Shown: positions 1 through 64,000 of the stretch, one piece after another
Numbering within the stretch: the stretch's first letter is position 1
Layout of the letters: every line of letters begins with the position of its first letter
From: Phenylobacterium sp.
GTDB taxonomy: Bacteria > Pseudomonadota > Alphaproteobacteria > Caulobacterales > Caulobacteraceae
Direction: 5' to 3'
Length of the DNA stretch: 64,000 nt
NCBI RefSeq assembly: GCF_016793225.1
Contig: NZ_JAEUMN010000071.1
Span: 1 to 64,000, forward strand
The notes under the pieces: model-generated
What the model was told of the DNA's origin: nothing
The model's input: the letters and a program-made list of their open reading frames with translations, nothing else
Databases searched by the model: none
Translations under genes and position numbers: made by a program

Positions 1-2261
1 GCCTCGCGGACGCCGCGGATCATGGCGAACTTGGCGTTGGCCGGAGCCTTGAACGGCTTGGCCGGCTTGTCCTTCAGCGCCTCGGTCATGAACTCGGTGA
101 AGATCGGCACGGCGGCCACCGATCCGGTCTCGTTGTTGCCGAGGCTGCGGTTGTCGTCGAAGCCGATGTAGACGCCGACGACGAGATCCGGCGAGAAGCC
201 CATGAACCAGGCCGACCGGTAGTCGTTGGTCGTGCCGGTCTTGCCGCCCAGCGGCTTGCCGATCGAGGAGGCCTGGGTGGCGGTGCCCCGCTGGACGACC
301 CCCTCCATGAACGACGTCACCTGATAGGCGGTCACCGGATCGATCACCTGGTCGCCCGCCCGCGGGATCCGAGGGCTCTCGCCGCCCGAGAAGCCGGCGT
401 CGCAGCGGCTGCAGTCGCGGCGGTCGGCCTTCCAGATCACCTTGCCGTTGCGGTCGGCCACGACCTCGATCAGGTGCGGCTGGACCAGCTTGCCGCCGTT
501 GACGAACGTCGAATACGCGGCCGCCATGCGGAAGACGGTGGTCTCGCCCGACCCGAGGGCCATGGCCAGCACCTTGTCCATCTTCTTCGTCACCCCCATG
601 CGCTCGGCGAGCGACGAGATGCGGTCCATCCCCACGCCCTGGGCCAGCCGAACGGTCATGGTGTTGCGCGACAGCTCGATCCCCTTGCGCAGCGTCAGCG
701 CGCCCAGGAAGTCGCGGTGGTAGTTCTCGGGGCTCCAGTCCTTGCCGCCATAGCCGCGCAGGGTGATCGGGGCGTCCAGGACCGTCGAGGCGGGGGTGTA
801 GCCGGCCTCCAGGGCCGCGGCGTAGACGATCGGCTTGAACGACGAGCCCGGCTGGCGAAGCGCCTGGGTGGCGCGGTTGAACTTCGACAGCGAGAACGAA
901 TAGCCGCCCACCATGGCGAGCACCCGGCCCGAGTAGGGCTCCATGGCGACCAGGGCGCCGTTGGCGGCCGGGATCTGCTTCAGCCGGAAGCCCGAGCCGC
1001 CCTCGTTCGGGGCCACGAAGATCAGGTCGCCCGTTCCGATTCCCTTGCCGGCCCGGGCCCACGCCACGTCCTGCCCCGCCAGGTTCCCTTCGACGCCGTC
1101 GATGTTGCGCACCCTAACCGTCCCGCCCGAGACGCTGAGCACCACCGCGCGGCGCCAGGTCGTGTGCTCGCGGGGCCGCACGGTCTTGCGCGCCACGTCT
1201 TCCCAGCCCTCGAGCGTGGTCACGTTGCCGAACGCGCCGCGCCAGCCGTGCCGGCGGTCGTAGGTCTCGAGCCCGTTCATCAGCGCGGTCTTGGCCGCGC
1301 TCTGGAGGCGGGGGTCGAGCGTGGTCCGCATGTAGTAGCCGCCCGCGTTCAGGCGCTCGTCGCCCAGCTCCTCCATCGAGAGCGCGATCCGCCGCACCTC
1401 CTCCACGAAGTAGTCGGCGTCCCGGTACTGCGAGCGCGTGGGCGCCGGCTGGACCACGAGGTCCTGGGCCATGGCCGCGTTGGCCTCGGCCCGGCTCACC
1501 CAGCCCAGGTCGGCCATCTGGTCGATCACCCAGTTGCGCCGCGCGATCGCCTGCTGCTTGCGGCGGATCGGATGGTAGTTGTCGGGCCCCTTGGGAAGCG
1601 CGGCCAGATAGGCGCTCTCGGCCAGGGTCAGCTCCGACATCGACTTGCCGAAGTAGTTGTAGGCGGCCGCGCCGACGCCGTACGAGCGATACCCGAGCCA
1701 GATCTCGTTCATGTAGAGCTCGAGGATCCGCTCCTTGGAGAGCGTCTGCTCGAGCTGCGACGCGAGGATCGCCTCCTTCAGCTTCCGGCCGATCGTCTGC
1801 TCGTTGGACAGCAGGATGTTCTTGGCCACCTGCTGGGTGATGGTCGAACCGCCCTCCAGGCGACGCCCCTGGGCCAGGTTCACCACGTTCTTCATCTGCG
1901 CGCGGGCGAAGCCACCCACGTCGACGCCGCCGTGCTGGAAGAAGCCATGGTCCTCGGCGGCCAGGAACGCCTGGGCGGTCTGCTTCGGGATCGCCTCGTA
2001 GGGCACGAAGATGCGGCGCTCGCGCGAGAACTCGCCGATCAGGGTGCCGTCCCAGGCGTAGGCCCGCGTGGCGGTCGGCGGGTGGTAGTCCACCAGCTCG
2101 CCCGCGTCGGGCATGTCGTGGAACAGCCAGGCCGAATAGACGCCGACGCTGAGGGCCGCCAGGGCGATGAAGCTCAGGGCCCCGACGCCCAGCAGCGCGA
2201 CCCACCGCGGGACCTGCGGACGGGGCGGCAGCGCCGTTTCCGGGGTTTCGGGGGCGGTCAA
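1..2261 (-). CDS. mrcA: Penicillin-binding protein 1A (bifunctional), C-terminus cut by window edge
   Basis: Class A PBP that polymerises glycan strands (GT51 transglycosylase) and cross-links peptides (transpeptidase) at the periplasmic face of the inner membrane. After a Pro-rich N-terminus comes one membrane segment (about residues 20-42). The glycosyltransferase motif AEDHGFF lies near residue 102 and GGSTITQQ follows it. The transpeptidase shows SSFKP (catalytic Ser, near 470), SRN, and KTGTT (near 673). The frame has no ATG or GTG between the amidase stop and the membrane segment. I chose TTG at 2261, which has GGAG ten bases upstream; a TTG further upstream is the alternative. About 753 residues are present; the C-terminus lies beyond base 1. 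It follows the amidase gene by 84 bp on the same strand, so the two probably form a cell-wall operon. Confidence 0.95.
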   Translation of the reverse strand, partial: MTAPETPETALPPRPQVPRWVALLGVGALSFIALAALSVGVYSAWLFHDMPDAGELVDYHPPTATRAYAWDGTLIGEFSRERRIFVPYEAIPKQTAQAFLAAEDHGFFQHGGVDVGGFARAQMKNVVNLAQGRRLEGGSTITQQVAKNILLSNEQTIGRKLKEAILASQLEQTLSKERILELYMNEIWLGYRSYGVGAAAYNYFGKSMSELTLAESAYLAALPKGPDNYHPIRRKQQAIARRNWVIDQMADLGWVSRAEANAAMAQDLVVQPAPTRSQYRDADYFVEEVRRIALSMEELGDERLNAGGYYMRTTLDPRLQSAAKTALMNGLETYDRRHGWRGAFGNVTTLEGWEDVARKTVRPREHTTWRRAVVLSVSGGTVRVRNIDGVEGNLAGQDVAWARAGKGIGTGDLIFVAPNEGGSGFRLKQIPAANGALVAMEPYSGRVLAMVGGYSFSLSKFNRATQALRQPGSSFKPIVYAAALEAGYTPASTVLDAPITLRGYGGKDWSPENYHRDFLGALTLRKGIELSRNTMTVRLAQGVGMDRISSLAERMGVTKKMDKVLAMALGSGETTVFRMAAAYSTFVNGGKLVQPHLIEVVADRNGKVIWKADRRDCSRCDAGFSGGESPRIPRAGDQVIDPVTAYQVTSFMEGVVQRGTATQASSIGKPLGGKTGTTNDYRSAWFMGFSPDLVVGVYIGFDDNRSLGNNETGSVAAVPIFTEFMTEALKDKPAKPFKAPANAKFAMIRGVRE

Positions 2262-2345
2262 CTCGGGGCGGCTCCGGCGCGCAACTAGAGCCCGTCGTCT
2301 ATCCTGTGTCGCCCCGGGCGCCAACGTCCGGGACGGGCCGGTGCG

Positions 2346-3590
2346 TCAGCGCGACGCGAGCCGGACCTGTTCGCCGAAGTGGCTGTCGATGGCCCGGGTG
2401 ACGGCGCTCATGAGCCGCGCGCGCTGGGCCGGATCGCGCAGCCGGGCCTCGTCCTCGGGGTTGGAGACGAAGCCCATCTCGAGCAGCACCGCCGGCACGT
2501 CCGGCGCCAGGAGCACCATGAAGCCCGCGTCCCTGTGGCTGCGGCGCAGCATCGGCGCCCTGCCCTCGATGTTGGCCACCAGGGTCTGGGCGAACACCGC
2601 CGAGCGGTTCCGCGTGGCGCGCTGGGTCAGGTCGAACAGGATGTCGCGCACCCCCTGGTCGCCGGTCAGGCTGGCCTTCATGAACCAGTCGTTGGCGCTG
2701 ACGAACTTCGTCGCCCGCGCGGAGGCCTTGTCCGACAGCGTGTAGACCGACGCGCCCTTGAGGTCGGGCTCGGGCCCGGAATCGGAGTGCAGCGAGATGA
2801 ACAGGTCCGCGCCGGCGCGCTGGGCGACGCGCACGCGATCCTCCAGCGGGATGTAGACGTCCCGCGAGCGCGTGAGCACCACCTTGTAGCGGCCCGTGCG
2901 GTTCAGCTGCTCGGAGAGCGTCAGCGCCGCGGCGAGGTTGATGTCCTTCTCGTAGCCCAGGGCGCCGCGCGCGCCCGAATCCTTGCCGCCGTGCCCGGCG
3001 TCGATCACCACCACCTTCTTCAGCGGCAGCGCGGGCTTGCGGACCGGCAGGAATTGCGACCGCAGCTGCGGGTTCATGGGCTTGACGATCGGCGCGCTCG
3101 CCATGACTGCGCCCGGCGCGGCGGCGACGTCGATCACGTAGCGATAGTTCACGACGCCGTCGGCCGGCGGCAGCAGGAAGCGCCGCTTCAGCTTGCCGTC
3201 CCCGGCGAGATCCATCTGCAGGCGCGCGCCGCCCTGGACCTGGTCGATGGTCCAGGCCCGAACCACGCCCCGTCCGGCGCCCTGCTGAAGCTGCGCGGCC
3301 GTGACGCCCGGCAGCATGACCACGACGCGGCGGTCGGCGGAGCCGTCCGACACGACCCGGGCGCTGGCGGCGCCGTCCAGCTCGATGACGAGGCGCGTCT
3401 CGCTCGCGTCGCCGCCCATCCGGACCTTGAGGAGGTCGACCTGTTCGGTGGCCGCATGGCCCACGGCGACCGCGGCGAGGCCGAGCGCGAGGGCCGCGCC
3501 CAGGGCCGCCGCGCGCCCCCGGTTCCGTCCCAAAGCCCCTGTCAGCCGCCGCAGCACTCGATCACGCCCCGAAACGACGAAGATTCGCAC
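2346..3590 (-). CDS. amiC: N-acetylmuramoyl-L-alanine amidase (AMIN + Amidase_3, AmiC type)
   Basis: Periplasmic zinc amidase that removes stem peptides from peptidoglycan, typically during daughter-cell separation. After a basic, hydrophobic export signal (Ala-rich, ending HAATEQ) there is an AMIN-like beta domain (roughly residues 45-150), then the Amidase_3 catalytic domain. That domain contains VIDAGHGGKDSG (zinc His), EKDINLA (Glu), ISLHSDS (zinc His) and VLLEMGF (catalytic Glu). GTG 3590 gives 414 residues; GTG 3557 is an alternative closer to the signal peptide. The frame is open further upstream, but that part is low-complexity and unlike the family. The gene lies upstream of PBP1A and divergent from rne. 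Confidence 0.9.
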   Translation of the reverse strand: MRIFVVSGRDRVLRRLTGALGRNRGRAAALGAALALGLAAVAVGHAATEQVDLLKVRMGGDASETRLVIELDGAASARVVSDGSADRRVVVMLPGVTAAQLQQGAGRGVVRAWTIDQVQGGARLQMDLAGDGKLKRRFLLPPADGVVNYRYVIDVAAAPGAVMASAPIVKPMNPQLRSQFLPVRKPALPLKKVVVIDAGHGGKDSGARGALGYEKDINLAAALTLSEQLNRTGRYKVVLTRSRDVYIPLEDRVRVAQRAGADLFISLHSDSGPEPDLKGASVYTLSDKASARATKFVSANDWFMKASLTGDQGVRDILFDLTQRATRNRSAVFAQTLVANIEGRAPMLRRSHRDAGFMVLLAPDVPAVLLEMGFVSNPEDEARLRDPAQRARLMSAVTRAIDSHFGEQVRLASR

Positions 3591-3986
3591 GATACGAACC
3601 GATTGCCCATATAGCGGCGGGCCTCGTGGACAAAGGGTTAACGAGGTGTTGCCGCCGGTCGGGCAGCTTGACGGCGCGGCTTTCCTTTTCAGCCCCCATG
3701 TTGCAATGTCCGCCCGCGCGACGTCGGAGCGCCCGTCCCGGGCCCGAACGCCACGCGACAAAACCACCCAGCGTCGGCTTCGACCGTACCTTCGGCGACG
3801 ACGCTCCGATCCGATCCGCGCCCATCCGGACGCGCCTAGGAACACACCCGATGAGCTGCGCAGCTCGAGCCACTTCTGGCCCCAAGGCCTCCGCAGACGG
3901 CGTCAACGCCGTCGTCGCCGGCCGCGCGCGCGCTCGTCCCATATGCCGGCAGCGCTCGAACCTCGTGGCGCGCCGCGGAGAGACTG
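3591..3986. other. Divergent intergenic region amiC/rne (396 bp)
   Basis: No convincing gene. It holds the amiC promoter and presumably the rne promoter and a long 5' leader. On the plus strand a good -35-like TTGACGGC sits at 3668-3675, but no GCTAnAwC -10 follows at normal spacing. rne leaders are sites of autoregulation in other bacteria; nothing here proves that. Confidence 0.6.
3608..3633 (-). promoter_or_regulatory. Predicted housekeeping promoter of amiC
   Basis: Read on the minus strand: TTGTCC (-35), 12 bases, then GCTATATG (-10). This resembles the Caulobacter sigma-73 consensus TTGACg-N10-14-GCTAnAwC. The predicted transcript start is near 3600, leaving a very short leader before GTG 3590, or about 45 bases if GTG 3557 is the true start. 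Confidence 0.45.
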
Positions 3987-6683
3987 ATGCCCAAGACGAT
4001 GTTGATCGACGCAGCCCACGCGGAAGAGACCCGCGTGGTGGTCGTCGACGGGAACCGCGTTGAAGAGTTCGATTTCGAGAGCCAGAACCGCAAGCAGCTA
4101 CGAGGGAACATCTACCTCGCCAAGGTGACGCGGGTCGAACCGTCGCTGCAGGCGGCCTTCGTGGAGTACGGCGGCAACCGCCACGGCTTCCTGGCCTTCA
4201 ACGAGATCCACCCCGACTACTACCAGATCCCGGTCGCCGACCGTGAAGCGCTGCTGCGCGAGGAGGCCGAGGAGCAGGAGGAGGACGAGCGTCCCGCCCG
4301 GGGCCGCCGCCGCGCCGCCGCCGATTCGGCCGAGTCCGACGCCGACGCCGAGCGGCCGGACGACGATCCGGACTACATGGCGACCGACGAAGACGAAGAC
4401 GACGTCATGGAGGAGGAGCTGGCGCGCCGGAAGCGCCGGCTGATGCGCCGCTACAAGATCCAGGAAGTGATCCGCCGCCGGCAGATCATGCTGGTTCAGG
4501 TCGTCAAGGAAGAGCGCGGCAACAAGGGCGCCGCGCTGACCACCTACCTCTCGCTGGCCGGGCGCTACGGCGTCCTGATGCCGAACACCGCCCGCGGCGG
4601 CGGGATCAGCCGCAAGATCACGACCGCCACCGACCGCAAGCGCCTGAAGAGCGTGGTGCAGAGCCTGGACGTGCCGAACGGCATGGGCCTGATCGTGCGC
4701 ACGGCCGGCGCCAAGCGCACCAAGGCCGAGATCAAGCGCGACTACGACTACCTGCTGCGGCTCTGGGAGAACATCCGCGAGACCACCCTGCACTCGATCG
4801 CACCGGCGCTGATCTACGAGGAGGAAGACCTCGTGAAGCGCACGATCCGCGACCTCTACGACAAGGACATCGACGAGGTCTGGGTCGAGGGCGAGGCCGG
4901 CTACAAGGAAGCGCGCGACTTCATGCGCATGTTGATGCCCAGCCAGGCCAAGAAGGTGCAGGCCTACCGCGAGCCCACGCCGCTGTTCGTCAAGCACCGG
5001 GTCGAGGACCACCTCAGCCAGATCTATTCGCCGGTCGTTCCGCTCCGCTCGGGTGGATACCTGGTGATCAACCAGACCGAGGCGCTGGTCGCCATCGACG
5101 TGAACTCCGGCCGCTCCACGCGCGAGCGGAACATCGAGGCCACGGCGCTGAAGACCAACATGGAGGCCGCCGAGGAGGCGGCGCGCCAGCTGCGTCTGCG
5201 CGACCTCGCCGGCCTGATCGTCATCGACTTCATCGACATGGATGAGTCGAAGAACAACCGCGCCGTCGAGAAGAAGCTCAAGGACTGCCTCAAGGACGAC
5301 CGCGCGCGGGTCCAGATGGGCAAGATCAGCCCGTTTGGCCTGATGGAGATCAGCCGCCAGCGCCGTCGCACTGGGGTCCTGGAAGGCACCACGCACCTCT
5401 GCGAGCACTGCGGCGGCACCGGGCGCGTGCGCTCGGTGGAGTCCAGCGCGCTGGCCTCGCTCCGGGCCCTCGAGATCGAGGCGCTCAAGGGCGGCGGCGA
5501 AGCCACCCTGCGCGTGCCCCGCGCCGTCGGCCTCTACATCCTGAACGAGAAGCGCGCGCACCTGGCGCGGCTGCATCAGGCGTTCGGCCTGTTCGTCACC
5601 GTGGTGATCGAGGACGAGATGGCGCACGCCGATCACGTCATCGAGCGCACCGCCATGGAGACCCGGCCCGACCACGCCCCGCCCCTGGCGGCGCCGATCC
5701 AGGCCTATGTCCCGTCGGCCGAGGAGGAGGCGTTCGACGACGAGGCCTTCGAGGATGAGGATGAGGACGAGGTCGACGAGGACGCCGACGACGAGGCCGA
5801 GGCGGACGACGGCGAGCCGCAGGCCCGCCGCGCCCGCGAGGAACGCCCGCGCCGCGACGACGACGAGGAGGGCGGCCGCCGGGGCCGCCGCCGCCGCCGC
5901 CGCGGGCGCGGACGCGACGAACGTCCCGACCGCCCCGAGCGCGAGCCGGCGGCCGAACGCGAGGCGCGGCCCCCGCGCGAGAGCGACGAGGACCGCGACA
6001 GCCGCCGCCGCCGCCGCGGCCGCCGCGGCGGTCGTCGGATGCGGGACGACTTCCGTCCGACCGACGCCTTCTCGTGGGTTCGCCCCTGGGTGCCCTACGG
6101 CGACGATCCGTTCGTCTGGTACGACCCGGCCGAGGACCTGAAGGTCGCCGCCGCCCAGGCCGCCCCGGCGGCCCCCGCGCCGACCCCCGTCGCGGCCGAG
6201 GCTTCGGCCCCCGCCCCGGCGTCCGTGTCGCACGACGGCGAGGACGACATCTGGGTCGAGCTGCCCGAGGCCGAGGAGAAGCCGAAGCGTTCGCGGCGGG
6301 CCCGGGGCCGCGGCCGCGGCCGGAACGGCGACGCCCCGTCCACCGAGGCCGCCACCGAGGATGCGCCCGTCGCGGTCGAGGCCGAGGCTGCGCCCGCGCC
6401 GGAGCCTGCGCCTGAACCTGAGCCGGCGCCCGTCGTCGCCGAGGAGGACGCGCCCCCGGCCAAGCCGAAGCGCACCCGCAGCCGCAAGGCGGCGGCCGCG
6501 CCCGAACCCGAGGCCGTCGCCGTCGCAGAACCGGCGGCTCCCGAGCCGCCCGCCGCCGAACCCGCGGTCGTGGCGGAGGCAGCGCCGGCCGCCGAGGCCG
6601 CGCCTGCACCGCGCCAGCCGGATCCCAACGAGATCTCGGGACCGGCGCCGGCGCCTCGGAAGGGCTGGTGGCGGCGCGGCTGA
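3987..6683 (+). CDS. rne: Ribonuclease E (Rne/Rng family)
   Basis: Single-strand endoribonuclease and degradosome scaffold for mRNA turnover and rRNA/tRNA maturation. The S1 domain (GNIYLAKVTRVEPSLQAAF, residues about 39-180) is interrupted by the acidic insertion typical of alphaproteobacteria (about 90-150). The DNase I-like catalytic core has AIDVNSGR (near residue 371) and IDFIDMD with the metal-binding Asp residues. The Zn-link CEHCGGTG is near 472. The C-terminal third is low-complexity: acidic tracts, Arg-rich RNA-binding stretches and Pro/Ala repeats. It ends GWWRRG; a Gly-Trp-Trp tail is the PNPase-docking peptide known from Caulobacter RNase E. 898 residues, similar to Caulobacter RNase E. 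Confidence 0.97.
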   Translation: MPKTMLIDAAHAEETRVVVVDGNRVEEFDFESQNRKQLRGNIYLAKVTRVEPSLQAAFVEYGGNRHGFLAFNEIHPDYYQIPVADREALLREEAEEQEEDERPARGRRRAAADSAESDADAERPDDDPDYMATDEDEDDVMEEELARRKRRLMRRYKIQEVIRRRQIMLVQVVKEERGNKGAALTTYLSLAGRYGVLMPNTARGGGISRKITTATDRKRLKSVVQSLDVPNGMGLIVRTAGAKRTKAEIKRDYDYLLRLWENIRETTLHSIAPALIYEEEDLVKRTIRDLYDKDIDEVWVEGEAGYKEARDFMRMLMPSQAKKVQAYREPTPLFVKHRVEDHLSQIYSPVVPLRSGGYLVINQTEALVAIDVNSGRSTRERNIEATALKTNMEAAEEAARQLRLRDLAGLIVIDFIDMDESKNNRAVEKKLKDCLKDDRARVQMGKISPFGLMEISRQRRRTGVLEGTTHLCEHCGGTGRVRSVESSALASLRALEIEALKGGGEATLRVPRAVGLYILNEKRAHLARLHQAFGLFVTVVIEDEMAHADHVIERTAMETRPDHAPPLAAPIQAYVPSAEEEAFDDEAFEDEDEDEVDEDADDEAEADDGEPQARRAREERPRRDDDEEGGRRGRRRRRRGRGRDERPDRPEREPAAEREARPPRESDEDRDSRRRRRGRRGGRRMRDDFRPTDAFSWVRPWVPYGDDPFVWYDPAEDLKVAAAQAAPAAPAPTPVAAEASAPAPASVSHDGEDDIWVELPEAEEKPKRSRRARGRGRGRNGDAPSTEAATEDAPVAVEAEAAPAPEPAPEPEPAPVVAEEDAPPAKPKRTRSRKAAAAPEPEAVAVAEPAAPEPPAAEPAVVAEAAPAAEAAPAPRQPDPNEISGPAPAPRKGWWRRG

Positions 6684-6751
6684 CCGCGCCCGGAGCGACA
6701 TCTTCCCGCCGCGAAGGCGCGTCATCTCCGCGATGGCGCGCCGCTCGCGTA

Positions 6752-6770
6752 GAAAGTGGATTCCACTTTC
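6752..6770. repeat. Perfect 19-bp palindrome containing GATTC
   Basis: GAAAGTGGATTCCACTTTC: 9-bp arms around a single T, 68 bp after the rne stop and 41 bp before the next start codon. The centre contains GATTC, a GANTC site of the CcrM cell-cycle methyltransferase. It has no T-run, so it looks more like an operator or dispersed palindrome than an intrinsic terminator. Confidence 0.7.
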
Positions 6771-6811
6771 GCCGGGCCCGCTCTAGCATCCGCCCTGGTC
6801 ATGGGGGACCG

Positions 6812-8227
6812 ATGGGCTTCGAGAGAGTGAAGAGCATGGTCTCCCCATTGCGCTCTGTTTCCCGCGTCGCGCTGGGGCTCGCCGTCGCCGCGAGCGTGGC
6901 GCTGAGCGCCGGCCAGGCGGCCGCCCAGTCGTTCATCCGCGACACCGAGATCGAGGAGATCCTGGCCCGCAACTCCGAGCCGATCCTCCGCGCCGCCGGC
7001 ATCGAGCCCAGGAACGTCGAGATCATCCTGGTCGGTTCGAAGGACCTGAACGCCTTCGCCGGCCCCCGCGTCATGGGCTTCAACACCGGCCTCATCCTCG
7101 AATCGGACACCCCCAACGAGCTGCAGGGCGTCATCGCCCACGAGGTGGGCCACCTCGCCGCCGGCCACTCCGCCCGGTCGGGCGACTTCAGCAAGGCGGG
7201 CATGCGGCCCTTCCTGCTGACCATGGGCCTGGGCGTCCTTGCGGCCATCGCGGGCGCGCCCGACGCGGCGGCGGGCCTGGCCTCCAGCGCGAGCTACTTC
7301 GGCACCCTGGGCGCCCTGGGCTACAGCCGCGAGCAGGAGAGCCGCGCGGACCAGGCGGGCGCCACCCTGCTGGACAAGGCCGGCCTCTCGGGCAAGGGCC
7401 TGGCCGAGTTCTTCGACAACTTCCGCTATCAGGAGGTCTTCGACGAGGCGCGCCGCTTCGGCTACTTCCGCAGCCACCCGATCTCGTCGGACCGCATCGA
7501 GGCCCTGCGCCGCCGGGTCGAGGGCCAGCCCCACTACGGCAAGACCGACAGCTCCGAGGCCATGGCCGAGCACGCCATCATGAAGGCCAAGCTGGACGGC
7601 TTCCTCAATCCGCAGGTGGCGATCACCAAGTACGAGGAGAAGGCCGCCGACTATCCGTCGCGGTACGCCCGCGCCATCGCCTACTACCAGCTCAAGGAGC
7701 CGGACCGGGCGATCAAGCTGGTGGACGCCCTGCTCGCGGACCAGCCCGAGAACCCGTACCTATGGGAGCTCAAGGGCCAGATCCTGTTCGAGTTCGGCCG
7801 CACGCCCGAGGCCGAGGCGCCGCAGCGCCGCTCGGTCGAACTGAAGCCCGACGCGCCGCTCCTGCGCATCAACCTGGGCCAGACCCTGATCGCCCTCGAC
7901 GACAAGAAGAAGGTGCAGGAGGGCATCACCGAGCTGAAGCGCGCGCTCACCCAGGAAGAGGACAACGCCGTCGCCTGGCGCCTGCTGGCCGAGGCCTACG
8001 ACAAGACGGGCGAGGACGGCCTCGCCCGCCTCGCGACCGCGGAGTTCAACTACAACATCGGCGACAAGCAGCAGGCCCGCGTCTTCGCCATGCGCGCCCG
8101 CGAGATGCTGACCCGCGGCACGCCCGAGTGGCGCCGCGCGACCGACATCGTGCTGGTGGCCGAACCGACCCGCGAGGACCTCCGCGAACTGGCGCGCGAA
8201 GGCTCCGTCGGCGGCCGGACGCGTTGA
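6812..8227 (+). CDS. M48 family zinc metalloprotease with TPR repeats (BepA/YfgC-like)
   Basis: Periplasmic metalloprotease of the type that assists or degrades outer-membrane assembly intermediates. ATG 6812 has GGGGGA upstream and begins a signal peptide ending AGQAAAQS. The catalytic motif is HEVGH (near residue 110), and the third zinc ligand is probably the Glu of QESRADQAG. The C-terminal half (about 290-460) is helical with TPR-like units (YYQLKEPDRAI, LFEFGRTPEAE). 471 residues, close to E. coli BepA (about 487). In-frame starts further upstream would add unlikely sequence before the signal peptide. Confidence 0.88.
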   Translation: MGFERVKSMVSPLRSVSRVALGLAVAASVALSAGQAAAQSFIRDTEIEEILARNSEPILRAAGIEPRNVEIILVGSKDLNAFAGPRVMGFNTGLILESDTPNELQGVIAHEVGHLAAGHSARSGDFSKAGMRPFLLTMGLGVLAAIAGAPDAAAGLASSASYFGTLGALGYSREQESRADQAGATLLDKAGLSGKGLAEFFDNFRYQEVFDEARRFGYFRSHPISSDRIEALRRRVEGQPHYGKTDSSEAMAEHAIMKAKLDGFLNPQVAITKYEEKAADYPSRYARAIAYYQLKEPDRAIKLVDALLADQPENPYLWELKGQILFEFGRTPEAEAPQRRSVELKPDAPLLRINLGQTLIALDDKKKVQEGITELKRALTQEEDNAVAWRLLAEAYDKTGEDGLARLATAEFNYNIGDKQQARVFAMRAREMLTRGTPEWRRATDIVLVAEPTREDLRELAREGSVGGRTR

Positions 8228-8258
8228 GGCTCACCGCCGCCTTCCTATCTGGAACCCC

Positions 8259-9002
8259 ATGAAGCGCTTCTTCCCCCTCGCCGCCCTGGCCGCGGCCTCG
8301 CTCGGACTCGCGGCCTGCAAGCCCGCCCAGCCCGCGGCCGACCCGGAGTTCGGCGCCAAGGTGCGCGCCTACCTGCTCGAGAACCCCGAGGTGATCCAGG
8401 AAGCGGTGACCCAGCTGCGCCTGAAGGAGGCGGCCAAGGCGGCGGCCCCGACCCTGGCCCGTTATCGCAAGCAGCTCGAGAACGATCCCCGGGACCTGGT
8501 GATCAACCCGCGGGGCTCGGTGACGGTGGTCGAGTTCTTCGACTACCGCTGCGGCTACTGCAAGGTGGTGGCCCCCGAGGTCGCGAAGCTGATCCGCGAG
8601 AACCCCGACGTCCGGTTCGTCTTCAAGGAGTTCCCCATCTTCGGCGAGGTCTCCCAGAGCGCGGCGCGGGTGGCGCTAACGCCGCAGGCCAAGGCGAAGG
8701 GCCTGCCGCTGCATCAGGCGCTGATGGCCGACAAGAGCCTCAGCGAGGCCTCGCTGGACCAGCACCTGCGCGACGCCGGCCTCGATCCCGCGACCGTCCG
8801 CCAGGCCGCGCGCGATCCGGCCATCGACCAGCAGCTGCAGGATGTCCGCGCCCTGGCCGGCGGCCTCGGGCTCACGGGCACTCCGGCCTTCATCATCGGC
8901 GACTACGTCATCCCCGGGGCCGACATGGACTCGGTCCGCGCGGCGCTGGCGCGCATCAGGAACGAGGGCATGAAGCGGCCGCCGGCGGCGGCCCCGACGT
9001 AA
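8259..9002 (+). CDS. DsbA/Com1-family thiol:disulfide oxidoreductase, lipoprotein
   Basis: Periplasmic thioredoxin-fold oxidoreductase. The lipobox LAAC (about residues 18-21) predicts lipid anchoring. An N-terminal helical segment precedes the fold, as in Com1/ScsC-like proteins. The active site is CGYC (near residue 97-100) after VEFFDYR, and the cis-proline loop is GTPAF. 247 residues. It starts 31 bp after the M48 protease gene, so the two may be co-transcribed and share an envelope-quality role; that link is inference. Confidence 0.88.
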   Translation: MKRFFPLAALAAASLGLAACKPAQPAADPEFGAKVRAYLLENPEVIQEAVTQLRLKEAAKAAAPTLARYRKQLENDPRDLVINPRGSVTVVEFFDYRCGYCKVVAPEVAKLIRENPDVRFVFKEFPIFGEVSQSAARVALTPQAKAKGLPLHQALMADKSLSEASLDQHLRDAGLDPATVRQAARDPAIDQQLQDVRALAGGLGLTGTPAFIIGDYVIPGADMDSVRAALARIRNEGMKRPPAAAPT

Positions 9003-9051
9003 AGCGCAACCTCTGCTAGACTGCGCCCAGGGCGTCACAGCGAGGACATTC

Positions 9052-10542
9052 ATGAGCGAACGCGTGCTGGTCATCGGGGCCGGGATGGCGGGATTGTGGA
9101 CGGCGATGGCGCTGGCCGGCCCGCAGCGCGAGGTCATCGTGCTCGACCGCGACCCGCCGCCGCCGCCGGGGGGCGCCGACGAGGCCTTCCAGGACTGGCA
9201 GCGCCGCGGCGTCGGCCATCTCCGCCACAGCCACGCGTTCCTCGCCCGGCTGCGGACGCTCGTCCGCGACCGCCACCCTGCCCTGCTGGACGCGCTGATG
9301 GCGGCCGGCGTGCGGGAACTCGGGTTCGAGGGCGGCCTGCCGGAAAACCTGAAGCCGGGCTACGTCCCCGCGCCCATCGACCGCGATCTCGCAATCCTCA
9401 CCAGCCGGCGCACGACGCTGGAGCTGGTCATGCGCCGCTACACCGAGGGCCTGGCGGGCGTGACCATGCGGCCGCAGACCTTCGTGAAGGACCTCATCGT
9501 CGAGCCCGGCTCGCCGCCCCGGGTGACCGGCGTGCGCCTCGAGGACGGCGGCGAACTGCACGGCGACGTGGTCGTGGACGCCAGCGGGCGCAACAGCCAG
9601 GCCTACGAACAGCTGGCCGCGGCGGGCGCGTCGATCCCCGAGAGCTCCGAGCCCTGCGGCGTCATCTACTTCACGCGCCACTACCGCCTGCTGGAGGGCC
9701 AGAGCGAGCCGCCGCGGACGCGGAACTCGGCGACGGGCGACCTGGGCTACCTCAAGTTCGGCGTCTTCCCGGGCGACAACGGCTGCTTCTCGATCACCCT
9801 GTGCACCCCCGAGGTCGAGGAGGAGATGCGCAAGGCGATCGTCGACCCCGAGGTGTTCGACGCCGTCTGCCGCCAGATGCCCGGCCTCGCCCCCTGGATC
9901 GACCCCGACCGGGCGACGGCCACCAGCAAGGTCTTCGGCATGGGCCAGCTCGAGAGCCGCTGGCGCGACGTGGCCCCCGAGGGCCGGCCCGCTGCGCTGG
10001 GCTTCTTCCCGGTGGGCGACAGCGTGGTCCGCACCAACCCCCTCTACGGGCGCGGCTGCTCGTTCGCCGCCGTGAGCGGCCACCTGCTGCGCGACGCGCT
10101 GGATTCGAGCGCCGATCCGGCGGCGCGCCTGCTGCACTACCGCGCCGGCGTCGAGCGCGAGCTGCGCCCCTACTACGACGTGATGCGCCAGGCCGACCGC
10201 GGGGCCATCAAGCGGGCCCGGGCGGCGCTCCTGCCCGAGGCCCGGCCGTCGCTGCGCGGCCGGCTCGTGAAGAGCTTCATGGAGGACGGCGTCGCCATCG
10301 CCCTGCGCCAGGACATCGAGCTGATGCGGGCGTTCATGAAGGGCTTCCACATGCTGGAGCACCCGCAGGCCTGGCTCAAGCGGCCGGCGAACCTCGCCAA
10401 GGTCCTGCGCGTCTGGGCGCGGGGCAAGGCGAAGAACGCGGCCCTCTATCCGCCCAAGCCCGGCCCGGACCGCCGGCCCATGTTCGAGGCGCTGGGCCTC
10501 GACCTGCACGCCGACGAGCAGCGCGTCCGGCAGGCCGCCTAG
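9052..10542 (+). CDS. FAD-dependent oxidoreductase (PHBH/halogenase-like fold), substrate unknown
   Basis: Flavoprotein with an N-terminal Rossmann motif GAGMAG (residues 8-13) and a second FAD motif VGDS...NPLYGRG (near residue 322-335). HLRHSHAFLARLR (about residues 58-70) recalls the group that includes geranylgeranyl reductases, aromatic hydroxylases and FAD halogenases. A Lys residue and WxWxIP halogenase motif were not seen. 496 residues, cytoplasmic, no signal peptide. The neighbour is an aldehyde dehydrogenase across a 288-bp gap, so no pathway can be assigned. Confidence 0.75.
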   Translation: MSERVLVIGAGMAGLWTAMALAGPQREVIVLDRDPPPPPGGADEAFQDWQRRGVGHLRHSHAFLARLRTLVRDRHPALLDALMAAGVRELGFEGGLPENLKPGYVPAPIDRDLAILTSRRTTLELVMRRYTEGLAGVTMRPQTFVKDLIVEPGSPPRVTGVRLEDGGELHGDVVVDASGRNSQAYEQLAAAGASIPESSEPCGVIYFTRHYRLLEGQSEPPRTRNSATGDLGYLKFGVFPGDNGCFSITLCTPEVEEEMRKAIVDPEVFDAVCRQMPGLAPWIDPDRATATSKVFGMGQLESRWRDVAPEGRPAALGFFPVGDSVVRTNPLYGRGCSFAAVSGHLLRDALDSSADPAARLLHYRAGVERELRPYYDVMRQADRGAIKRARAALLPEARPSLRGRLVKSFMEDGVAIALRQDIELMRAFMKGFHMLEHPQAWLKRPANLAKVLRVWARGKAKNAALYPPKPGPDRRPMFEALGLDLHADEQRVRQAA

Positions 10543-10561
10543 CCCCCTGATCAACATCCGG

Positions 10562-10680
10562 CCATCCCGGCGAAGGCCGGGATCCAGATGGACGGGCTCG
10601 GAAGCCGGTTCCGCAGGCTCGGAGCCCTTCCCATCACGACCCCGCACCGGGATCTGGGTCCCGGCATTCGCCGGGACGAT
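10562..10680. repeat. Inverted pair of REP-like hairpins
   Basis: Two hairpins in the intergenic gap: ATCCCGGC-GAAG-GCCGGGAT (10564-10583) and GTCCCGGC-ATTC-GCCGGGAC (10658-10677). Each is flanked on one side by a (G)ATCCAGAT-type tag, and the tags face each other. The second copy is therefore the reverse complement of the first, a BIME-like arrangement. About 75 bp separates them. Confidence 0.75.
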
Positions 10681-10830
10681 CGGAGGCTGTTGCAGTCCCC
10701 GGTCGCGAATTGAGTGCGGACCCTGGCGCCTGGCTGAGGCCCGAATCCGACGGACAGGACGGCGCGGCGCTTGACCACCGCGACGTAAAGGGCGTTGCGT
10801 TCCCCCCGAAGAATTCCCGGGAGGATCCCT

Positions 10831-12234
10831 ATGTCGGACTACAAGCTTCTCATCGGCGGCAAGCTGGTCGACGGCGACGCCACGATGAACGTCCTGAACC
10901 CCGCCACCGAGGAGCCGGTGGCCACCTGCCCGCGCGCTTCCAAGGCCCAGCTGGACCAGGCCGTCGCCGCGGCCAAGGCCGCCTTCCCCGCCTGGAGCAA
11001 GACCTCCATCGACGAGCGGCGCGCCGTTCTGGTGAAGATCGCCGACGCCATCCAGGGCAACATCGCCGAGCTCGCCCGCCTGCTCACCCAGGAACAGGGC
11101 AAGCCGCTGCAGGACGCCATGGGCGAGGTGTTCGGCGCCTCGGCCTTCTTCCGCTACTTCGCGAGCCTGAACCTGGACGCCAAGGTGGTGCAGGACGACG
11201 CGTCGGGCCGGGTGGAGATCCGCCGCAAGCCGCTGGGCGTCGTGGGCTGCATCGTGCCCTGGAACTTCCCGATGATCCTGATGGCCTTCAAGGTGCCCGC
11301 GGCCCTGCTGGCCGGGAACACGGTCGTCCTGAAGCCCGCGCCGACCACGCCGCTGACCGCGCTCAAGCTGGGCGAGCTGATCCGGGACATCGTGCCCGCC
11401 GGCGTCGTGAACATCATCGCCGACGCCAACGACCTCGGCGGCGAGATGACCAAGCACCCCGACATCCGCAAGATCAGCTTCACCGGCTCCACCGAGACCG
11501 GCAAGAAGGTCATGGCCAGCGCCGCCGACGCGCTGAAGCGCGTGTCGCTGGAACTGGGCGGCAACGACGCCCTGATCGTGCTGGACGACGTGGACCCCAA
11601 GGAGACCGCGCCCAAGGTGTTCGGCGCGGCCATGCAGAACGCCGGCCAGGTCTGCATCGCGGCCAAGCGGATCTACGTCCACGAGAGCATGTACGACGCC
11701 ATGTGCGACGAGTTCGCCCGCCTCGCCAACGAGATGGTGGTGGGCGACGGCCTCGAGCAGGGCGTCCAGATGGGCCCGCTGCAGAACAAGCAGCAGTTCG
11801 AGAAGGTCATGGGCTTCATCGAGAGCGCCAAGAAGGACGGCAAGGTCATCGCCGGCGGCGGCCGCAAGGGCGACAAGGGCTACTTCATCCAGCCCACCGT
11901 CGTGCGCGACATCACCGACGGGACCAAGCTGGTCGACGAGGAGCAGTTCGGCCCGGTGATGCCGGTGATCAAGTACTCCGACCCGGCCGAGGCCATCCGC
12001 CGCGCCAACGCCTCGATCTACGGCCTGGGTGGCTCGATCTGGGCCAAGGACACCGAGAAGGCCTGGAGCCTGGCCGAGGAGATGGAATCCGGCTCGGTGT
12101 GGGTGAACAAGCACGCCGACCTGCAGCCCCACCTCCCCTTCGGCGGCGCCAAGTTCTCCGGCGTCGGCTCCGAACTGGGCGAGGAAGGCCTGAAGGAATT
12201 CACCCAGGTCCAGGTCCTCAACATGGCCCGCTGA
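10831..12234 (+). CDS. NAD(P)-dependent aldehyde dehydrogenase (ALDH superfamily)
   Basis: Oxidises an aldehyde to the acid. ATG 10831 follows GGGAGGA. Visible ALDH motifs are PWNFPMI, FTGSTETGK (coenzyme binding), LELGGNDA (general-base Glu) and GQVCIAA (catalytic Cys, near residue 275), ending with PFGGAKFSG. 467 residues, normal for the family. Sequence style suggests the broad succinate-semialdehyde/aminoaldehyde group, but substrate is not predictable. It appears to be a single-gene unit between repeat-bearing gaps. Confidence 0.92.
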   Translation: MSDYKLLIGGKLVDGDATMNVLNPATEEPVATCPRASKAQLDQAVAAAKAAFPAWSKTSIDERRAVLVKIADAIQGNIAELARLLTQEQGKPLQDAMGEVFGASAFFRYFASLNLDAKVVQDDASGRVEIRRKPLGVVGCIVPWNFPMILMAFKVPAALLAGNTVVLKPAPTTPLTALKLGELIRDIVPAGVVNIIADANDLGGEMTKHPDIRKISFTGSTETGKKVMASAADALKRVSLELGGNDALIVLDDVDPKETAPKVFGAAMQNAGQVCIAAKRIYVHESMYDAMCDEFARLANEMVVGDGLEQGVQMGPLQNKQQFEKVMGFIESAKKDGKVIAGGGRKGDKGYFIQPTVVRDITDGTKLVDEEQFGPVMPVIKYSDPAEAIRRANASIYGLGGSIWAKDTEKAWSLAEEMESGSVWVNKHADLQPHLPFGGAKFSGVGSELGEEGLKEFTQVQVLNMAR

Positions 12235-12248
12235 CCGCCTGCTGACCC

Positions 12249-12350
12249 TCCCTTCCCGCTCGCGGGAAGGGGACCGCGCCCCCGGAATCCTTCCCTTCCC
12301 GCCCGCGGGAAGGGGGGACCGCGCCCAAAGGGCGCGGTGGGAAGGGCAAG
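12249..12350. repeat. Cluster of three palindromes after the aldehyde dehydrogenase
   Basis: CCCTTCCCGC-TC-GCGGGAAGGG (12250-12271), a near-identical copy CCCTTCCCGC-CC-GCGGGAAGGG (12293-12314), and ACCGCGCCC-AAA-GGGCGCGGT (12318-12338). The repeated unit looks like a dispersed intergenic palindrome and may also terminate transcription. Confidence 0.75.
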
Positions 12351-12454
12351 CCGCAAGCGCCGAGGCCCGGAAGGCCGCGCGTGCTGCCGCCACACCGTTG
12401 TCAGCAGCCCCGCCCTAGTGTCGCGCCGACGGCAGACCTGAGGGAGACCCGCCG

Positions 12455-12847
12455 ATGCTCACCGGACGTTGCCACTGCGGGGCCATCACCTACGAGATGG
12501 CCGAGCAGACGATCCACCACGCCCTGTGCCACTGCACCGACTGCCGCCGCTCGGCCGGCGCGCCCATGGTGGCCTGGGGCATGGTGCCGGCGGACCAGAT
12601 CACCATCCACGGCGCGCCCCACGTCTACGCCTCGTCCGAGCACGGCCGCCGCCACTTCTGCCCCACCTGCGGCACGGGCCTGTTCTACACGAACGACGAG
12701 ATCTTCCCCGGCCTCATCGACGTCCAGACCGCCACCCTGGACGACCCCGGCGCCCTGCAGCCCTCCGCACAGATCCAGGTGGCCGAGCGCATCCCCTGGA
12801 TGGCCACCGCCCACGACCTGCCCGCATTCGAGAGGTATCCGGGCTGA
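12455..12847 (+). CDS. GFA/CENP-V domain protein (glutathione-dependent formaldehyde-activating enzyme-like)
   Basis: Small zinc-binding protein of the Mss4-like GFA family. Zinc and structural Cys motifs are RCHCGAI, CHCTDCRRSAG and FCPTCGTGLF. 130 residues, typical for the family. True glutathione/formaldehyde activity is proven for few members, so substrate is open. Repeats lie on both sides. Confidence 0.9.
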   Translation: MLTGRCHCGAITYEMAEQTIHHALCHCTDCRRSAGAPMVAWGMVPADQITIHGAPHVYASSEHGRRHFCPTCGTGLFYTNDEIFPGLIDVQTATLDDPGALQPSAQIQVAERIPWMATAHDLPAFERYPG

Positions 12848-12857
12848 CGCCATCCCC

Positions 12858-13101
12858 CCGTCATCCCGGGCGCAGCGCTCGCCGGAGCGCGGAGACCCGG
12901 GACCCAGCCCCTACGCCCGGAAAGCTGCGCCATGACGCGCGACACGCACGCACAGAACCCAGACTGGCGCTAACTTTCCGACCCCCTGGTTCGAGGGCCT
13001 GAGGGGCCGCTGTACTGCATGCCGTCGCAGGGGCGCGTCGGGGGTTGCGCGGCTAGGTCCCGGGTCTCCGCGCTCTCCGAGCGCTGCGCCCGGGATGACG
13101 G
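12858..13101. repeat. Inverted pair of about 48-bp REP-like elements in the gap GFA/thiG
   Basis: The 345-bp gap 12848-13192 has no gene. It holds an element at 12858-12906 (TCATCCCGGGCGCAGCGCTC and onward, ending in CCCGGGACC) and its near-perfect reverse complement at 13055-13101 (AGGTCCCGGGTCTCCGCGCT to GGGATGACGG). The intervening 150 bp has no recognisable coding content. Each element can fold on itself through its GCGCTC/GAGCGC core. Confidence 0.8.
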
Positions 13102-13192
13102 AGCTTAGGGGCCAAAGCTCGAAGCTCCGCAGCGGACCCGCCGCGACAGCGGCGGCGAGCCCTGTCGGGCCGCGCGTCGGCGCGCCTGTCCC

Positions 13193-13999
13193 TCAGATCA
13201 GCCCGCTCAGCGGTGACGACGGGTCGGCGTACATGCGCTTGCCCATGCGGCCGGCCAGGTAGGCTTCGCGGCCGGCGATCACGGCGTGCCGCATCGCCGT
13301 GGCCATGCGGATCGGGTCCTTCGCCTCGGCGATGGCGGTGTTCATCAGGATCGCGTCGCAGCCCAGCTCCATGGCCAGCACCGCGTCCGAGGCCGTGCCC
13401 ACCCCGGCGTCCACCAGCACCGGCACCTTCGTCTGCTCGATGATCAGGCCCAGGTTCAGCGTGTTCTGGATGCCGCGACCGGAGCCGATCGGCGCCGCCG
13501 CGGGCATGATGGCCGCCGCCCCGGCGTCCTCCAGCTTCCTCGCGTACACCGGGTCGTCCGAGCAGTAGACCATCACCTCGAACCCGTCGGCGATCAGCAG
13601 CTTCAGCGCCCGCAGCGTCTCTTCCATGTCGGGCAGCAGGTGCGGCGTCTGCGACAGCACCTCCAGCTTCACCAGGTCCCAGCCGCCGGCCTCGCGGGCC
13701 AGGCGCAGCAGGCGCACCGCCTCCTCGCCCGTGTAGCACCCGGCGGTGTTCGGCAGGTACGTGAACTCGTCCTCCTTCACGTAGTCGCTGAGCATCGGCG
13801 CGCCGGTGTCGCTGAGGTTCACGCGGCGCAGCGCCACCGTGACGATCTCGGCGCCGGCGGCCTTCGCCGCGGCGGCGTTCTGGCCGTAGTCCCTGTACTT
13901 GCCGGTCCCCACGATCAGTCGCGAGCGGAACGTGCGGCCGGCGACGGTCCAGGTGTCGTCGCCCAGCGAGGAATTGGGGGTCTGCGTCGCGCCGTCCAC
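13193..13999 (-). CDS. thiG: Thiazole synthase
   Basis: Builds the thiazole phosphate ring of thiamine from deoxyxylulose-5-phosphate, dehydroglycine and ThiS-thiocarboxylate. TIM-barrel motifs: [24 protein letters not shown] (Schiff-base Lys), [19 protein letters not shown] and [14 protein letters not shown] 13999 was chosen because it begins one base after the thiS stop, with GGAGG eight bases upstream inside thiS; an in-frame ATG further upstream would lie within thiS. 268 residues, normal length. Confidence 0.95.
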
Positions 14000-14000
14000 G

Positions 14001-14201
14001 TCAGCCGCCTCCGATGAAAGCCACGATCTCGATCCGGTCGCCGTCGGCGAGCGGGGTGCTGGCATAGACCGACCGCGGCACGATCTCCAGGTTCCGCTCG
14101 ACCGCGACCTTCTTCGTGTTCAGGCCCAGCGCGGCCACGAGGCCGGCCACGTCGGCCACGCCCTCGAAGCTGCGGACCTCGCCATTGACCGTCAGTTGCA
14201 T
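14001..14201 (-). CDS. thiS: Sulfur carrier protein ThiS
   Basis: Ubiquitin-fold sulfur carrier; the C-terminal Gly-Gly is adenylated by ThiF and thiocarboxylated to donate sulfur to ThiG. The 66-residue product starts MQLTVNGE and ends in Gly-Gly-Gly. It is translationally coupled to thiG (one-base gap). A longer frame upstream exists, but the extra residues match no ThiS and cross a dispersed repeat. I looked for a TPP riboswitch upstream and did not see one. Confidence 0.93.
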
Positions 14202-14261
14202 CAGCGGGTTGTGGGACTCCCGACCGCCGAAGACAAGCCTCCGCCGCAGGCGCCGTTCAAC

Positions 14262-14335
14262 CACCAAGTGCACCAAGGTCACCAAGGTTCGCCGCGCGAC
14301 CCGGTATCTGCTTGGAGACCTTTGTGCTCTTGGTG
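14262..14335. repeat. CACCAAG-type imperfect inverted repeat between thiS and aroQ
   Basis: The left arm (14262-14280) reads CACCAAGTGCACCAAGGTC. The right arm (14317-14335) is its reverse complement with two mismatches. The 36-bp centre is GC-rich. The left arm itself contains a short direct repeat (CACCAAG / CACCAAGG, continuing TCACCAAGG). It resembles a small dispersed or mobile palindromic element rather than a terminator. Confidence 0.7.
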
Positions 14336-14413
14336 TCTGGCCGCCCGCGGCGCCGTCCTTGTGAGTGAAGCCCTGGACGGCTAAAAGGCCGCCGGAATCG
14401 ACGGCGGAGCTCA

Positions 14414-14851
14414 ATGCCGAAACCGATCTATGTGCTGAGCGGCCCGAACCTCAATCTCCTCGGGACCCGCGAGCCGGAGATTTACGGTCATCACACCCTG
14501 GACGACGTGCGGGCCCTCTGCGAGGCGCGTGCGAAGGCCAAGGGCTTCGAGGTCGTGTTCCGCCAGTCCAATCACGAGGGCGAGCTGGTCGACTGGATCC
14601 AGGAGGCGCGCACGAACGCAAGCGCCCTGGTCTTGAACCCGGCCGCCTACGGGCACACTTCCATCGCCATCCTGGATGCGCTGAAGATGCTGGCGATCCC
14701 CGTCGTCGAGTGCCACCTCTCCAACCCGGCCGCCCGCGAGGCGTTCCGGCGCGAGACCTACGTGTCGCTGGCCGCCACCGGGGTCGTCTCCGGCTTCGGG
14801 GCCGCAAGCTACGAACTGGCCGTCGAGGCCGCCGCGGGCCTGGCCCGCTAG
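14414..14851 (+). CDS. aroQ: 3-dehydroquinate dehydratase, type II
   Basis: Third step of the shikimate pathway. Family motifs: [17 protein letters not shown] (catalytic Tyr), [22 protein letters not shown], and ECHLSNP with the catalytic His, then FRRE.YVS. 145 residues, normal. It precedes accB by 29 bp; the aroQ-accB-accC order is common in alphaproteobacteria. GGAG lies just before ATG 14414. Confidence 0.97.
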
Positions 14852-14880
14852 ACAGACCTGACCACACAAGGGCCGAACCC

Positions 14881-15372
14881 ATGCCGACCTCTTCCAAGGC
14901 GCCCGCCGATCCGTTCGACGCACGCCTGGTGCGCAAGCTGGCCGACATCCTGACCGAGACCGGGCTGACAGAGATCGAGGTCGAACAGGGCGCGCTGAAG
15001 ATCCGCGTCGCCAAGCAGGCCACGGCCGCCGCCGTGCACCATGTGGCGCCCCCCGCGCCGGTCGCCGTCGCCGCGGCTCCGGCCGCCGCCGCGCCGGCCG
15101 CGCCCGCTGCGGCCCCCGCCGCGCCCGCGCGCGCCGCCGGCGATGAGGTGAAGTCGCCGATGGTCGGCACCATCTACCTGCAGCCGAACCCCGGCTCCCC
15201 GCCCTTCGTGAAGGTGGGCGACACCGTCGAGGCGGGCCAGACCCTGTTCATCGTCGAGGCCATGAAGACGATGAACCCGATCCCCGCCTCGCGCGCCGGC
15301 CGGATCGTGGAGATCCTGGTCGAGGACGCCCAACCCGTCGAATTCGGCGAGCCGCTCGCGATCATCGAGTAG
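14881..15372 (+). CDS. accB: Acetyl-CoA carboxylase biotin carboxyl carrier protein
   Basis: Carries biotin for acetyl-CoA carboxylase (first step of fatty-acid synthesis). N-terminal interaction region (residues 1-45), then an Ala/Pro hinge (about 46-85), then the biotinyl domain with EAMKTMN, whose Lys is biotinylated. 163 residues. It is followed four bases later by accC. Confidence 0.97.
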
Positions 15373-15376
15373 CCCG

Positions 15377-16723
<1,347 letters not shown>

Positions 16724-16760
16724 GGCGCGTTCCGGTTCAGCGCCTCGATCGCGTCCGATC

Positions 16761-16779
16761 GTCCCGCCGAGGCCGGGAC
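16761..16779 (+). terminator. Hairpin after accC, possible terminator or REP half
   Basis: GTCCCG-CCGAGGC-CGGGAC, 37 bp after the accC stop, no T-run. Its stem resembles the hairpins at 10564-10677, so it may be a degenerate member of that repeat rather than a dedicated terminator. Confidence 0.35.
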
Positions 16780-16848
16780 CCGGGTGCCGAGTACGGACTT
16801 GAGGGCTCGACGGCGCGCCGGCGAATCGCTGGACTGCGCCCATGCTGC

Positions 16849-17499
16849 ATGACTGGCGGATCCCCGAGCGGGGCCGAACGGCAAATGGCGCGCCGGGGCC
16901 GCCGGCACGCGTTCGAGCGGCTGTCGCCGGCCACGACCGCGCTCGTCGTCGTGGACATGGTTCCGTTCTTCGTCCTGGAGAACCCCTACTGCGCCGGCGT
17001 CGTCCCGCAGATCAACGCCCTGGCGCACGCGCTGCGTCAGGCCGGCGGCGTGGTCGCCTGGGTCCTGCCGTCGTCGGACGATCCCTTTGCGGCCGTCTCG
17101 AAGGAGTTCTTCGGGCCGCAGGTCGCGGAGACCTACCGCACCTCGGGCGGCTTCGGGCCCCTGCCTGCGCGCTTGGCGGCGGGCCTGGGGCACGAGCCCG
17201 ACGATGTGTTTGTCGAGAAATCCGCCGCCAGCGCCTTCTTCCCCGGCCGCTGCACGCTGCCCGACATCCTCGCCGGGCGCGGCGTGCGCACCGTGATCGT
17301 GACCGGCACGGTCACCAACGTCTGCTGCGAGGCGACGGTGCGCGACGCGCGGACGCTGGGCTACCGCGTGATCATGGTCGCCGACGCCAACGCCACCGTC
17401 CGCGACGAGATGCACAACGCCAGCCTCACCGCGGTCTACCGCAGCTTCGGGGATGTCCGCCCGACCGCCGACGTCCTGGCGCTCATCGCCGCCGGCTAG
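16849..17499 (+). CDS. Isochorismatase-family cysteine hydrolase
   Basis: Cytoplasmic hydrolase of the isochorismatase/nicotinamidase fold. The catalytic triad is visible: Asp of VVVDMVPFF, Lys of VEKSAASAFF, and Cys of VTNVCCEATVRDA, followed by DANA. 216 residues from ATG 16849; ATG 16885 is possible and neither has a strong ribosome-binding site. The substrate is unknown (nicotinamide, isochorismate, biuret and others are used by the family). It is convergent with the histidine kinase gene (19-bp gap). Confidence 0.85.
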   Translation: MTGGSPSGAERQMARRGRRHAFERLSPATTALVVVDMVPFFVLENPYCAGVVPQINALAHALRQAGGVVAWVLPSSDDPFAAVSKEFFGPQVAETYRTSGGFGPLPARLAAGLGHEPDDVFVEKSAASAFFPGRCTLPDILAGRGVRTVIVTGTVTNVCCEATVRDARTLGYRVIMVADANATVRDEMHNASLTAVYRSFGDVRPTADVLALIAAG

Positions 17500-17518
17500 A
17501 CCGGGCGCCGGCGCCTGC

Positions 17519-18874
17519 TCAGCCCGGGAAGCGCATCACCACCCGCAGGCCCGGCGCCGCATCCTCCAGGCGCAGGCTGGCGCCCTGCCGGTCGGCCGCC
17601 GCCGCCACGAGGCTGAGGCCCAGGCCGAACCCCGGCGCGTCGCGTCCGCCGCCGCGGTAGAACCGCTCCAGCACGCGCGACCGCTCTTCGGCGGGCACGC
17701 CCGGGCCGTCGTCGGCGACCTCGATCTCCACCGCGCCGGCGTCCCGCCGAGCCGCCAGACGGATCGCCCCGCCGGCAGGCGTGAACTTGATCGCATTGTC
17801 GAGCAGGTTGCTGACCATCTGGAACACCAGGTCGCGGTCGCCCTGGAGGGCGAGCCCGGGCGGGACGTCGATGGCGAGCGCCTGGCCCTTCTCCTCCGCA
17901 GCCGGCGCGTGCAGTTCGAGGGCGTCCTCGAGCAGCGGCGACAGGTCGACGGCCGAACCGGCGTCGCGCGGGCCGCTCTGCAGGCGCGCGATGCGGAGCA
18001 GCGCCTCGAACATCGACTGCAGCCGCGCGGCCTCGTCCAGCGCGCCGACGGCGCGGGCGCGCACCTCGGCGGGATCGTCGGTGGCCGACAGCTCCTCCAG
18101 CTCGGCGCGCAGGCGCGTGAGCGGCGTCCGCAGTTCGTGGGCGATGTTGTCCGACACCCGGCTGATCGAGGCGACGAGGCCCTCGATCCTCGCCAGCATC
18201 ACATTGAGGGTCGCCGAGAGCTGGTCGAAGTCGTCGTCGCTGCCGTGCAGCTCGACGCGGCCCGAGAGATCCCCGGCGATCACGGCCCGCGCCGCGCGGT
18301 TGATCCGCTCCAGGCGGCGCGACACGGCGTAGGTCATGATCAGCCCGCCGAGCAGGCCCAGGACGACGCTCATGCCGGCGCCCCAGGACAGCCCTTCGAA
18401 CAGCAGGTCCTCGCGCTCGTCCAGGTCCTCGGTGTCGAGGCCGACCAGGAGGCGGTAGCCGCCCGGCAGGATCACGTCGCGCGCGACGGCCTCGTGCTCC
18501 TCCTCCGCGCCCGTGGCGTAGGTGCCGAACTCGTAGCGGACCCACTCCTGGCCGCGGACCTCGGGCCAGTCCTGCAGGTTCGCGGCCACCACGGCGCCGC
18601 TCGGCGACACCAGTACGTGATAGGGAAGCCGCCCGCTGGCGGTCGCCACGCGGCGCTCCAGGGCGCGGATGAGGGCGTCGCGGCCGTCCGTCGTGTAGAC
18701 CGCCACGAGCCGGTCGCTGTCGCGCCGGATCGCCGCCTCGACCTGCGTCAGCGGCCGCCACACCCCGGCCACGTAGGTCGCCCCCAGCATCACGCCGAAC
18801 GAGCCGCTGAACAGCGCCATGTAGACCAGGGTCAGCCTGAGCGTCAGGCTGCGCAGCGCGGACCGCAGGTTCAT
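17519..18874 (-). CDS. Two-component sensor histidine kinase (EnvZ/QseC-like layout)
   Basis: Membrane kinase: TM1 about residues 14-36, a periplasmic sensor of about 120 residues, TM2 about 158-183, then HAMP. HisKA has NIAHELRTPLTRLR with the phospho-His, and the ATPase domain has NLLDNAIKF (N box), DDGPGVP (G1) and GFGLGLSLV (G2). 451 residues. Its ATG overlaps the regulator stop codon (ATGA), so it is translationally coupled. The input signal is unknown; the PepSY gene two genes upstream hints at an envelope or metal/peptide cue. Confidence 0.93.
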   Translation of the reverse strand: MNLRSALRSLTLRLTLVYMALFSGSFGVMLGATYVAGVWRPLTQVEAAIRRDSDRLVAVYTTDGRDALIRALERRVATASGRLPYHVLVSPSGAVVAANLQDWPEVRGQEWVRYEFGTYATGAEEEHEAVARDVILPGGYRLLVGLDTEDLDEREDLLFEGLSWGAGMSVVLGLLGGLIMTYAVSRRLERINRAARAVIAGDLSGRVELHGSDDDFDQLSATLNVMLARIEGLVASISRVSDNIAHELRTPLTRLRAELEELSATDDPAEVRARAVGALDEAARLQSMFEALLRIARLQSGPRDAGSAVDLSPLLEDALELHAPAAEEKGQALAIDVPPGLALQGDRDLVFQMVSNLLDNAIKFTPAGGAIRLAARRDAGAVEIEVADDGPGVPAEERSRVLERFYRGGGRDAPGFGLGLSLVAAAADRQGASLRLEDAAPGLRVVMRFPG

Positions 18875-19545
18875 GTCCGCAGGCTGTAGCCCATGCCGCG
18901 GACGGTCTGCAGCAGAGGCGGATCGAAGTCCTTGTCGATCTTCGCCCGCAGCCGGCTCACGTGCTGGTCGATGATGTTGGTCTGCGGGTCGAAGTTGTAG
19001 TCCCAGACGGCCTCCAGCAGCATCGATCGGCTCACCACGCGGCCGGCGTTGCGCAGCAGGTGCTCCAGCAGGGCGAACTCCCGGGTGGTCAGGTCGATGG
19101 GGTGGCCGCGCCGCGTGACCGTCCGGGTCAGCAGGTTCATGTGCAGGTCGGCCAGCGCGAGCTCGGTGGTCTCCTGGACCGCCGCCCCCTTGCGCCGGCC
19201 CAGGGCTTCGACGCGCGCCACGAGTTCGGAGATGGCGAAGGGCTTGGACAGGTAGTCGTCGCCGCCCGCCCGCAGCCCCTTCACCCGGTTGTCCACGTCG
19301 CCGAGCGCCGAGAGGATCAGCACGGGGGTGCTGTCTCCCGACGCCCGCATGGTCTGCAGGATCTTCAGGCCGTCGACGTTCGGCAGCATGCGGTCGAGGA
19401 CGATGACGTCGTAGGTCTCGGCGGCCACCTGGAAGAGCGCCTTGCGGCCGTCGGCCACGTGGTCGACCAGCCAGCCTTCACCCTTCAGGCCCTTCACCAC
19501 ATGGCCTGCGACCCGTTCGTCATCCTCCACGACCAGCACGTGCAT
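18871..19545 (-). CDS. OmpR/PhoP-family response regulator
   Basis: Receiver domain with acidic VVEDDE, phospho-acceptor Asp in VIVLDRMLPNVDG (near residue 52), and LSKPF Lys. The C-terminal winged helix includes LTTREFALLEHLL, RSMLLEAVW and TNIIDQHVSRLRAKID. 224 residues. It starts eight bases after the PepSY stop with GGAGA upstream and overlaps the kinase start. Confidence 0.95.
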   Translation of the reverse strand: MHVLVVEDDERVAGHVVKGLKGEGWLVDHVADGRKALFQVAAETYDVIVLDRMLPNVDGLKILQTMRASGDSTPVLILSALGDVDNRVKGLRAGGDDYLSKPFAISELVARVEALGRRKGAAVQETTELALADLHMNLLTRTVTRRGHPIDLTTREFALLEHLLRNAGRVVSRSMLLEAVWDYNFDPQTNIIDQHVSRLRAKIDKDFDPPLLQTVRGMGYSLRT

Positions 19546-19553
19546 GAGAGCGG

Positions 19554-20054
19554 TCAGTCTCCGATCAGGGGCGTGATGGCGCCGGTCCGAAGGTCGACCA
19601 GCACCTCGCGGTCCTCTGCGCCCACCAGCTCGATCTCGTAGTAGTGCCGCCCGCCCCGGCGCTCCAGCCCGATCTCGGCCACGCGGCCCTTGGTGGCTTC
19701 CTCGACCCGCGCGATGGTCTCGGCGAGCGAGCGCGGCGCGGTCTGCGCGGCCTTCAGGTGTTCGCCGACCAGCGGCAGGCGCGCGCGCAGGGACTTCGAT
19801 TGCCGGATCAGCTGGCCGGTGTTCGCATCGACGAGCGCCTCGATGGGCTTGCCGTTCTTCACCAGGCTGACCTCGTAGACCATGTCGCCCAGGTCCACGT
19901 CGAACTCGGCGTCGTAGGCGCGCGCGCCCAACTGGCTCTCGGCCGTCGCCACGGCCTGGGACAGCGAGACCTTGGGCCGGACCACCTGGGCGGTGGCGGG
20001 GACAGCAAGCGCGGCGAGCGCGCCGGCGGCGAGGAAGGTGTTTCGAATGTTCAC
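19554..20054 (-). CDS. Exported PepSY-domain protein (two PepSY repeats)
   Basis: Signal peptide (LAAGALAALAVPATAQ) followed by two PepSY-like units: SLSQAVATAESQLG...YEVSLVKNGKPIEALVDANTG and LAETIARVEEATKG...YYEIELV...VLVDLRTGAI. 166 residues from GTG 20054, which has GGAG at good spacing. The frame is open far upstream, but that part is antisense-type sequence inside the glycosyltransferase gene. PepSY proteins beside OmpR/histidine-kinase pairs are common and may modulate sensing; this is inference here. Confidence 0.85.
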   Translation of the reverse strand: MNIRNTFLAAGALAALAVPATAQVVRPKVSLSQAVATAESQLGARAYDAEFDVDLGDMVYEVSLVKNGKPIEALVDANTGQLIRQSKSLRARLPLVGEHLKAAQTAPRSLAETIARVEEATKGRVAEIGLERRGGRHYYEIELVGAEDREVLVDLRTGAITPLIGD

Positions 20055-20055
20055 G

Positions 20056-21261
20056 TCAGCACTCCGTACTTCGTTGGGGGATGACTGCAGATAGCGCCGG
20101 CCCATGGGACTGGCCTTCCACAAGCATTTGAATTTCGTCATGAAGCCGCCGCGCCCCGGCGACCACGGCGCACAGCCGGGCCAGGTTGGCGTCCAGCGGA
20201 AAGTCCCCTGCCCGCCCGCCGGGAAGGATGCGGGTCGCCGGATCGGTCTGGGCGAGGAGGCCGCGCGCGAGGTCCGACGGACTGTCGGGATCGACGAGCA
20301 CGCCGAAGCGGCCGTGTCCCAGGACGTCCGGCGCAGCCCCCGCGCTGCGCGACGCGACCACCGGAACGCCGCAGGCGAGCGCCTCCAGCAGACTGTTCGA
20401 GGCGCCTTCCCACCGCGACGCCAGAACATAGGCCGAAGCGCGCGCCACCAGCGGGAACGGGTCGGCCACCTCGCCCTCGAACCGGACGGCGTCGGCCACT
20501 CCCGCCCCGCGCGCCTGCGCCTCGAGCGCAGCACGCGCCTTGTCCGGGCCGCCCCCCAGCACGAGGAGGCGGAGCTCGGGCCGGCTCTCGCGCGCCAGCC
20601 GCAGGGCGTCCAGGAGGCGTGGGTAGTTCTTCTGCGGATGAAGCCTGCCGACCGCCACGACATAGGGCCGGCCGTCGTCGACCCAGGGGTGGCGGACGGG
20701 GGCCGTCGCCCGGCGCCGGATCGCCTCGACGTCGACGCCGTTGCTGAGGACGTCGATGCGGCGATCCCGGCGCGCCCGTCGGAAGGCCGGTCCGCGCGCC
20801 AACGCGGCCGAGACGCAGACGAGCCGCGTCGCATCGGCGGCCACGAGCCGCAGGCCGGCCTCCCGCGCGGCGCGACGCAACGGGTCGGCGCCGGCGTGCG
20901 CGGGATCGTTGCTGATCCTGTAGATGCGCGGCACGTCGGGCAGGCCGCGGAGCGCCGCCCACACCGCCAGATGCCCGTGGTTGCCCATGGACACCACGAC
21001 CGACGGACGCAGGGCCTGCAGCTCGCGGCGCAGCGCCCCGGTCGCGGCCGCCAGGGCGAGCCCGCGAGGGCCGCGCGCCCAACCGAGACAGGTCAGGCCG
21101 GCGCCGCGGAGGTCCTCGGCGAGCGGGCCCGGCTGCAGGCACACGACCTGGACGGCGAGACCTCGCTGGACGAGCGCATTCGCCAGATGAACCGCATTGC
21201 GCGCCACGCCGTCGCCGGCCAGGCGGCCAAGGAACAGCACGATCGGACCCGTAGAGCTCAT
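20056..21261 (-). CDS. GT4-family glycosyltransferase
   Basis: GT-B retaining glycosyltransferase. It begins with a Rossmann strand [17 protein letters not shown]. The donor domain shows [20 protein letters not shown] and the family signature [20 protein letters not shown] (E-x7-E). 401 residues from ATG 21261; ATG 21321, which has a GGGGAA close by, would add 20 residues. It probably makes a cell-surface polysaccharide or glycolipid. Its stop lies one base before the PepSY GTG, so the order is glycosyltransferase, PepSY, regulator, kinase. Confidence 0.87.
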
Positions 21262-21384
21262 GGGTCGAGCTTGGCGATGGCCGATGACACCCGCCTCGCC
21301 GGAACATTTGCTTTCGCCCATGTTCCCCGGCGGCGGACGCCCGAGCGCTTGCGGCGGCGTCGCGGCGCGCTAGACGTTCGGGCG

Positions 21385-22206
21385 ATGTCCGCGTTCGACG
21401 CCCGCGACCTGCTCGACTGCTACGCCCGCGGCGTCTTCCCGATGGCCGACGCTCGCGAGGACAGCCGCGTCTTCCTCATCGACCCCGAGCGCCGTGGCGT
21501 CCTGCCGCTCGAGACCTTTCACGTCCCACGGCGGCTGGCCCGGACCGTCCGCGCCGACGCCTTCGACATCCGCGTCGACACCGCCTTCCATGACGTGGTC
21601 CTGGCCTGCGCCGCGGCCGGACCTGGCCGCACGGAAACCTGGATCAACCGGCCGATCGAACGGCTCTATCTCGAGCTCCATCGCATGGGACACGCCCACA
21701 GCGTCGAGTGCTGGCGCGGCGACCGCCTTGTCGGCGGCCTCTACGGCGTCTCGCTGCGCGGCGCGTTCTTCGGCGAAAGCATGTTCTCGCGCGAGCGCGA
21801 CGCCTCGAAGGTGGCGCTGGTCCACCTCGCGGCCCGGCTTATCGCCGGCGGCTTCCGGCTGCTGGACGCCCAGTTCATGACCGAACACCTGCGCCAGTTC
21901 GGCGCAACGGAGATCGCCCGGGCGGAGTACCACCGAAGACTCGCCAGGGCCCTGGAGGTGGAGGCCGAGTTCTACGTCGGCGGCGACGGGGCCGCGGGTT
22001 CGGACCTCGGCGGCTCGGCGGCCTTCGCCGGCGGAGCGGCGGCGGGCGCGGCCGGCGAAACCGGAGCGGGGGCGGCTTTGGCCGGCGGCAGGTCCAGCAA
22101 CTTGGGCTCGGCCGCAGGCGGCGCCTTGGCGGGCGGCGGGCGCACCGCCGCGGTCACGGCGGGCGCGGGCGCGCTGGCCCTGCAGCTGATCAGCCAGGCG
22201 TCATAG
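21385..22206 (+). CDS. aat: Leucyl/phenylalanyl-tRNA--protein transferase with extended C-terminus
   Basis: Adds Leu or Phe to N-terminal Arg/Lys of proteins, marking them for ClpS/ClpAP. Core motifs: [44 protein letters not shown]...[19 protein letters not shown], and [16 protein letters not shown]. The family usually stops near residue 200-235. Here the frame continues to 273 residues with a Gly/Ala-rich tail (from about residue 200) that is antisense to the end of the DUF2155 gene. The tail is probably non-functional read-on. Confidence 0.93.
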
Positions 22207-22784
22207 GTGGCGTGCTCCACCGGGTGCAGCCCGGGCGACGAGGCGAACATCCAGCCGCGGAACGCCTGCTTCGGCGCCGGCGTGGGCCGGCCCGGCTGCG
22301 CGCGGGGCTGGGAGTCGATGCTCACATAGACGATGGAGTCCTCGATCGCCTCGTCCGGCGCCGAGCGCTCGCAGGCGCTCACGGTGAAGACGAGGCCCTT
22401 CCACCGCACCGGGGCGCCGACGCGCGCCTCGAACCGGAGGGTTTCGGCCGTCACCTTGTCGATCGCCTGCAGGATCGCGACGTCGTAGGCGCGGGAGCGG
22501 CGGATCGGCGCCGCGGCCGGCTTCTCGGCGACCTGCGCCTTGGGCGGCGCGGCCGGGGCCACCTCCTCGGCCGTCACCGGCGCGGCGACCGCGGGCGCGG
22601 GCGCAGCCACGCTGGACGGGGGAGCCTCCTCGGGCGGCGGCGCGGCGACGGGCGCCGAGGGCGCGTCCGGGGCGGTGGGCGCGCTGGGGGCCGTCGGCTG
22701 CGCGCTGACCACGCTCGCCACGCACGCGCCGATGACAAGGCCCGTGGCGGTGCGGGAGATCAGGCGAGGCGGGCGGCGTCCCAT
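21972..22784 (-). CDS. DUF2155 domain protein, exported, Pro/Ala-rich
   Basis: Signal peptide (residues about 1-28), long Ala/Pro linker (29-95), then the conserved DUF2155 core: [54 protein letters not shown] and [15 protein letters not shown] (about 98-205). A second Ala/Pro tail ends the 270-residue protein. DUF2155 genes sit next to the NDUFA12-type gene in many alphaproteobacteria. The core has two conserved Cys residues. The function is unknown. The last 235 bp overlap aat on the other strand. Confidence 0.9.
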
Positions 22785-22790
22785 GCAGGC

Positions 22791-23195
22791 CTACTCCGGG
22801 CTCCAGGCCTCGTAGTCGCCCGTGGCGCGCTGCCGGTCTCCGCCACGGGAGATCGCGCCCTTGGGCCGGTAGGCGTGAATGGTGCCCGTGAGGTTCGGGC
22901 GGTGGTCCTTCTCCCAGGCCTTGCGCGGCAGCGGCGCGGCCGTCGGCGGCTCGTCGAAGGTGTAGTGCAGCCAGCCGTGCCAGTCGGCAGGCACCTTCGA
23001 GGCGTCGGCATAGCCCTTGTAGATCACCCAGCGCCGCTTGCGGCCGCGATCGTAGCTGTCGCGATCGTCGCGCGCCTCGAAATAGCGGTTGCCAAGCTCG
23101 TCCGTCCCGACGAGGCGGCCGCGCCGCCAGGTCGTGAAATGGATGCCGGTGGTGGCGCCGTTCCACCAGGTGAAAATGGTCTTCAGGACGGACAA
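22791..23195 (-). CDS. NDUFA12 (B17.2) family complex I accessory protein
   Basis: Bacterial homologue of the mitochondrial complex I subunit NDUFA12. Motifs: [58 protein letters not shown] and the C-terminal YEAWSPE. 134 residues, normal. It lies seven bases upstream of the DUF2155 gene on the same strand. Confidence 0.95.
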
Positions 23196-23268
23196 ATCGG
23201 GGCCCTTCGCAGGCTGTCAGGCGGGCGGACAATAGCGATGCGCCACGCAGCCGCCAAGGCCGGCTTTT

Positions 23269-23317
23269 GCAGCAATATGTTGGGGATGAGCGGTGATGAC
23301 CCCCCAACATCTGCTGC
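23269..23317. promoter_or_regulatory. Near-perfect inverted repeat between the NDUFA12 and RNR-like genes
   Basis: The left arm is GCAGCA-AT-ATGTTGGGG (23269-23285), the spacer 16 bp, and the right arm CCCCAACAT-C-TGCTGC (23302-23317). Fifteen paired bases sit in a 171-bp divergent promoter region, 50 bp before ATG 23367. It could be one operator or two inverted half-sites. The AATATGTTGGGG arm loosely resembles NrdR boxes, which would fit a ribonucleotide-reductase-derived gene; that link is speculative. Confidence 0.55.
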
Positions 23318-23366
23318 CTGCGAATCACGACGCGCCTTAGGCTCGGCCGACTTGGGAGGAGGCCGA

Positions 23367-25817
23367 ATGGACAGCGAGACCGCACAGGCCGGAATCGAGC
23401 GCCGCCTTCTCGAGATCGGCGGCGGGATGGTCGAGGTTGAGGCTCCCGCCCACTTCACCACGGCCAGGGTCGAGGCCTGGATCGGCTGGGCCGAGGGTCG
23501 CGCCGACATCGCCGCCGCGATCCAGGCGTTCGCCTACGAACTCGCCGGCAAGGCGCAGGCGAAGGGACTGACGCGCGACCTCAAGACCCGCACAAGGTTC
23601 CGCGAGACGCTGGCCGAGGCGATGCTGCACGGCCGCATCGGCTTCCTGGCGGCCGGACCGGCGCTCAAGGTCCTGGAACCCGGAAGCGGCGCGCTGGACG
23701 CCGTGACCGCGTCGCACCGTGGCCGGGAGGCCGCCCAGGCCGCGGCCAGCCTGAACGCGGCCCGGCTGCAGGCCGTGATGGACGCCGTCCTCCGATGCGA
23801 GGGCGACGGCGACGCCTGCGCCGATCCCGCCCGCAACGCCTCCCTCGCGCGCGCCGCCGAGGCGGCCCGCGCCGCCGGCGCCACGGACGCCGCCATACAG
23901 GACGCCATCGCGCTGGTCCGGGGCGGCGAGACGATGTGGCTCTGCTCGCTGCCTCCGCCGCCGCCCGTGACGCCGTACGTCGCGCTCCGCGGGCAAGGGT
24001 CCGCCCTCGCCCGCGCCGCCTGGACCACGGGCCGTGTGGTGGCCGCGCCCGACGTCGTGAGCGCTTCGGCGATCGCCGAGGCCGCGGCCATGCCCGCCGC
24101 GGGCGTGGAGCTCATGGCCTTCTGGCGCGACGGCGCCTTCGACGAGGCGGCGTTCGCCGCGGACGTGGCGCTCGCCGCCACCGCGCTGGCCGCGGCGCAT
24201 GACGGGCCCGTGCGCCTCGGGCTCGCCGGCCTGGGCGACTGGCTGGTCGCCCACGGCTTCGACTACGACAGCGACGCCGCCCGCTCCGCGGCCCGCAACC
24301 TGTTCCAGGCGGCGCGGGACGCGGCCGAGGACCTCGACGTCGACCTCAAGTTCGCGCTGATGTCCGAGCCCGAGCTGGCCCTGCGCGTCGGCGGCCGCCT
24401 CGACGCCGCCCCCTGGGAGGGCCCCGTCACCCTGGCCGAGACCGCCGACGGCGAGGCCGTCCGCGTGTTGTCCGAGGCCGCGATCCTCGGGCTGCAGGCC
24501 ATCGGCGCGGACCGGACCGAGGTCCAGGCCCGCCTCCTGGGCCGACGGCACTTCGCCGACGCCCCGGGCGTCAACGTCCAGAGCCTGACCGCGCGGGGCT
24601 TCACCAGCCTCGAGATCGAGGCGGCGCAGGCGGAGCTCCCGTTCGTCCGGAACCTGGCGCAGGCGTTCGCCCCGCACGTGGTGGGCGAGGGCTTCCTGCG
24701 CGACGTCCTCGGGGCGACGGGCGATCAGCTCGACGATCCCGCGCTCGACGTCCTGGCGCTCGCCGGCTTCCCGCCCGGCGACGTCGCCGCGGCCGAGGCG
24801 TTCATCCTCGGCGGCGACAGCCTCGAGGACGAGGCGCTCGACGATGACCAGCGCGCCGTGCTCCGTTCGCGCGACGCGACGCCGCTCTCCGCGCAGGCCG
24901 CGATGCTGGCCGCCCTGACCCCCGTGCTGGACATTCCGCCCGTGCTCGAGGTTCCGCTGCCCTGGTCCGCAACGCTGGCGGACGTGGCGGCCGCCCTGGC
25001 GGCGGCGGACATCGCAATCCGGCCGCGCCGTGGCCCGCCGCCCCTCGCCGCCGAACTGGACCTTCCGCCTGCCGCTGAGCGCCCCGCCCCCGCCCGCGTC
25101 CAGGCTCCCCAGGTCGAGGAGCGCGTGGTCGAGCGGATCGTCGAGCGCGAACGCACGCGGCGCAAGCTGCCGGACCGGCGCAAGGGCTACATCCAGAAGG
25201 CCAGCGTCGGCGGGCACAAGGTCTACCTCCACACCGGCGAGTACGACGATGGCGAGCTGGGCGAGATCTTCATCGACATGCACAAGGAAGGCGCCGCCTT
25301 CCGCTCGCTGATGAACAACTTCGCGATCGCGATCTCGATCGGCCTGCAGTACGGCGTTCCGCTCGACGAGTTCGTGGACGCCTTCGTCTTCACGCGCTTC
25401 GAGCCGGCCGGCGAGGTCAAGGGCAACGACACCGTCAGGTCCGCCACCTCCATCCTCGACTACATCTTCCGCGAGCTGGGGATCAGCTACCTGGGCCGCG
25501 ACGAGCTCGCGAGCGCCGATCCGGCCGGGCTGAACGCCGACGGGCTCGGACGGGGGAAGGCCGAGGCGGCGCCGGCCGAGGACGCCGAGCCGCAGCCGGC
25601 CTCGCGGTTCATCAGCCGCGGCTTCGCCCGTGGCGCGGCCCCCGACAACCTGGTGTTCCTGCCCTCGGCGGGACGTGCGCCCGGGCCGGCCGCGATGGGC
25701 GCCGCCGAGGTCTGCGCCGCATGCGGCGACATCGCGGTCGTCCGCAAGGGACAGGCCCTGATCTGCGAGACCTGCGGCGCCCGGGCCGGCCGCCTCAATG
25801 AGACTCCGACCGGCTAG
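23367..25817 (+). CDS. Degenerate class II ribonucleotide reductase-like protein (NrdJ paralogue, TSCPD and Zn-ribbon kept)
   Basis: 816 residues; GGGAGGAGG precedes ATG 23367. Class II NrdJ traits survive in order. [14 protein letters not shown] (near 145) parallels the NrdJ insertion [27 protein letters not shown] is near 295 and [15 protein letters not shown] near 460. From about 590 the C-terminus is strongly NrdJ-like: [60 protein letters not shown] and [16 protein letters not shown]. Last is a zinc-ribbon, CAACG...CETCG (782-805). I do not see the catalytic-core signatures (NPCSE-type, PTGTIG-type, loop cysteines), and the protein is about two thirds of NrdJ length. Probably a non-catalytic relative, perhaps regulatory. 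Confidence 0.75.
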
Positions 25818-25986
25818 GCCCTGCCGGCAGCGCGGTCCGTCGAAGCTGGGAGGACGGCCGCGCGGCCGGTTCCTCAATCCGGGTAGGATCGTCGCTAAGT
25901 CCTTCCAAGTTACCGCGAATTAAGTGGCGCCTGCCGGTGGATGCAGGCATCCGTCACCTCCAGACCACCGGAGTTGCGCCGTCACG

Positions 25987-26988
25987 ATGCGTTCCCGTTC
26001 GCCCCGTTTCCAGGCCGCCCTCGCCGCCGCCACAGCGATCCTCGCGATCGCGGGCGGCGCCGCTGCGGGCGACAAGGAAGTGCGCCGGCAGGACTCGTTC
26101 GGCGGCTCCTGCACGAAGTGCGAGCTGTCGGGCCGCAACCTCCGCGGGGCGCGGATCATCAGTGCGAACTTCTCGGGCGCGACCATGGTCGGCGTCATCC
26201 TGCGCGAGGCCAAGCTCCACGCTTCGGTCTTCGCGAGAGCCGACCTCACCAAGGCCGATCTGACCGAAACGGTGATGACCGGCGCGAACTTCTCCGGCGC
26301 CAACCTCACCTCCGCACGGGCCCGCGCCGCCGAGGCCAACGGCGTGCTGTTCGGCAGCGCCAACATGACCCGGATCGACCTGGCCGACGCCGAGGCTTCG
26401 GGCGCCGTGTTCGCCCGCGCCATCCTGGTGGGCGCCAACCTTCGGGCCATGACCATCCGCGGCGCCTCGTTCTCGCAGGCCGATCTCAGCCAGGCCGTGC
26501 TCAACGACATGGAGGGGACAGGCGCGTCGTTCGAGCGCGCGGTCCTGCGCGGCGCGAGCTTCCGCGCCGCCGAGCTTCAGGGCGCCAGCCTGTCGCGCGT
26601 CGAGGCGCGCGGGGCGGTCTTCTCGGACGCGACGCTGACGGGCGCGAACCTGTCGGGCGGCCAGTTCCAGCACGCCGCGTTCCGCTCGGCCGACCTCACG
26701 GGCGCGAACCTGACGGGCGCGAACTTCGACGGCGCGGACTTCCGCGACGCCGACCTCACCCACGCGCTCATTTCGCGGGCCGACCTCTCGGGCGCCCGTG
26801 GACTGCGGCAGGACCAGCTCGACGACGCCTGTGCGGACAGCCATACGCGGGTCCCGCCAGGGCTCACGGCCCGGACCTGCAGCGGCGCGCGGTTCATCTA
26901 CCGGAGCCACGCGAAGCCGACGATCCGCTTCGTGCCGATGGCGCCGCCGGCGCCCCCCGCGCCACCGGCTCCGCCCGGGCCGCGCTAG
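25987..26988 (+). CDS. Exported pentapeptide-repeat protein
   Basis: Signal peptide (residues 1-25, ending GGAAAGDKE), then about 35 pentapeptide units of A(D/N)LxG type forming a right-handed beta-helix: LSGRNLRGARIISANFSGAT through ADLTGANLTGANFDGADF. One CTKC pair (near residue 38) precedes the helix, and a further Cys pair and a Pro-rich tail end the protein. 333 residues. The function is unknown; the fold suits protein-protein contact. It is convergent with aspS. Confidence 0.88.
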   Translation: MRSRSPRFQAALAAATAILAIAGGAAAGDKEVRRQDSFGGSCTKCELSGRNLRGARIISANFSGATMVGVILREAKLHASVFARADLTKADLTETVMTGANFSGANLTSARARAAEANGVLFGSANMTRIDLADAEASGAVFARAILVGANLRAMTIRGASFSQADLSQAVLNDMEGTGASFERAVLRGASFRAAELQGASLSRVEARGAVFSDATLTGANLSGGQFQHAAFRSADLTGANLTGANFDGADFRDADLTHALISRADLSGARGLRQDQLDDACADSHTRVPPGLTARTCSGARFIYRSHAKPTIRFVPMAPPAPPAPPAPPGPR

Positions 26989-27004
26989 CTAGGGGTCCGC
27001 CGCC

Positions 27005-28783
27005 TCAGGCCTTGATCGGCGGGGCGAGGCGGATGTGCAGCTCCTTCAGCTGCTTGTCCGCGACCTCGGAGGGCGCATTCATCATCAGGTCCTGCCCCTG
27101 CTGGTTCAGCGGGAAGGCGATGACCTCGCGGATGGCCGTCTCGCCGGCCAGGAGCATGACGATGCGGTCGATGCCGGGCGCGAGGCCGCCGTGGGGCGGC
27201 GCGCCGTGGCGGAAGGCGTTCAGCATGCCGCCGAACTGTTCCTCGACCACGCTCTCGTTGTACCCCGCGATCTCGAACGCCCGCACCATGATCTCGGGCA
27301 GGTGGTTCCGGATCGCGCCCGAGCACAGCTCGTGGCCGTTGCAGACGATGTCGTACTGGTAGGCGAGGATATCCAGAGGATCCTTGCTGTTCAGCGCCTC
27401 CAGCTCGCCCTGCGGCATCGAGAACGGGTTGTGGCTGAAGTCGACGTGGTTCGTCTCCTCGTTCATCTCGAACATCGGGAAATCGACGATCCAGACGAAC
27501 TCGAAGCGGTCCTCGGCCACCAGCTTCAGGTCGGTTCCGACCTTGGTGCGGGCGTTGCCGGCGAACTTGTAGAAGGCCTTGGGATCGCCGGCCACGAAGA
27601 ACGCGGCGTCGCCCTGCCCGAGGCCCAGCGCGCCCATCAGGGCGTCGGTCTTCTCAGCCCCCAGGTTCTTGGCGATCGGACCGCCCCAGCCACCCTGGTC
27701 GTCGGACCAGAAGATGTAGCCCAGGCCCGGCTGGCCCTCGCCCTGCGCCCAGCTGTTCATGCGGTCGCAGAACGCCCGGCTGCCGCCGCTCTTCGCGGGG
27801 ATGGCCCAGACCGCGTTCTTCCTGTCCTCGAGGATCCGCGCGAAGAGGCCGAAGCCGCCGCCGCGGAAGTGATCCGACACGTCCTGCATGACGATCGGGT
27901 TGCGCAGGTCGGGCTTGTCCGAACCGTACTTGGCGATCGCCTCGCGGTACGGGATCCGTGGGAACGGGTACGGCGTGACCGGCTTGCCCTCGCCGAACTC
28001 GGTGAAGACGCCGTGCATCACCGGCTCGATGGCCGCGAACACGTCCTCCTGGGTGACGAACGCCATCTCCACGTCGAGCTGGTAGAACTCCAGCGAGCGG
28101 TCGGCGCGCAGGTCCTCGTCGCGGAAGCAGGGCGCGATCTGGAAGTAGCGGTCGAAGCCCGACACCATGAGCAGCTGCTTGAACTGCTGCGGCGCCTGCG
28201 GCAGCGCGTAGAACTTCGACGGATGCAGGCGCGACGGCACCAGGAAGTCGCGCGCGCCCTCGGGCGAGCTGGCCGTCAGGATCGGCGTCTGGAACTCGAG
28301 GAAGCCCTGCTCGATCATCCGGCTGCGGATCGACTGGATCACGCGCGACCGCAGGACGATGTTCCGGTGCAGCGTCTCGCGGCGCAGGTCGAGGTGGCGG
28401 TTCTTGAGCCGGATCTCCTCGGGATAGTCGGGCTCGCCGAAGACCGGCAGCGGCAGCTCGGACGCCTCGGACAGCACCGCGACGTCCTTCACCTTCACCT
28501 CGACCTCGCCGGTCGGCAGGTTCGGGTTCACCGTCTCGGCCGTGCGGGCGACCACCTCGCCGTCCACCCGGATCACGCTTTCGGCGCGGAGGTGCTCGAC
28601 GATGTTGAAGCCCGGGGTCGACGGCGCAAGGACCAGCTGCGTCAGGCCATAATGGTCGCGCAGGTCGATGAAGATCAGGCCGCCGTGGTCGCGCTTGCGA
28701 TGGATCCAGCCCGAGAGACGGACGGACTTGCCGGTGTCGGCGGCGCGGAGCGCGCCGCAGGTATGGGTGCGGTAGGCGTGCAT
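27005..28783 (-). CDS. aspS: Aspartyl-tRNA synthetase (bacterial type)
   Basis: Charges tRNA-Asp (possibly also tRNA-Asn, since alphaproteobacteria often use a non-discriminating enzyme). N-terminal OB fold ([22 protein letters not shown]), class II core with [43 protein letters not shown], the bacterial GAD insertion (about residues 290-410), and motif 3 [13 protein letters not shown]. 592 residues, normal. ATG 28783 precedes the [11 protein letters not shown] start typical of AspRS. Confidence 0.97.
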
Positions 28784-28843
28784 TTTCCGAGGGAAACGGG
28801 GTGTTTTACGAGGCGCGGAAGGGCGCACGGAGGGGGCGGAAAG

Positions 28844-29704
28844 TCAAGGCGCGGCCGCCCCGGCGCGACGAGAGGCCAGGCTCACCAGGAGCCCTGCGGC
28901 GAGCCAGAAGCCGAGCACCGGGCTGACGCCGATCCCGACCAGCGGCGTCGGGAAGGCCCCCAGCAGCGGCGAAACCGCCGAGACGAGGAAGTAGCCGCCG
29001 AGCGCCAGGGCCGGCGGGGCCGGCGCCCTGGACCGGCGCGACAGCATGAGCGGGGCCGCGCTCGCGGTCGCCAGGGAAACGGCGGCCACCGCAGCCGCCA
29101 TGGGCGATACCTCCCCCGCCAACCGGAAGATCTCCTCGACCTCTGGAACCGGTGCGAGCGGGTCCGGCCGGATCCACGCCATAGCGGCGGCCGCGGCGCA
29201 CAGCCCTGCGACGGCGACGCGATGGACCGGCCGGAGTGGCGAAGCCGCGGCCGCGGCCACGAGCGCCACCGCGACCGCCGTGGCCTGCGAGGCGTCAGGC
29301 TGGGCGATCAGGAGCAGGAGCGCCGCCGCCGCGGCGACCCAGGGCCAGGGCCTGCGCAGGTCCATCGCCGCCAGCGCGACCACGGCGGCGGGCATCAGGA
29401 GCTCGGCGGCGTTCACCCGAACCGGGCCCACCTGCAGCCAGCGGTGCACGCCCTGCAGACCTTCGGCGGCGAAGGTGAGCGCCACGGCAAGGAGCGCGGC
29501 CGCGACGAACACCCTCTCCGCACGCGGTCCGGCCAGCCGCGCCACCCCCGCGGCCGCGGTCGCGCCCAGGATCCAGGCGGCGAGGTTCAGTCCCCAGCGC
29601 TGGGCCCCCACACCGCTGTGCGCGGCGACATGGGCCCCCAGGGCGACGGCCGTGAGGGAGGCCGCGCCGAAGACGACTGCGAAGGTTCGCAGAGCCCGAT
29701 CCAA
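28844..29704 (-). CDS. Multi-pass membrane protein, shrunken SEDS (FtsW/RodA)-like
   Basis: 286 residues, about eight hydrophobic segments, no signal peptide. Several stretches recall SEDS glycan polymerases in the right order. HRWLQVGPVRVNAAEL (87-102) resembles G.RRW..LG....QPSEL. IAQPDASQATAVA (133-145) resembles LQPD.GTA. VPEVEEIFRLAGEV (186-199) resembles LPE.HTDFIFA..EELG, but has no Asp. PTPLVGIGVSP...AAGLLVS (252-275) resembles PLPFVSYGGSS...GLL.S. Normal SEDS proteins are about 370-400 residues. The catalytic Asp appears lost, so this may be a non-polymerising relative. It ends 60 bp upstream of aspS. Confidence 0.6.
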   Translation of the reverse strand: MDRALRTFAVVFGAASLTAVALGAHVAAHSGVGAQRWGLNLAAWILGATAAAGVARLAGPRAERVFVAAALLAVALTFAAEGLQGVHRWLQVGPVRVNAAELLMPAAVVALAAMDLRRPWPWVAAAAALLLLIAQPDASQATAVAVALVAAAAASPLRPVHRVAVAGLCAAAAAMAWIRPDPLAPVPEVEEIFRLAGEVSPMAAAVAAVSLATASAAPLMLSRRSRAPAPPALALGGYFLVSAVSPLLGAFPTPLVGIGVSPVLGFWLAAGLLVSLASRRAGAAAP

Positions 29705-29711
29705 GGGCCTC

Positions 29712-31073
29712 CTACTTCTCCGGGTGGAGCAGCGCCTGGTAGGTCAGCGTCCGGGCCATGGTGCCCAGGTCGTCGCCCCCGGTGCCGCCCAGGCGCTGGA
29801 TCATTCCGACGAAGAAGAGGTCGTTCGTCGGATCCACCCAGAACCAGGTGCCGGCGGCGCCGCCCCAGCTGATCGTCCCCTTCCCTTCCAGCGTGCCGGC
29901 GGCGCGCGGGTCGTTGACGACCATGAAGTCCAGCCCGAAGCCCACCGCCTCGTTGAAGCGAGCGCCCGAGGTGCCGTTGGAGTTCACCAGCACGTTCTTG
30001 GGGATCACGTTGGTGCCGAGCAGCTCGACGGACGCGGGCGACAGGATGCGGGCTCCGTCGAGCACCCCGCCGTTGAGCAGCATCTGGCAGAACCGGGCGT
30101 AGTCCATCGTCGTCGAGACCAGGCCGCCGCCGCCCGATTCCATGGTGGGCGGCTGCAGGTAGGTCGGCAGCGGGTTGTCGAAGATCTTGTCGGCCTCCTG
30201 GATCTTCCCCAGATCGCGGTTGAAGGCGTAGACAGCGGCCAGGCGGTCGGCCTTGGGCGCGGCCACGTAGAACGCCGTGTCGTTCATCTTCAGGGGCCGG
30301 AAGATCCGGTCCTGCATGAACTGGCCCAGCGTCTGGCCGGTGATCTTCTCGACGATGTAGCCCTGGATATCGACGGACGAGGAGTACCGCCACGAGGTCC
30401 CGGGCTGGAAGACCAGGGGGATCGTCGCGGTCTTGTCGATCATGTCCTTGAGCCCGTTCGAGCCCAGCACGCGCTTCTCGCGGTACATCTTGTCGACCGG
30501 ATGCTCGTCCTGGAGGCCGTACCCGAAGCCTGCCGTGTGGCTCATGATCTCGCGCATCGTCGGCGGGCGCTTCATGTCCTCGAGGATCGGCACGCCGTTG
30601 CCGTCCGTGCCCGTCATCACCTTGAGGGTCTTGAACTCGGGCACGAAGCGCGTGACCGGATCGTCCAGCCGCCACTTGCCCTCCTCGAAGAGGATCATCA
30701 TCGCCACGCCGGTGATCGGCTTGGTCATCGAGTAGATGCGGAAGATCGTGTCCTCGGTCATCGGCGTCCCCGCCGTGAGGTTCTTCTTCCCGTAGGTCTT
30801 GAACGAAACCACCTTGCCGTGGCGGGCGAGCATGGTGGTCATGCCCGCGACCCGGCCCGAGTTCACGACATTGGCCATGTAGGCGTCCAGCCGCGCCAGA
30901 CGGGCGCTGTCGAAGCCCAGCGCCTCCGGACTGGCCGCGGGTGCCAGCGCGCCGACGGGCGCCTTGACGGCGGCCGGCTTGCGCGCGGCCTGGGCGTAGC
31001 CCGCCTGCGCGGGCGCAAGCGCCAGAGCGACGACGCTCAGGGCCGCGGCCAGGCGCGTGCTTGTACGAAGCAT
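29712..31073 (-). CDS. Exported serine hydrolase, beta-lactamase/PBP4-class C fold
   Basis: Signal peptide (to about residue 28, LAPAQAGYAQA). Active-site motifs of the class C beta-lactamase/esterase family: IYSMTKPITG (SxxK, near residue 114-117), WRYSSS (YxN-like, with Ser in place of Asn), and SWGGAAGTWF at the third box (usually HxG or KTG). 453 residues from ATG 31073, with GGAGGGG upstream. Such proteins are usually esterases or D-amino-acid peptidases; no lactam resistance is implied. Its stop is seven bases before the SEDS-like start, so the two are likely co-transcribed. Confidence 0.88.
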   Translation of the reverse strand: MLRTSTRLAAALSVVALALAPAQAGYAQAARKPAAVKAPVGALAPAASPEALGFDSARLARLDAYMANVVNSGRVAGMTTMLARHGKVVSFKTYGKKNLTAGTPMTEDTIFRIYSMTKPITGVAMMILFEEGKWRLDDPVTRFVPEFKTLKVMTGTDGNGVPILEDMKRPPTMREIMSHTAGFGYGLQDEHPVDKMYREKRVLGSNGLKDMIDKTATIPLVFQPGTSWRYSSSVDIQGYIVEKITGQTLGQFMQDRIFRPLKMNDTAFYVAAPKADRLAAVYAFNRDLGKIQEADKIFDNPLPTYLQPPTMESGGGGLVSTTMDYARFCQMLLNGGVLDGARILSPASVELLGTNVIPKNVLVNSNGTSGARFNEAVGFGLDFMVVNDPRAAGTLEGKGTISWGGAAGTWFWVDPTNDLFFVGMIQRLGGTGGDDLGTMARTLTYQALLHPEK

Positions 31074-31186
31074 GATGATCCCCTCCCCCAATATCCTTGG
31101 AGCCGAGCTTAGGGCCGGGTCGCGTCGGCGCAAGCACGGTCGCGTTTCAGGTCGGCAATCCGCCGCGGCGACGCTAGCCTGCCGCC

Positions 31187-31678
31187 ATGAAGCGGCTCCT
31201 GATCGTGTGGCACTCGCGGACCGGCGCGGCGCGCGCCATGGCCGAGGCGGCGGCCGAGGCGGCCGAAGCCGAGCCCGGCGTCCGGGTGCTGACGCTGCCC
31301 GCCGACGAGGCGACCGCCGAGGATCTGCTCGCCGCCGACGGCTATCTGTTCGCCGCGCCCGAGAACCTCGCGGCGCTCTCCGGCGCCATGAAGGAGTTCT
31401 TCGACCGCGCCTACTACCTGGTCCTCGAGCGGCTGAACGGCCGGCCCTACGCCATGATGATCGCGGCCGGCAGCGACGGGCACGGGGCCGTACGCCAGCT
31501 GGCGCGGATCGCCACCGGCTGGCGGCTGAAGCCCGTGGCCGAGCCCCTCGTCGTCTGCACGCGCGCCCAGGACGCGGACCGGATCCTCGCGCCGAAGGTG
31601 CTGTCCGAGGACCAGCTCGCACCCTGCCGCGAGCTCGGCGCGGCCCTCGCCGCGGGGCTGGCGATGGGCGTGTTCTGA
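31187..31678 (+). CDS. Flavodoxin-like NAD(P)H-dependent oxidoreductase
   Basis: 163 residues with a flavodoxin fold: LLIVWHSRTGAARAMAEA (FMN phosphate loop), ADGYLFAAPENLAALSGAMKEFFDR, and GRPYAMMIAAGSDGHGAVRQ. Redox partner unknown. It is followed 17 bases later by the TauD-like dioxygenase. Confidence 0.83.
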   Translation: MKRLLIVWHSRTGAARAMAEAAAEAAEAEPGVRVLTLPADEATAEDLLAADGYLFAAPENLAALSGAMKEFFDRAYYLVLERLNGRPYAMMIAAGSDGHGAVRQLARIATGWRLKPVAEPLVVCTRAQDADRILAPKVLSEDQLAPCRELGAALAAGLAMGVF

Positions 31679-31695
31679 GGCTTATCCTCGCGGCC

Positions 31696-32553
31696 ATGGA
31701 CGCTCGTACGCCCTTCCACCTCGAGCCCCTGCCCGCCACGTTCGGGGCGAGGGTGACGGGCCTGCGCCTGGCCGGGCTCGACGAGGCCGATTTCGCCGCG
31801 CTTTACGAGGCCTGGCTGGAGTACGGGCTGCTGGTCTTTCCCGGGCAGAACCTCAGCCGGGAGGAACAGGTCGCCTTCGCCAGCCGCTTCGGGCCGCTGG
31901 AGTTCCGTCTCGCGCCGATCAGCAATGTGCGCGAGGACGGCTCGGTGCGCCTGCCCGACGACGACTGGGTCCAGGTGCTGAAGGGCAACATGGGCTGGCA
32001 CTGCGATTCCACCTACATGCCGGTCCAGGCGAAGGGCGCGGTCTTCACGGCCCACATCGTGCCGGCGTCGGGCGGCGAGACCGAGTGGGCCGACATGGCC
32101 GCCGCCTTCGAGGCCCTTTCGCCCGAGATGCGCGCGCGTATCGCCCCGCTCAGCGCCTACCATTCCCTGAGGCGCAGCCAGGCCAGGATCGGCCACGACT
32201 ACCGGAAGAGCACGGAGCACGGCGGCTACGGCGCGGACGTCGAGACCCCGCCCCTGCGCCCCCTGGTGAAGACGCATCCGGAAACCGGCCGGCCCTGCCT
32301 CATGATCGGCCGTCATGCGTTCGGCATCCCGGGTCTCGCGGACGCGGAGGGCGAGGCGCTGCTCGATGAGCTGCTCGGGCACGCCTGCCAGCCGCCGCGC
32401 GTCTGGACGCACGCCTGGGCGCCGGGCGACGCCGTGATCTGGGACAACCGCCGCCTGATGCATCGGGCGCGGCCCTGGGACCTCTCCAAGCCGCGGGTCA
32501 TGTTCCACTCGCGGATCGCGGGGGACCCCGCGACGGAATCCGCAGCGGCCTGA
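31696..32553 (+). CDS. TauD/TfdA-family 2-oxoglutarate dioxygenase
   Basis: Fe(II)/2-oxoglutarate dioxygenase. Iron ligands are visible: WHCDSTY (HxD, near residue 100) and the distal His of RRLMHRARPWD, then the 2OG-binding Arg of PRVMFHSRI. 285 residues, normal. The substrate is unknown (family members hydroxylate taurine, alkyl sulfates, phenoxyacetates and others). The flavodoxin-like protein upstream could be its partner or only a neighbour. Confidence 0.9.
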   Translation: MDARTPFHLEPLPATFGARVTGLRLAGLDEADFAALYEAWLEYGLLVFPGQNLSREEQVAFASRFGPLEFRLAPISNVREDGSVRLPDDDWVQVLKGNMGWHCDSTYMPVQAKGAVFTAHIVPASGGETEWADMAAAFEALSPEMRARIAPLSAYHSLRRSQARIGHDYRKSTEHGGYGADVETPPLRPLVKTHPETGRPCLMIGRHAFGIPGLADAEGEALLDELLGHACQPPRVWTHAWAPGDAVIWDNRRLMHRARPWDLSKPRVMFHSRIAGDPATESAAA

Positions 32554-32555
32554 GC

Positions 32556-32735
32556 TCAGTCGGCGGAGCGACGGGGCGGCGTGATGCCGAACACCGCGTC
32601 GTCCCCGACCACGATGATGCTGGGCGTGCGCGCCGGCGGGACGCTCATCAGGGCGTCGATGAGCTCGCCGTCGTCCTCGCGTTCCGCCGCCTGCGGCGCG
32701 TCCGCCTCGCCGTCGAAGACAGTCCGTCCGGTCAT
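32556..32735 (-). CDS. Small protein of unknown function (59 aa)
   Basis: ATG 32735 follows a near-ideal GAGGAGG at six-base spacing, which makes this short frame credible. The product is acidic in the middle (EADAPQAAEREDDGELIDA) and ends with SIIVVGDDAVFGITPPR. No family recognised. It is convergent with the TauD gene (two bases apart). Confidence 0.55.
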   Translation of the reverse strand: MTGRTVFDGEADAPQAAEREDDGELIDALMSVPPARTPSIIVVGDDAVFGITPPRRSAD

Positions 32736-32923
32736 CGGGCCTCCTCGCCGGGAGAATCCGGGCCGCGCGGTTCGGTTCCCTGGCCGGGCGCTCCCCCGCA
32801 CGCTTTACGTGGATGTCAACCTGTGCGAATCGAGAGGTGCTCTCGGAAGCGCGGTAGCGCATGTTTCAGCCCGATACCGGCGCGTTCCGGCTGTGAACTC
32901 AACGGCTTCGGCCGTGGTGGGGG

Positions 32924-34852
32924 GTGAGTAGCGTGCCCAGCCTCGTGACGGGCCTTGGCGGCCCCGCCGGCTTCGGCGAGGGCGTGCTCGGCCGCAATGA
33001 CGACAGCTCGACCGGCGCGATCAACATCACGTCGGTTTTTGGCGCTGGCGGGCTCAATTTCTTCGGCACGAACCACACCAGCCTGTTCGTCAACAACAAC
33101 GGAAACATCACCTTCGGCAACCCGCTGGGCCAGTACATCGGCGCGCCCATCGGGGCCGGCGGACTGAACGTCCCGATCATCGCGGCGTACTGGTTCGACA
33201 TCGACACCCGCGGCGGGGTCGACAATCCGTCGCCCGGCGGCACGTCGACCGGTTCGAACCTGGTCTACTACGACCTCGACACGACCAACCGCATCTTCAC
33301 CGCCACCTGGGATGACGTCGGTTACTTCTCGGGTCAGATCGGCAATCCGAACGCCTTCCAGATCCGCCTCATCGACGTGGGCGGCGGCGACTTCGACATC
33401 GAGTTCATCTACGAGCACATCAACCAGTCGACCTCGGCCACGAACGACTCGTTCGGCGAGACCCCGCGCGCCGGGTACGCCCGCGGGAACGGCTCGGCGG
33501 GGTTCGAGCTCACGCTCTCGGACATCGCCGGCGATACGGGCGACTTCGAGATCATCAAGACCATCGACACCGAGATCGGGAACACCGGTCAGGCGGGCTA
33601 CTACTACTTCCAGGTCCGCGGGGGCGTGGTCTCAGGCGGCGCGGGGGGCGGCCCCTCGTCCAGCGAACCCCCGCCCCCGCCGCGCCCGGCGACATTCGAC
33701 GTCCGCCAGATCGGCCTGTTCCGCGAGGGCGACGAGGGGACCGTCGCGGTCGACGTCGTCATCACCCGCTCGGGGGACGACCTCAACGCCGGCTCTGTGG
33801 TCGACTGGGAGATCACCCTCGATGACCCCAACGACCTGGCGCCGGGCCAGCCGTTCTCGGGGTTCGTGGCGTTCGCGCCGTTCGAGACCACCGCCACGGT
33901 CCGTGTGGAGATCCAGGGGGACCGCCGGTTCGAGGACGACGAGTGGTTCCACTTCCGCCTGACGCAGGCCAACTTCAACGGCGAGACCTGGGACCCGGGC
34001 GTCGACGCCGTCGGCGTCATCGTCAACGACGATCCGGCCGTGAACTTCCAGTTCGCCGGTCCCGTCACGCGGGCGGAGGGCCTTGTCGGCGCCTCCCCGT
34101 TCGACTTCGTCGTGCTGCGAAGCGGAGACCTCTCGCGCGCCTCGACCGTGACCTGGACGGTGTCGCTCGACACCGCCGACGCCCAGGACCTCGACGGCGG
34201 CCAGGCTCTGTCCGGGACGATCGAGTTCGCCGCGGGCCAGGATCGCGCGATCATCACGGTGAACGCGCTGGGCGACGTACGGCCCGAGCCTGACGAGACC
34301 TTCACGGTCCGCCTGGTCTCGGCCACCACCGGCGCGACCACCCTGCCCCTCAACGCGAGCGCCGCCGGCGTCATCCTGGACGACGATTCCCGCCAGAGCC
34401 TCCTGATCGCCAGCCCGTCGGCGCTGGTGCTGCCCGAGGGCGACGCCGGAAGCGCGACGAGCTTCAACATCACCATCATGCGGGTGGGCGACGTGGCCAC
34501 AGCCGCCAGCGCGCCCTACGCGATCAGCTTCCCGACCTCGGGCGGCCTGAGCCCGAGCGAGATGCAGTCCGCCCTCACCGGCACGATCAGCTTCGCGGCC
34601 GGCGCCTCCCAGGCGACGCTGACCGTCGTGGTGACCGGCGATGTCGCGCCGGAGGGCAACGAGAGCTTCGTCGTCACCCTCGGCGGCGGCGCCCTGAACA
34701 CCCTGAGCATCACGGGCGTCGTTCTCAACGACGACAAGGTGGCGACGGCGGGCGCCGGTCCGTTCGAGGCCGCCGCGGCGCCGATCGAACTGTCGACCTT
34801 CATGTCGCAACTGATGGGAGGCGGCCTGTGGTCCGACGCAGGCGCGGTCTAG
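32924..34852 (+). CDS. Secreted NIDO-like plus three Calx-beta-like domains
   Basis: 642 residues from GTG 32924. The N-terminal part (about 40-230) resembles the nidogen NIDO domain: SLFVNNNGNITFG, VPIIAAYWFDIDTR, NAFQIRLIDVG and FDIEFIYE. After a Pro hinge come three Calx-beta-like repeats (about 255-370, 380-490, 500-610), each ending in a G-ND(D) strand such as GVIVNDDP, GVILDDDS, GVVLNDDK. No Sec signal peptide is seen, so type I or another export route is possible. Probably a calcium-dependent adhesive surface protein. Its last 25 bp overlap the next gene. Confidence 0.82.
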   Translation: MSSVPSLVTGLGGPAGFGEGVLGRNDDSSTGAINITSVFGAGGLNFFGTNHTSLFVNNNGNITFGNPLGQYIGAPIGAGGLNVPIIAAYWFDIDTRGGVDNPSPGGTSTGSNLVYYDLDTTNRIFTATWDDVGYFSGQIGNPNAFQIRLIDVGGGDFDIEFIYEHINQSTSATNDSFGETPRAGYARGNGSAGFELTLSDIAGDTGDFEIIKTIDTEIGNTGQAGYYYFQVRGGVVSGGAGGGPSSSEPPPPPRPATFDVRQIGLFREGDEGTVAVDVVITRSGDDLNAGSVVDWEITLDDPNDLAPGQPFSGFVAFAPFETTATVRVEIQGDRRFEDDEWFHFRLTQANFNGETWDPGVDAVGVIVNDDPAVNFQFAGPVTRAEGLVGASPFDFVVLRSGDLSRASTVTWTVSLDTADAQDLDGGQALSGTIEFAAGQDRAIITVNALGDVRPEPDETFTVRLVSATTGATTLPLNASAAGVILDDDSRQSLLIASPSALVLPEGDAGSATSFNITIMRVGDVATAASAPYAISFPTSGGLSPSEMQSALTGTISFAAGASQATLTVVVTGDVAPEGNESFVVTLGGGALNTLSITGVVLNDDKVATAGAGPFEAAAAPIELSTFMSQLMGGGLWSDAGAV

Positions 34853-37590
34853 CGCCGGCGCCGCGTGCACGCCGGGTCGGATGGCTGGCCAGCTGCGCCG
34901 CCGTCCTCGTCTCGGCGCCGCCCGCGCATGCGCAGCTCGTCCTCGACGCCGCCGCCACCCTGGTCTCCCCGGGCGGACAGAGCCCGGCGATCGTCCAGAC
35001 GGCGCGAACGGCCGACATCACGCTCGGCGCCCCACGCACGATCCTCAACTGGTCCACGTTCAATCTCGCCTCGGACCAGGCGGTCGTATACCGGTTCGGC
35101 GACCGCAACTGGATCGTGCTGAACCGCGTCACCGGCCAGGCGGTGCTCGACGGCCAGATCGAGGCCTTCGTCGGCAATGCGCGCGGCGCCGGCAACGTCT
35201 GGTTCTACGCGCCCGGCGGGGTCGTCATCGGCTCCAATGCGCGGGTGAACGTCGGAGGCCTGCTCGCCACGTCGGGCCAGGTCGCGACAGCGGGCTTCCT
35301 CGACCCCTCCAACTTCAGCTTCGGGTTCACGGGGGGCGGCGCCGGGCGCGTGGACGTCCGCGCCGGGGCCGAAGTGAAGAGCGGCGGCGGTCCTGTCGCC
35401 CTGATCGCCGGCGCAGTGACCACGGCCAGCGGCGCCGCCGTCACCGGAACCGGCCGCTCGAGCGTCCTCTATGCTGCGGCCGGCGACTACACCGTTCGGT
35501 TCGCGCCGCAGCCCGGCGACCTCGACCTCGTCGACTTCGTGGTGCCGGCCGGCGGCGGCACGGCCTCCGCGACACCCCTGACGCTCGCCGGCCAGACGGC
35601 CGCGGGCAGCGTCTATCTGGCCGTCGTCAACCGCGCCGATGTGGCGAGTGCCGTGGTCAGCGCCCCGGGCCTGATCGCGGCCCAGTCGGCGAGCGCCGAC
35701 CGTGGCGACGTGATCCTCGCCGCCGGCGCGGGGATCTCCAACCGCCAGCCCGGCGCCACGCGCGTCAACACCACGACCGAGACCACCGCCACGTTCGGCG
35801 TGGTGACGGCCACCCGCGACCTCCTGGGCGGGTTCGCCGCGCCGACGGCCATGACCGCGACGCAACTCTCCGCAGGACGCGACCTGGGCCTCGCGGCGGC
35901 CAGCGTCGACACCAGCGGGCTCGACGCCGGGCGGCTCCTGGCGGTCGACGCCGCGCGGAGCCTCACCGTGCGCGCCAGCGCCTCCGCCGGCGCCGCAGCG
36001 ACGCTGCGCACGACCGGCGCACTCAACGTCGCGGGCGCCGTGAACGCGGTGGGCCGCCTCCAGATCGACGCCGGCTCGGTCCAGGCCGCCCGGTTGAACT
36101 CCGGTCGCAGCGTGGTCGTGAACGCGTCCGGCGCGGCGGCGAACGGCGGCCCCGCGGTCAGCGTGAACGCGGCCCTGGCGGCGGACGACATCCTCATCAC
36201 CACGACCGGCGCCGCCGGCTCCATCGTGCTGGGCGAGGCAAGGCTCACCGGCGCGGGGACGGACGAGGGTCCGGCCGGCCGCAGCCTGATCCTGCGGACG
36301 GGGGGCGCCTCGGCCGACATCACCTTCGGCGCCGTGTCCGGCTCCCCGCTGGCCGGCGCTTCCAACGTGGCTTTCGCCGGCGGTCGCGACGTGACCGTCA
36401 GCGTCCCCGGCCTGCTGACGCTTGCACCCAGCTCGGCAGGCCGGACCTTCACCATCCGCGCCTCGGACCTCGAGCTCACCGGAACGCTGACCGCAGCGAA
36501 CCTGCGCATCGAGTCCCTGCAGGGCGCGATGACCCTGGGCGGAGCGGCGGGCGGCGCAGCCGGGGCGCCGGCGGCCGACATGCCGGGCCTTCGCCTGACC
36601 GACGCCGAGTTCCAGCAGATCGCCGTCAGCGGCGAGGCCAGCTTCTACGCCGGCTCGACGGCGTCGGATGCGCGCGGGGACCTGGTGGTCCAGGACCTGA
36701 ACGTGACCCCGGGCCGCACGCCCCGCCTGCTCTTCGCCGCGGGCGGGCAGAACGACGTGGTCATCCCGGGCACGCTCGCGCCCGGCATCACGGGCGGCGT
36801 CGTCAACATCGGCGAGGCCGCGGTCGATTCGCCGTGGCGGCCCGGCCGGATCCTGGTGACCGGCGCCGTCGGCTTCTCCCGCGGCTCGCCGGACGCGGGC
36901 TACAGCGACGTGCGCGCCTTCGACGAGGTGAACTTCAACGCACGGAACGACGTGCTCATCGGCGCGCCGCGCTTCATCAGCCTCGTGGCCTCCGCCCCGC
37001 CGTCGTCGATCGACATCGTCCGCAACCTGCCGGTGGGCGTGGCGCCGACGCCCGACGAGGAGAACCTGGTCTTCGTCACCGCGGCCGAGCTCTCGCTGCG
37101 CGCGGCCGACCGGATCGTGCAGCAGAACACGGGGACCATGCAGCGCCCCAACGGGATCCTCGTGACGACCCTGCTTCCGGGGGCGCTGAGCGCCGCCCGC
37201 GCCAGCGTCGTCGACCTTTCGGGGGCGTTCCGCGACGCGAACGGCGTGGTCCGCGGCGGCTCGCTGAGCGTCGAAGGCGGCGGCTCGGGGATCATCCGCT
37301 TCAACGGCTGCGACGCCGGCCAGGGCGGCTGCGGGCCGCTCGCCGTGGCGGCCTTCACCAATCGCATCATCGACAGCTCGGGCCTGGGCGCGCTGAGGAC
37401 CGGCTCCGGCCGCTCGACGGACGGGGTGGATCCGGCGACCGCAGGACTCGGCGGCGTGCCGCCCGAGCCGCCAGTGCTCGTGTTCACCGATCCCAACGCC
37501 GAGGCCGACGCCATCGCGACCGATCCGGTCACCCTGGGCGCCGGCAGCGCCGAGGTGTGGCGGCAGAAGCGGCAGCGGCCAGGCCGGTAG
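34828..37590 (+). CDS. Filamentous haemagglutinin-type (TPS-domain) exoprotein
   Basis: Large secreted protein: basic start, signal peptide ending APPAHAQ, then a TPS (two-partner secretion) domain with TILNWSTFNL, NWIVLNRVTG and VWFYAPGGVVIGSNARVNVGGL (about residues 70-150). The rest is repetitive beta-helix-like sequence rich in Ala/Gly/Thr, with CDAGQGGCG (near residue 827) close to the end. 920 residues. TpsA proteins normally need a TpsB outer-membrane transporter; none is in this window. ATG 34828 lies inside the preceding gene, implying coupled translation. Confidence 0.85.
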   Translation: MVRRRRGLAPAPRARRVGWLASCAAVLVSAPPAHAQLVLDAAATLVSPGGQSPAIVQTARTADITLGAPRTILNWSTFNLASDQAVVYRFGDRNWIVLNRVTGQAVLDGQIEAFVGNARGAGNVWFYAPGGVVIGSNARVNVGGLLATSGQVATAGFLDPSNFSFGFTGGGAGRVDVRAGAEVKSGGGPVALIAGAVTTASGAAVTGTGRSSVLYAAAGDYTVRFAPQPGDLDLVDFVVPAGGGTASATPLTLAGQTAAGSVYLAVVNRADVASAVVSAPGLIAAQSASADRGDVILAAGAGISNRQPGATRVNTTTETTATFGVVTATRDLLGGFAAPTAMTATQLSAGRDLGLAAASVDTSGLDAGRLLAVDAARSLTVRASASAGAAATLRTTGALNVAGAVNAVGRLQIDAGSVQAARLNSGRSVVVNASGAAANGGPAVSVNAALAADDILITTTGAAGSIVLGEARLTGAGTDEGPAGRSLILRTGGASADITFGAVSGSPLAGASNVAFAGGRDVTVSVPGLLTLAPSSAGRTFTIRASDLELTGTLTAANLRIESLQGAMTLGGAAGGAAGAPAADMPGLRLTDAEFQQIAVSGEASFYAGSTASDARGDLVVQDLNVTPGRTPRLLFAAGGQNDVVIPGTLAPGITGGVVNIGEAAVDSPWRPGRILVTGAVGFSRGSPDAGYSDVRAFDEVNFNARNDVLIGAPRFISLVASAPPSSIDIVRNLPVGVAPTPDEENLVFVTAAELSLRAADRIVQQNTGTMQRPNGILVTTLLPGALSAARASVVDLSGAFRDANGVVRGGSLSVEGGGSGIIRFNGCDAGQGGCGPLAVAAFTNRIIDSSGLGALRTGSGRSTDGVDPATAGLGGVPPEPPVLVFTDPNAEADAIATDPVTLGAGSAEVWRQKRQRPGR

Positions 37591-37676
37591 CCGCAGATTC
37601 CCGCCCGAGGCTGCCGCGGCGGGAGCCAAACCCGTGCTAGGCTGGGGCGATTGTAACGCTCGCGGGGAGGCGGGGC

Positions 37677-38381
37677 GTGCTGGGTATCGACATCTCGGCC
37701 TTGAGTCAGGCGGAGCTGCGGCAGCTTCTGGAGGTCGCGCGCGCTCGCGGGCAGCAGGCCCTCATCGCGCAGCTCACCGCCGAGATCGAGGCGCGGCCGG
37801 GTCGCATCGGACGCTATGGAACGCCCTCGTCCTTCGTGCTCGGTCAGCCTGCGGTCGAGGCCTCGCCGCCCGCCAGGGTCCGCCCTCGGCGGCGACTGGC
37901 GGTCGCGATCACGGCGGGAGTCGCGGGCGCTGCGACAGCCGCCCTGGTCCTCGGCCTGAGCGTCGATCCGGGACAGCTTGTCACGCCGGTCCGCGACACG
38001 GCGCCGCCGCCGCGGGTGGCCCTGGCGCTCGCGACATCCCCCCTCGCGGCCGATGATCCGCTCTCCGACCCGGTGCCGGAGCAGGCCGCTCAGGGCGCGG
38101 CGCCGCCACGCCGGCACAACCCCTGTTACGACGAGCCCACCGCTGCGGACCGGCTGGTCTGCGGCTATCCCAGTCTCGCGCAGCGGGAACAGGCTCTGAA
38201 GGCCGCGCTCCAGGCCGCGCTCACGGCAGGCGCCGACGCGCGCGCGCTGGAAGCCGAGCAGGCGGCGTGGAAGGGTGAGCGGGACGGCGTCTCCGACCGC
38301 GAGGCGCTCGCCGACCTGTACGACCGCCGCATCCGCCAGCTGGCCGACGCCGCCAGCCCACCGCCGCCGGAGTCCCCATGA
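37677..38381 (+). CDS. Membrane-anchored LprI/DUF1311-like protein
   Basis: 234 residues from GTG 37677 (GGGGAGG upstream). The N-terminal cytoplasmic part has a helical segment (ALSQAELRQLLEVARARGQQ), one TM segment lies at about 78-98, and the periplasmic C-terminus resembles the lysozyme-inhibitor LprI fold: CYDEPTAADRLVCGYPSL, AEQAAWKGERDGV, LYDRRIRQLAD. One Cys of the usual four is missing. Its last four bases overlap the next start. Confidence 0.72.
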   Translation: MLGIDISALSQAELRQLLEVARARGQQALIAQLTAEIEARPGRIGRYGTPSSFVLGQPAVEASPPARVRPRRRLAVAITAGVAGAATAALVLGLSVDPGQLVTPVRDTAPPPRVALALATSPLAADDPLSDPVPEQAAQGAAPPRRHNPCYDEPTAADRLVCGYPSLAQREQALKAALQAALTAGADARALEAEQAAWKGERDGVSDREALADLYDRRIRQLADAASPPPPESP

Positions 38382-39193
38382 CCGACACGCCGATCCTGTA
38401 CGAGGTCAGCGACCACATCGCGACGATCACCCTGAACCGCCCGGACCGTCTGAACGCCTGGACGGGTCCCATGGGATCCGAGCTGCGGGCCGCCATGGCC
38501 AAGGCCGACGCCGATCCCGACGTGCGCGTCATCATCCTCACCGGCGCGGGCCGCGGCTTCTGCGCCGGGGCGGACATGGGTTATCTCGCCACCGTGACCG
38601 AGACCGGCGAGACCGGCGGCGGGCGGGGACCGGAGCCCTACGATCCGGCCTCCCGCGGCGACTTCCATCACCCCATGGCGTACTTCCCGAGCGTGAAGAC
38701 CCCGATCATCGCGGCCGTCAACGGTCCGGCCGCCGGGATGGGCTTCGTGATCTCGCTCTACGCCGACCTGCGGTTCGCCGCCGACAGCGCCGCGTTCGTG
38801 ACGGCCTTCGCGCGCCGGGGCCTGATCGCCGAGCACGGGATCAGCTGGACCCTTCCGCGCCTGGTGGGGCAGTCCCGGGCGATGGACCTGCTGCTCTCGT
38901 CCCGCAAGGTGGGCGCCGAAGAGGCGCTTCGCATCGGCCTCGTCGACCGCGTGTTCCCGACCAACGAGCTCATGGCCGAAACCCGCGCCTACGCGCGCAT
39001 GCTGGCCGACGAGGTCTCGCCGCGCTCGCTGGGCGTGATCAAGCGGCAGCTGTGGGAATCGGCCTTCCAGGACCTCGGCGAGGCGCTCGAGCTCGCGGAC
39101 CGCGAGATGGCCCTCAGCCTGAAGAGCGACGACTTCAAGGAAGGCGTGGCGCACTTCGTCGAAAAGCGCGCGCCGCGCTTCACGGGCGCCTGA
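38378..39193 (+). CDS. Enoyl-CoA hydratase/isomerase family protein
   Basis: Crotonase fold acting on acyl-CoA thioesters. Motifs: ITLNRPDRLNAW, GAGRGFCAGADM and AVNGPAAGMGF (oxyanion hole), and RRGLIAEHGISWTLPRLVG, where the catalytic Glu is kept. 271 residues. The start overlaps the LprI-like gene (ATGA), so it is coupled to envelope genes without an obvious metabolic reason. Confidence 0.93.
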   Translation: MTDTPILYEVSDHIATITLNRPDRLNAWTGPMGSELRAAMAKADADPDVRVIILTGAGRGFCAGADMGYLATVTETGETGGGRGPEPYDPASRGDFHHPMAYFPSVKTPIIAAVNGPAAGMGFVISLYADLRFAADSAAFVTAFARRGLIAEHGISWTLPRLVGQSRAMDLLLSSRKVGAEEALRIGLVDRVFPTNELMAETRAYARMLADEVSPRSLGVIKRQLWESAFQDLGEALELADREMALSLKSDDFKEGVAHFVEKRAPRFTGA

Positions 39194-39194
39194 G

Positions 39195-39533
39195 ATGGCC
39201 CTCGCGGCGGCCGCCGCCCTGCTCCTGGCCCTCGCCGCCGCGCCCGGGCGCGAGACGCCGGCGGGGACCACGGCGTTCAAGTGCCAGGACGGCAGCGACG
39301 TCACGGCCCGCTTCGCGGCCCGCGGCGAGCGGTTCGTGGCCATCGTCGACGCGGGCGACGGTCCGCACGTCCTGACCAGCCTCCCGGGCCTCGACAGCGG
39401 GCCGGTGAAGCTCACCTGGAGCGACGGCGTCCGGACCCTCACCTGGAGTCCGGGGGTGCAGATCATGTTCCTGGACCGGGCCGGCCACCGCATGTGCGGC
39501 CGGGCGCACGGCCACGGCGGTCACGGCCGCTGA
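39195..39533 (+). CDS. Exported MliC-like (C-type lysozyme inhibitor fold) protein
   Basis: 112 residues; short signal peptide (residues 1-20), then an MliC-like beta-barrel: TAFKCQDGSDVTARFA, VLTSLPGLDSGPVKLTWSDG, LTWSPGVQIMFLD and a closing Cys (HRMCGR) pairing with the first. The tail is His/Gly-rich (HGHGGHGR) and could bind metal. It starts one base after the crotonase stop. Confidence 0.7.
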   Translation: MALAAAAALLLALAAAPGRETPAGTTAFKCQDGSDVTARFAARGERFVAIVDAGDGPHVLTSLPGLDSGPVKLTWSDGVRTLTWSPGVQIMFLDRAGHRMCGRAHGHGGHGR

Positions 39534-39540
39534 CGCCGGC

Positions 39541-41199
39541 TCAGGCTCCGAAGATCGATCCCGGCGGCAGGCTCGACATCGCGACGCCCACCAGGATCAC
39601 CTGGCCGGAGCTCATCTGGATCACCGTGTCGCCGCCGACCTGCATGACCGTGAACTGCGTTCCGGCATCCAGGAGGACGCGGTCCCCCTCGGCGACGCTG
39701 AAGTCGAGGACCCGGTCGATCCCGGCGTCCGCAGAGGAGTGGAACAGGTCGGCGCCGCTGCCGCCGGTCATGGTGTCGTCGCCCCGGTCGCCCGAGACGA
39801 AGTCGGCCCCCGCGCCCCCGGCCAGGGTGTCGTTCCCCTGCCCGCCCCGCACCGTGTCCGCCCCGTTCTCGCCGTGGCAGGTGTCGTCGCCGAGGTTGCC
39901 GTAGGTGAAGTCGTCGCCGTCGCCGCCGAACAGCAGGTCGTTGTCGCGGCCGCCGACGCAGAAATCCGTGCCGCCGCCGGTGGAGACGGTGTCCGAGCCC
40001 ATGTTGCCGTTGATGTCGTCGAAGTCGGCGCCCCCGACGAGGCTGTCGTCGCCCTCGTCGCCGCGCAGGTAGTTGCCCGCCACGCCGGCGCTGCCGCCGG
40101 TGATCGTGTCGCCGCCCGCGCCGCCGGCCACCGAGTCCGAGCCGGCGCCGCCCGAGATGCTGTTGGCGGCCGTATTGCCGATCACGGTGTCCGAACCCGC
40201 GCCGACCAGCACGTTCTCGATGGTGGTGTTGGGCGACGTCGCGAGGTTGTTGGACCAGGTGTAGGTGTCGGGCTTGTTCAGGAAGTCGGCGATGAAGCTT
40301 GCCGAGAAGTTCGGGAACGCCGCCGTGTAGAAGGCGATCTGCGCCGCCACGGGAAAGAGGGCGATGGAGGAATAGGTCCCTGGCGTCAGGTTGATGCTGG
40401 ACGCCCGGGTGTGGGCGGCCAGGTCCAGGGTGTCCACCCCGCCGTTGTCCACCAGCGTCGCCATCAACGCGGTGTCCTGCGAGAACGTGTAGGTGTCGCC
40501 GCCCGTCGCCACGTTGCTGGCCGCGCCGTAGAGGCCCTGGATGGCGATGACGTCCAGCAGCATGGGCGTCGAGGGCTGCACGAAGTCGCCGCTGGCGAAC
40601 AGCGTGCCGCCGCGGACCTCGAAGGTCCTCAGGATCGAGTCCTCGAAGTTCGTGTACGACATCACCGTGTAGCGGGTCGTGTCGAACTCGACCGGCAGGC
40701 GCGGCCCGTCCTCGAACGGGTGCTTCAGGCCAAGCGCGTGGCCGATCTCGTGCAGCAGCGTCGTGTAGAGGAACGTGCCCGGATCGGCGGCGTCGCCCTT
40801 GTATTCATCGTCGAGCCAGATGTCCCCCTCGAACGCGGCGCTGCTGAACCCGGGCGTCGGCGGGCCGTAGGCGTAGGCCGCGGCGTTGGCGCTGGCGTAG
40901 TCCGCGGCGTTGGTGAAGGCGATCCGGATGTCGCCCTGGGTGAAGCCGTTGTCGGACACCTGGTTGATCGAGAGGTTGATCAGCCGGTCCCAGGCCTGGA
41001 TGGCCATGACGAACGCGGACGCCTGGCTCGCCGAGAGCACGCCGTAGGCGGCGTTGAAGGGTTCGTCGCCGGGCGGATAGGACGTCGCGGACCAGACGGC
41101 CCCCGCCCCCGGGATCGAGAAGGTGATGGACGACGTCATCCAGCGCGAGCCGTCGCCCTCGTGAAGTCCCGCGAAGATCTCCGCCGTCGTGATCGGCAT
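39541..41199 (-). CDS. M10 serralysin-type RTX metalloprotease
   Basis: Secreted zinc protease. The catalytic motif is HEIGHALGLKH (near residues 148-158), and the Met-turn is VMSYT (near 178). The C-terminal half carries many RTX nonapeptides (GGxGxD type: GGAGSDSVAGGAGGD, GGDGDDFTYGNLGDD, GGQGNDTLAGGAGAD, about 340-490). It ends with a hydrophobic type I secretion-like tail. 552 residues, no Sec signal, as expected for T1SS cargo. No transporter genes are in the window. The gene is convergent with the MliC-like gene. Confidence 0.92.
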   Translation of the reverse strand: MPITTAEIFAGLHEGDGSRWMTSSITFSIPGAGAVWSATSYPPGDEPFNAAYGVLSASQASAFVMAIQAWDRLINLSINQVSDNGFTQGDIRIAFTNAADYASANAAAYAYGPPTPGFSSAAFEGDIWLDDEYKGDAADPGTFLYTTLLHEIGHALGLKHPFEDGPRLPVEFDTTRYTVMSYTNFEDSILRTFEVRGGTLFASGDFVQPSTPMLLDVIAIQGLYGAASNVATGGDTYTFSQDTALMATLVDNGGVDTLDLAAHTRASSINLTPGTYSSIALFPVAAQIAFYTAAFPNFSASFIADFLNKPDTYTWSNNLATSPNTTIENVLVGAGSDTVIGNTAANSISGGAGSDSVAGGAGGDTITGGSAGVAGNYLRGDEGDDSLVGGADFDDINGNMGSDTVSTGGGTDFCVGGRDNDLLFGGDGDDFTYGNLGDDTCHGENGADTVRGGQGNDTLAGGAGADFVSGDRGDDTMTGGSGADLFHSSADAGIDRVLDFSVAEGDRVLLDAGTQFTVMQVGGDTVIQMSSGQVILVGVAMSSLPPGSIFGA

Positions 41200-41279
41200 C
41201 GCCGCCCCCGAATAGCACCTCAGTCGGAGCTATTACGTGGTGGCGATGGTGAATTCTTCGTCTTCCCGCCCCTCGGGTC

Positions 41280-41324
41280 GTGCAGGGGCGGCGGCCCGAT
41301 GCTCGGAGGGCCGCCGCCCCGCAC
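41280..41324 (-). terminator. Very stable hairpin, probable terminator
   Basis: GGGGCGGCGGCCC (41285-41297) pairs perfectly with 41308-41320 across a 10-base loop. GTGC/GCAC extends the stem by four pairs past a bulged A. It lies 18 bp after the stop of the Asp-rich repeat gene (minus strand). No T-run follows. Confidence 0.55.
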
Positions 41325-41341
41325 CCGCGGGCGCCGGCGCC

Positions 41342-41722
41342 CTAGTAGCGCCAGCCCCAGCCGCGGCGGTTGTCGTACCGGTCGTACTGGTCGGGGCGGC
41401 CGTCACGGTCGCGGTCGCGGTTCCACTCGGCGCGATCCGGGATCCCGTCGCGGTCGGAGTCGCGGCGGCCATAGCCGTAGCCGTAGCCGTTGTGCCGATA
41501 GCCGTGGCGGCGGTTGTCGTAGCGGTCGTACTGGTCGAGGCGGCCGTCGCGGTCGCGGTCGCGGTTCCACTCCCGCCGATCCGGAATGCCGTCACGGTCG
41601 GCGTCATGATAGCGGCCGCTGTAGTAGCCGTCGTAGCCATACCCGTACGGCTGGGCCGAGGCGGCGCCGGCCGCGAGCGTCGCGGCGGCGAGCGCGGCGC
41701 CGAGGATCAGGGTCTTCTTCAT
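41342..41722 (-). CDS. Small exported Asp/Arg/Tyr-rich protein with two duplicated Ca-binding-like repeats
   Basis: 126 residues; AAAGGAGG precedes ATG 41722. Signal peptide to about residue 23 (AAGAASAQ). The mature part has two near-identical 35-residue copies: (D)ADRDGIPDRREWNRDRDRDG, then RLDQYDRYDNRR, and a second SDRDGIPDRAEWNRDRDRDG copy, separated by a Tyr/Gly-rich linker. The DxDxDG pattern resembles thrombospondin type 3 or EF-hand calcium loops. The copies are also alike in DNA, indicating a recent internal duplication. Confidence 0.85.
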   Translation of the reverse strand: MKKTLILGAALAAATLAAGAASAQPYGYGYDGYYSGRYHDADRDGIPDRREWNRDRDRDGRLDQYDRYDNRRHGYRHNGYGYGYGRRDSDRDGIPDRAEWNRDRDRDGRPDQYDRYDNRRGWGWRY

Positions 41723-41919
41723 GGGGGCCTCCTTTGGCTTGTCCCCACCGTAGGCCCGCCTGGCTGAACGGGGTCCGGGACGCCGGTTCAGCGCCCGTTC
41801 ACCACCCTGAACTGGGCCGTAGCCCCTGCCCGGCGCCACCGGCGCCCGGAACTCGCGGCCACGCCGGTGGTTCGTAGGGCCACCGAGTGAGCAATTGGCG
41901 GCAGAGGCGTCTCCGGCCC

Positions 41920-42951
41920 ATGGAACACGACGATCCCGCGATCGACGGCGAAGCGGCTCGGCTGGTGATCGCGCACGCGCGCGACTACGCGATCATGACG
42001 CTCGACCTCGACGGCATCGTACGCTCCTGGAGCCCCGGCGCGGTCCAGGTCACCGGCATCACCCAGGACGCCGCCATCGGGACCCACTTCGGGCGTCTGT
42101 TCCTCGAGTCGGACCGGGCCATCGGCGATGACCGCCGCGAGCTGGAGCACGCCTGGGAACACGGACGCGTGGAGGACAGCCGCTGGCACGTCCGGGGCGA
42201 CGGCGCCCGGTTCTGGGCCAACGGCGTGACCATGGCCATCCGCGGCAGCTCGCCGCCGATGCTGATCAAGATCATCCGCGACGAGACCCAGAGCCGGCTC
42301 GCCGAAGAGCAGCGCGTGCTGCTGCTGAACGAGCTGAACCACCGGATCAACAACACGCTCGCCACGGTCCAGTCGCTGGTGGAACAGACCCTGCGCGCGG
42401 CCGACCTGGACCGCCAGCTTCGGGACGATCTCTCCGCCCGCCTCGAGGCGCTGAGCCAGGCGCACAGGGCGCTGATGGAGCACAACTGGGCCGGCGCCGA
42501 TCTCACGGACCTCGTCGAACGCGCCCTGGCCCCTTTCACCACCGGCGAGGACGCCCGGTTCTCGGTCGAGGGCCCGCCTCTGCGGCTGAGCGTGCACCAG
42601 GCCGTGTCGCTCTCGCTGGTGCTGCACGAGCTCGCCACCAACGCCGTCAAGCACGGGTCGCTGTCGCGCCGCGGGGGACGTGTGTCGGTGCACTGGAACC
42701 AGGCGCTCGACGAGCAGGGCGGCCGGCGCATGAGCTTCCTGTGGGCCGAGAGCGGCGGGCCGGCCGTCCAGCCGCCCAGCCGTCGCGGCTTCGGCTCCCG
42801 CCTGCTGGAGCGCAGCTTCCCGCAGGGCAGCGGCGGCGAGGTCAAGGTCGAGTACGCCGAGGAGGGCGTCCGGTGCGCCGTCTCGCTGCGCCTGTCGAGC
42901 GAGGCCGAGATGCCGATGCTGGACCTGGCGGCCGCAGCGCAGAGCGCCTGA
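41920..42951 (+). CDS. PAS-HWE/HisKA_2-type sensor histidine kinase (cytoplasmic)
   Basis: A PAS domain (about residues 10-125: LDLDGIVRSWSPGAVQVTGI) is followed by an HWE/HisKA_2 core: LLLNELNHRINNTLATVQSL (phospho-His), LVLHELATNAVKHGSL (N box), LWAESGGPAV and RRGFGSRLLERSF. 343 residues. ATG 41920 (GAGG upstream) is preferred to GTG 41887. No TM segment and no partner regulator nearby. Such kinases often act in general stress or light/redox sensing in alphaproteobacteria. Confidence 0.9.
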   Translation: MEHDDPAIDGEAARLVIAHARDYAIMTLDLDGIVRSWSPGAVQVTGITQDAAIGTHFGRLFLESDRAIGDDRRELEHAWEHGRVEDSRWHVRGDGARFWANGVTMAIRGSSPPMLIKIIRDETQSRLAEEQRVLLLNELNHRINNTLATVQSLVEQTLRAADLDRQLRDDLSARLEALSQAHRALMEHNWAGADLTDLVERALAPFTTGEDARFSVEGPPLRLSVHQAVSLSLVLHELATNAVKHGSLSRRGGRVSVHWNQALDEQGGRRMSFLWAESGGPAVQPPSRRGFGSRLLERSFPQGSGGEVKVEYAEEGVRCAVSLRLSSEAEMPMLDLAAAAQSA

Positions 42952-42994
42952 CCTCTGACTTCACCGCGGCGGTGACAACGCGCGCCGCCACGCT

Positions 42995-44038
42995 ATGGTC
43001 CGCGCCATGCTCGCGATCGGCCAGGCGGCTCCCTTCTTCGTCGCGCCCACGGTCTCGTCGCCCGAGTTCGTGTTCGACACGGCCGGCGGCCGCTATGTGC
43101 TGATGCTGTTTCTGCCGACGGACGAACGGCTCCAGCCCGCGCTGCAGGCCCTCGCGACGCACCAGCGCCTGTTCGACGACGTCAAGGCCGCCGCCTTCGT
43201 GGTGATGCGGGAGCCGGACCGGATCCAGGGCGTGCGGGACCTGCGCGGCCTGCGCTGGATCTCGGACCGGACCGGCGCGATCACCCGGCACTATGGCCCC
43301 GACGCCCACTGGCTGTTGCTGGACCCGGCGCTTCGGACCCTGGCGACGTGGCCCATCGAGTCCGCCGACGAGGTGTTCGCCAGGGTCGCCGCGCTGCCGC
43401 CCGTCGAGGCGCACGCGGGGGTCCCGCTACATGCCCCGGTGCTCATCGTGCCGCGGGTGTTCGAACCCGAGCTTTGCGAGGCCCTGATCGCGCGGCATCA
43501 GGAAAGCGGCGGCGAGGCCACAGGGGTGATGCGCGACGCGGGCGACCGCACGGTCGCGGTCATGGACGAGCTCAAGCGGCGCCGCGACATCTGGATCGAC
43601 GATCCCGATCTGAGGGCGGGCATCCAGGCGCGCCTGGAACGCCGCCTCTATCCGATGATCGCCATGGGGCTGGGCTTCACGGTGACACACATCGAGCGGT
43701 TCCTGGTCAGCTGCTACGACGCGGCCGACGGCGGCGTCTTCCACGCCCACCGGGACAACACCACCCAGGGCACGGCGCACCGCAAGTTCGCCTGTTCCCT
43801 CAACCTGAACGACGATTTCGAGGGCGGCGACCTGCGGCTGCCCGAGTTCGGTCCGCAGACCTATCGCGCGCCGCCGGGCGGCGCGGTGGTCTTCTCGTGC
43901 GGCCTCATGCACGAGGCGACGGCGGTCCGCCGCGGCCGCCGCTACGCCTTCCTGCCCTTCTTCTTCGACGACGCCGGCGCCCAGGTCCTGGCGGCCTACC
44001 AGGCGCGGGTCGCCGCCGCGGAGACCGTGTCCGCATGA
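42995..44038 (+). CDS. Thioredoxin/peroxiredoxin-like domain fused to 2OG-Fe(II) oxygenase, copy 1
   Basis: 347 residues; ATG 43007 is an alternative start. The N-terminal 140 residues resemble a peroxiredoxin fold (IGQAAPFFVAPTV, YVLMLFLPTDE, WLLLDPALRTLA), but the peroxidatic Cys position is replaced, so no peroxidase activity is expected. The C-terminal part (about 145-330) is a prolyl-4-hydroxylase-type dioxygenase: VFHAHRDN (HxD iron ligands), FACSLNLNDDFEGGDLRLPE and LMHEATAVRRGRRYAFLPF (distal His and 2OG Arg). Overlaps copy 2 (ATGA). Substrate unknown. Confidence 0.85.
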   Translation: MVRAMLAIGQAAPFFVAPTVSSPEFVFDTAGGRYVLMLFLPTDERLQPALQALATHQRLFDDVKAAAFVVMREPDRIQGVRDLRGLRWISDRTGAITRHYGPDAHWLLLDPALRTLATWPIESADEVFARVAALPPVEAHAGVPLHAPVLIVPRVFEPELCEALIARHQESGGEATGVMRDAGDRTVAVMDELKRRRDIWIDDPDLRAGIQARLERRLYPMIAMGLGFTVTHIERFLVSCYDAADGGVFHAHRDNTTQGTAHRKFACSLNLNDDFEGGDLRLPEFGPQTYRAPPGGAVVFSCGLMHEATAVRRGRRYAFLPFFFDDAGAQVLAAYQARVAAAETVSA

Positions 44039-45111
44039 GCGCCGCCTGGGCCCTTCCGCCGCTGTCCGAAGGCGAGTTCGCGCCGGACTTCGTCGCGCCC
44101 ACGCGACAGAACCCGCGTTTCCATTTCCGGACCGTGGCCGGCCGCTACGTGGTGCTGGGCTTCCTCCCCCGCGATCCCGCCCGCCGGGCGCAGGCGGTGG
44201 CGGCCTGGGAGGCCGAACAGGCAAGGTTCGACGACCAGTTCCTGGCCGCATTCCTCGTGACGCCCGCGCCCCTGACGGACGACGCGCCGCCGGACCGGGT
44301 TCCCGGCCTGCGATGGTTCTACGACGCCGATGGCCAGGTCCACGAGCGCTATCAGGTCGCCCCCGAGGACGGCGGATGGTTCCTCCTCGACCCGGCGCTG
44401 CGCATCCTGGCCCGGGCGCCGCTGGGCGAGCCGGGAGCCGTCTTCGGCCGGCTGGCCGCCCTGCCCCCGCTCGCGGCCCACGCCGGCGTGCCGCTCGTCG
44501 CGCCGGTGCTGATCGTCCCGCGCGTCTTCGAGCCCGATCTGTGCCGCCGGCTGATCGCGTACTACGAGGCGCGCGGCGGTCTGCCGTCGGGCGTCATGCG
44601 CGACATCGACGGCAAGACCGTGGGCGTGCTCGACCGCATGAAGAACCGCCGCGACGTGATGGTCGAGGACGCCGACCTCCGCCAGGAGCTGCTGCAGACC
44701 CTGAAGCGCAACCTCGTGCCCGCCATCCGCCGGGGCCTGCAGTTCACCGCCACGCGCCTCGAGCGCTACCTCGTCGCCTGCTACGACGCCGAAGAGGGCG
44801 GCTACTTCCGCCCGCACCGCGACAACGAGACGCTCGGCACCGCCCACCGCCGCTTCGCCTGCTCCATCAACCTCAACGCCGAGGCGTTCGACGGCGGCGA
44901 CGTGCGCTTCCCCGAGTTCGGCCCCCGCACCTACCGGCCGCCCACGGGCGGGGCGGTCGTTTTCTGCTGCAGCCTGCTCCACGAGGCGACGCCCGTGACG
45001 CGCGGACGCCGCTACGCCTTCCTGCCCTTCCTCTACGACGAGGCGGGCCATGCGATCCGCGAGCGCAACTACAAGCTCATCGACAACAGCTCGGCGGCCG
45101 CCGCGAGCTAA
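44035..45111 (+). CDS. Thioredoxin/peroxiredoxin-like domain fused to 2OG-Fe(II) oxygenase, copy 2
   Basis: 358-residue paralogue of the preceding gene with the same two-domain plan: APDFVAPTRQNPRFHF, VVLGFLPRDPARR (no peroxidatic Cys), WFLLDPALRILAR, then APVLIVPRVFEPDLC, FRPHRDNETLGTAHRRFACS (iron-binding HxD) and LLHEATPVTRGRRYAFLPFLYD. The linker APVLIVPRVFEP is almost identical in both, showing tandem duplication; the N-terminal halves have diverged more. The start overlaps the copy 1 stop, so the two products are made together and may form a heteromer. Confidence 0.85.
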   Translation: MSAAWALPPLSEGEFAPDFVAPTRQNPRFHFRTVAGRYVVLGFLPRDPARRAQAVAAWEAEQARFDDQFLAAFLVTPAPLTDDAPPDRVPGLRWFYDADGQVHERYQVAPEDGGWFLLDPALRILARAPLGEPGAVFGRLAALPPLAAHAGVPLVAPVLIVPRVFEPDLCRRLIAYYEARGGLPSGVMRDIDGKTVGVLDRMKNRRDVMVEDADLRQELLQTLKRNLVPAIRRGLQFTATRLERYLVACYDAEEGGYFRPHRDNETLGTAHRRFACSINLNAEAFDGGDVRFPEFGPRTYRPPTGGAVVFCCSLLHEATPVTRGRRYAFLPFLYDEAGHAIRERNYKLIDNSSAAAAS

Positions 45112-45169
45112 GGCTCCGTTCACCGGCGCAAGCCACCTTGCCGCCGGAAACGGCCGATAGAGTCTTCCG

Positions 45170-45610
45170 ATGCGCCTCCTGCCCGCCCTCCTCGTCCTCG
45201 CGATCGCCGCCCCTGCGGAGGCCGCGACGACCATCCTGCCCGGCTACTGGGAGTCGACCAATCGCCTGCTCTCGCCGATCCGGCAGACCAAGACCGAGAA
45301 GCGCTGCATCACGCCCGCCGACGTGGAGAAGTTCATGTCGGGCCCGTCGAACCGCCACTACGCCTGCACCTACCCCACCAAGGTGTTCGCGGGCGGCAAG
45401 ATCCGCCTGAAGGGCGCCTGCGTCTCGAAGAAGGGTCGCAAGGTCGCGGTGCAGGGCGAGGGAACCTACACGCCGACGAGCTTCAACCTGACCGCCGAGA
45501 TCGCCACCGAGTTCCTGGGGCTCGACATCTCCGGCAAGGCCTCCACCGAGGCCCGCCGCATCGGCGACGCCTGCCCGGCCCCGCCGTCCTCTACGCCCGC
45601 CGGCGGGTGA
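45170..45610 (+). CDS. DUF3617 family exported protein
   Basis: 146 residues: signal peptide (1-19, APAEAAT), then LPGYWESTNRL, EKRCITPADVEKFMSGPSNRHYACTYP and GKIRLKGACVSKKGRKVAVQGEGTYTPTSF, as in DUF3617. Four Cys in the mature part. Function unknown. Its stop overlaps the GTG of the next gene. Confidence 0.85.
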   Translation: MRLLPALLVLAIAAPAEAATTILPGYWESTNRLLSPIRQTKTEKRCITPADVEKFMSGPSNRHYACTYPTKVFAGGKIRLKGACVSKKGRKVAVQGEGTYTPTSFNLTAEIATEFLGLDISGKASTEARRIGDACPAPPSSTPAGG

Positions 45611-46452
45611 GCGCGGCGGACGCCGCCCGGCTTGACAGCCCGGCGCCGCGGGCGGTCCCTGCCCCGATGACCGTCACCTATTCGAGCTACCTCGGGCTGG
45701 ACCGCCTCCTCTCGGCGCAGCATCCCACCAGCGACCGCCACGACGAGCTGCTGTTCATCGTCATCCACCAGACGAAGGAACTCTGGCTCAAGGAGATCAT
45801 CCACGAGGTGCGGCTGGCCAAGGCCCTGGTCCGCTCCGGCGAGGTGGAGCCGGCGTACAAGGCGCTGGCGCGCGTCTCCCGCATCCAGACGATCATGACG
45901 CTGTCCTGGGACGTGCTGGCGACGATGACGCCGGCCGACTACCTGAGTTTCCGCGACGGCCTGGGAGCGAGCTCGGGCTTCCAGTCCTGGCAGTTCCGCA
46001 CCCTGGAATACCTCCTCGGCCTGAAGGACGCGGCCTTCCTGGCGTTCCAGGACGAGGGCTCGGCGGCCCGCGGCGAGCTCGAAGCGGCCCTGGCCGCGCC
46101 CAGCCTCTACGACGATGCGCTGGCCCGCGTGGCCGCCAGCGGGCTGCAGATCCCGCCGGAGGTCCTCCAGCGCGACGTCACGCAGCCCTACGCGCCGCAC
46201 CCGGCGGTGGAGGACGCCTGGCTCGAGGTCTACCGCGACACCGCGCGCCACTGGGAGCTCTACCAGCTGGCCGAGAAGCTGGTCGACCTGGACGACGCGC
46301 TGCTCACCTGGCGGCACAAGCACGTTCTCACCGTCGAGCGGATCATCGGCGGCCGGCGCGGGACCGGCGGCACCGAGGGCGCGAGCTACCTTGCCCGCAC
46401 CCTCCAGCGGCGGTGTTTCCCGGAGCTGTGGAGCGTCAGGAGCCGGCTCTAG
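45607..46452 (+). CDS. kynA: Tryptophan 2,3-dioxygenase
   Basis: Haem enzyme opening the Trp indole ring to N-formylkynurenine. Motifs: TYSSYLGLDRLLSAQHP, HDELLFIVIHQTKELWLKEI, SSGFQSWQFRTLEYLLG, LTWRHKHVLTVERIIGG (proximal haem His) and GTGGTEGASYL. 281 residues from GTG 45607. No kynureninase or formamidase is in the window, so the rest of the pathway is elsewhere. Convergent with ssb (nine-base gap). Confidence 0.96.
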   Translation: MSAADAARLDSPAPRAVPAPMTVTYSSYLGLDRLLSAQHPTSDRHDELLFIVIHQTKELWLKEIIHEVRLAKALVRSGEVEPAYKALARVSRIQTIMTLSWDVLATMTPADYLSFRDGLGASSGFQSWQFRTLEYLLGLKDAAFLAFQDEGSAARGELEAALAAPSLYDDALARVAASGLQIPPEVLQRDVTQPYAPHPAVEDAWLEVYRDTARHWELYQLAEKLVDLDDALLTWRHKHVLTVERIIGGRRGTGGTEGASYLARTLQRRCFPELWSVRSRL

Positions 46453-46461
46453 ACGCCTGGC

Positions 46462-46947
46462 CTAGAACGGAATCTCGTCGTCGAGGCTCGCGGAGAAGTC
46501 CTCGCTCGGGCGCGAGCCGCCGCCGTTGCGGGGGCCAGAGGAGAAGCCGCCGCTGGCGCCGTAGCCGCCGCCGTCGTCGGCCCCCGCGCTCTCGCCGCGC
46601 CCGCCCAGCATGGTGAGCTCGCCGCGGAACTTCTGCAGCACGATCTCGGTGGAGTAGCGCTCGGCGCCCGAGTTGTCCTGGTACTTGCGGGTCTGGAGCG
46701 CGCCCTCGATGTAGACCGTCGAGCCCTTGCGCAGGTAGTTCTCGCAGACCTTCACGATGTTCTCGTTGAAGATCACCACCCGATGCCACTCGGTCTTCTC
46801 CTTGCGCTCGCCGCTGGTGCGGTCGCGCCAGGTCTCGGAGGTGGCGACGCGGAGGTTGGCGACCCGGTCGCCGGAGTTGAGGCTGCGGATCTCGGGGTCG
46901 GCCCCGAGGTTGCCCACCAGAATGACCTTGTTGACGCTGCCCGCCAT
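46462..46947 (-). CDS. ssb: Single-stranded DNA-binding protein
   Basis: Protects ssDNA and recruits repair and replication proteins. OB fold (residues 1-110: [58 protein letters not shown]), a Gly/Ser-rich linker, and the acidic tip DDEIPF that binds partner proteins. 161 residues. An SOS-type LexA box lies in the promoter region. Confidence 0.97.
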
Positions 46948-46995
46948 CGATCTGTCCTTGCTTTCCGTGTGCGCGGGCTCGTCGGCCCTGGCGGC

Positions 46996-47024
46996 ACGCT
47001 AGCGCGCCGGATCGGCGACAGCAA
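46996..47024 (-). promoter_or_regulatory. Predicted ssb promoter
   Basis: On the minus strand: TTGCTG (-35, 47019-47024), 15 bases, then GCTAGCGT (-10, 46996-47003), similar to the Caulobacter sigma-73 pattern. The LexA box starts eight bases upstream of the -35. Confidence 0.45.
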
Positions 47025-47031
47025 CCAAAAG

Positions 47032-47046
47032 GTTCCGCTTTTGTTC
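47032..47046. promoter_or_regulatory. LexA box (GTTC-N7-GTTC) upstream of ssb
   Basis: GTTC-CGCTTTT-GTTC matches exactly the direct-repeat SOS operator of alphaproteobacterial LexA. It sits 85 bp upstream of the ssb start; a third GTTC follows at 47049. ssb is an SOS gene in related bacteria. Confidence 0.75.
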
Positions 47047-47081
47047 AGGTTCGGCCCGGACCGTCCACAGCTGAATCGCCG

Positions 47082-47462
47082 CTACTCCTGCGGCATCGCT
47101 CCGGGAACCGCCAGCCGCCCGTCGCCCGTCCGGACCAGCGCCACGTAGCGGGGGCCCTCCAGCGAGGTGGAGGTCATGACCCCTTCCTTCACCAGGAAGA
47201 GGAAGTTGGCCTGGTAGGCGCCGTAGATCTCCTGCTGGTTGCCGCCCATGCGGAGGAACTGGATGCGCATGGCCTCCAGGTTCGCCGCGCAGCGCTCCAG
47301 GCTGGGGGCGTCCACCAGCTTGTTGTACTTCAGGGACCCGTCCTTCTGCGGAACGACGTGGTAGCAGATGCCGGCGTCCCCCGGCGGCTTCGTCCGCTTG
47401 GCGCAGCCCGACACGGCGAGCGCCGCGGCGAGCAGGAGGATCGGGAGAGGATTTACAGACAT
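47082..47462 (-). CDS. Small lipoprotein of unknown function
   Basis: 126 residues; lipobox VSGC (Cys about residue 20). The mature part contains ICYHVVPQKDGSLKYNKLVD, SLERCAANLEAMRIQFLRMG and GAYQANFLFLVKEGV. Two Cys beyond the lipidated one. No family name recognised. It starts 18 bases after the next upstream gene on the strand, so they are co-transcribed. Confidence 0.78.
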   Translation of the reverse strand: MSVNPLPILLLAAALAVSGCAKRTKPPGDAGICYHVVPQKDGSLKYNKLVDAPSLERCAANLEAMRIQFLRMGGNQQEIYGAYQANFLFLVKEGVMTSTSLEGPRYVALVRTGDGRLAVPGAMPQE

Positions 47463-47480
47463 AAGATCAGCCTACCAGGG

Positions 47481-48191
47481 TCAGCGCACGACCGGAATGC
47501 TGCAGTCGGCATTCTGCGGCGCCAGCGTGTGGAACGTGCGGTTGTCGTCCGAGATCTCGACCCGCCCGGCGACGAGCCGCAGCGTCTGCGGACCGAAGCG
47601 GCCGTAGGTCGCCGCGCCCGGCCGCTCGCAGCGGCCCGCGAACAGAGCCTGGACGCAGGCGTCGAGGTCGGTGTCGCCCGCGACCTTGCGCCAGCGGCCG
47701 CCGCCGTGGCGCCAGCAGGCGGTGGCGGAGGCCGCCGCCGAGGCGGCGTCTTCGGTGTCCTCGACCGGCTCGATGGGGGCCGCATCGGGCGCGATCTCGT
47801 CCTGCGGCGTCGGCGGCAACGGGGTCAGCACCTGGCCGGCCTGCTCGGCCGCGGCCAGCGCGCCGGTCTCGTCCAGGCCGACGTCGAGCGCATCGGTGGC
47901 GACGCCGTTGCGCTCGGCGCAGGCGCTCAGGCTCAGCTCGCCGACGAACTGGCCCTGGACGAAGCAGCGCAGCGGCTTGCCCGGATCGATCCGGCCGGCC
48001 TCCTCGCCGCCGCTGGAATCGATGACGAGGCCCCCTTCGGACGCCGGAGGCGGCGCCTCCGGACGGTCGCCGCGCACCAGCACCCACGCGATGGCGCCGC
48101 CTGCGAGCAGCGCGGCCACGCCGCCCAGGAGGACGAGCGGCGGGCCACGGCGGCGTGGCGCCGGCTCGGCGGGCTGCGGAGGCGTGTCCAT
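47481..48191 (-). CDS. Single-pass membrane protein of unknown function
   Basis: 236 residues: Pro-rich cytoplasmic start, TM segment about 19-41, then a periplasmic part with paired small motifs (PLRCFVQGQFVGELSLSACA and TDLDACVQALFAGRCERPG), each Cys-containing, and a C-terminus with YGRFGPQTLRLVAGRVEISDD. Ala/Pro-rich linkers. Not recognised. It lies 44 bp downstream of flaEY, so flagellar co-transcription is possible. Confidence 0.75.
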   Translation of the reverse strand: MDTPPQPAEPAPRRRGPPLVLLGGVAALLAGGAIAWVLVRGDRPEAPPPASEGGLVIDSSGGEEAGRIDPGKPLRCFVQGQFVGELSLSACAERNGVATDALDVGLDETGALAAAEQAGQVLTPLPPTPQDEIAPDAAPIEPVEDTEDAASAAASATACWRHGGGRWRKVAGDTDLDACVQALFAGRCERPGAATYGRFGPQTLRLVAGRVEISDDNRTFHTLAPQNADCSIPVVR

Positions 48192-48235
48192 GCGGTCTGG
48201 CTAGACCCGCAGAAGGACGCTTTCAAGGCGCCGCC

Positions 48236-50998
48236 TCAGCCGCCCAGGCGTGCGAGCGCGGCCTGGTAGTTGGCGATCTGGTTCGTGAGGTAGGCCGGGA
48301 CCGGGCCCGAGGCGGCGGCGGCCGCCAGCGGATTGGGCGGCGACGCCGCGGCCTTCAGGTCGATGTAGACCTGACGCAGCTTGCCCATCGCCGCGCCGAT
48401 CTCGGCCAGCGCGTGCTTGCGCTCGGTGTCGTTCTCCAGCGAAAGCGCGGAGTCGAAGCCCAGGCCGTAGATCACCGACTTGCCGTCCGCCGGCACGGTC
48501 TTGCCGTCGACCACCCGGGTCTTGCGCACCACGCCCTCGGGGATTCCGAGCAGTTCCAGCGCATCCTTGTCGGCCTTGCCCGCGGTGAACTCCAGGGTCA
48601 CGCGATCGGTGCTGGGCTCTATCCGCAAGGTCCGCTGACCGTTGCTCGTGGCGATGCTCACCTTCGCCTGGAAGCCGCTGGCGCGCCGGATCTTCTGGGC
48701 CAGCGTGTCGAGCGTGTCCTTGTCCTCGATCGTCACCGTCCCGCGGATGCCGAGGCCGGTCTGGACGGTGAACTGGTCGCCGGCGCGCAGGCCGGAATGG
48801 GCGGTGATGCGGGCCGAATCCGTCAGGTCCAGCTCGCCCTTGGGCAGGCCGATCCGATCCAGGACGCTGGCCCCCGTCGTGTCGACGGCGATGGCCGTCG
48901 GCGCGGCCCGGCCGTCCTTGCCCGTGAAGCGGCGGGCCCAGTCGATCGTGCCGGCGTTCACGTCCAGGCGGGCCAGGAAGCCGTCCTTCGTCCCCACGGG
49001 CGCGAGCCCGTTCGGGAGGTCCGTCCCGGCTGAGCCCCCGATCCACACCTGGCCGCCCGCGACGGCCAGCGAGGTCGCGCGGTCGTCCCCTGCCCCGCCG
49101 TAGTACGCCACCGAACCCCCGCCGCCGAGGTTGGCCGAGAGGCGCGCCGCGAAGGCGTCCTGGCCGCCGGCGTGCGCGCGGGTCACCGAAAGGCCGGACA
49201 GGCCCGGATTGCCGGTGGAACCGGCGACCACCACGTCGGAACCGTCGAGCGCCAGGCCGGTGATCTGGCCGCCCTGCAGGTCGCCGAGGTCCTGCGTCGA
49301 GGTGAGCACCGGCGCCGCGCCCGAGACGTCGTAGCGCCGCAGCACCGCGCGTCCGTCCTCGACGCTGGCGGTGATGACGCTGGTCCCGTCCACGACGAGC
49401 CCCGCCGGCCGGTCCGCGCCGGTGGTGCCGAACGTGGTGGTGAAGAGCGTCTGCACCTTGCCGGCCGCGTCGGCCTTGAACGCCTGGAGGTAGGCGTCCG
49501 CCTCGCCGATCGTCGCCGCGCCCGGCAGGGTCGAGGTGGTCCGGCCCGAGACATAGACCGTGCCGTCCGCCCCGAACGCCACCTCGCTCGCCTCGTCGGC
49601 CTGCCGCGCCCCGCGGCGCTGCGTCCACAGTTCCTGGCCTTCGGCGTCGTAGAGGGTGACGAAGCTGTCGGTCACGCCGTCGAACGCGCCCGTGGAATTC
49701 AGCGGCCCGTCCGCGGCGCCGTTCAGCACGCCCTTGACCGAGCCCGCCACGGCGATCTTGCCGTCGGCGGCGATGGCGAGGCCGAGGCCCGTCGCCTCGT
49801 CCGCAGCGCCCAGCGTGCGGGCGAAGATCAGCTGGCCGGCGGCGTCGTACTTCAGGAGCGCCACGTCCTGCTCGCCGCGCAGCGCCTGGCCCGCCGTCTT
49901 CTCGACGACGTCGGCCAGCATGTAGACCGAGCCGTCGGCCGCCACGCGGGTCTCCCGGACGGTCTTCACCTCCGGCCCGAGGGTCTGTCCGAAGATCCGG
50001 CCATCCACGAAGTTCGCCTCGCCCGGACGCTGCAGCGGCGCCGGCACCGAGACCGTGTCGGTCTGGAACTTCAGGAACTGTGCGGCCTCGGTGGAATCCT
50101 TGGTGTCGGCCTTGCCGTCGGGGTCCGGGTTGCCCGCGTTCTGCGCCACGTAGACCGCGCCGGCGGTCGCGGAGGCCGAGAAGCTGATGGTCTCGCCCAG
50201 CGTGGCCTTGATCTTCAGGGCGTACTGATCGGGGATCGTGCCCACGGTCACGGTCTTGCCGCCGATGGTGGTGGTCTTGGGGCCGCCCGGAATCCGCTGC
50301 GAGGCGAATCGGCTCTCGATCCCGGCCGCCTCGAGCTGCTGGTTGACGTAGGCGGCCACGTTGCCGACCGAGCGGGTCGTCGCGCCCATGCCCGCCAGGT
50401 CGATCGGCACGTTGAAGGTCTGGCCCGAGCGCTTCACCGTCACGGTGAACTGCACGGCGCCTTGGAAGGCCTCGGCGGCCGTGTCGCTGGATCCGGACGC
50501 CAGCGGACGCGTGACGTACTCCGTCTTGGCCTTGGGCACGCCCAGCGCCGAAGCCGCCGAGGTGGAGACCTCACCCTGGATCACCCGGACTTGGTCGAGC
50601 TGCAGGGTGTCGACGTAGCCGAGGATCTCCTTCAGGCCACGGTCGAAGGCCTGGTTGATCCGCGTGCGGTCCGCCACCGCCAGGTTCTTCGCCGTCGACT
50701 GTTCGGCGACGCCCATCAGGGCGCCCAGGCCCTGGTAGAGCGCGAAGAGCTTGCGGTAGTCGGCGCTCGCGCCGGGCACGTCGAGGCGCGTCGCCCCTTC
50801 GCTGACGAAGCGGCGTCCGGAAAGGGCGGCCTTCACGGCCTCGTTGGTGATGGCGGCGGCGGCCGGCTGGTTCCAGGGGGCCGTCGGGATCGTCTTCTTC
50901 TTGGCGGCCGTCGCGCCCGCGCCGGCGCCCGCGGCGGTCTGACCGGCGCGTGACTGAAACAGGTTCAGCAGCAGGTTCGGGTCGAGCGGCGTCACCAT
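48236..50998 (-). CDS. flaEY: FlaEY-type flagellar protein (beta-propeller-like repeats)
   Basis: 920 residues, matching Caulobacter FlaEY in size, position (next to fljJ) and composition. The helical N-terminus (residues 1-180) resembles flagellin/hook-associated proteins. The middle has about seven repeats of the AADGKIAVAGSV / FGADGTVYVSGRT / AVAGGQVWIGGSA type with D-x-DGxVYV strands. Near 745-790 lies TVTIEDKDTLDTLAQKIRRA, a flagellin hook-IN-like motif. Caulobacter flaEY mutants make altered, short filaments. ATG 50998 has AAGGTGAT upstream, and a sigma-54-like element is 77 bp upstream. Confidence 0.8.
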   Translation of the reverse strand: MVTPLDPNLLLNLFQSRAGQTAAGAGAGATAAKKKTIPTAPWNQPAAAAITNEAVKAALSGRRFVSEGATRLDVPGASADYRKLFALYQGLGALMGVAEQSTAKNLAVADRTRINQAFDRGLKEILGYVDTLQLDQVRVIQGEVSTSAASALGVPKAKTEYVTRPLASGSSDTAAEAFQGAVQFTVTVKRSGQTFNVPIDLAGMGATTRSVGNVAAYVNQQLEAAGIESRFASQRIPGGPKTTTIGGKTVTVGTIPDQYALKIKATLGETISFSASATAGAVYVAQNAGNPDPDGKADTKDSTEAAQFLKFQTDTVSVPAPLQRPGEANFVDGRIFGQTLGPEVKTVRETRVAADGSVYMLADVVEKTAGQALRGEQDVALLKYDAAGQLIFARTLGAADEATGLGLAIAADGKIAVAGSVKGVLNGAADGPLNSTGAFDGVTDSFVTLYDAEGQELWTQRRGARQADEASEVAFGADGTVYVSGRTTSTLPGAATIGEADAYLQAFKADAAGKVQTLFTTTFGTTGADRPAGLVVDGTSVITASVEDGRAVLRRYDVSGAAPVLTSTQDLGDLQGGQITGLALDGSDVVVAGSTGNPGLSGLSVTRAHAGGQDAFAARLSANLGGGGSVAYYGGAGDDRATSLAVAGGQVWIGGSAGTDLPNGLAPVGTKDGFLARLDVNAGTIDWARRFTGKDGRAAPTAIAVDTTGASVLDRIGLPKGELDLTDSARITAHSGLRAGDQFTVQTGLGIRGTVTIEDKDTLDTLAQKIRRASGFQAKVSIATSNGQRTLRIEPSTDRVTLEFTAGKADKDALELLGIPEGVVRKTRVVDGKTVPADGKSVIYGLGFDSALSLENDTERKHALAEIGAAMGKLRQVYIDLKAAASPPNPLAAAAASGPVPAYLTNQIANYQAALARLGG

Positions 50999-51074
50999 CA
51001 GGAAATCACCTTGCCGGACCAGCCCTTACCGGCCGTTAACCGGCGCCGCCTGCGGCGGAATAATCGCGCGCAGG

Positions 51075-51089
51075 GCAACTCGGAAGACA
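51075..51089 (-). promoter_or_regulatory. Possible sigma-54 promoter of flaEY
   Basis: Minus strand TGTC-TTCCGAG-TTGC: one mismatch in the -24 element TGGC, N7 spacing and a perfect -12 TTGC. It is very like the element before the third flagellin (TGGCATTCCGATTGC). Confidence 0.5.
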
Positions 51090-51115
51090 AGCGTACAACA
51101 GCCTGTAAAACATGG

Positions 51116-51144
51116 AAAAACCCCGGACGTCCCAGCGCCCGGAG
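51116..51144 (-). terminator. Intrinsic terminator after the FljJ-like flagellin gene
   Basis: On the minus strand CTCCGGGCG-CTGGGA-CGTCCGGGG (9-bp stem with G-T wobbles) followed by TTTTT. It begins 28 bp after the flagellin stop and lies upstream of flaEY, separating the transcripts. Confidence 0.7.
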
Positions 51145-51172
51145 TTCTTCGACGCCCCAACGAAACGGGACC

Positions 51173-52006
51173 TTAGCCGCCGCGGAACAGCTGCAGCACG
51201 ATCTGCGGCGCGGAGTTGGCGATGGAGAGCGCCTGGGCGCCCAGCTGCTGCTGCACCTGCAGCGCCTGCAGGCGCGCGCTTTCCTTGGCGAGGTCGGCGT
51301 CGACGAGATTGCCCACCCCGGCTTCGAGCACGTCGGTGAGCTTGGAGACGAAGTCCAGGTGGGCGTCCACCTGCTTGGCCTGGGAGCCAAGGTTGCCCAG
51401 CGCCTGGTTCACGTTGCTGATCGAGGCGTTCAGGCGCGCCAGCACCGTGGTGGCGATCGTCACCGTCGTGATGTTCGCGTTCGCCGTGATCGTGATGTTG
51501 CTGCCGCCGAGCGCCAGGGTGCGCGTGGAGAGCGTGAGCCGCGAGGTCGCATCGGCGTTGGCCAGGAACTGGATGTTCCCGCCGGTGCCGCTGAAGAGAT
51601 TCGCCCCGTCGAACTCCGAGTTCGTCACCACCTGGGTGATCTGGCGCAGGATCGCGCGGAAGTCCGAGTTGAGCGCCGTGCGCGAGTTGGTGTCGAGCGA
51701 GGTGTCCATCGCCGCGACGACCTTCTCCTTCAGCTGCACGAGCAGGTCCGAGACGGTGTCGCCGGCCGCCAGCGAGACCTCGGCGATCGAGTTCGCACGC
51801 TCCAGGCTGATCCTCACCGCGCCCAGCGCGCCGATATCCGCCCGCTGTCCCTGGGCGATCGCCCAGATCGCGGCGTTGTCCTTGGCGTTGCCGATCTTCA
51901 GGCCGGTGTTCACCCGGTCCTGGACACTGGCCAGCTGGTCGTTGGTCTTGTTGAGGTTCTGCAGGGCCGTCAGCGCAGCCTTGTTCGTGTTGACGCTGAT
52001 TACCAT
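51173..52006 (-). CDS. fljJ: Flagellin, FljJ-like divergent paralogue
   Basis: 277 residues with D0/D1 helices only: N-terminal VNTNKAALTALQNLNKTND and KDNAAIWAIAQGQRAD, C-terminal DADLAKESARLQALQVQQQLG and ANSAPQIVLQLF. It differs clearly from the two near-identical flagellins upstream (AIWAIAQGQRADIGAL versus AIFAIAQNQRATSNAL). It sits nearest flaEY, as fljJ does in Caulobacter, where FljJ is described as a regulatory paralogue. No sigma-54 element is visible upstream; a CtrA-type half site is. Confidence 0.85.
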   Translation of the reverse strand: MVISVNTNKAALTALQNLNKTNDQLASVQDRVNTGLKIGNAKDNAAIWAIAQGQRADIGALGAVRISLERANSIAEVSLAAGDTVSDLLVQLKEKVVAAMDTSLDTNSRTALNSDFRAILRQITQVVTNSEFDGANLFSGTGGNIQFLANADATSRLTLSTRTLALGGSNITITANANITTVTIATTVLARLNASISNVNQALGNLGSQAKQVDAHLDFVSKLTDVLEAGVGNLVDADLAKESARLQALQVQQQLGAQALSIANSAPQIVLQLFRGG

Positions 52007-52084
52007 CGCGCTCTCCTGGCGGGGCTCCCCGGCGCCGACTCGCGTCTTCGCCTCGCCTCGAAGCTAGGAAGGCGTGGTGTTCAT

Positions 52085-52092
52085 ATGGTTAA
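52085..52092 (-). promoter_or_regulatory. CtrA-type half site TTAACCAT before the FljJ-like gene
   Basis: Minus strand TTAACCAT, 79 bp upstream of the start codon. This is a known CtrA recognition form. No TGGC-N7-TTGC element was found in this gap, so this flagellin may be controlled differently from the other two. Confidence 0.4.
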
Positions 52093-52177
52093 CACGCATA
52101 AAGCATGGCGCCGCCGCCGGAGGGCTCCGGGGCGGTGGGGACAAGCGTCCTCGTGCGCGCGCGGGCGCGCCCGTCGA

Positions 52178-52483
52178 TCAGGCCTCGGTGCTGATCACCG
52201 ATCCGGCGGCGTACTGAGCCTCGTCCTTCAGCCTCAGGACCTCGGCCCGGGGCAGCTGCTGGACGACCTCGCCGGTCAGGCGGTTCACCGTCTTGTAGAC
52301 GTACGACCCGCTGGCCTGGTCCATTTCAATCACCAGTCGCATTTCGACCGGAGCCGCGACGGGGACCGGAGCCGGGGCCTGGGCCTTCGCGCCGCGCTTG
52401 GCGGCGGGGGCGTCGGCTGGCTTGGCGGTCTGAACCCTCTTCGGCTCGGGCGCGGGCGACGTGGCCGCGACCTTGGTTTCCAT
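52178..52483 (-). CDS. flaG: FlaG-family protein
   Basis: 101 residues. The low-complexity Ala/Pro/Lys N-terminus (1-46) is followed by a FlaG domain: MRLVIEMDQASGSYVYKTVNRLTGEVVQQLPRAEVLRL. FlaG proteins affect filament length. AAAGGAG precedes ATG 52483. It lies between flagellin genes on the same strand. Confidence 0.85.
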   Translation of the reverse strand: METKVAATSPAPEPKRVQTAKPADAPAAKRGAKAQAPAPVPVAAPVEMRLVIEMDQASGSYVYKTVNRLTGEVVQQLPRAEVLRLKDEAQYAAGSVISTEA

Positions 52484-52528
52484 CTCTCCTTTCGCTGAAC
52501 GTCAGTGCAGCGCTCCACGTGAGGCGAA

Positions 52529-52554
52529 CGGCGGACGGGCGAACCCGTCCGCCG
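52529..52554 (-). terminator. Stem-loop after the second flagellin
   Basis: Perfect 11-bp stem (GGCGGACGGG and its complement, plus one C-G) closed by a CGAA tetraloop on the plus strand, 51 bp past the flagellin stop. Only a weak T-stretch follows. Confidence 0.55.
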
Positions 52555-52605
52555 GACGCGAGTTGCCGCCCGCGATGCTGCGAGAGCCTCGCGGGCGCGC
52601 GGGCC

Positions 52606-53424
52606 TTAACGGAAGAGGCCCAGCAGGATCGAAGACGACTGGTTGGCGATCGACAGGGCCTGCACGCCAAGCTGCTGCTTGGTCTGGAGGGCCTGCAGTC
52701 GGGCGCTTTCCTTGGCCAGGTCGGCGTCGACGAGGTTGCCCACCCCGACGTCGATGGTGTCCTGAAGCTTCTTCACGAAGTTCAGGTGGCTGCCGAGCGC
52801 CTTGGAACCGGTGCCGAGCGACGAAAGCTTGCTCGACACTTCGGTGATCGCCGCGTTGACCGCCGCGATGGCGAGCGAGGCCGCCGCCGTGGTCCCCAGC
52901 GTGCTGGCGTTGATCGACAGCGCCGTCAGGGTCAGGGTCTGGGCCTGCACGGTGATCACGGACGTGGCGTCCGAGTTGGCGATCGCCTTCACCGTGGTGC
53001 CCGCCTGCTTGATCAGGTTGGCGCCGTTGAAGTCGGCGTTGACGACGGCCTTGGTGATCTGACCGAGCAGCGACTTGAACTCGTCGTTCAGCGCCGTGCG
53101 GCTGGCCGTGTCCAGACCGGAGTCACGGGCGGCCAGGGCCTTTTCCTTGAGCTGCAGCAGCACGTCGGAAATGGTCTCGCCGGCCGAGATCGCGACCTCG
53201 ACGGCGGACTGGTTCCGCTCGAGCGACGAAATGACCGAGTTCAGGGCGTTGGAAGTGGCGCGCTGGTTCTGGGCGATGGCGAAGATAGCGCCATTGTCCT
53301 TCGCCGAGGCGACCTTCTTGCCGGTGTTGATCCGGGACTGCACCGTCTGCAGTTCCGAGTTCGTGGCATTCAGGTTCTGGAGCGCGATGAGCGCGCCAAG
53401 GTTGGTGTTCACCGAATTGGGCAT
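52606..53424 (-). CDS. Flagellin (FljK/FljL type), copy A
   Basis: 272 residues: N-terminal NSVNTNLGALIALQNLNATN and KDNGAIFAIAQNQRA, C-terminal NLVDADLAKESARLQALQTK and QLGVQALSIANQSSSILLGLF. It differs from copy B at about ten positions. A sigma-54 promoter lies about 73 bp upstream and AAGGA precedes the start. Structural filament subunit, expected to be glycosylated by the FlmG-type enzyme and exported with FlaF. Confidence 0.95.
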   Translation of the reverse strand: MPNSVNTNLGALIALQNLNATNSELQTVQSRINTGKKVASAKDNGAIFAIAQNQRATSNALNSVISSLERNQSAVEVAISAGETISDVLLQLKEKALAARDSGLDTASRTALNDEFKSLLGQITKAVVNADFNGANLIKQAGTTVKAIANSDATSVITVQAQTLTLTALSINASTLGTTAAASLAIAAVNAAITEVSSKLSSLGTGSKALGSHLNFVKKLQDTIDVGVGNLVDADLAKESARLQALQTKQQLGVQALSIANQSSSILLGLFR

Positions 53425-53469
53425 CGGTAGGTCCTTCGTTCAAAAGGTCCAGCCGTCGTTCTGATGGCC

Positions 53470-53490
53470 GGGGGCGTTTTGCCCGCCCCC
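53470..53490 (-). promoter_or_regulatory. Leader hairpin of flagellin copy A
   Basis: GGGGGC-GTTTTGCCC-GCCCCC in the predicted 5' end of the transcript, directly after the sigma-54 promoter. In Caulobacter, FlbT acts on structured flagellin leaders, so this is a candidate target. Confidence 0.45.
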
Positions 53491-53496
53491 CACGCA

Positions 53497-53511
53497 GCAA
53501 GCCGCGGGCCA
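53497..53511 (-). promoter_or_regulatory. Sigma-54 promoter of flagellin copy A
   Basis: Minus strand TGGC-CCGCGGC-TTGC followed by T, an exact -24/-12 core with N7 spacing. The predicted transcript start is near 53485, giving a leader of about 60 bases. Confidence 0.75.
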
Positions 53512-53674
53512 GCCAAACCTTACCGAAGGTCCCGTTATGTCTCTGAATTTGCAGCATTAAGGAGGCATTATGGTTGCCTCGACCCGGCAATTGTTGCCCA
53601 CCACTCCGAGGGCTGGGCACAAATTGCCTACCGGGCCCGGCAAGAATCGCCGGCCGGGAAAGGAGCCCGCCGGA

Positions 53675-53688
53675 CGGGCCGAAGCCCG
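53675..53688 (-). terminator. Small CGAA-loop hairpin after flagellin copy B
   Basis: CGGGC-CGAA-GCCCG, 19 bp past the stop of the third flagellin. It has the same CGAA loop as the stem after copy A but is shorter, so a weak terminator candidate. Confidence 0.35.
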
Positions 53689-53706
53689 CCCGACGGTTTC
53701 GCGCAC

Positions 53707-54525
53707 TTAGCGGAACAGACCCAACAGGATCGTCGAGGACTGGTTGGCGATCGATAGCGCCTGGACCCCGAGCTGCTGCTTTGTCTGCAGCGCCTGGAGT
53801 TTTGCGCTCTCCTTCGCCAGGTCGGCGTCGACGAGGTTGCCCACCCCGACGTCGATCGTGTCCTGAAGCTTCTTGACGAAGTTCAGGTGGCTGTTGAGCG
53901 CCTTGGCGCCGGTGCCGAGCGACGACAGCTTGCTCGACACCTCGGTGATCGCCGCATTCACGGCCGCGATCGCCAGCGAGGCCGCCGCCGTGGTCCCGAG
54001 GGTGCTGGCGTTGATCGACAGCGCCGTCAGGGTCAGCGTCTGAGCCTGGACCGTGATCACGGACGTCGCGTCCGCGTTGGCGATCGCCTTCACCGTGGTG
54101 CCCGCCTGCTTGATCAGGTTGGCGCCATTGAAGTCGGCGTTGACGACGGCCTTGGTGATCTGACCGAGCAGCGACTTGAACTCGTCGTTCAGCGCCGTGC
54201 GGCTGGCCGTGTCGAGGCCGGAGTCACGGGCGGCCAGAGCCTTTTCCTTGAGCTGCAGCAGCACGTCGGAAATGGTCTCGCCGGCCGAGATCGCGACTTC
54301 CACCGCCGACTGGTTCCGCTCCAGCGAGGAGATCACCGAGTTCAGGGCGTTCGAGGTCGCACGCTGGTTCTGGGCGATGGCGAAGATAGCGCCATTGTCC
54401 TTGGCCGAGGCGACCTTCTTGCCGGTGTTGATCCGTGTCTGGGTGGTGGCAAGCTCCGCGTTGGTGGCGTTGAGGTTCTGGAGCGCAACGAGCGCGCCAA
54501 GGTTCGTATTCACCGAATTGGGCAT
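53707..54525 (-). CDS. Flagellin (FljK/FljL type), copy B
   Basis: 272 residues, about 96% identical to copy A; differences cluster at residues 13-30 (VALQNLNATNAELATTQTR) and a few C-terminal positions. The middle 150 residues are almost unchanged, suggesting recent duplication or gene conversion. AAGGA lies before the start, with a sigma-54 promoter and two leader hairpins upstream. Confidence 0.95.
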   Translation of the reverse strand: MPNSVNTNLGALVALQNLNATNAELATTQTRINTGKKVASAKDNGAIFAIAQNQRATSNALNSVISSLERNQSAVEVAISAGETISDVLLQLKEKALAARDSGLDTASRTALNDEFKSLLGQITKAVVNADFNGANLIKQAGTTVKAIANADATSVITVQAQTLTLTALSINASTLGTTAAASLAIAAVNAAITEVSSKLSSLGTGAKALNSHLNFVKKLQDTIDVGVGNLVDADLAKESAKLQALQTKQQLGVQALSIANQSSTILLGLFR

Positions 54526-54555
54526 CGGTTGATCCTTCCATTCTGGAATGAAGTG

Positions 54556-54591
54556 AGCCGGGCCTTTTGCCGGCTTGGCGGATTTTCCGCC
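54556..54591 (-). promoter_or_regulatory. Two leader hairpins of flagellin copy B
   Basis: AGCCGG-GCCTTTTG-CCGGCT (54556-54575) and GGCGG-ATTTT-CCGCC (54577-54591) within the predicted 5' leader. Candidate sites for FlbT-type post-transcriptional control. Confidence 0.5.
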
Positions 54592-54603
54592 GGATCCCGC
54601 GTC

Positions 54604-54618
54604 GCAATCGGAATGCCA
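54604..54618 (-). promoter_or_regulatory. Sigma-54 promoter of flagellin copy B
   Basis: Minus strand TGGC-ATTCCGA-TTGC, exact -24/-12 core. Predicted start near 54592, so a leader of about 67 bases. The rest of the gap to flaF (54619-54807) shows no gene and may hold activator (FlbD-type) sites, not identified. Confidence 0.75.
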
Positions 54619-54807
54619 GCCCCGCGCGGGCGGCGCTCAGCTCATGCCGCTGAAAACAAACATGTTTCCGCGGAGTGCGGTTCGCTCAATCTGAGTAGGA
54701 CGCGGCGCGATCCTGCCGCCCGGCATATCCTGCCGACTAAACCCGGCGTCCTGCAGCGTGCGCGGACGCGGGCGGCGCGGGACCTTCGCGCCTGCGTCGC
54801 GCGTGGA

Positions 54808-55173
54808 TCAGGCGGCGGCCTGAGCGCCGCCCGCGAGGCCCTGCATGATCAGGCGGTTGATCTCGATCAGGGGCTCGAACTCCTCCTGGCCGCGGATGAC
54901 CAGGCTGGTGTGCTTGCCCACCCAGATGCTGAGCGAGACGATCGAGGCGCGCAGGGGCGCGGGCAGCGCGTTGTCGCTGCGCTGGCACTCGCCGGCCAGC
55001 GCCGTCCACATGCGCTTGTTCCAGTCGAGCGCGTCCATCCGCTTGCCGAACTCGGAACGGTCCAGCTGGGCGGCGTCCATCAGGGCGCGGGTCACCTGCG
55101 CGAAGAGGCGGTACTCGAGGTCGCGCGGGCTCTCAGCCCGCGTCGCCGCCTGCTGATAAGCCTGAAGGGACAT
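54808..55173 (-). CDS. flaF: Flagellin secretion chaperone/regulator FlaF
   Basis: 121 residues, all helical: [37 protein letters not shown] and [20 protein letters not shown], characteristic of FlaF. In Caulobacter it is needed for flagellin synthesis and export and works opposite FlbT. Its start lies 41 bp inside the end of flbT, so translation is coupled. Confidence 0.93.
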
Positions 55174-55558
55174 AGCCCAGCCTTTCGTTCTCGTACTCGA
55201 TCAGCTTCCGGCACAGCATCAGCGCCTTGTAGTACTCGCGCTCCATGCAGTGCTTGGAGATATCCACGCAGTCCGCCAGCACGTCCGGATTGGCGATGAC
55301 CCCCATGAACTCGGTCATCCGCTGGACGAACTCGCCGTAGTATTTCTCGGCGTTCCCCTCATCGAGGTACATCATCATCACCGGGAAGTAGATCCGACGC
55401 GCGGGCGTCTGGACGTCCTCCTCCTGCATGATGTCCTTCTCGCGAAGGACCGAGGCCTTGTTCTGCAGCACGAGGACCGCCCGGCGGTCGCCGTTCTGGA
55501 CGACGGCGCCGTTCAGGACGAACCTCTCACCCGGCTTCAGCGATAGTTTGAGCGGCAA
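55133..55558 (-). CDS. flbT: Flagellin translation repressor FlbT
   Basis: 141 residues from TTG 55558, chosen for GAGGAA upstream and the [18 protein letters not shown] start typical of FlbT; an in-frame ATG further upstream would add non-conserved residues. Other motifs: [29 protein letters not shown] and [20 protein letters not shown]. In Caulobacter FlbT acts on flagellin mRNA leaders when the hook is incomplete. Confidence 0.93.
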
Positions 55559-55719
55559 GTTCGTTCCTCGTCTGCGTTGGCGACCGCGGAGCGCGAATCT
55601 GACGAAAGCCATAATCGCGCGAGGCGCGGCCGAACGCACCCCACGCTTAGCGGGCCACCCGTTAACGGCCGATTGCCGCCGTCTCAGGCGCCGCCGTGTG
55701 CGCCAGGCTTAGCGGCAGG

Positions 55720-55727
55720 TTAACCAT
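55720..55727 (+). promoter_or_regulatory. CtrA-type site TTAACCAT before flmG-like gene
   Basis: TTAACCAT 44 bp upstream of ATG 55771 in the flbT/flmG divergent region. Caulobacter flmG is reported as cell-cycle (CtrA) controlled, which fits. GTTAAC at 55669-55674 is a second possible half site. Confidence 0.45.
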
Positions 55728-55770
55728 AAGGCGGCAGGACAGGAGCATCCCGCCTCGAGGAGTCGCGAGA

Positions 55771-57555
55771 ATGGCCAAGACGGCGCTCGACAGCGCTTCC
55801 TATCCTGACGGCGCGCAGCTCGGCGCCCAACCCAGCGTCCCCGAGTCCATGGCCGAGATGGGCGAAGCGGGGGGCAAGGACTCCCTCGCCCGGCTGAACA
55901 GCGCCGTCGGCGAACTGAGGGCGGTCGCGGCCGCGCCGGTGCTGCGCCGCGCGATCGACTTCCTGAACCGGGAGGACTTCGTCAACGGCGGCAAATGGGC
56001 CGTGAAGGCGCTGGAGATCGACGAGCGCAACGGCGTCGGCTGGTACCTCCTCGCCATCGCGCGCGAGCGCGCCGGCGATTTCGGCAATTCGGTGCGCGCC
56101 TACGAGGCCGCCCTGGCCCTGCTGCCCGAGCACGCCGAGGTGGCCAACGACCTCGGCCGGCTGGCCTTCCGGATGGGCATGCACGAGCAGGCCGAGAAGC
56201 TGTTCCGCCACTACATCGACCACGCGCCCGAGCGCGCGGACGGCGTGAACAACCTGGCCAGCGTCATGCGCGAGCAGGGCCGCACCGAGGAGACGATCGA
56301 GCTCCTGCGCGCCGCCATCCAGCGCCATCCCGAGTCGGCCATGCTCTGGAACACCCTGGGCTCGGTGGTGATGGACCAGGGCGACCTGCACAACGCCGCC
56401 ACCTTCTTCGGCGAGGCGGTGCGGCTGAACCCCAAGTTCGGCAAGGCGCGCTACAACCTCAGCCAGGTGAAGCACGGCCTGGGCGACAACGAGGGCGCCA
56501 TGGCCGACTGCGACGCGGCCCTGCGGCGCACCAACACCGCCGAGGACAAGCAGATGATGGGCCTGGCGCGCGCCACCTATCAGCTTTGCCTCGGCCGGAT
56601 CGGTTCGGGCTGGGACGACTACGAGGCCCGGCTCTCGGCGCAGTTCGCCGGGGTCACGCACTTCGCCATCGAGCGGCCCCGCTGGAAGCCCGGCGGCGAC
56701 CTGCGGGGCAAGCGCTTCCTGGTCTGCACCGAACAGGGCCTGGGCGACGAGGTGATGTTCGCCAACGTCCTGCCCGACGTGCTCGAACAGCTGGGCCCCG
56801 ACGGCAAGCTGATCCTGGCGGTCGAGCGGCGGCTGGTGACGCTGTTCCAGCGCAGCTTCCCCACGGCCGAGGTGAGCCGCCACATCACCAACGTCGTGGC
56901 CGCCTCGGTGGTCCGCCGCGTGCCCGAGATCGACCAGTCGCAGGTGGACCTCTGGACGCCGATCGCGAGCCTCATGCGCCAGTACCGGCGCAGGCTCGAG
57001 GCCTTCCCGCAGCACCAGGGCTACCTGCGCCCCGATCCCGAGCGGATCGCGCACTGGCGCGAGGTCCTGAAGACCGCGCCGGCCGGGCCCAAGGTCGGCC
57101 TCCTCTGGAAGAGCAACATCAGCAAGGGGCGGACGCGGTTCTTCTCGCCCTTCGACCAGTGGCGGCGCGTCCTGGCCACCCCCGGGGCCAGCTTCGTGAA
57201 CCTGCAGTACGGCGACTGCTCCGAGGAACTGGAGCGGGCGAAGCGCGAGTTCGGGGTCACCATCTGGCAGCCGCCCGGCATCGACCTGAAGGAAGACCTG
57301 GACGACGTGGCGGCGCTCTGCTGCGCCATGGACGTCACCATCGGCTTCTCCAACGCCACGCTGAACATCGGCGCCGCCTGCGGGGCTCCGGCCTGGCTGC
57401 TGACGACGCCCGGAATCTGGACCCGGCTCGGAAGCGACGCCTACCCCTGGTACCCGCACGTCCGCACGTTCGCCCCGCCGGCCTTCGGCGAGTGGGACGC
57501 GCTGATGGAGGACGTGGCGGGCGCCCTCTCGGAATTCGTCGCCGAGCGGACCTAG
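55771..57555 (+). CDS. flmG: FlmG/FlbA-type flagellin O-glycosyltransferase (TPR + GT-B)
   Basis: 594 residues; CGAGGAG precedes ATG 55771. N-terminal TPRs (about residues 40-270: WYLLAIARERAGDFGNSVRAYE, EQAEKLFRHYIDHAPE, AMLWNTLGSVVMDQGDLHNA). The C-terminal glycosyltransferase-like domain has GKRFLVCTEQGLGDEVMFAN, KVGLLWKSNISKGRTRFFS and TIGFSNATLNIGAACGAPAW. This plan matches Caulobacter FlmG, whose TPR part binds flagellin and whose catalytic part adds pseudaminic acid. It is divergent from flbT, with a CtrA-type site upstream. Confidence 0.82.
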   Translation: MAKTALDSASYPDGAQLGAQPSVPESMAEMGEAGGKDSLARLNSAVGELRAVAAAPVLRRAIDFLNREDFVNGGKWAVKALEIDERNGVGWYLLAIARERAGDFGNSVRAYEAALALLPEHAEVANDLGRLAFRMGMHEQAEKLFRHYIDHAPERADGVNNLASVMREQGRTEETIELLRAAIQRHPESAMLWNTLGSVVMDQGDLHNAATFFGEAVRLNPKFGKARYNLSQVKHGLGDNEGAMADCDAALRRTNTAEDKQMMGLARATYQLCLGRIGSGWDDYEARLSAQFAGVTHFAIERPRWKPGGDLRGKRFLVCTEQGLGDEVMFANVLPDVLEQLGPDGKLILAVERRLVTLFQRSFPTAEVSRHITNVVAASVVRRVPEIDQSQVDLWTPIASLMRQYRRRLEAFPQHQGYLRPDPERIAHWREVLKTAPAGPKVGLLWKSNISKGRTRFFSPFDQWRRVLATPGASFVNLQYGDCSEELERAKREFGVTIWQPPGIDLKEDLDDVAALCCAMDVTIGFSNATLNIGAACGAPAWLLTTPGIWTRLGSDAYPWYPHVRTFAPPAFGEWDALMEDVAGALSEFVAERT

Positions 57556-57611
57556 CCGCGGAACGGCGGGGACGGCCGGGTGTTCACGCAGCACCCAGCC
57601 AGGAGCTCCCC

Positions 57612-58142
57612 ATGCCCGGAACCGACTTCGAGAACGACGCCGACGGCTACGATCCGCAGGACCAGTCCGAGGCGTTCGACGAGACCAACTTCACCGACGG
57701 CGGCGACGTGGGCGAAGGCCGCAGCTACGCCGAGGCGGCCGAGCGCAGGACCTTCGAGGACCTGCCCGAGGTGGAGGACCTGACCGTGGCCGACGGCGAC
57801 GAGGACGACGACGAGGCGCTGGCCCTCGACGCCGACGAGTTCGACCCCGACGCCATCGACGACGGCGACCTCGAGGAGGACGACGAGCTCGACTACAGGG
57901 CCGCGACCGCCGAGCGCGAGGACGACATCGACGGGCTGGGCCCCGAGGACGGCTTCGACGAAGACCGGATCGCACGATCCGACATCGACGGCCTCTCCGA
58001 GGTCCGGGACGCCGGCGAGGCCGAGGGCGGCGAGGACGACTTCACCGACCTGCAGGCGCGCAACCTCGACGACGAGGACCTGAAGGAACTGGGCTATTCC
58101 GAGGACCGGGACGGCCAAACGGTGGCCAAGCCGGACCGGTGA
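57612..58142 (+). CDS. Extremely acidic hypothetical protein
   Basis: 176 residues, roughly 40% Asp+Glu, almost no hydrophobic core: EDDDEALALDADEFDPDAID, DGDLEEDDELDY. The only ordered-looking motif is the C-terminal LQARNLDDEDLKELGYSEDR. GGAG precedes ATG 57612. Probably intrinsically disordered. It may be in an operon with the flmG-like gene (56-bp gap). Confidence 0.7.
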   Translation: MPGTDFENDADGYDPQDQSEAFDETNFTDGGDVGEGRSYAEAAERRTFEDLPEVEDLTVADGDEDDDEALALDADEFDPDAIDDGDLEEDDELDYRAATAEREDDIDGLGPEDGFDEDRIARSDIDGLSEVRDAGEAEGGEDDFTDLQARNLDDEDLKELGYSEDRDGQTVAKPDR

Positions 58143-58169
58143 CGGCGGCGGCGACGCCGCGCCCCCAGG

Positions 58170-58592
58170 TCAGCCTCGCCGATACCGGCCCAGGCCCTGG
58201 CCGCCGCCGATGCGGCGGAAGCCGGCGCGCTCGAAGAGGCGGCGGCTGGCGGCGTTCTCGTCCTTGATCTCGGCGAAGACCGCGCCGGCCACCGACTCCA
58301 GCGCCTGCCCCAGCAGCGCCATGCTCAGCCCCTGGCCCCGGAACGCCGGATTCAGGTTGATGGAGACCTCGGTCTCGTCACGGTGGTCGAACCGCACCAT
58401 CCCGACCTTCCCGTCGTCGGTCTCGCCGATCAGCAGGGTGATCGAGGGGTTCAGCAGCGCGCCCCGGAACCAGGCGGTGTGCGCGGCCAGGTCGACCTCG
58501 TCCGAGGTGCGCGACATCGCCCGCGTCACCGGATCGTTGCGCCAGCGCCAGAGGTCGACGCAGTCCGCCTCCGTGGCCCGCCGCAGCCTCAT
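58170..58592 (-). CDS. GNAT acetyltransferase, PseH/FlmH-like
   Basis: 140 residues: LRRATEADCVDLWRWRNDP start, LLIGETDDGKVGMVRFDHRDE, SINLNPAFRGQGLSMALLGQ (acetyl-CoA binding) and ASRRLFERAGFRRIGG. The PseH-like WRND...R pattern fits N-acetylation of the UDP-sugar in pseudaminic acid synthesis, consistent with the adjacent flagellin glycosylation genes. Its start overlaps the stop of the upstream cytidylyltransferase (ATGA). Confidence 0.8.
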   Translation of the reverse strand: MRLRRATEADCVDLWRWRNDPVTRAMSRTSDEVDLAAHTAWFRGALLNPSITLLIGETDDGKVGMVRFDHRDETEVSINLNPAFRGQGLSMALLGQALESVAGAVFAEIKDENAASRRLFERAGFRRIGGGQGLGRYRRG

Positions 58593-59287
58593 GGCGGGAT
58601 CGGCGCGCTGTTCTCGGCCAGCGCCACGACGTCGTCGCTGCTGAACGCCGGGTTGGACGGATAGAGCCGCTCGTAGACGCGCCGCACGAACGCCAGGTCC
58701 TCGGGCAGGTCGACCGTCCAGCGCAGATGGGCCAGCGACGGCGACCGGGTCAGGGACGCCAGCCGGAACCGCTCGGGATGGCGGTAGATGAAGGGCGTCA
58801 CGTGCTCGCGCTCGTAGGCGTCGCGGGCCTCCCGCCCGGCCGCCAGCAGCACGTCGCGGCGCATCACCTCGGCGTCCAGCCCGTGCTGGAAGGTGCGGTC
58901 CGGGGTGACGTTGTTCGCATAGTCCGCGCCCTCGGCTTCGAAACGCTGCACCAGGGCGTCGATCACCCCGGGGTCCGCAAGCGGGCAGTCGGCGGTCAGG
59001 CGCAGGACCGTGCCAGCCTCGGGCCTGCCCTCCAGCAGCGCGCAGAAGCGGCCGAGCACGTCGTGCAGGTCGCCCCGGAAGACGGAGACCCCGGCGCCCT
59101 CCCCCCAGGCCGCGAGCGGATCGTCGCTGGGGTCGAGGCTGGTGGCCACCACCAGGTCGTCGAGACGCCGGCTGCGGCGCAGGCGCTCGATCTGCCGGGC
59201 GATCATGGGCTGGCCCAGCACCGGCGCCAGGACCTTGCCGGGCAGCCGGGTGGAGGACATGCGCGCCTGCAGGATCGCCAGGTTCAC
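58589..59287 (-). CDS. SpsF-type cytidylyltransferase (probable CMP-sugar synthetase)
   Basis: 232 residues from GTG 59287: NLAILQARMSSTRLPGKVL (nucleotide-binding loop), DDLVVATSLDPSDDPLA, LRLTADCPLADPGVID (metal-binding Asp residues) and HVTPFIY. SpsF-type proteins activate sugar acids; next to the PseH-like acetyltransferase it could make CMP-pseudaminic acid (FlmC role). The frame extends upstream but without family sequence. Confidence 0.82.
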   Translation of the reverse strand: MNLAILQARMSSTRLPGKVLAPVLGQPMIARQIERLRRSRRLDDLVVATSLDPSDDPLAAWGEGAGVSVFRGDLHDVLGRFCALLEGRPEAGTVLRLTADCPLADPGVIDALVQRFEAEGADYANNVTPDRTFQHGLDAEVMRRDVLLAAGREARDAYEREHVTPFIYRHPERFRLASLTRSPSLAHLRWTVDLPEDLAFVRRVYERLYPSNPAFSSDDVVALAENSAPIPP

Positions 59288-59460
59288 CGATGGGCCTCGC
59301 CGCGAATCGAACGCCAGTGTGGCGCCATGCGCCGGCGCCGTCGCGAGAGGCGCCATCGCCGCAGACGTGCGATGGCGCTTGATCCTTGCGCCCCGACCTA
59401 TAGGCTGCGCCCAGCCAAACAACTGTTCGAATGCGGGCTCGGCTCGCATGGGGAGCCCGA

Positions 59461-60330
59461 ATGAGCCAACGTTTCGAAGGGACCGACAAATACGTCGCCA
59501 CCGAGGATCTCAAGGTGGCGGTCAACGCCGCCATCGCCCTGGAGCGGCCGCTCCTCATCAAGGGCGAGCCCGGCACCGGCAAGACGGTCCTGGCCTATGA
59601 GATCGCCGAAGCCCTCGGGTCCGAGCTGATCACCTGGCACATCAAGTCGACCACCAAGGCGATCCAGGGCCTCTACGAGTACGACGCCGTGACCCGCCTG
59701 CGCGACAGCCAGCTGGGCGACGAGCGCGTGAAGGACGTCAAGAACTACATCAAGAAGGGCAAGCTCTGGGAGGCGTTCGAGGCGCCCAAGCGCCCCGTCC
59801 TGCTGATCGACGAGATCGACAAGGCCGACATCGAAGTCCCGAACGACCTCCTGCAGGAGCTCGATCGGATGGAGTTCTACGTCTACGAGACCAACGAGAC
59901 GATCAAGGCGGCCGTCCGCCCCATCGTGATCATCACGTCCAACAACGAGAAGGAGCTGCCCGACGCGTTCCTGCGCCGCTGCTTCTTCCACTACATCCGC
60001 TTCCCGGACTCCGAGACGATGCAGGAGATCGTTGACGTCCACTATCCGGGCATCAAGAGCAAGCTGGTCGCCGAGGCGCTGCGCATCTTCTACGACATGC
60101 GCAAGGTGCCGGGCCTGAAGAAGAAGCCCTCCACGTCCGAGCTGCTCGACTGGCTGAAGCTGCTGATGGTCGAGGACATCGACGGGGACGCGCTGGCCGA
60201 GAAGGATCCGACCAAGCTGATCCCGCCGCTGCACGGCGCCCTCCTGAAGAACGAGCAGGACGTGCACCTGTTCGAGCGCCTGGCCTTCCTCGCCCGGCGC
60301 GAAGGCGCGGCGCGGCCGGGCCAGCAGTAG
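59461..60330 (+). CDS. MoxR-family AAA+ ATPase
   Basis: 289 residues: Walker A GEPGTGKT (near residue 37-44), Walker B VLLIDEIDKAD, sensor 1 IITSNNEKELPDAFLRRC. MoxR proteins act as chaperones for VWA-domain partners; the usual VWA gene does not follow here (the next gene encodes a lipoprotein), so its partner is elsewhere or beyond recognition. ATG 59461 was chosen; an upstream ATG at 59431 adds ten unlikely residues. Confidence 0.93.
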   Translation: MSQRFEGTDKYVATEDLKVAVNAAIALERPLLIKGEPGTGKTVLAYEIAEALGSELITWHIKSTTKAIQGLYEYDAVTRLRDSQLGDERVKDVKNYIKKGKLWEAFEAPKRPVLLIDEIDKADIEVPNDLLQELDRMEFYVYETNETIKAAVRPIVIITSNNEKELPDAFLRRCFFHYIRFPDSETMQEIVDVHYPGIKSKLVAEALRIFYDMRKVPGLKKKPSTSELLDWLKLLMVEDIDGDALAEKDPTKLIPPLHGALLKNEQDVHLFERLAFLARREGAARPGQQ

Positions 60331-60388
60331 CGGCTGCGCCCGGAGTAACATCCGGGCGTAACTTACCGCGAATTCACTCGCCTTTTCG

Positions 60389-60429
60389 AAGGGCTCCGCT
60401 CAGGTTCCACGCGAACGGACGGAGCCCTT
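60389..60429 (+). promoter_or_regulatory. Terminator-like hairpin that covers the next gene's ribosome-binding site
   Basis: AAGGGCTCCG (60389-60398) pairs perfectly with CGGAGCCCTT (60420-60429), enclosing a small GTTC/GAAC hairpin and followed by TT. The right arm contains GGAG, the apparent ribosome-binding site of ATG 60435. It may terminate the moxR transcript, attenuate the lipoprotein gene, or mask its translation. Confidence 0.5.
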
Positions 60430-60434
60430 TTCGC

Positions 60435-61304
60435 ATGAAGCCGCTGCACCTCTTCGCCGCCTCGGCCCTGGCCCTGACCGCCGCCGCCTGCGGCCCCAAG
60501 ACGCCGCCGGTCCGCGCCGCGCTGGACTGCCCCGCGACCGAGGGCGAACTGACGCGGACGTCCGCGACGCCGGACGGCAAGGCCTGCACCTACGTGGCCG
60601 CCGACGGCGGCGAGGTGACGCTGCAGCTCGTGTCGGTGCGAGGCACCGTGGACGACACGCTCCAGACCTTCGAGACGAACCTCCTCGCCCAGCGAAGCCC
60701 GGCGCCCGCCGAGGGCGGCGATGCGAAGGCCAAGGCCGCGGACGACGCCGGCGCGGCCGCGGCCGGCACGGCCGCCAAGGCGGCCGAGGCCCAGGCCAGT
60801 CTCGACGCCGGCCAGACGGGCGTCCGGATCGAGGCGGGCGCCGACGGCAAGGGCGTGCATGTCAAGGTGGACGGCAACGACGCCAAGGCCGTGAACGTCG
60901 AGACCAAGGACGGCAAGACGGTCGTGACCGAGTCCGGCGACGGGACGACGCGGATCAACCTGCCCGGCATCCACATCGTCGCCAACGAGAACGACGACAG
61001 CGCCAAGGTCGAGGTGGGCCCGATCAAGATCGACGCCGGCGGCGACAGCGCGACGATCCGCATGCGCCGCGATGTCCGCCTGCGTGGCGAGGCGCTCAAC
61101 CCCGACCAGCGGGGGTTCCGGGCCACCTTCATCTACACCGGCAAGGATCTCCCCTCCGGGTATCGCGCCGTCGGCTACGAGGCCGGCGGGCCCAAGCAGG
61201 GGCCGTTCACCATCGCCGTGGTGAAGTCGAAGCTGGACCGCGGCGACGCGGAAGCCGTGTACGACGACGTCAAGAAGCTGGTGCGGCGGAACGGCGGCGT
61301 CTAG
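60435..61304 (+). CDS. Lipoprotein of unknown function
   Basis: 289 residues; lipobox TAAAC (Cys about residue 19). N-terminal region with a Cys pair (LDCPATEGELTR...GKACTYVAADG), an Ala/Lys linker (about 90-120), then beta-like repeats GVRIEAGADGKGVHVKVDG, VETKDGKTVVTESGDGTTRI and a C-terminal domain FRATFIYTGKDLPSGYRAVG. No family recognised; it may be an outer-membrane-facing lipoprotein. Confidence 0.82.
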   Translation: MKPLHLFAASALALTAAACGPKTPPVRAALDCPATEGELTRTSATPDGKACTYVAADGGEVTLQLVSVRGTVDDTLQTFETNLLAQRSPAPAEGGDAKAKAADDAGAAAAGTAAKAAEAQASLDAGQTGVRIEAGADGKGVHVKVDGNDAKAVNVETKDGKTVVTESGDGTTRINLPGIHIVANENDDSAKVEVGPIKIDAGGDSATIRMRRDVRLRGEALNPDQRGFRATFIYTGKDLPSGYRAVGYEAGGPKQGPFTIAVVKSKLDRGDAEAVYDDVKKLVRRNGGV

Positions 61305-61339
61305 CCGCCGTCCCCCCGGGGCGAACAGGGTCCGGGTCG

Positions 61340-61714
61340 TCAGCCCGCCGGCTGCACCTCCACCACCTTGTAGGTGAGCGGCCGGCCGTCCTCGTCGGTC
61401 ACCGTGACGTACTCGCCCACCGCGAACCGGTGCTGGCCCAGGCGGTGGACCGGCTCGTCGTCGGCGGAATCGTCCGCGTCGTAGTCGAAGAACCAGCGCT
61501 GGCCCTTGCGCGCCAGGCGGCCGTCCACCGGATCCTCGTCGGGCGCGAAGCGGCGGACCGTGCAGGCGTCGCGCGCCTTGGCGTAGGCGCCCTCGTCCAG
61601 GTGGCCGTCGGCCGTCAGAGGGGCGGTGAGCGAGTACCCGCGGTGATCGTCGCCCCCGGCGAACTCTGTGCCGGGGTTGCGGGCAAGACGCATCACGATG
61701 CGCGACAGGGACAT
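61340..61714 (-). CDS. Conserved-looking small cytoplasmic protein, function unknown
   Basis: 124 residues: MSLSRIVMRLARNPGTEFAG start, HRGYSLTAPLTADGHLDEGA, RKGQRWFFDYDADDSADDEP and RFAVGEYVTVTDEDGRPLTY, a small beta-rich protein with a conserved-looking KGQRWFFDYD core. No signal peptide. It is 32 bp downstream of the universal stress gene on the same strand. Confidence 0.75.
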   Translation of the reverse strand: MSLSRIVMRLARNPGTEFAGGDDHRGYSLTAPLTADGHLDEGAYAKARDACTVRRFAPDEDPVDGRLARKGQRWFFDYDADDSADDEPVHRLGQHRFAVGEYVTVTDEDGRPLTYKVVEVQPAG

Positions 61715-61746
61715 GTTCGGGCCTCCAGGAAGGTCACTCAGGCAAG

Positions 61747-62559
61747 CTAGTGGGAAAGAAACAGGGACGGACTATCGGAGTTCAGGAGCGTCCGGGTGGT
61801 TCCGCCGAAGATGAACTCCTGCAGGCGCGGGTGACCGAAGGCGCCGGCCACGAGGATGTCCGCGCCCGCCGCCGAAGCCGCCCCGAGGATCGCCGGCGCG
61901 GCGTCCCCGCTGTCGGTCAGCACCTGCACTTCGGCCTCGACGCCCCGCGCGGCGTAGTATCCGCACAGGCGCACGGGATCGAACGTCCGCGAACTCGCCT
62001 TCGGCGCAGCGATGATCACCACCCGGCGCGCCTTCTCGAGCAGCGGCGTCGCCAGGCGCGCGGCGCGCGAGGCTTCCTTGCCGCCGTCCCAGGCCACCGC
62101 GACGGTCCCATCGATCTTGAGCTCGCCCTTGGCGATCACGACGGGCCGCTGTTCGTCGGCCACCATCTGCTGGAACGCCTCGGCGAGCGGGCCGCGGCCG
62201 CGCGACGGATCGGCGGTGAAGACCACCACGTCCGACAGCCGGCTCTCGGCGGAAAGCCCGGCCCAGACCGGCGTCTGCAGGGACACGAAGCGCGTCTTGG
62301 CGTAGCCGGCGCCCTCCGCCGCGCGCCGCGCGTTCGATTCCCCGGCCGCGGTGGCTTCCTTCAGGGACTCCAGCGCGGTCGTCTGGACCCCGCCCAGAAA
62401 CCCCTCGCCCATCCAGGGCATGACGTCGGCCACGTCGGCCGGGGTGTAGACGCAGGCCAGTTCCGCGCCGAACGGCTCGGCGATCCGCCGGCCCGCCGCG
62501 ACGGCGGCCGCGTCCCCCTGCCCTCCCGACAAGGGCGCCATGATGCGAGCCCAGCTCAT
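61747..62559 (-). CDS. Universal stress protein (two UspA-like domains)
   Basis: 270 residues: an N-terminal Usp-like domain (RIMAPLSGGQGDAAAVAAGRR) and a C-terminal Usp domain with VAVAWDGGKEASRAARLA, VVIIAAPKAS and ADILVAGAFGHPRLQEFIFG, whose final Gly-rich segment (FGGTTRTLLNSDSPSLFL) matches the ATP-binding Usp loop. Likely stress tolerance; no specific ligand known. Confidence 0.88.
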   Translation of the reverse strand: MSWARIMAPLSGGQGDAAAVAAGRRIAEPFGAELACVYTPADVADVMPWMGEGFLGGVQTTALESLKEATAAGESNARRAAEGAGYAKTRFVSLQTPVWAGLSAESRLSDVVVFTADPSRGRGPLAEAFQQMVADEQRPVVIAKGELKIDGTVAVAWDGGKEASRAARLATPLLEKARRVVIIAAPKASSRTFDPVRLCGYYAARGVEAEVQVLTDSGDAAPAILGAASAAGADILVAGAFGHPRLQEFIFGGTTRTLLNSDSPSLFLSH

Positions 62560-62668
62560 CGGTGCATCCCTCTCAAGGTTCGGTACTTATCCTAACCCAT
62601 GCCGACCCGATTGATCTTTGTCAGGTCCTGGGCCAGTCCTCAGCCTCGACTGTGAAAGGAATATCCGG

Positions 62669-63313
62669 GTGAGGAAAGGGCTGCGTCGCGGTAAGGCCGA
62701 GCCCAGGGCGTGGCAGCGGATGCTCTCGGGGCGCCGGCTGGACCTGCTCGACCCCTCCCCGCTCGACATCGAGATCGAGGATATCGCCCACGGACTCGCG
62801 CGCGTGGCGCGCTGGAACGGCCAGACCACGGGCGCGCACGCCTTCTCCGTGGCTCAGCACTCGGTCGTGGTCGAGGAGATCGTGGCCCACATCCAGCCCG
62901 ACGTGGAGCCCCGCTGGCGGCTCGCGGCGCTGCTGCATGACGCCTCGGAGTACGTGATCGGCGACATGATCAGTCCGTTCAAGGCCGCCCTCGGCGTGGA
63001 CTACCGGCTCTTCGAGGAGCGTCTCGAGAACGCCATCCACGTCCGGTTCGGCCTGCCGGCCAAGACGCCGCCTGCGGTCAAGAAGCTGATCAAGCAGGCC
63101 GACCGCGCCTGCGCCTTCTTCGAGGCCACCCAGCTCGCCGGCTTCGCGCGGGCGGAGGCGCTCGACTTCTTCGGGGCGCCGCCGGCCGGCTACGACCTGC
63201 ACATCGAACCCCAGGCGCCCGCCGAGGCCCAGGCCCACTACCTGCGCCGCTTCGAGGTGCTCTCCGAGGCGGCCGGCTACCGCAGCCACGACCAGGCGTT
63301 CGACACGGAATGA
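62669..63313 (+). CDS. HD-domain phosphohydrolase (YfbR-like 5'-nucleotidase type)
   Basis: 214 residues from GTG 62669 (AAAGGA upstream). HD residues: SVAQHSVVVEEI (His), LLHDASEYVIGDM (His-Asp), and KQADRACAFFEATQL (Asp). The YfbR group hydrolyses deoxynucleoside monophosphates. Its stop overlaps the next start (ATGA), tying it to the Nudix-like gene, an arrangement I recall for an alphaproteobacterial NAD-regulation locus. Confidence 0.87.
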   Translation: MRKGLRRGKAEPRAWQRMLSGRRLDLLDPSPLDIEIEDIAHGLARVARWNGQTTGAHAFSVAQHSVVVEEIVAHIQPDVEPRWRLAALLHDASEYVIGDMISPFKAALGVDYRLFEERLENAIHVRFGLPAKTPPAVKKLIKQADRACAFFEATQLAGFARAEALDFFGAPPAGYDLHIEPQAPAEAQAHYLRRFEVLSEAAGYRSHDQAFDTE

Positions 63314-64000
63314 CCAGCGCGGTCGTCATCGGTCTTTCGGCGGTGGTGCTCGCCATCAAGGACGGCGAGGCGGTGACGCTGACCGTGCGGCACAACGAAC
63401 TCACCGGCCTGCCGTTCGGCCCGTTCGACCCCGACGCCGACCGGACCTTCGAGCTGGCCCTGCGGGCGTTCGTGACCGAGCAGACGCGGTTCGACCTCGG
63501 GTACGTCGAGCAGCTCTACACCTTCGGCGACAAGGGCCGTGACGCGCCGCTCGCCGACCTGGGCGACGGCGCGGGCGCGGCGCGGGTGATCTCGGTGGGC
63601 TATCTCGCCCTTGCGCCCGCCGCCGTGGACACCCACTTCGCCGGCAGCGAATGGCGCCCCTGGTCGCGCACCTTCCCCTGGGAGGACTGGCGCGCGGGCC
63701 GTCCCGTGGCCATGGACGCCGTGGAAACCGCCCTCCGGGGGTGGGCCGATGGCGACGCGCAGAAGCTGGCCCGGGCGCGGCTGCTGTTCGCTCTCGACCA
63801 GGCCCCCTGGAACGAGGAGCGCGTCCTCGAACGCTACGAGCTGCTCTACGAGGCGGGCCTCGTGCAGGAGGCCGCCCGCGACCGCGGCGAGGCCGCGCCC
63901 GTCCGCCCCGATGCGCTCACCGCGGCCCTGGGCGATCCGATGATCTCGGACCACCGCCGGATCCTGGCCACGGCTCTGGGCCGCCTGCGGGGCAAGCTCA
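63310..64000 (+). CDS. Degenerate Nudix-domain regulator-like protein (COG4111 type), cut by window edge
   Basis: At least 230 residues, 3' end missing. N-terminal Nudix-like fold: VVIGLSAVVLAIKDGEAVTL, FELALRAFVTEQTRFDLGYV where a Nudix box (REUXEEXGU) would sit but the catalytic Glu pattern is broken, then VEQLYTFGDKGRD and ARVISVGYLAL. The C-terminal region (ALDQAPWNEERVLERYELLY...ILATALGRLRGKL) is helical and resembles the winged-helix part of NrtR-like NAD regulators. Probable ligand-sensing, non-hydrolytic regulator. Confidence 0.75.
   Translation, partial: MTSAVVIGLSAVVLAIKDGEAVTLTVRHNELTGLPFGPFDPDADRTFELALRAFVTEQTRFDLGYVEQLYTFGDKGRDAPLADLGDGAGAARVISVGYLALAPAAVDTHFAGSEWRPWSRTFPWEDWRAGRPVAMDAVETALRGWADGDAQKLARARLLFALDQAPWNEERVLERYELLYEAGLVQEAARDRGEAAPVRPDALTAALGDPMISDHRRILATALGRLRGKL

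Follow-up and report, generated by a model that had tools for sequence, protein, structure and literature searches.

An NrdJ-derived pseudoenzyme with a conserved C-terminal part in Phenylobacterium and related Alphaproteobacteria

The locus and the predicted protein

The window analyzed here, a 64,000-nucleotide stretch of a Phenylobacterium sp. draft genome, carries on the plus strand, at 23367..25817, an open reading frame of 816 aa for a pseudoenzyme derived from NrdJ, the class II, B12-dependent ribonucleotide reductase (RNR). An AGGAGG resembling a ribosome-binding site (23357..23362, plus strand) is read four bases 5' of the ATG. The gene is preceded by aat (21331..22206, plus strand; TIGR00667; ends not refined), a DUF2155 gene (21972..22784, minus strand; PF09923) and the divergent NDUFA12 gene (22791..23195, minus strand; PF05071, NF006040), and followed by a pentapeptide-repeat gene (25924..26988, plus strand; PF00805) and aspS (27005..28828, minus strand; TIGR00459). 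All these neighbors, the pentapeptide-repeat gene excepted, served as synteny markers. An anti-phage system was rejected, PADLOC having found 0 families, and so was descent from a phage: matches to the protein occur in 5 of 50,697 phage records, all from residue 600 onward and at <60% identity. A tail match at 50% identity is found in the Bradyrhizobium phage KY940711.1 (31267-31890), under the names class II RNR and hypothetical protein.

The NrdJ model NF005736 matches the protein with E 2.4e-109, scoring 367 bits where the cut-off is 1737. The TSCPD model PF12637 passes its Pfam cut-off (39 bits vs. 22.8; E 9e-10), and the RNR barrel model PF02867 yields E 0.015 only. A canonical profile, built from 56 catalytic NrdJs, aligns at residues 125-188 (28 bits), 284-312 (4 bits, not significant alone), 360-768 (365 bits) and 780-808 (11 bits). 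These segments stand in NrdJ order, as an earlier note on this DNA had proposed from short motifs and the Cys4 segment. The C-terminal half dominates the match, 365 of ~410 bits falling within residues 360-768. All 59 other genomes of the genus searched have a match to the protein, partial in some cases, and chance is thereby excluded.

Residues 10-359 (23394..24443, plus strand) are predicted to fold as a shrunken RNR barrel without catalytic cysteines, pLDDT being mostly >90. This region includes the NrdJ helical segment at residues 125-188 (23739..23930, plus strand), marked by an 11-letter motif, and a barrel remnant at residues 284-312 (24216..24302, plus strand), marked by a second one. 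Residues 361-488 (24447..24830, plus strand) form a domain common to residues 702-832 of Rhodobacter sphaeroides NrdJ (phmmer, 7b9p/7b9q, E 4e-11), which we take to be the 'HUG dimerisation domain' of the literature. The TSCPD domain, nearly identical to that of catalytic NrdJ, covers residues 598-715 (25158..25511, plus strand; PF12637 match at 612-704), and is followed by a conserved 16-letter motif at residues 747-763 (25605..25655, plus strand), with invariant columns from S750 to N761, and by a zinc ribbon at residues 783-803 (25713..25775, plus strand), formed by C783, C786, C800 and C803 and devoid of the shuttle pair. The NPCSE and PTGT motifs were looked for in the protein and are absent, in agreement with the initial reading that catalytic-core signatures are missing. 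Likeness confined to the TSCPD segment had been named in the earlier note as evidence against an NrdJ-derived protein; homology is present beyond it, in residues 125-188 and 361-488 and in the RNR fold.

The structure prediction called for by the same note gave an RNR-like protein. The AlphaFold2 model, based on an alignment of 58 sequences, has a mean pLDDT of 84.4 and a pTM of 0.69; residues 10-560 mostly exceed pLDDT 90, and are followed by a flexible linker, the TSCPD domain (~70-86) and the small zinc ribbon. The best solved match by Foldseek is the R. sphaeroides RNR 7b9p (E 4.9e-16, TM only 0.45, rmsd 9.4), next come the Thermotoga NrdJ and class I alpha subunits. The modelled tail alone matched no solved structure at E <=0.001 (best E 0.14), and a profile search of solved chains with the tail gave matches to the zinc-ribbon end only, at E >=0.18.

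Residues lost and kept at the nrdJ locus

Cysteines were compared in an alignment of 64 catalytic alphaproteobacterial NrdJs and 74 relics, relics being proteins >740 aa long with neither NPCSE nor PTGT, and numbered after the protein L119. Among the proteins collected, 80 have neither motif, 66 have both and 3 have PTGT only (the hybrid L056, L105, which is cut by the contig, and the variant L135); L154 was left out because split into two frames. L119 residues C214, C490 (in NPCSE) and C501, which we take to be the active-site cysteines, i.e. the thiyl-forming one in NPCxE and two reducing ones, are found in 64/64 catalytic NrdJs vs. 0/74 relics; the loss of C490 is partly a product of how the relic set was built, that of the other positions is not. 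The shuttle cysteines C1242 and C1254 are similarly distributed (64/64 vs. 0/74). The four zinc ligands, in contrast, are present in 64/64 catalytic proteins and in 73/74 relics, the exception being truncated by a contig end. The loss of core cysteines and the conservation of the Cys4 ribbon, which the earlier note wanted checked, hold across these aligned relics. In a tail-only alignment, from which two relics without C-terminus (L041, L054) were excluded, relics retain the zinc ligands in 67/67 and the shuttle pair in 0/67 cases, and proteins with a catalytic motif feature the former in 60/60 and the latter in 59/60 cases, the exception being the hybrid L056. Zinc and shuttle roles were transferred to the relics by position from Stackebrandtia nassauensis NrdJ, for which the authors propose from mutants a zinc-binding role for four C-terminal cysteines and an electron-shuttle role for two more (PMC5704485). 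With zinc ligands kept and the shuttle pair gone, electron transfer would have been lost and structure retained.

Conservation of the NrdJ-invariant columns changes sharply along the protein. Of the 74 such columns in L119 951-1150, relics keep 96-99%, vs. 3-36% in 401-600; values range from 1 to 36% in most of the catalytic half, reach 61% at 351-400 and are 51-68% at 751-850. Judged by its motifs, the relic would not work as a class II RNR, active-site cysteines, PTGT and shuttle pair all being missing, and the view of an inactivated B12-dependent enzyme which kept its C-terminal part, TSCPD and zinc ligands included, is borne out by the cysteine alignment.

Two loci deviate. In L056 (1-2119), a Brevundimonas contig from a metagenome-assembled genome (MAG), the barrel is of the catalytic NrdJ type and shares 78% identity with the Paracoccus NrdJ L109; it is joined to a tail of the relic type, which has no shuttle pair and shares 84% identity with that of a Brevundimonas relic. 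The contig begins inside the NPCSE motif; either recombination has renewed the gene, or the assembly has produced a chimera. The relic L154 of genome G262 is divided between two frames, as one ORF of 624 aa and another of 432 aa, through either sequencing error or real decay.

NDUFA12 adjoins 64 of the 65 relic loci examined; aspS was found in 46, many flanks being short. A pentapeptide-repeat gene is a conserved downstream neighbor, at 61 of the 65. Among 56 catalytic nrdJ loci, NDUFA12 occurs in 18, together with aspS in 3, and none of the four markers lies within the fetched flank of the other 38; in many alphaproteobacteria NrdJ may be encoded elsewhere in the genome. In family f115, catalytic loci read have NDUFA12 in 4/4 cases, three with aspS. 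Because relic and catalytic loci have neighbors in common, the window gene is taken as nrdJ itself rather than a copy of it, a positional orthologue which decayed in place. The paralogue proposed in the earlier note did not survive this comparison, as no second tail gene accompanies the first in any of 219 genomes of the order. The same is true of the window's genome (97.5% complete draft, 197 contigs), where the only TSCPD match is the window gene and a search for a second NrdJ-like gene found none. The partnership with a resident NrdJ, also proposed, fell as well: within class I and II, the draft assembly holds a single RNR barrel, that of NrdA (NF006577, above cut-off), beside NrdB, and no class II match with PF02867.

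Distribution within and outside the order

Genomes of the order at least 95% complete (219) were surveyed for the tail and for the catalytic core, the latter scored at >=56% identity over nearly the whole query. The tail resides in 208 genomes, the core in 48, and 161 have the tail without the core; family counts were made by hand from genome tables, and the sequences read cover a portion of the 161 loci. The tail is found in families f1 (47/50 genomes), f2 (49/49) and f3 (36/36), all three with 0 cores. In f4, 39 of 47 genomes have the tail and 11 the core, 10 of them with the tail; in f5, tail and core are both found in 37/37. Family f1 would hold Phenylobacterium, Caulobacter and Brevundimonas, judging by where named loci fall in the tree of the C-terminal half. 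Each tail-bearing genome has one tail match, split into two pieces in two genomes, and a relic was seen alongside a catalytic gene in none of the 219.

The tail is missing in 11 of the 219 genomes, ten of which also lack the core, so the gene can be lost altogether and is not indispensable everywhere. Those without tail and canonical core are G074, G078, G082, G154, G164, G174, G222, G100, G105 and G109. Weaker core matches (<=111 bits, 30-38% identity, ORFs of ~580-850 aa) in some genomes are, by size, NrdA or another RNR, a few being the relics themselves. Genomes with extra core matches include G010, G051 and G057 (~33-38% identity, ORFs of ~740-780 aa), which perhaps encode a second class II RNR without tail.

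For the C-terminal half, a tree was computed by a quick method on 417 columns and 87 rows, the latter thinned by hand from 138 aligned ones, mostly by removing near copies. It unites 48 relics in a single clade (SH-aLRT 99), and gives one origin for the relics of the order. In the TSCPD-only tree (78 rows, 130 columns), built without duplicates, L158 and five f22 loci lacking a recognisable core (L187, L194, L195, L198, L199), order relics are not resolved as one clade and need four changes, only one of which is forced by the starred branches.

The tail was found in 93 genomes of a class-wide sample of 143. Among the 91 tail genomes outside the order, five, belonging to four families, have short ORFs (301, 278, 565, 530 and 667 aa), with NDUFA12 adjoining or nearby and NPCSE and PTGT missing; a sixth short ORF (1028 aa) begins at a contig end and carries the catalytic motifs. 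The four outside relics scanned all match NrdJ models. Relics of the four families share the TSCPD domain only, the shortest (272 aa) lacking the zinc ribbon. PF02867 detects a NrdA-sized gene in each of the five genomes, plus an 854-aa gene in G276, and also matches the relic itself in G342.

Variation is marked in the order of G341. A short TSCPD protein (ORFs of 273-292 aa) is encoded by 19/20 genomes of family f76, which measure 1.0-1.5 Mb; neither catalytic motifs nor zinc ribbon are found in the 10 distinct genomes read. In family f115 of the same order, 19/20 genomes have catalytic-length ORFs, and in the four loci read the motifs are intact and six cysteines stand at the C-terminus. 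In f22, sampled at one genome per genus, a match is present in 40/40 genomes and the canonical core in 0/40 (best match 94 bits, 38% identity); motifs are missing in the 16 distinct genomes read, the zinc ribbon in the 15 tested. The ribbon is missing also in relics read from f77. When 78 TSCPD segments from relics and catalytic proteins are compared, 32 columns reach an identity of 95% or more; conservation is lowest in f22, whose TSCPD is much less conserved than elsewhere.

Independent losses outside the order can be argued from taxonomy, short proteins of f76 and catalytic-length genes of f115 coexisting in one order, as both forms do in family f4 of the window's order; such an argument falls short of proof. 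Relics of f22, f11 and f77 are likely independent. The reverse case was encountered in a single genome (G245): the product of L148 (2008-4713, minus strand) features the barrel, NPCSE, PTGT and the six-cysteine ribbon, and lacks TSCPD along with much of the middle domain.

Possible functions and known systems

A tail kept almost unchanged in a large bacterial group suggests a second job. According to work on the S. nassauensis enzyme, the NrdJ C-terminal domain is required for the tetramers and hexamers induced by dATP or dGTP, and experiments with mixed effectors gave a hint of a third site for nucleotides (PMC5704485). In the interpretation that we favor, with a probability of roughly 40%, nrdJ would have lost its active site in one ancestor within the order, and the product would have been retained ever since as a folded pseudoenzyme, its C-terminal part acting independently of nucleotide reduction. 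The role kept may be the non-redox one of the domain, i.e. the dATP/dGTP-promoted assembly into higher oligomers, which we infer by analogy with the S. nassauensis protein; assembling on purine dNTPs, the relic could act on deoxynucleotide metabolism as a scaffold or regulator. It may bind nucleotides or have a regulatory role, as first suggested from the sequence. The selected function may involve the barrel remnant too, because this still folds in the model.

Class I NrdAB would be the most plausible client, on a speculative hypothesis in which the relic supplies a missing dATP switch. A search of 100 order genomes for the ATP-cone gave one match in each of the 100, the ORFs spanning 152-427 aa and being, with few exceptions, about as long as NrdR; as the ATP-cone occurs once per genome, in NrdR-sized ORFs, NrdA and NrdB of the order seem to be without the usual dATP switch. 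This lack is common to genomes with catalytic NrdJ and to genomes with neither form, so that NrdAB is not singled out and other partners fit equally.

That the gene is an ordinary pseudogene in decay would agree with the eroded catalytic half, the 11 of 219 genomes without tail and the split L154. This is nevertheless most improbable, as the relic is kept in 161/219 genomes after one origin, its predicted fold is confident, and crude NG86 dN/dS estimates against seven of the ten aligned congeners are 0.20-0.46 overall, 0.08-0.24 for the tail and 0.22-0.63 for residues 1-359. Selection is purifying, strongest on the tail, and decay was rejected on these values. There is a very slim chance that the relic is part of a working reductase, either as an NrdJb-like electron donor or as an allosteric subunit for a separate alpha subunit. 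Pseudomonas NrdJ is split into NrdJa and NrdJb (PMC5704485), and the extra core matches of some order genomes (30-38% identity, ~580-850 aa) may be a second class II RNR; yet the window's genome has no class II match with PF02867, and the shuttle pair is missing in 74/74 relics, for which reason an electron donor for another RNR was rejected. An action on transcription or on another step of dNTP supply, e.g. via NrdR and not NrdAB, is rather unlikely. Retention of the zinc ribbon in the order speaks for it, as do the NrdR-sized ATP-cone proteins of the 100 genomes searched, called NrdR by size; no DNA-binding feature was found, however, and relics read from f22, f76 and f77 do without the ribbon.

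It is quite possible, if short of even odds, that TSCPD has a function unrelated to nucleotides, such as RNA, DNA or protein binding, NrdJ being its carrier and the relic a moonlighting module. The small genomes of f76 retain the TSCPD protein in 19/20 cases, without zinc ribbon in the 10 read, and the modelled tail, with no significant match to solved structures (best E 0.14), offers no tie by fold to nucleotides; against this, the experiments found on the domain containing TSCPD tie it to NrdJ assembly dependent on dATP and dGTP (PMC5704485). A purine-dNTP scaffold or regulator derived from nrdJ is retained as the preferred reading. A broader version, likewise tentative, is that alphaproteobacterial NrdJ would be bifunctional, TSCPD having an undescribed, class-wide function separable from reduction; several lineages would have kept that function alone, the extreme being the 272-aa protein of very small genomes, at least one lineage would have done the reverse, and the relic would be a regulator. 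If so, the regulator would be of a new kind, perhaps sensing purine dNTPs in place of the missing ATP-cone control of NrdAB. Repeated retention of TSCPD after catalytic loss makes the function of this orphan RNR domain directly testable in a model organism, in whose family no catalytic copy is seen.

Among the matches listed for open-licence PMC papers, covered by titles and abstract openings, none deals with an alphaproteobacterial NrdJ that is inactive. In PMC5869019, CCNA_01966 of Caulobacter crescentus bears the name vitamin B12-dependent ribonucleotide reductase; a B12 pathway figure in PMC6538847 shows the C. crescentus gene as NrdJ, and the B12-dependent enzymes of its legend include NrdE and not NrdJ. 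We infer that CCNA_01966 is a relic, because relics reside in the Caulobacter loci L038, L042 and L043 and the core in 0/50 f1 genomes. Relatives read in the same family are motif-less, the MAG contig L056 excepted. Models of these bacteria which place a B12-dependent reductase at the CCNA_01966 locus probably include a wrong step there.

NrdJb of Pseudomonas aeruginosa (PMC5704485) resembles the relic in being a NrdJ C-terminal domain detached from the catalytic barrel, and differs in having a partner, NrdJa, and presumably redox cysteines, the relic having no partner found and no shuttle pair. The relic shares with catalytic NrdJ (NF005736; 7b9p, R. sphaeroides) domain order, RNR fold, a near-identical TSCPD, zinc ligands and, for part of the catalytic genes, the locus. 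In contrast, it is without the presumed active-site cysteines, NPCSE, PTGT and the shuttle pair, and is ~380 residues shorter (median of stop-to-stop ORFs). Viral R1 proteins such as M45 of murine cytomegalovirus are catalytically dead RNR large subunits, and hence RNR pseudoenzymes like the relic; M45, however, is class I and viral, and differs in the part retained and in function. Stand-alone TSCPD proteins occur in other bacteria without RNR, whereas for the relic both the descent from NrdJ and the locus can be traced.
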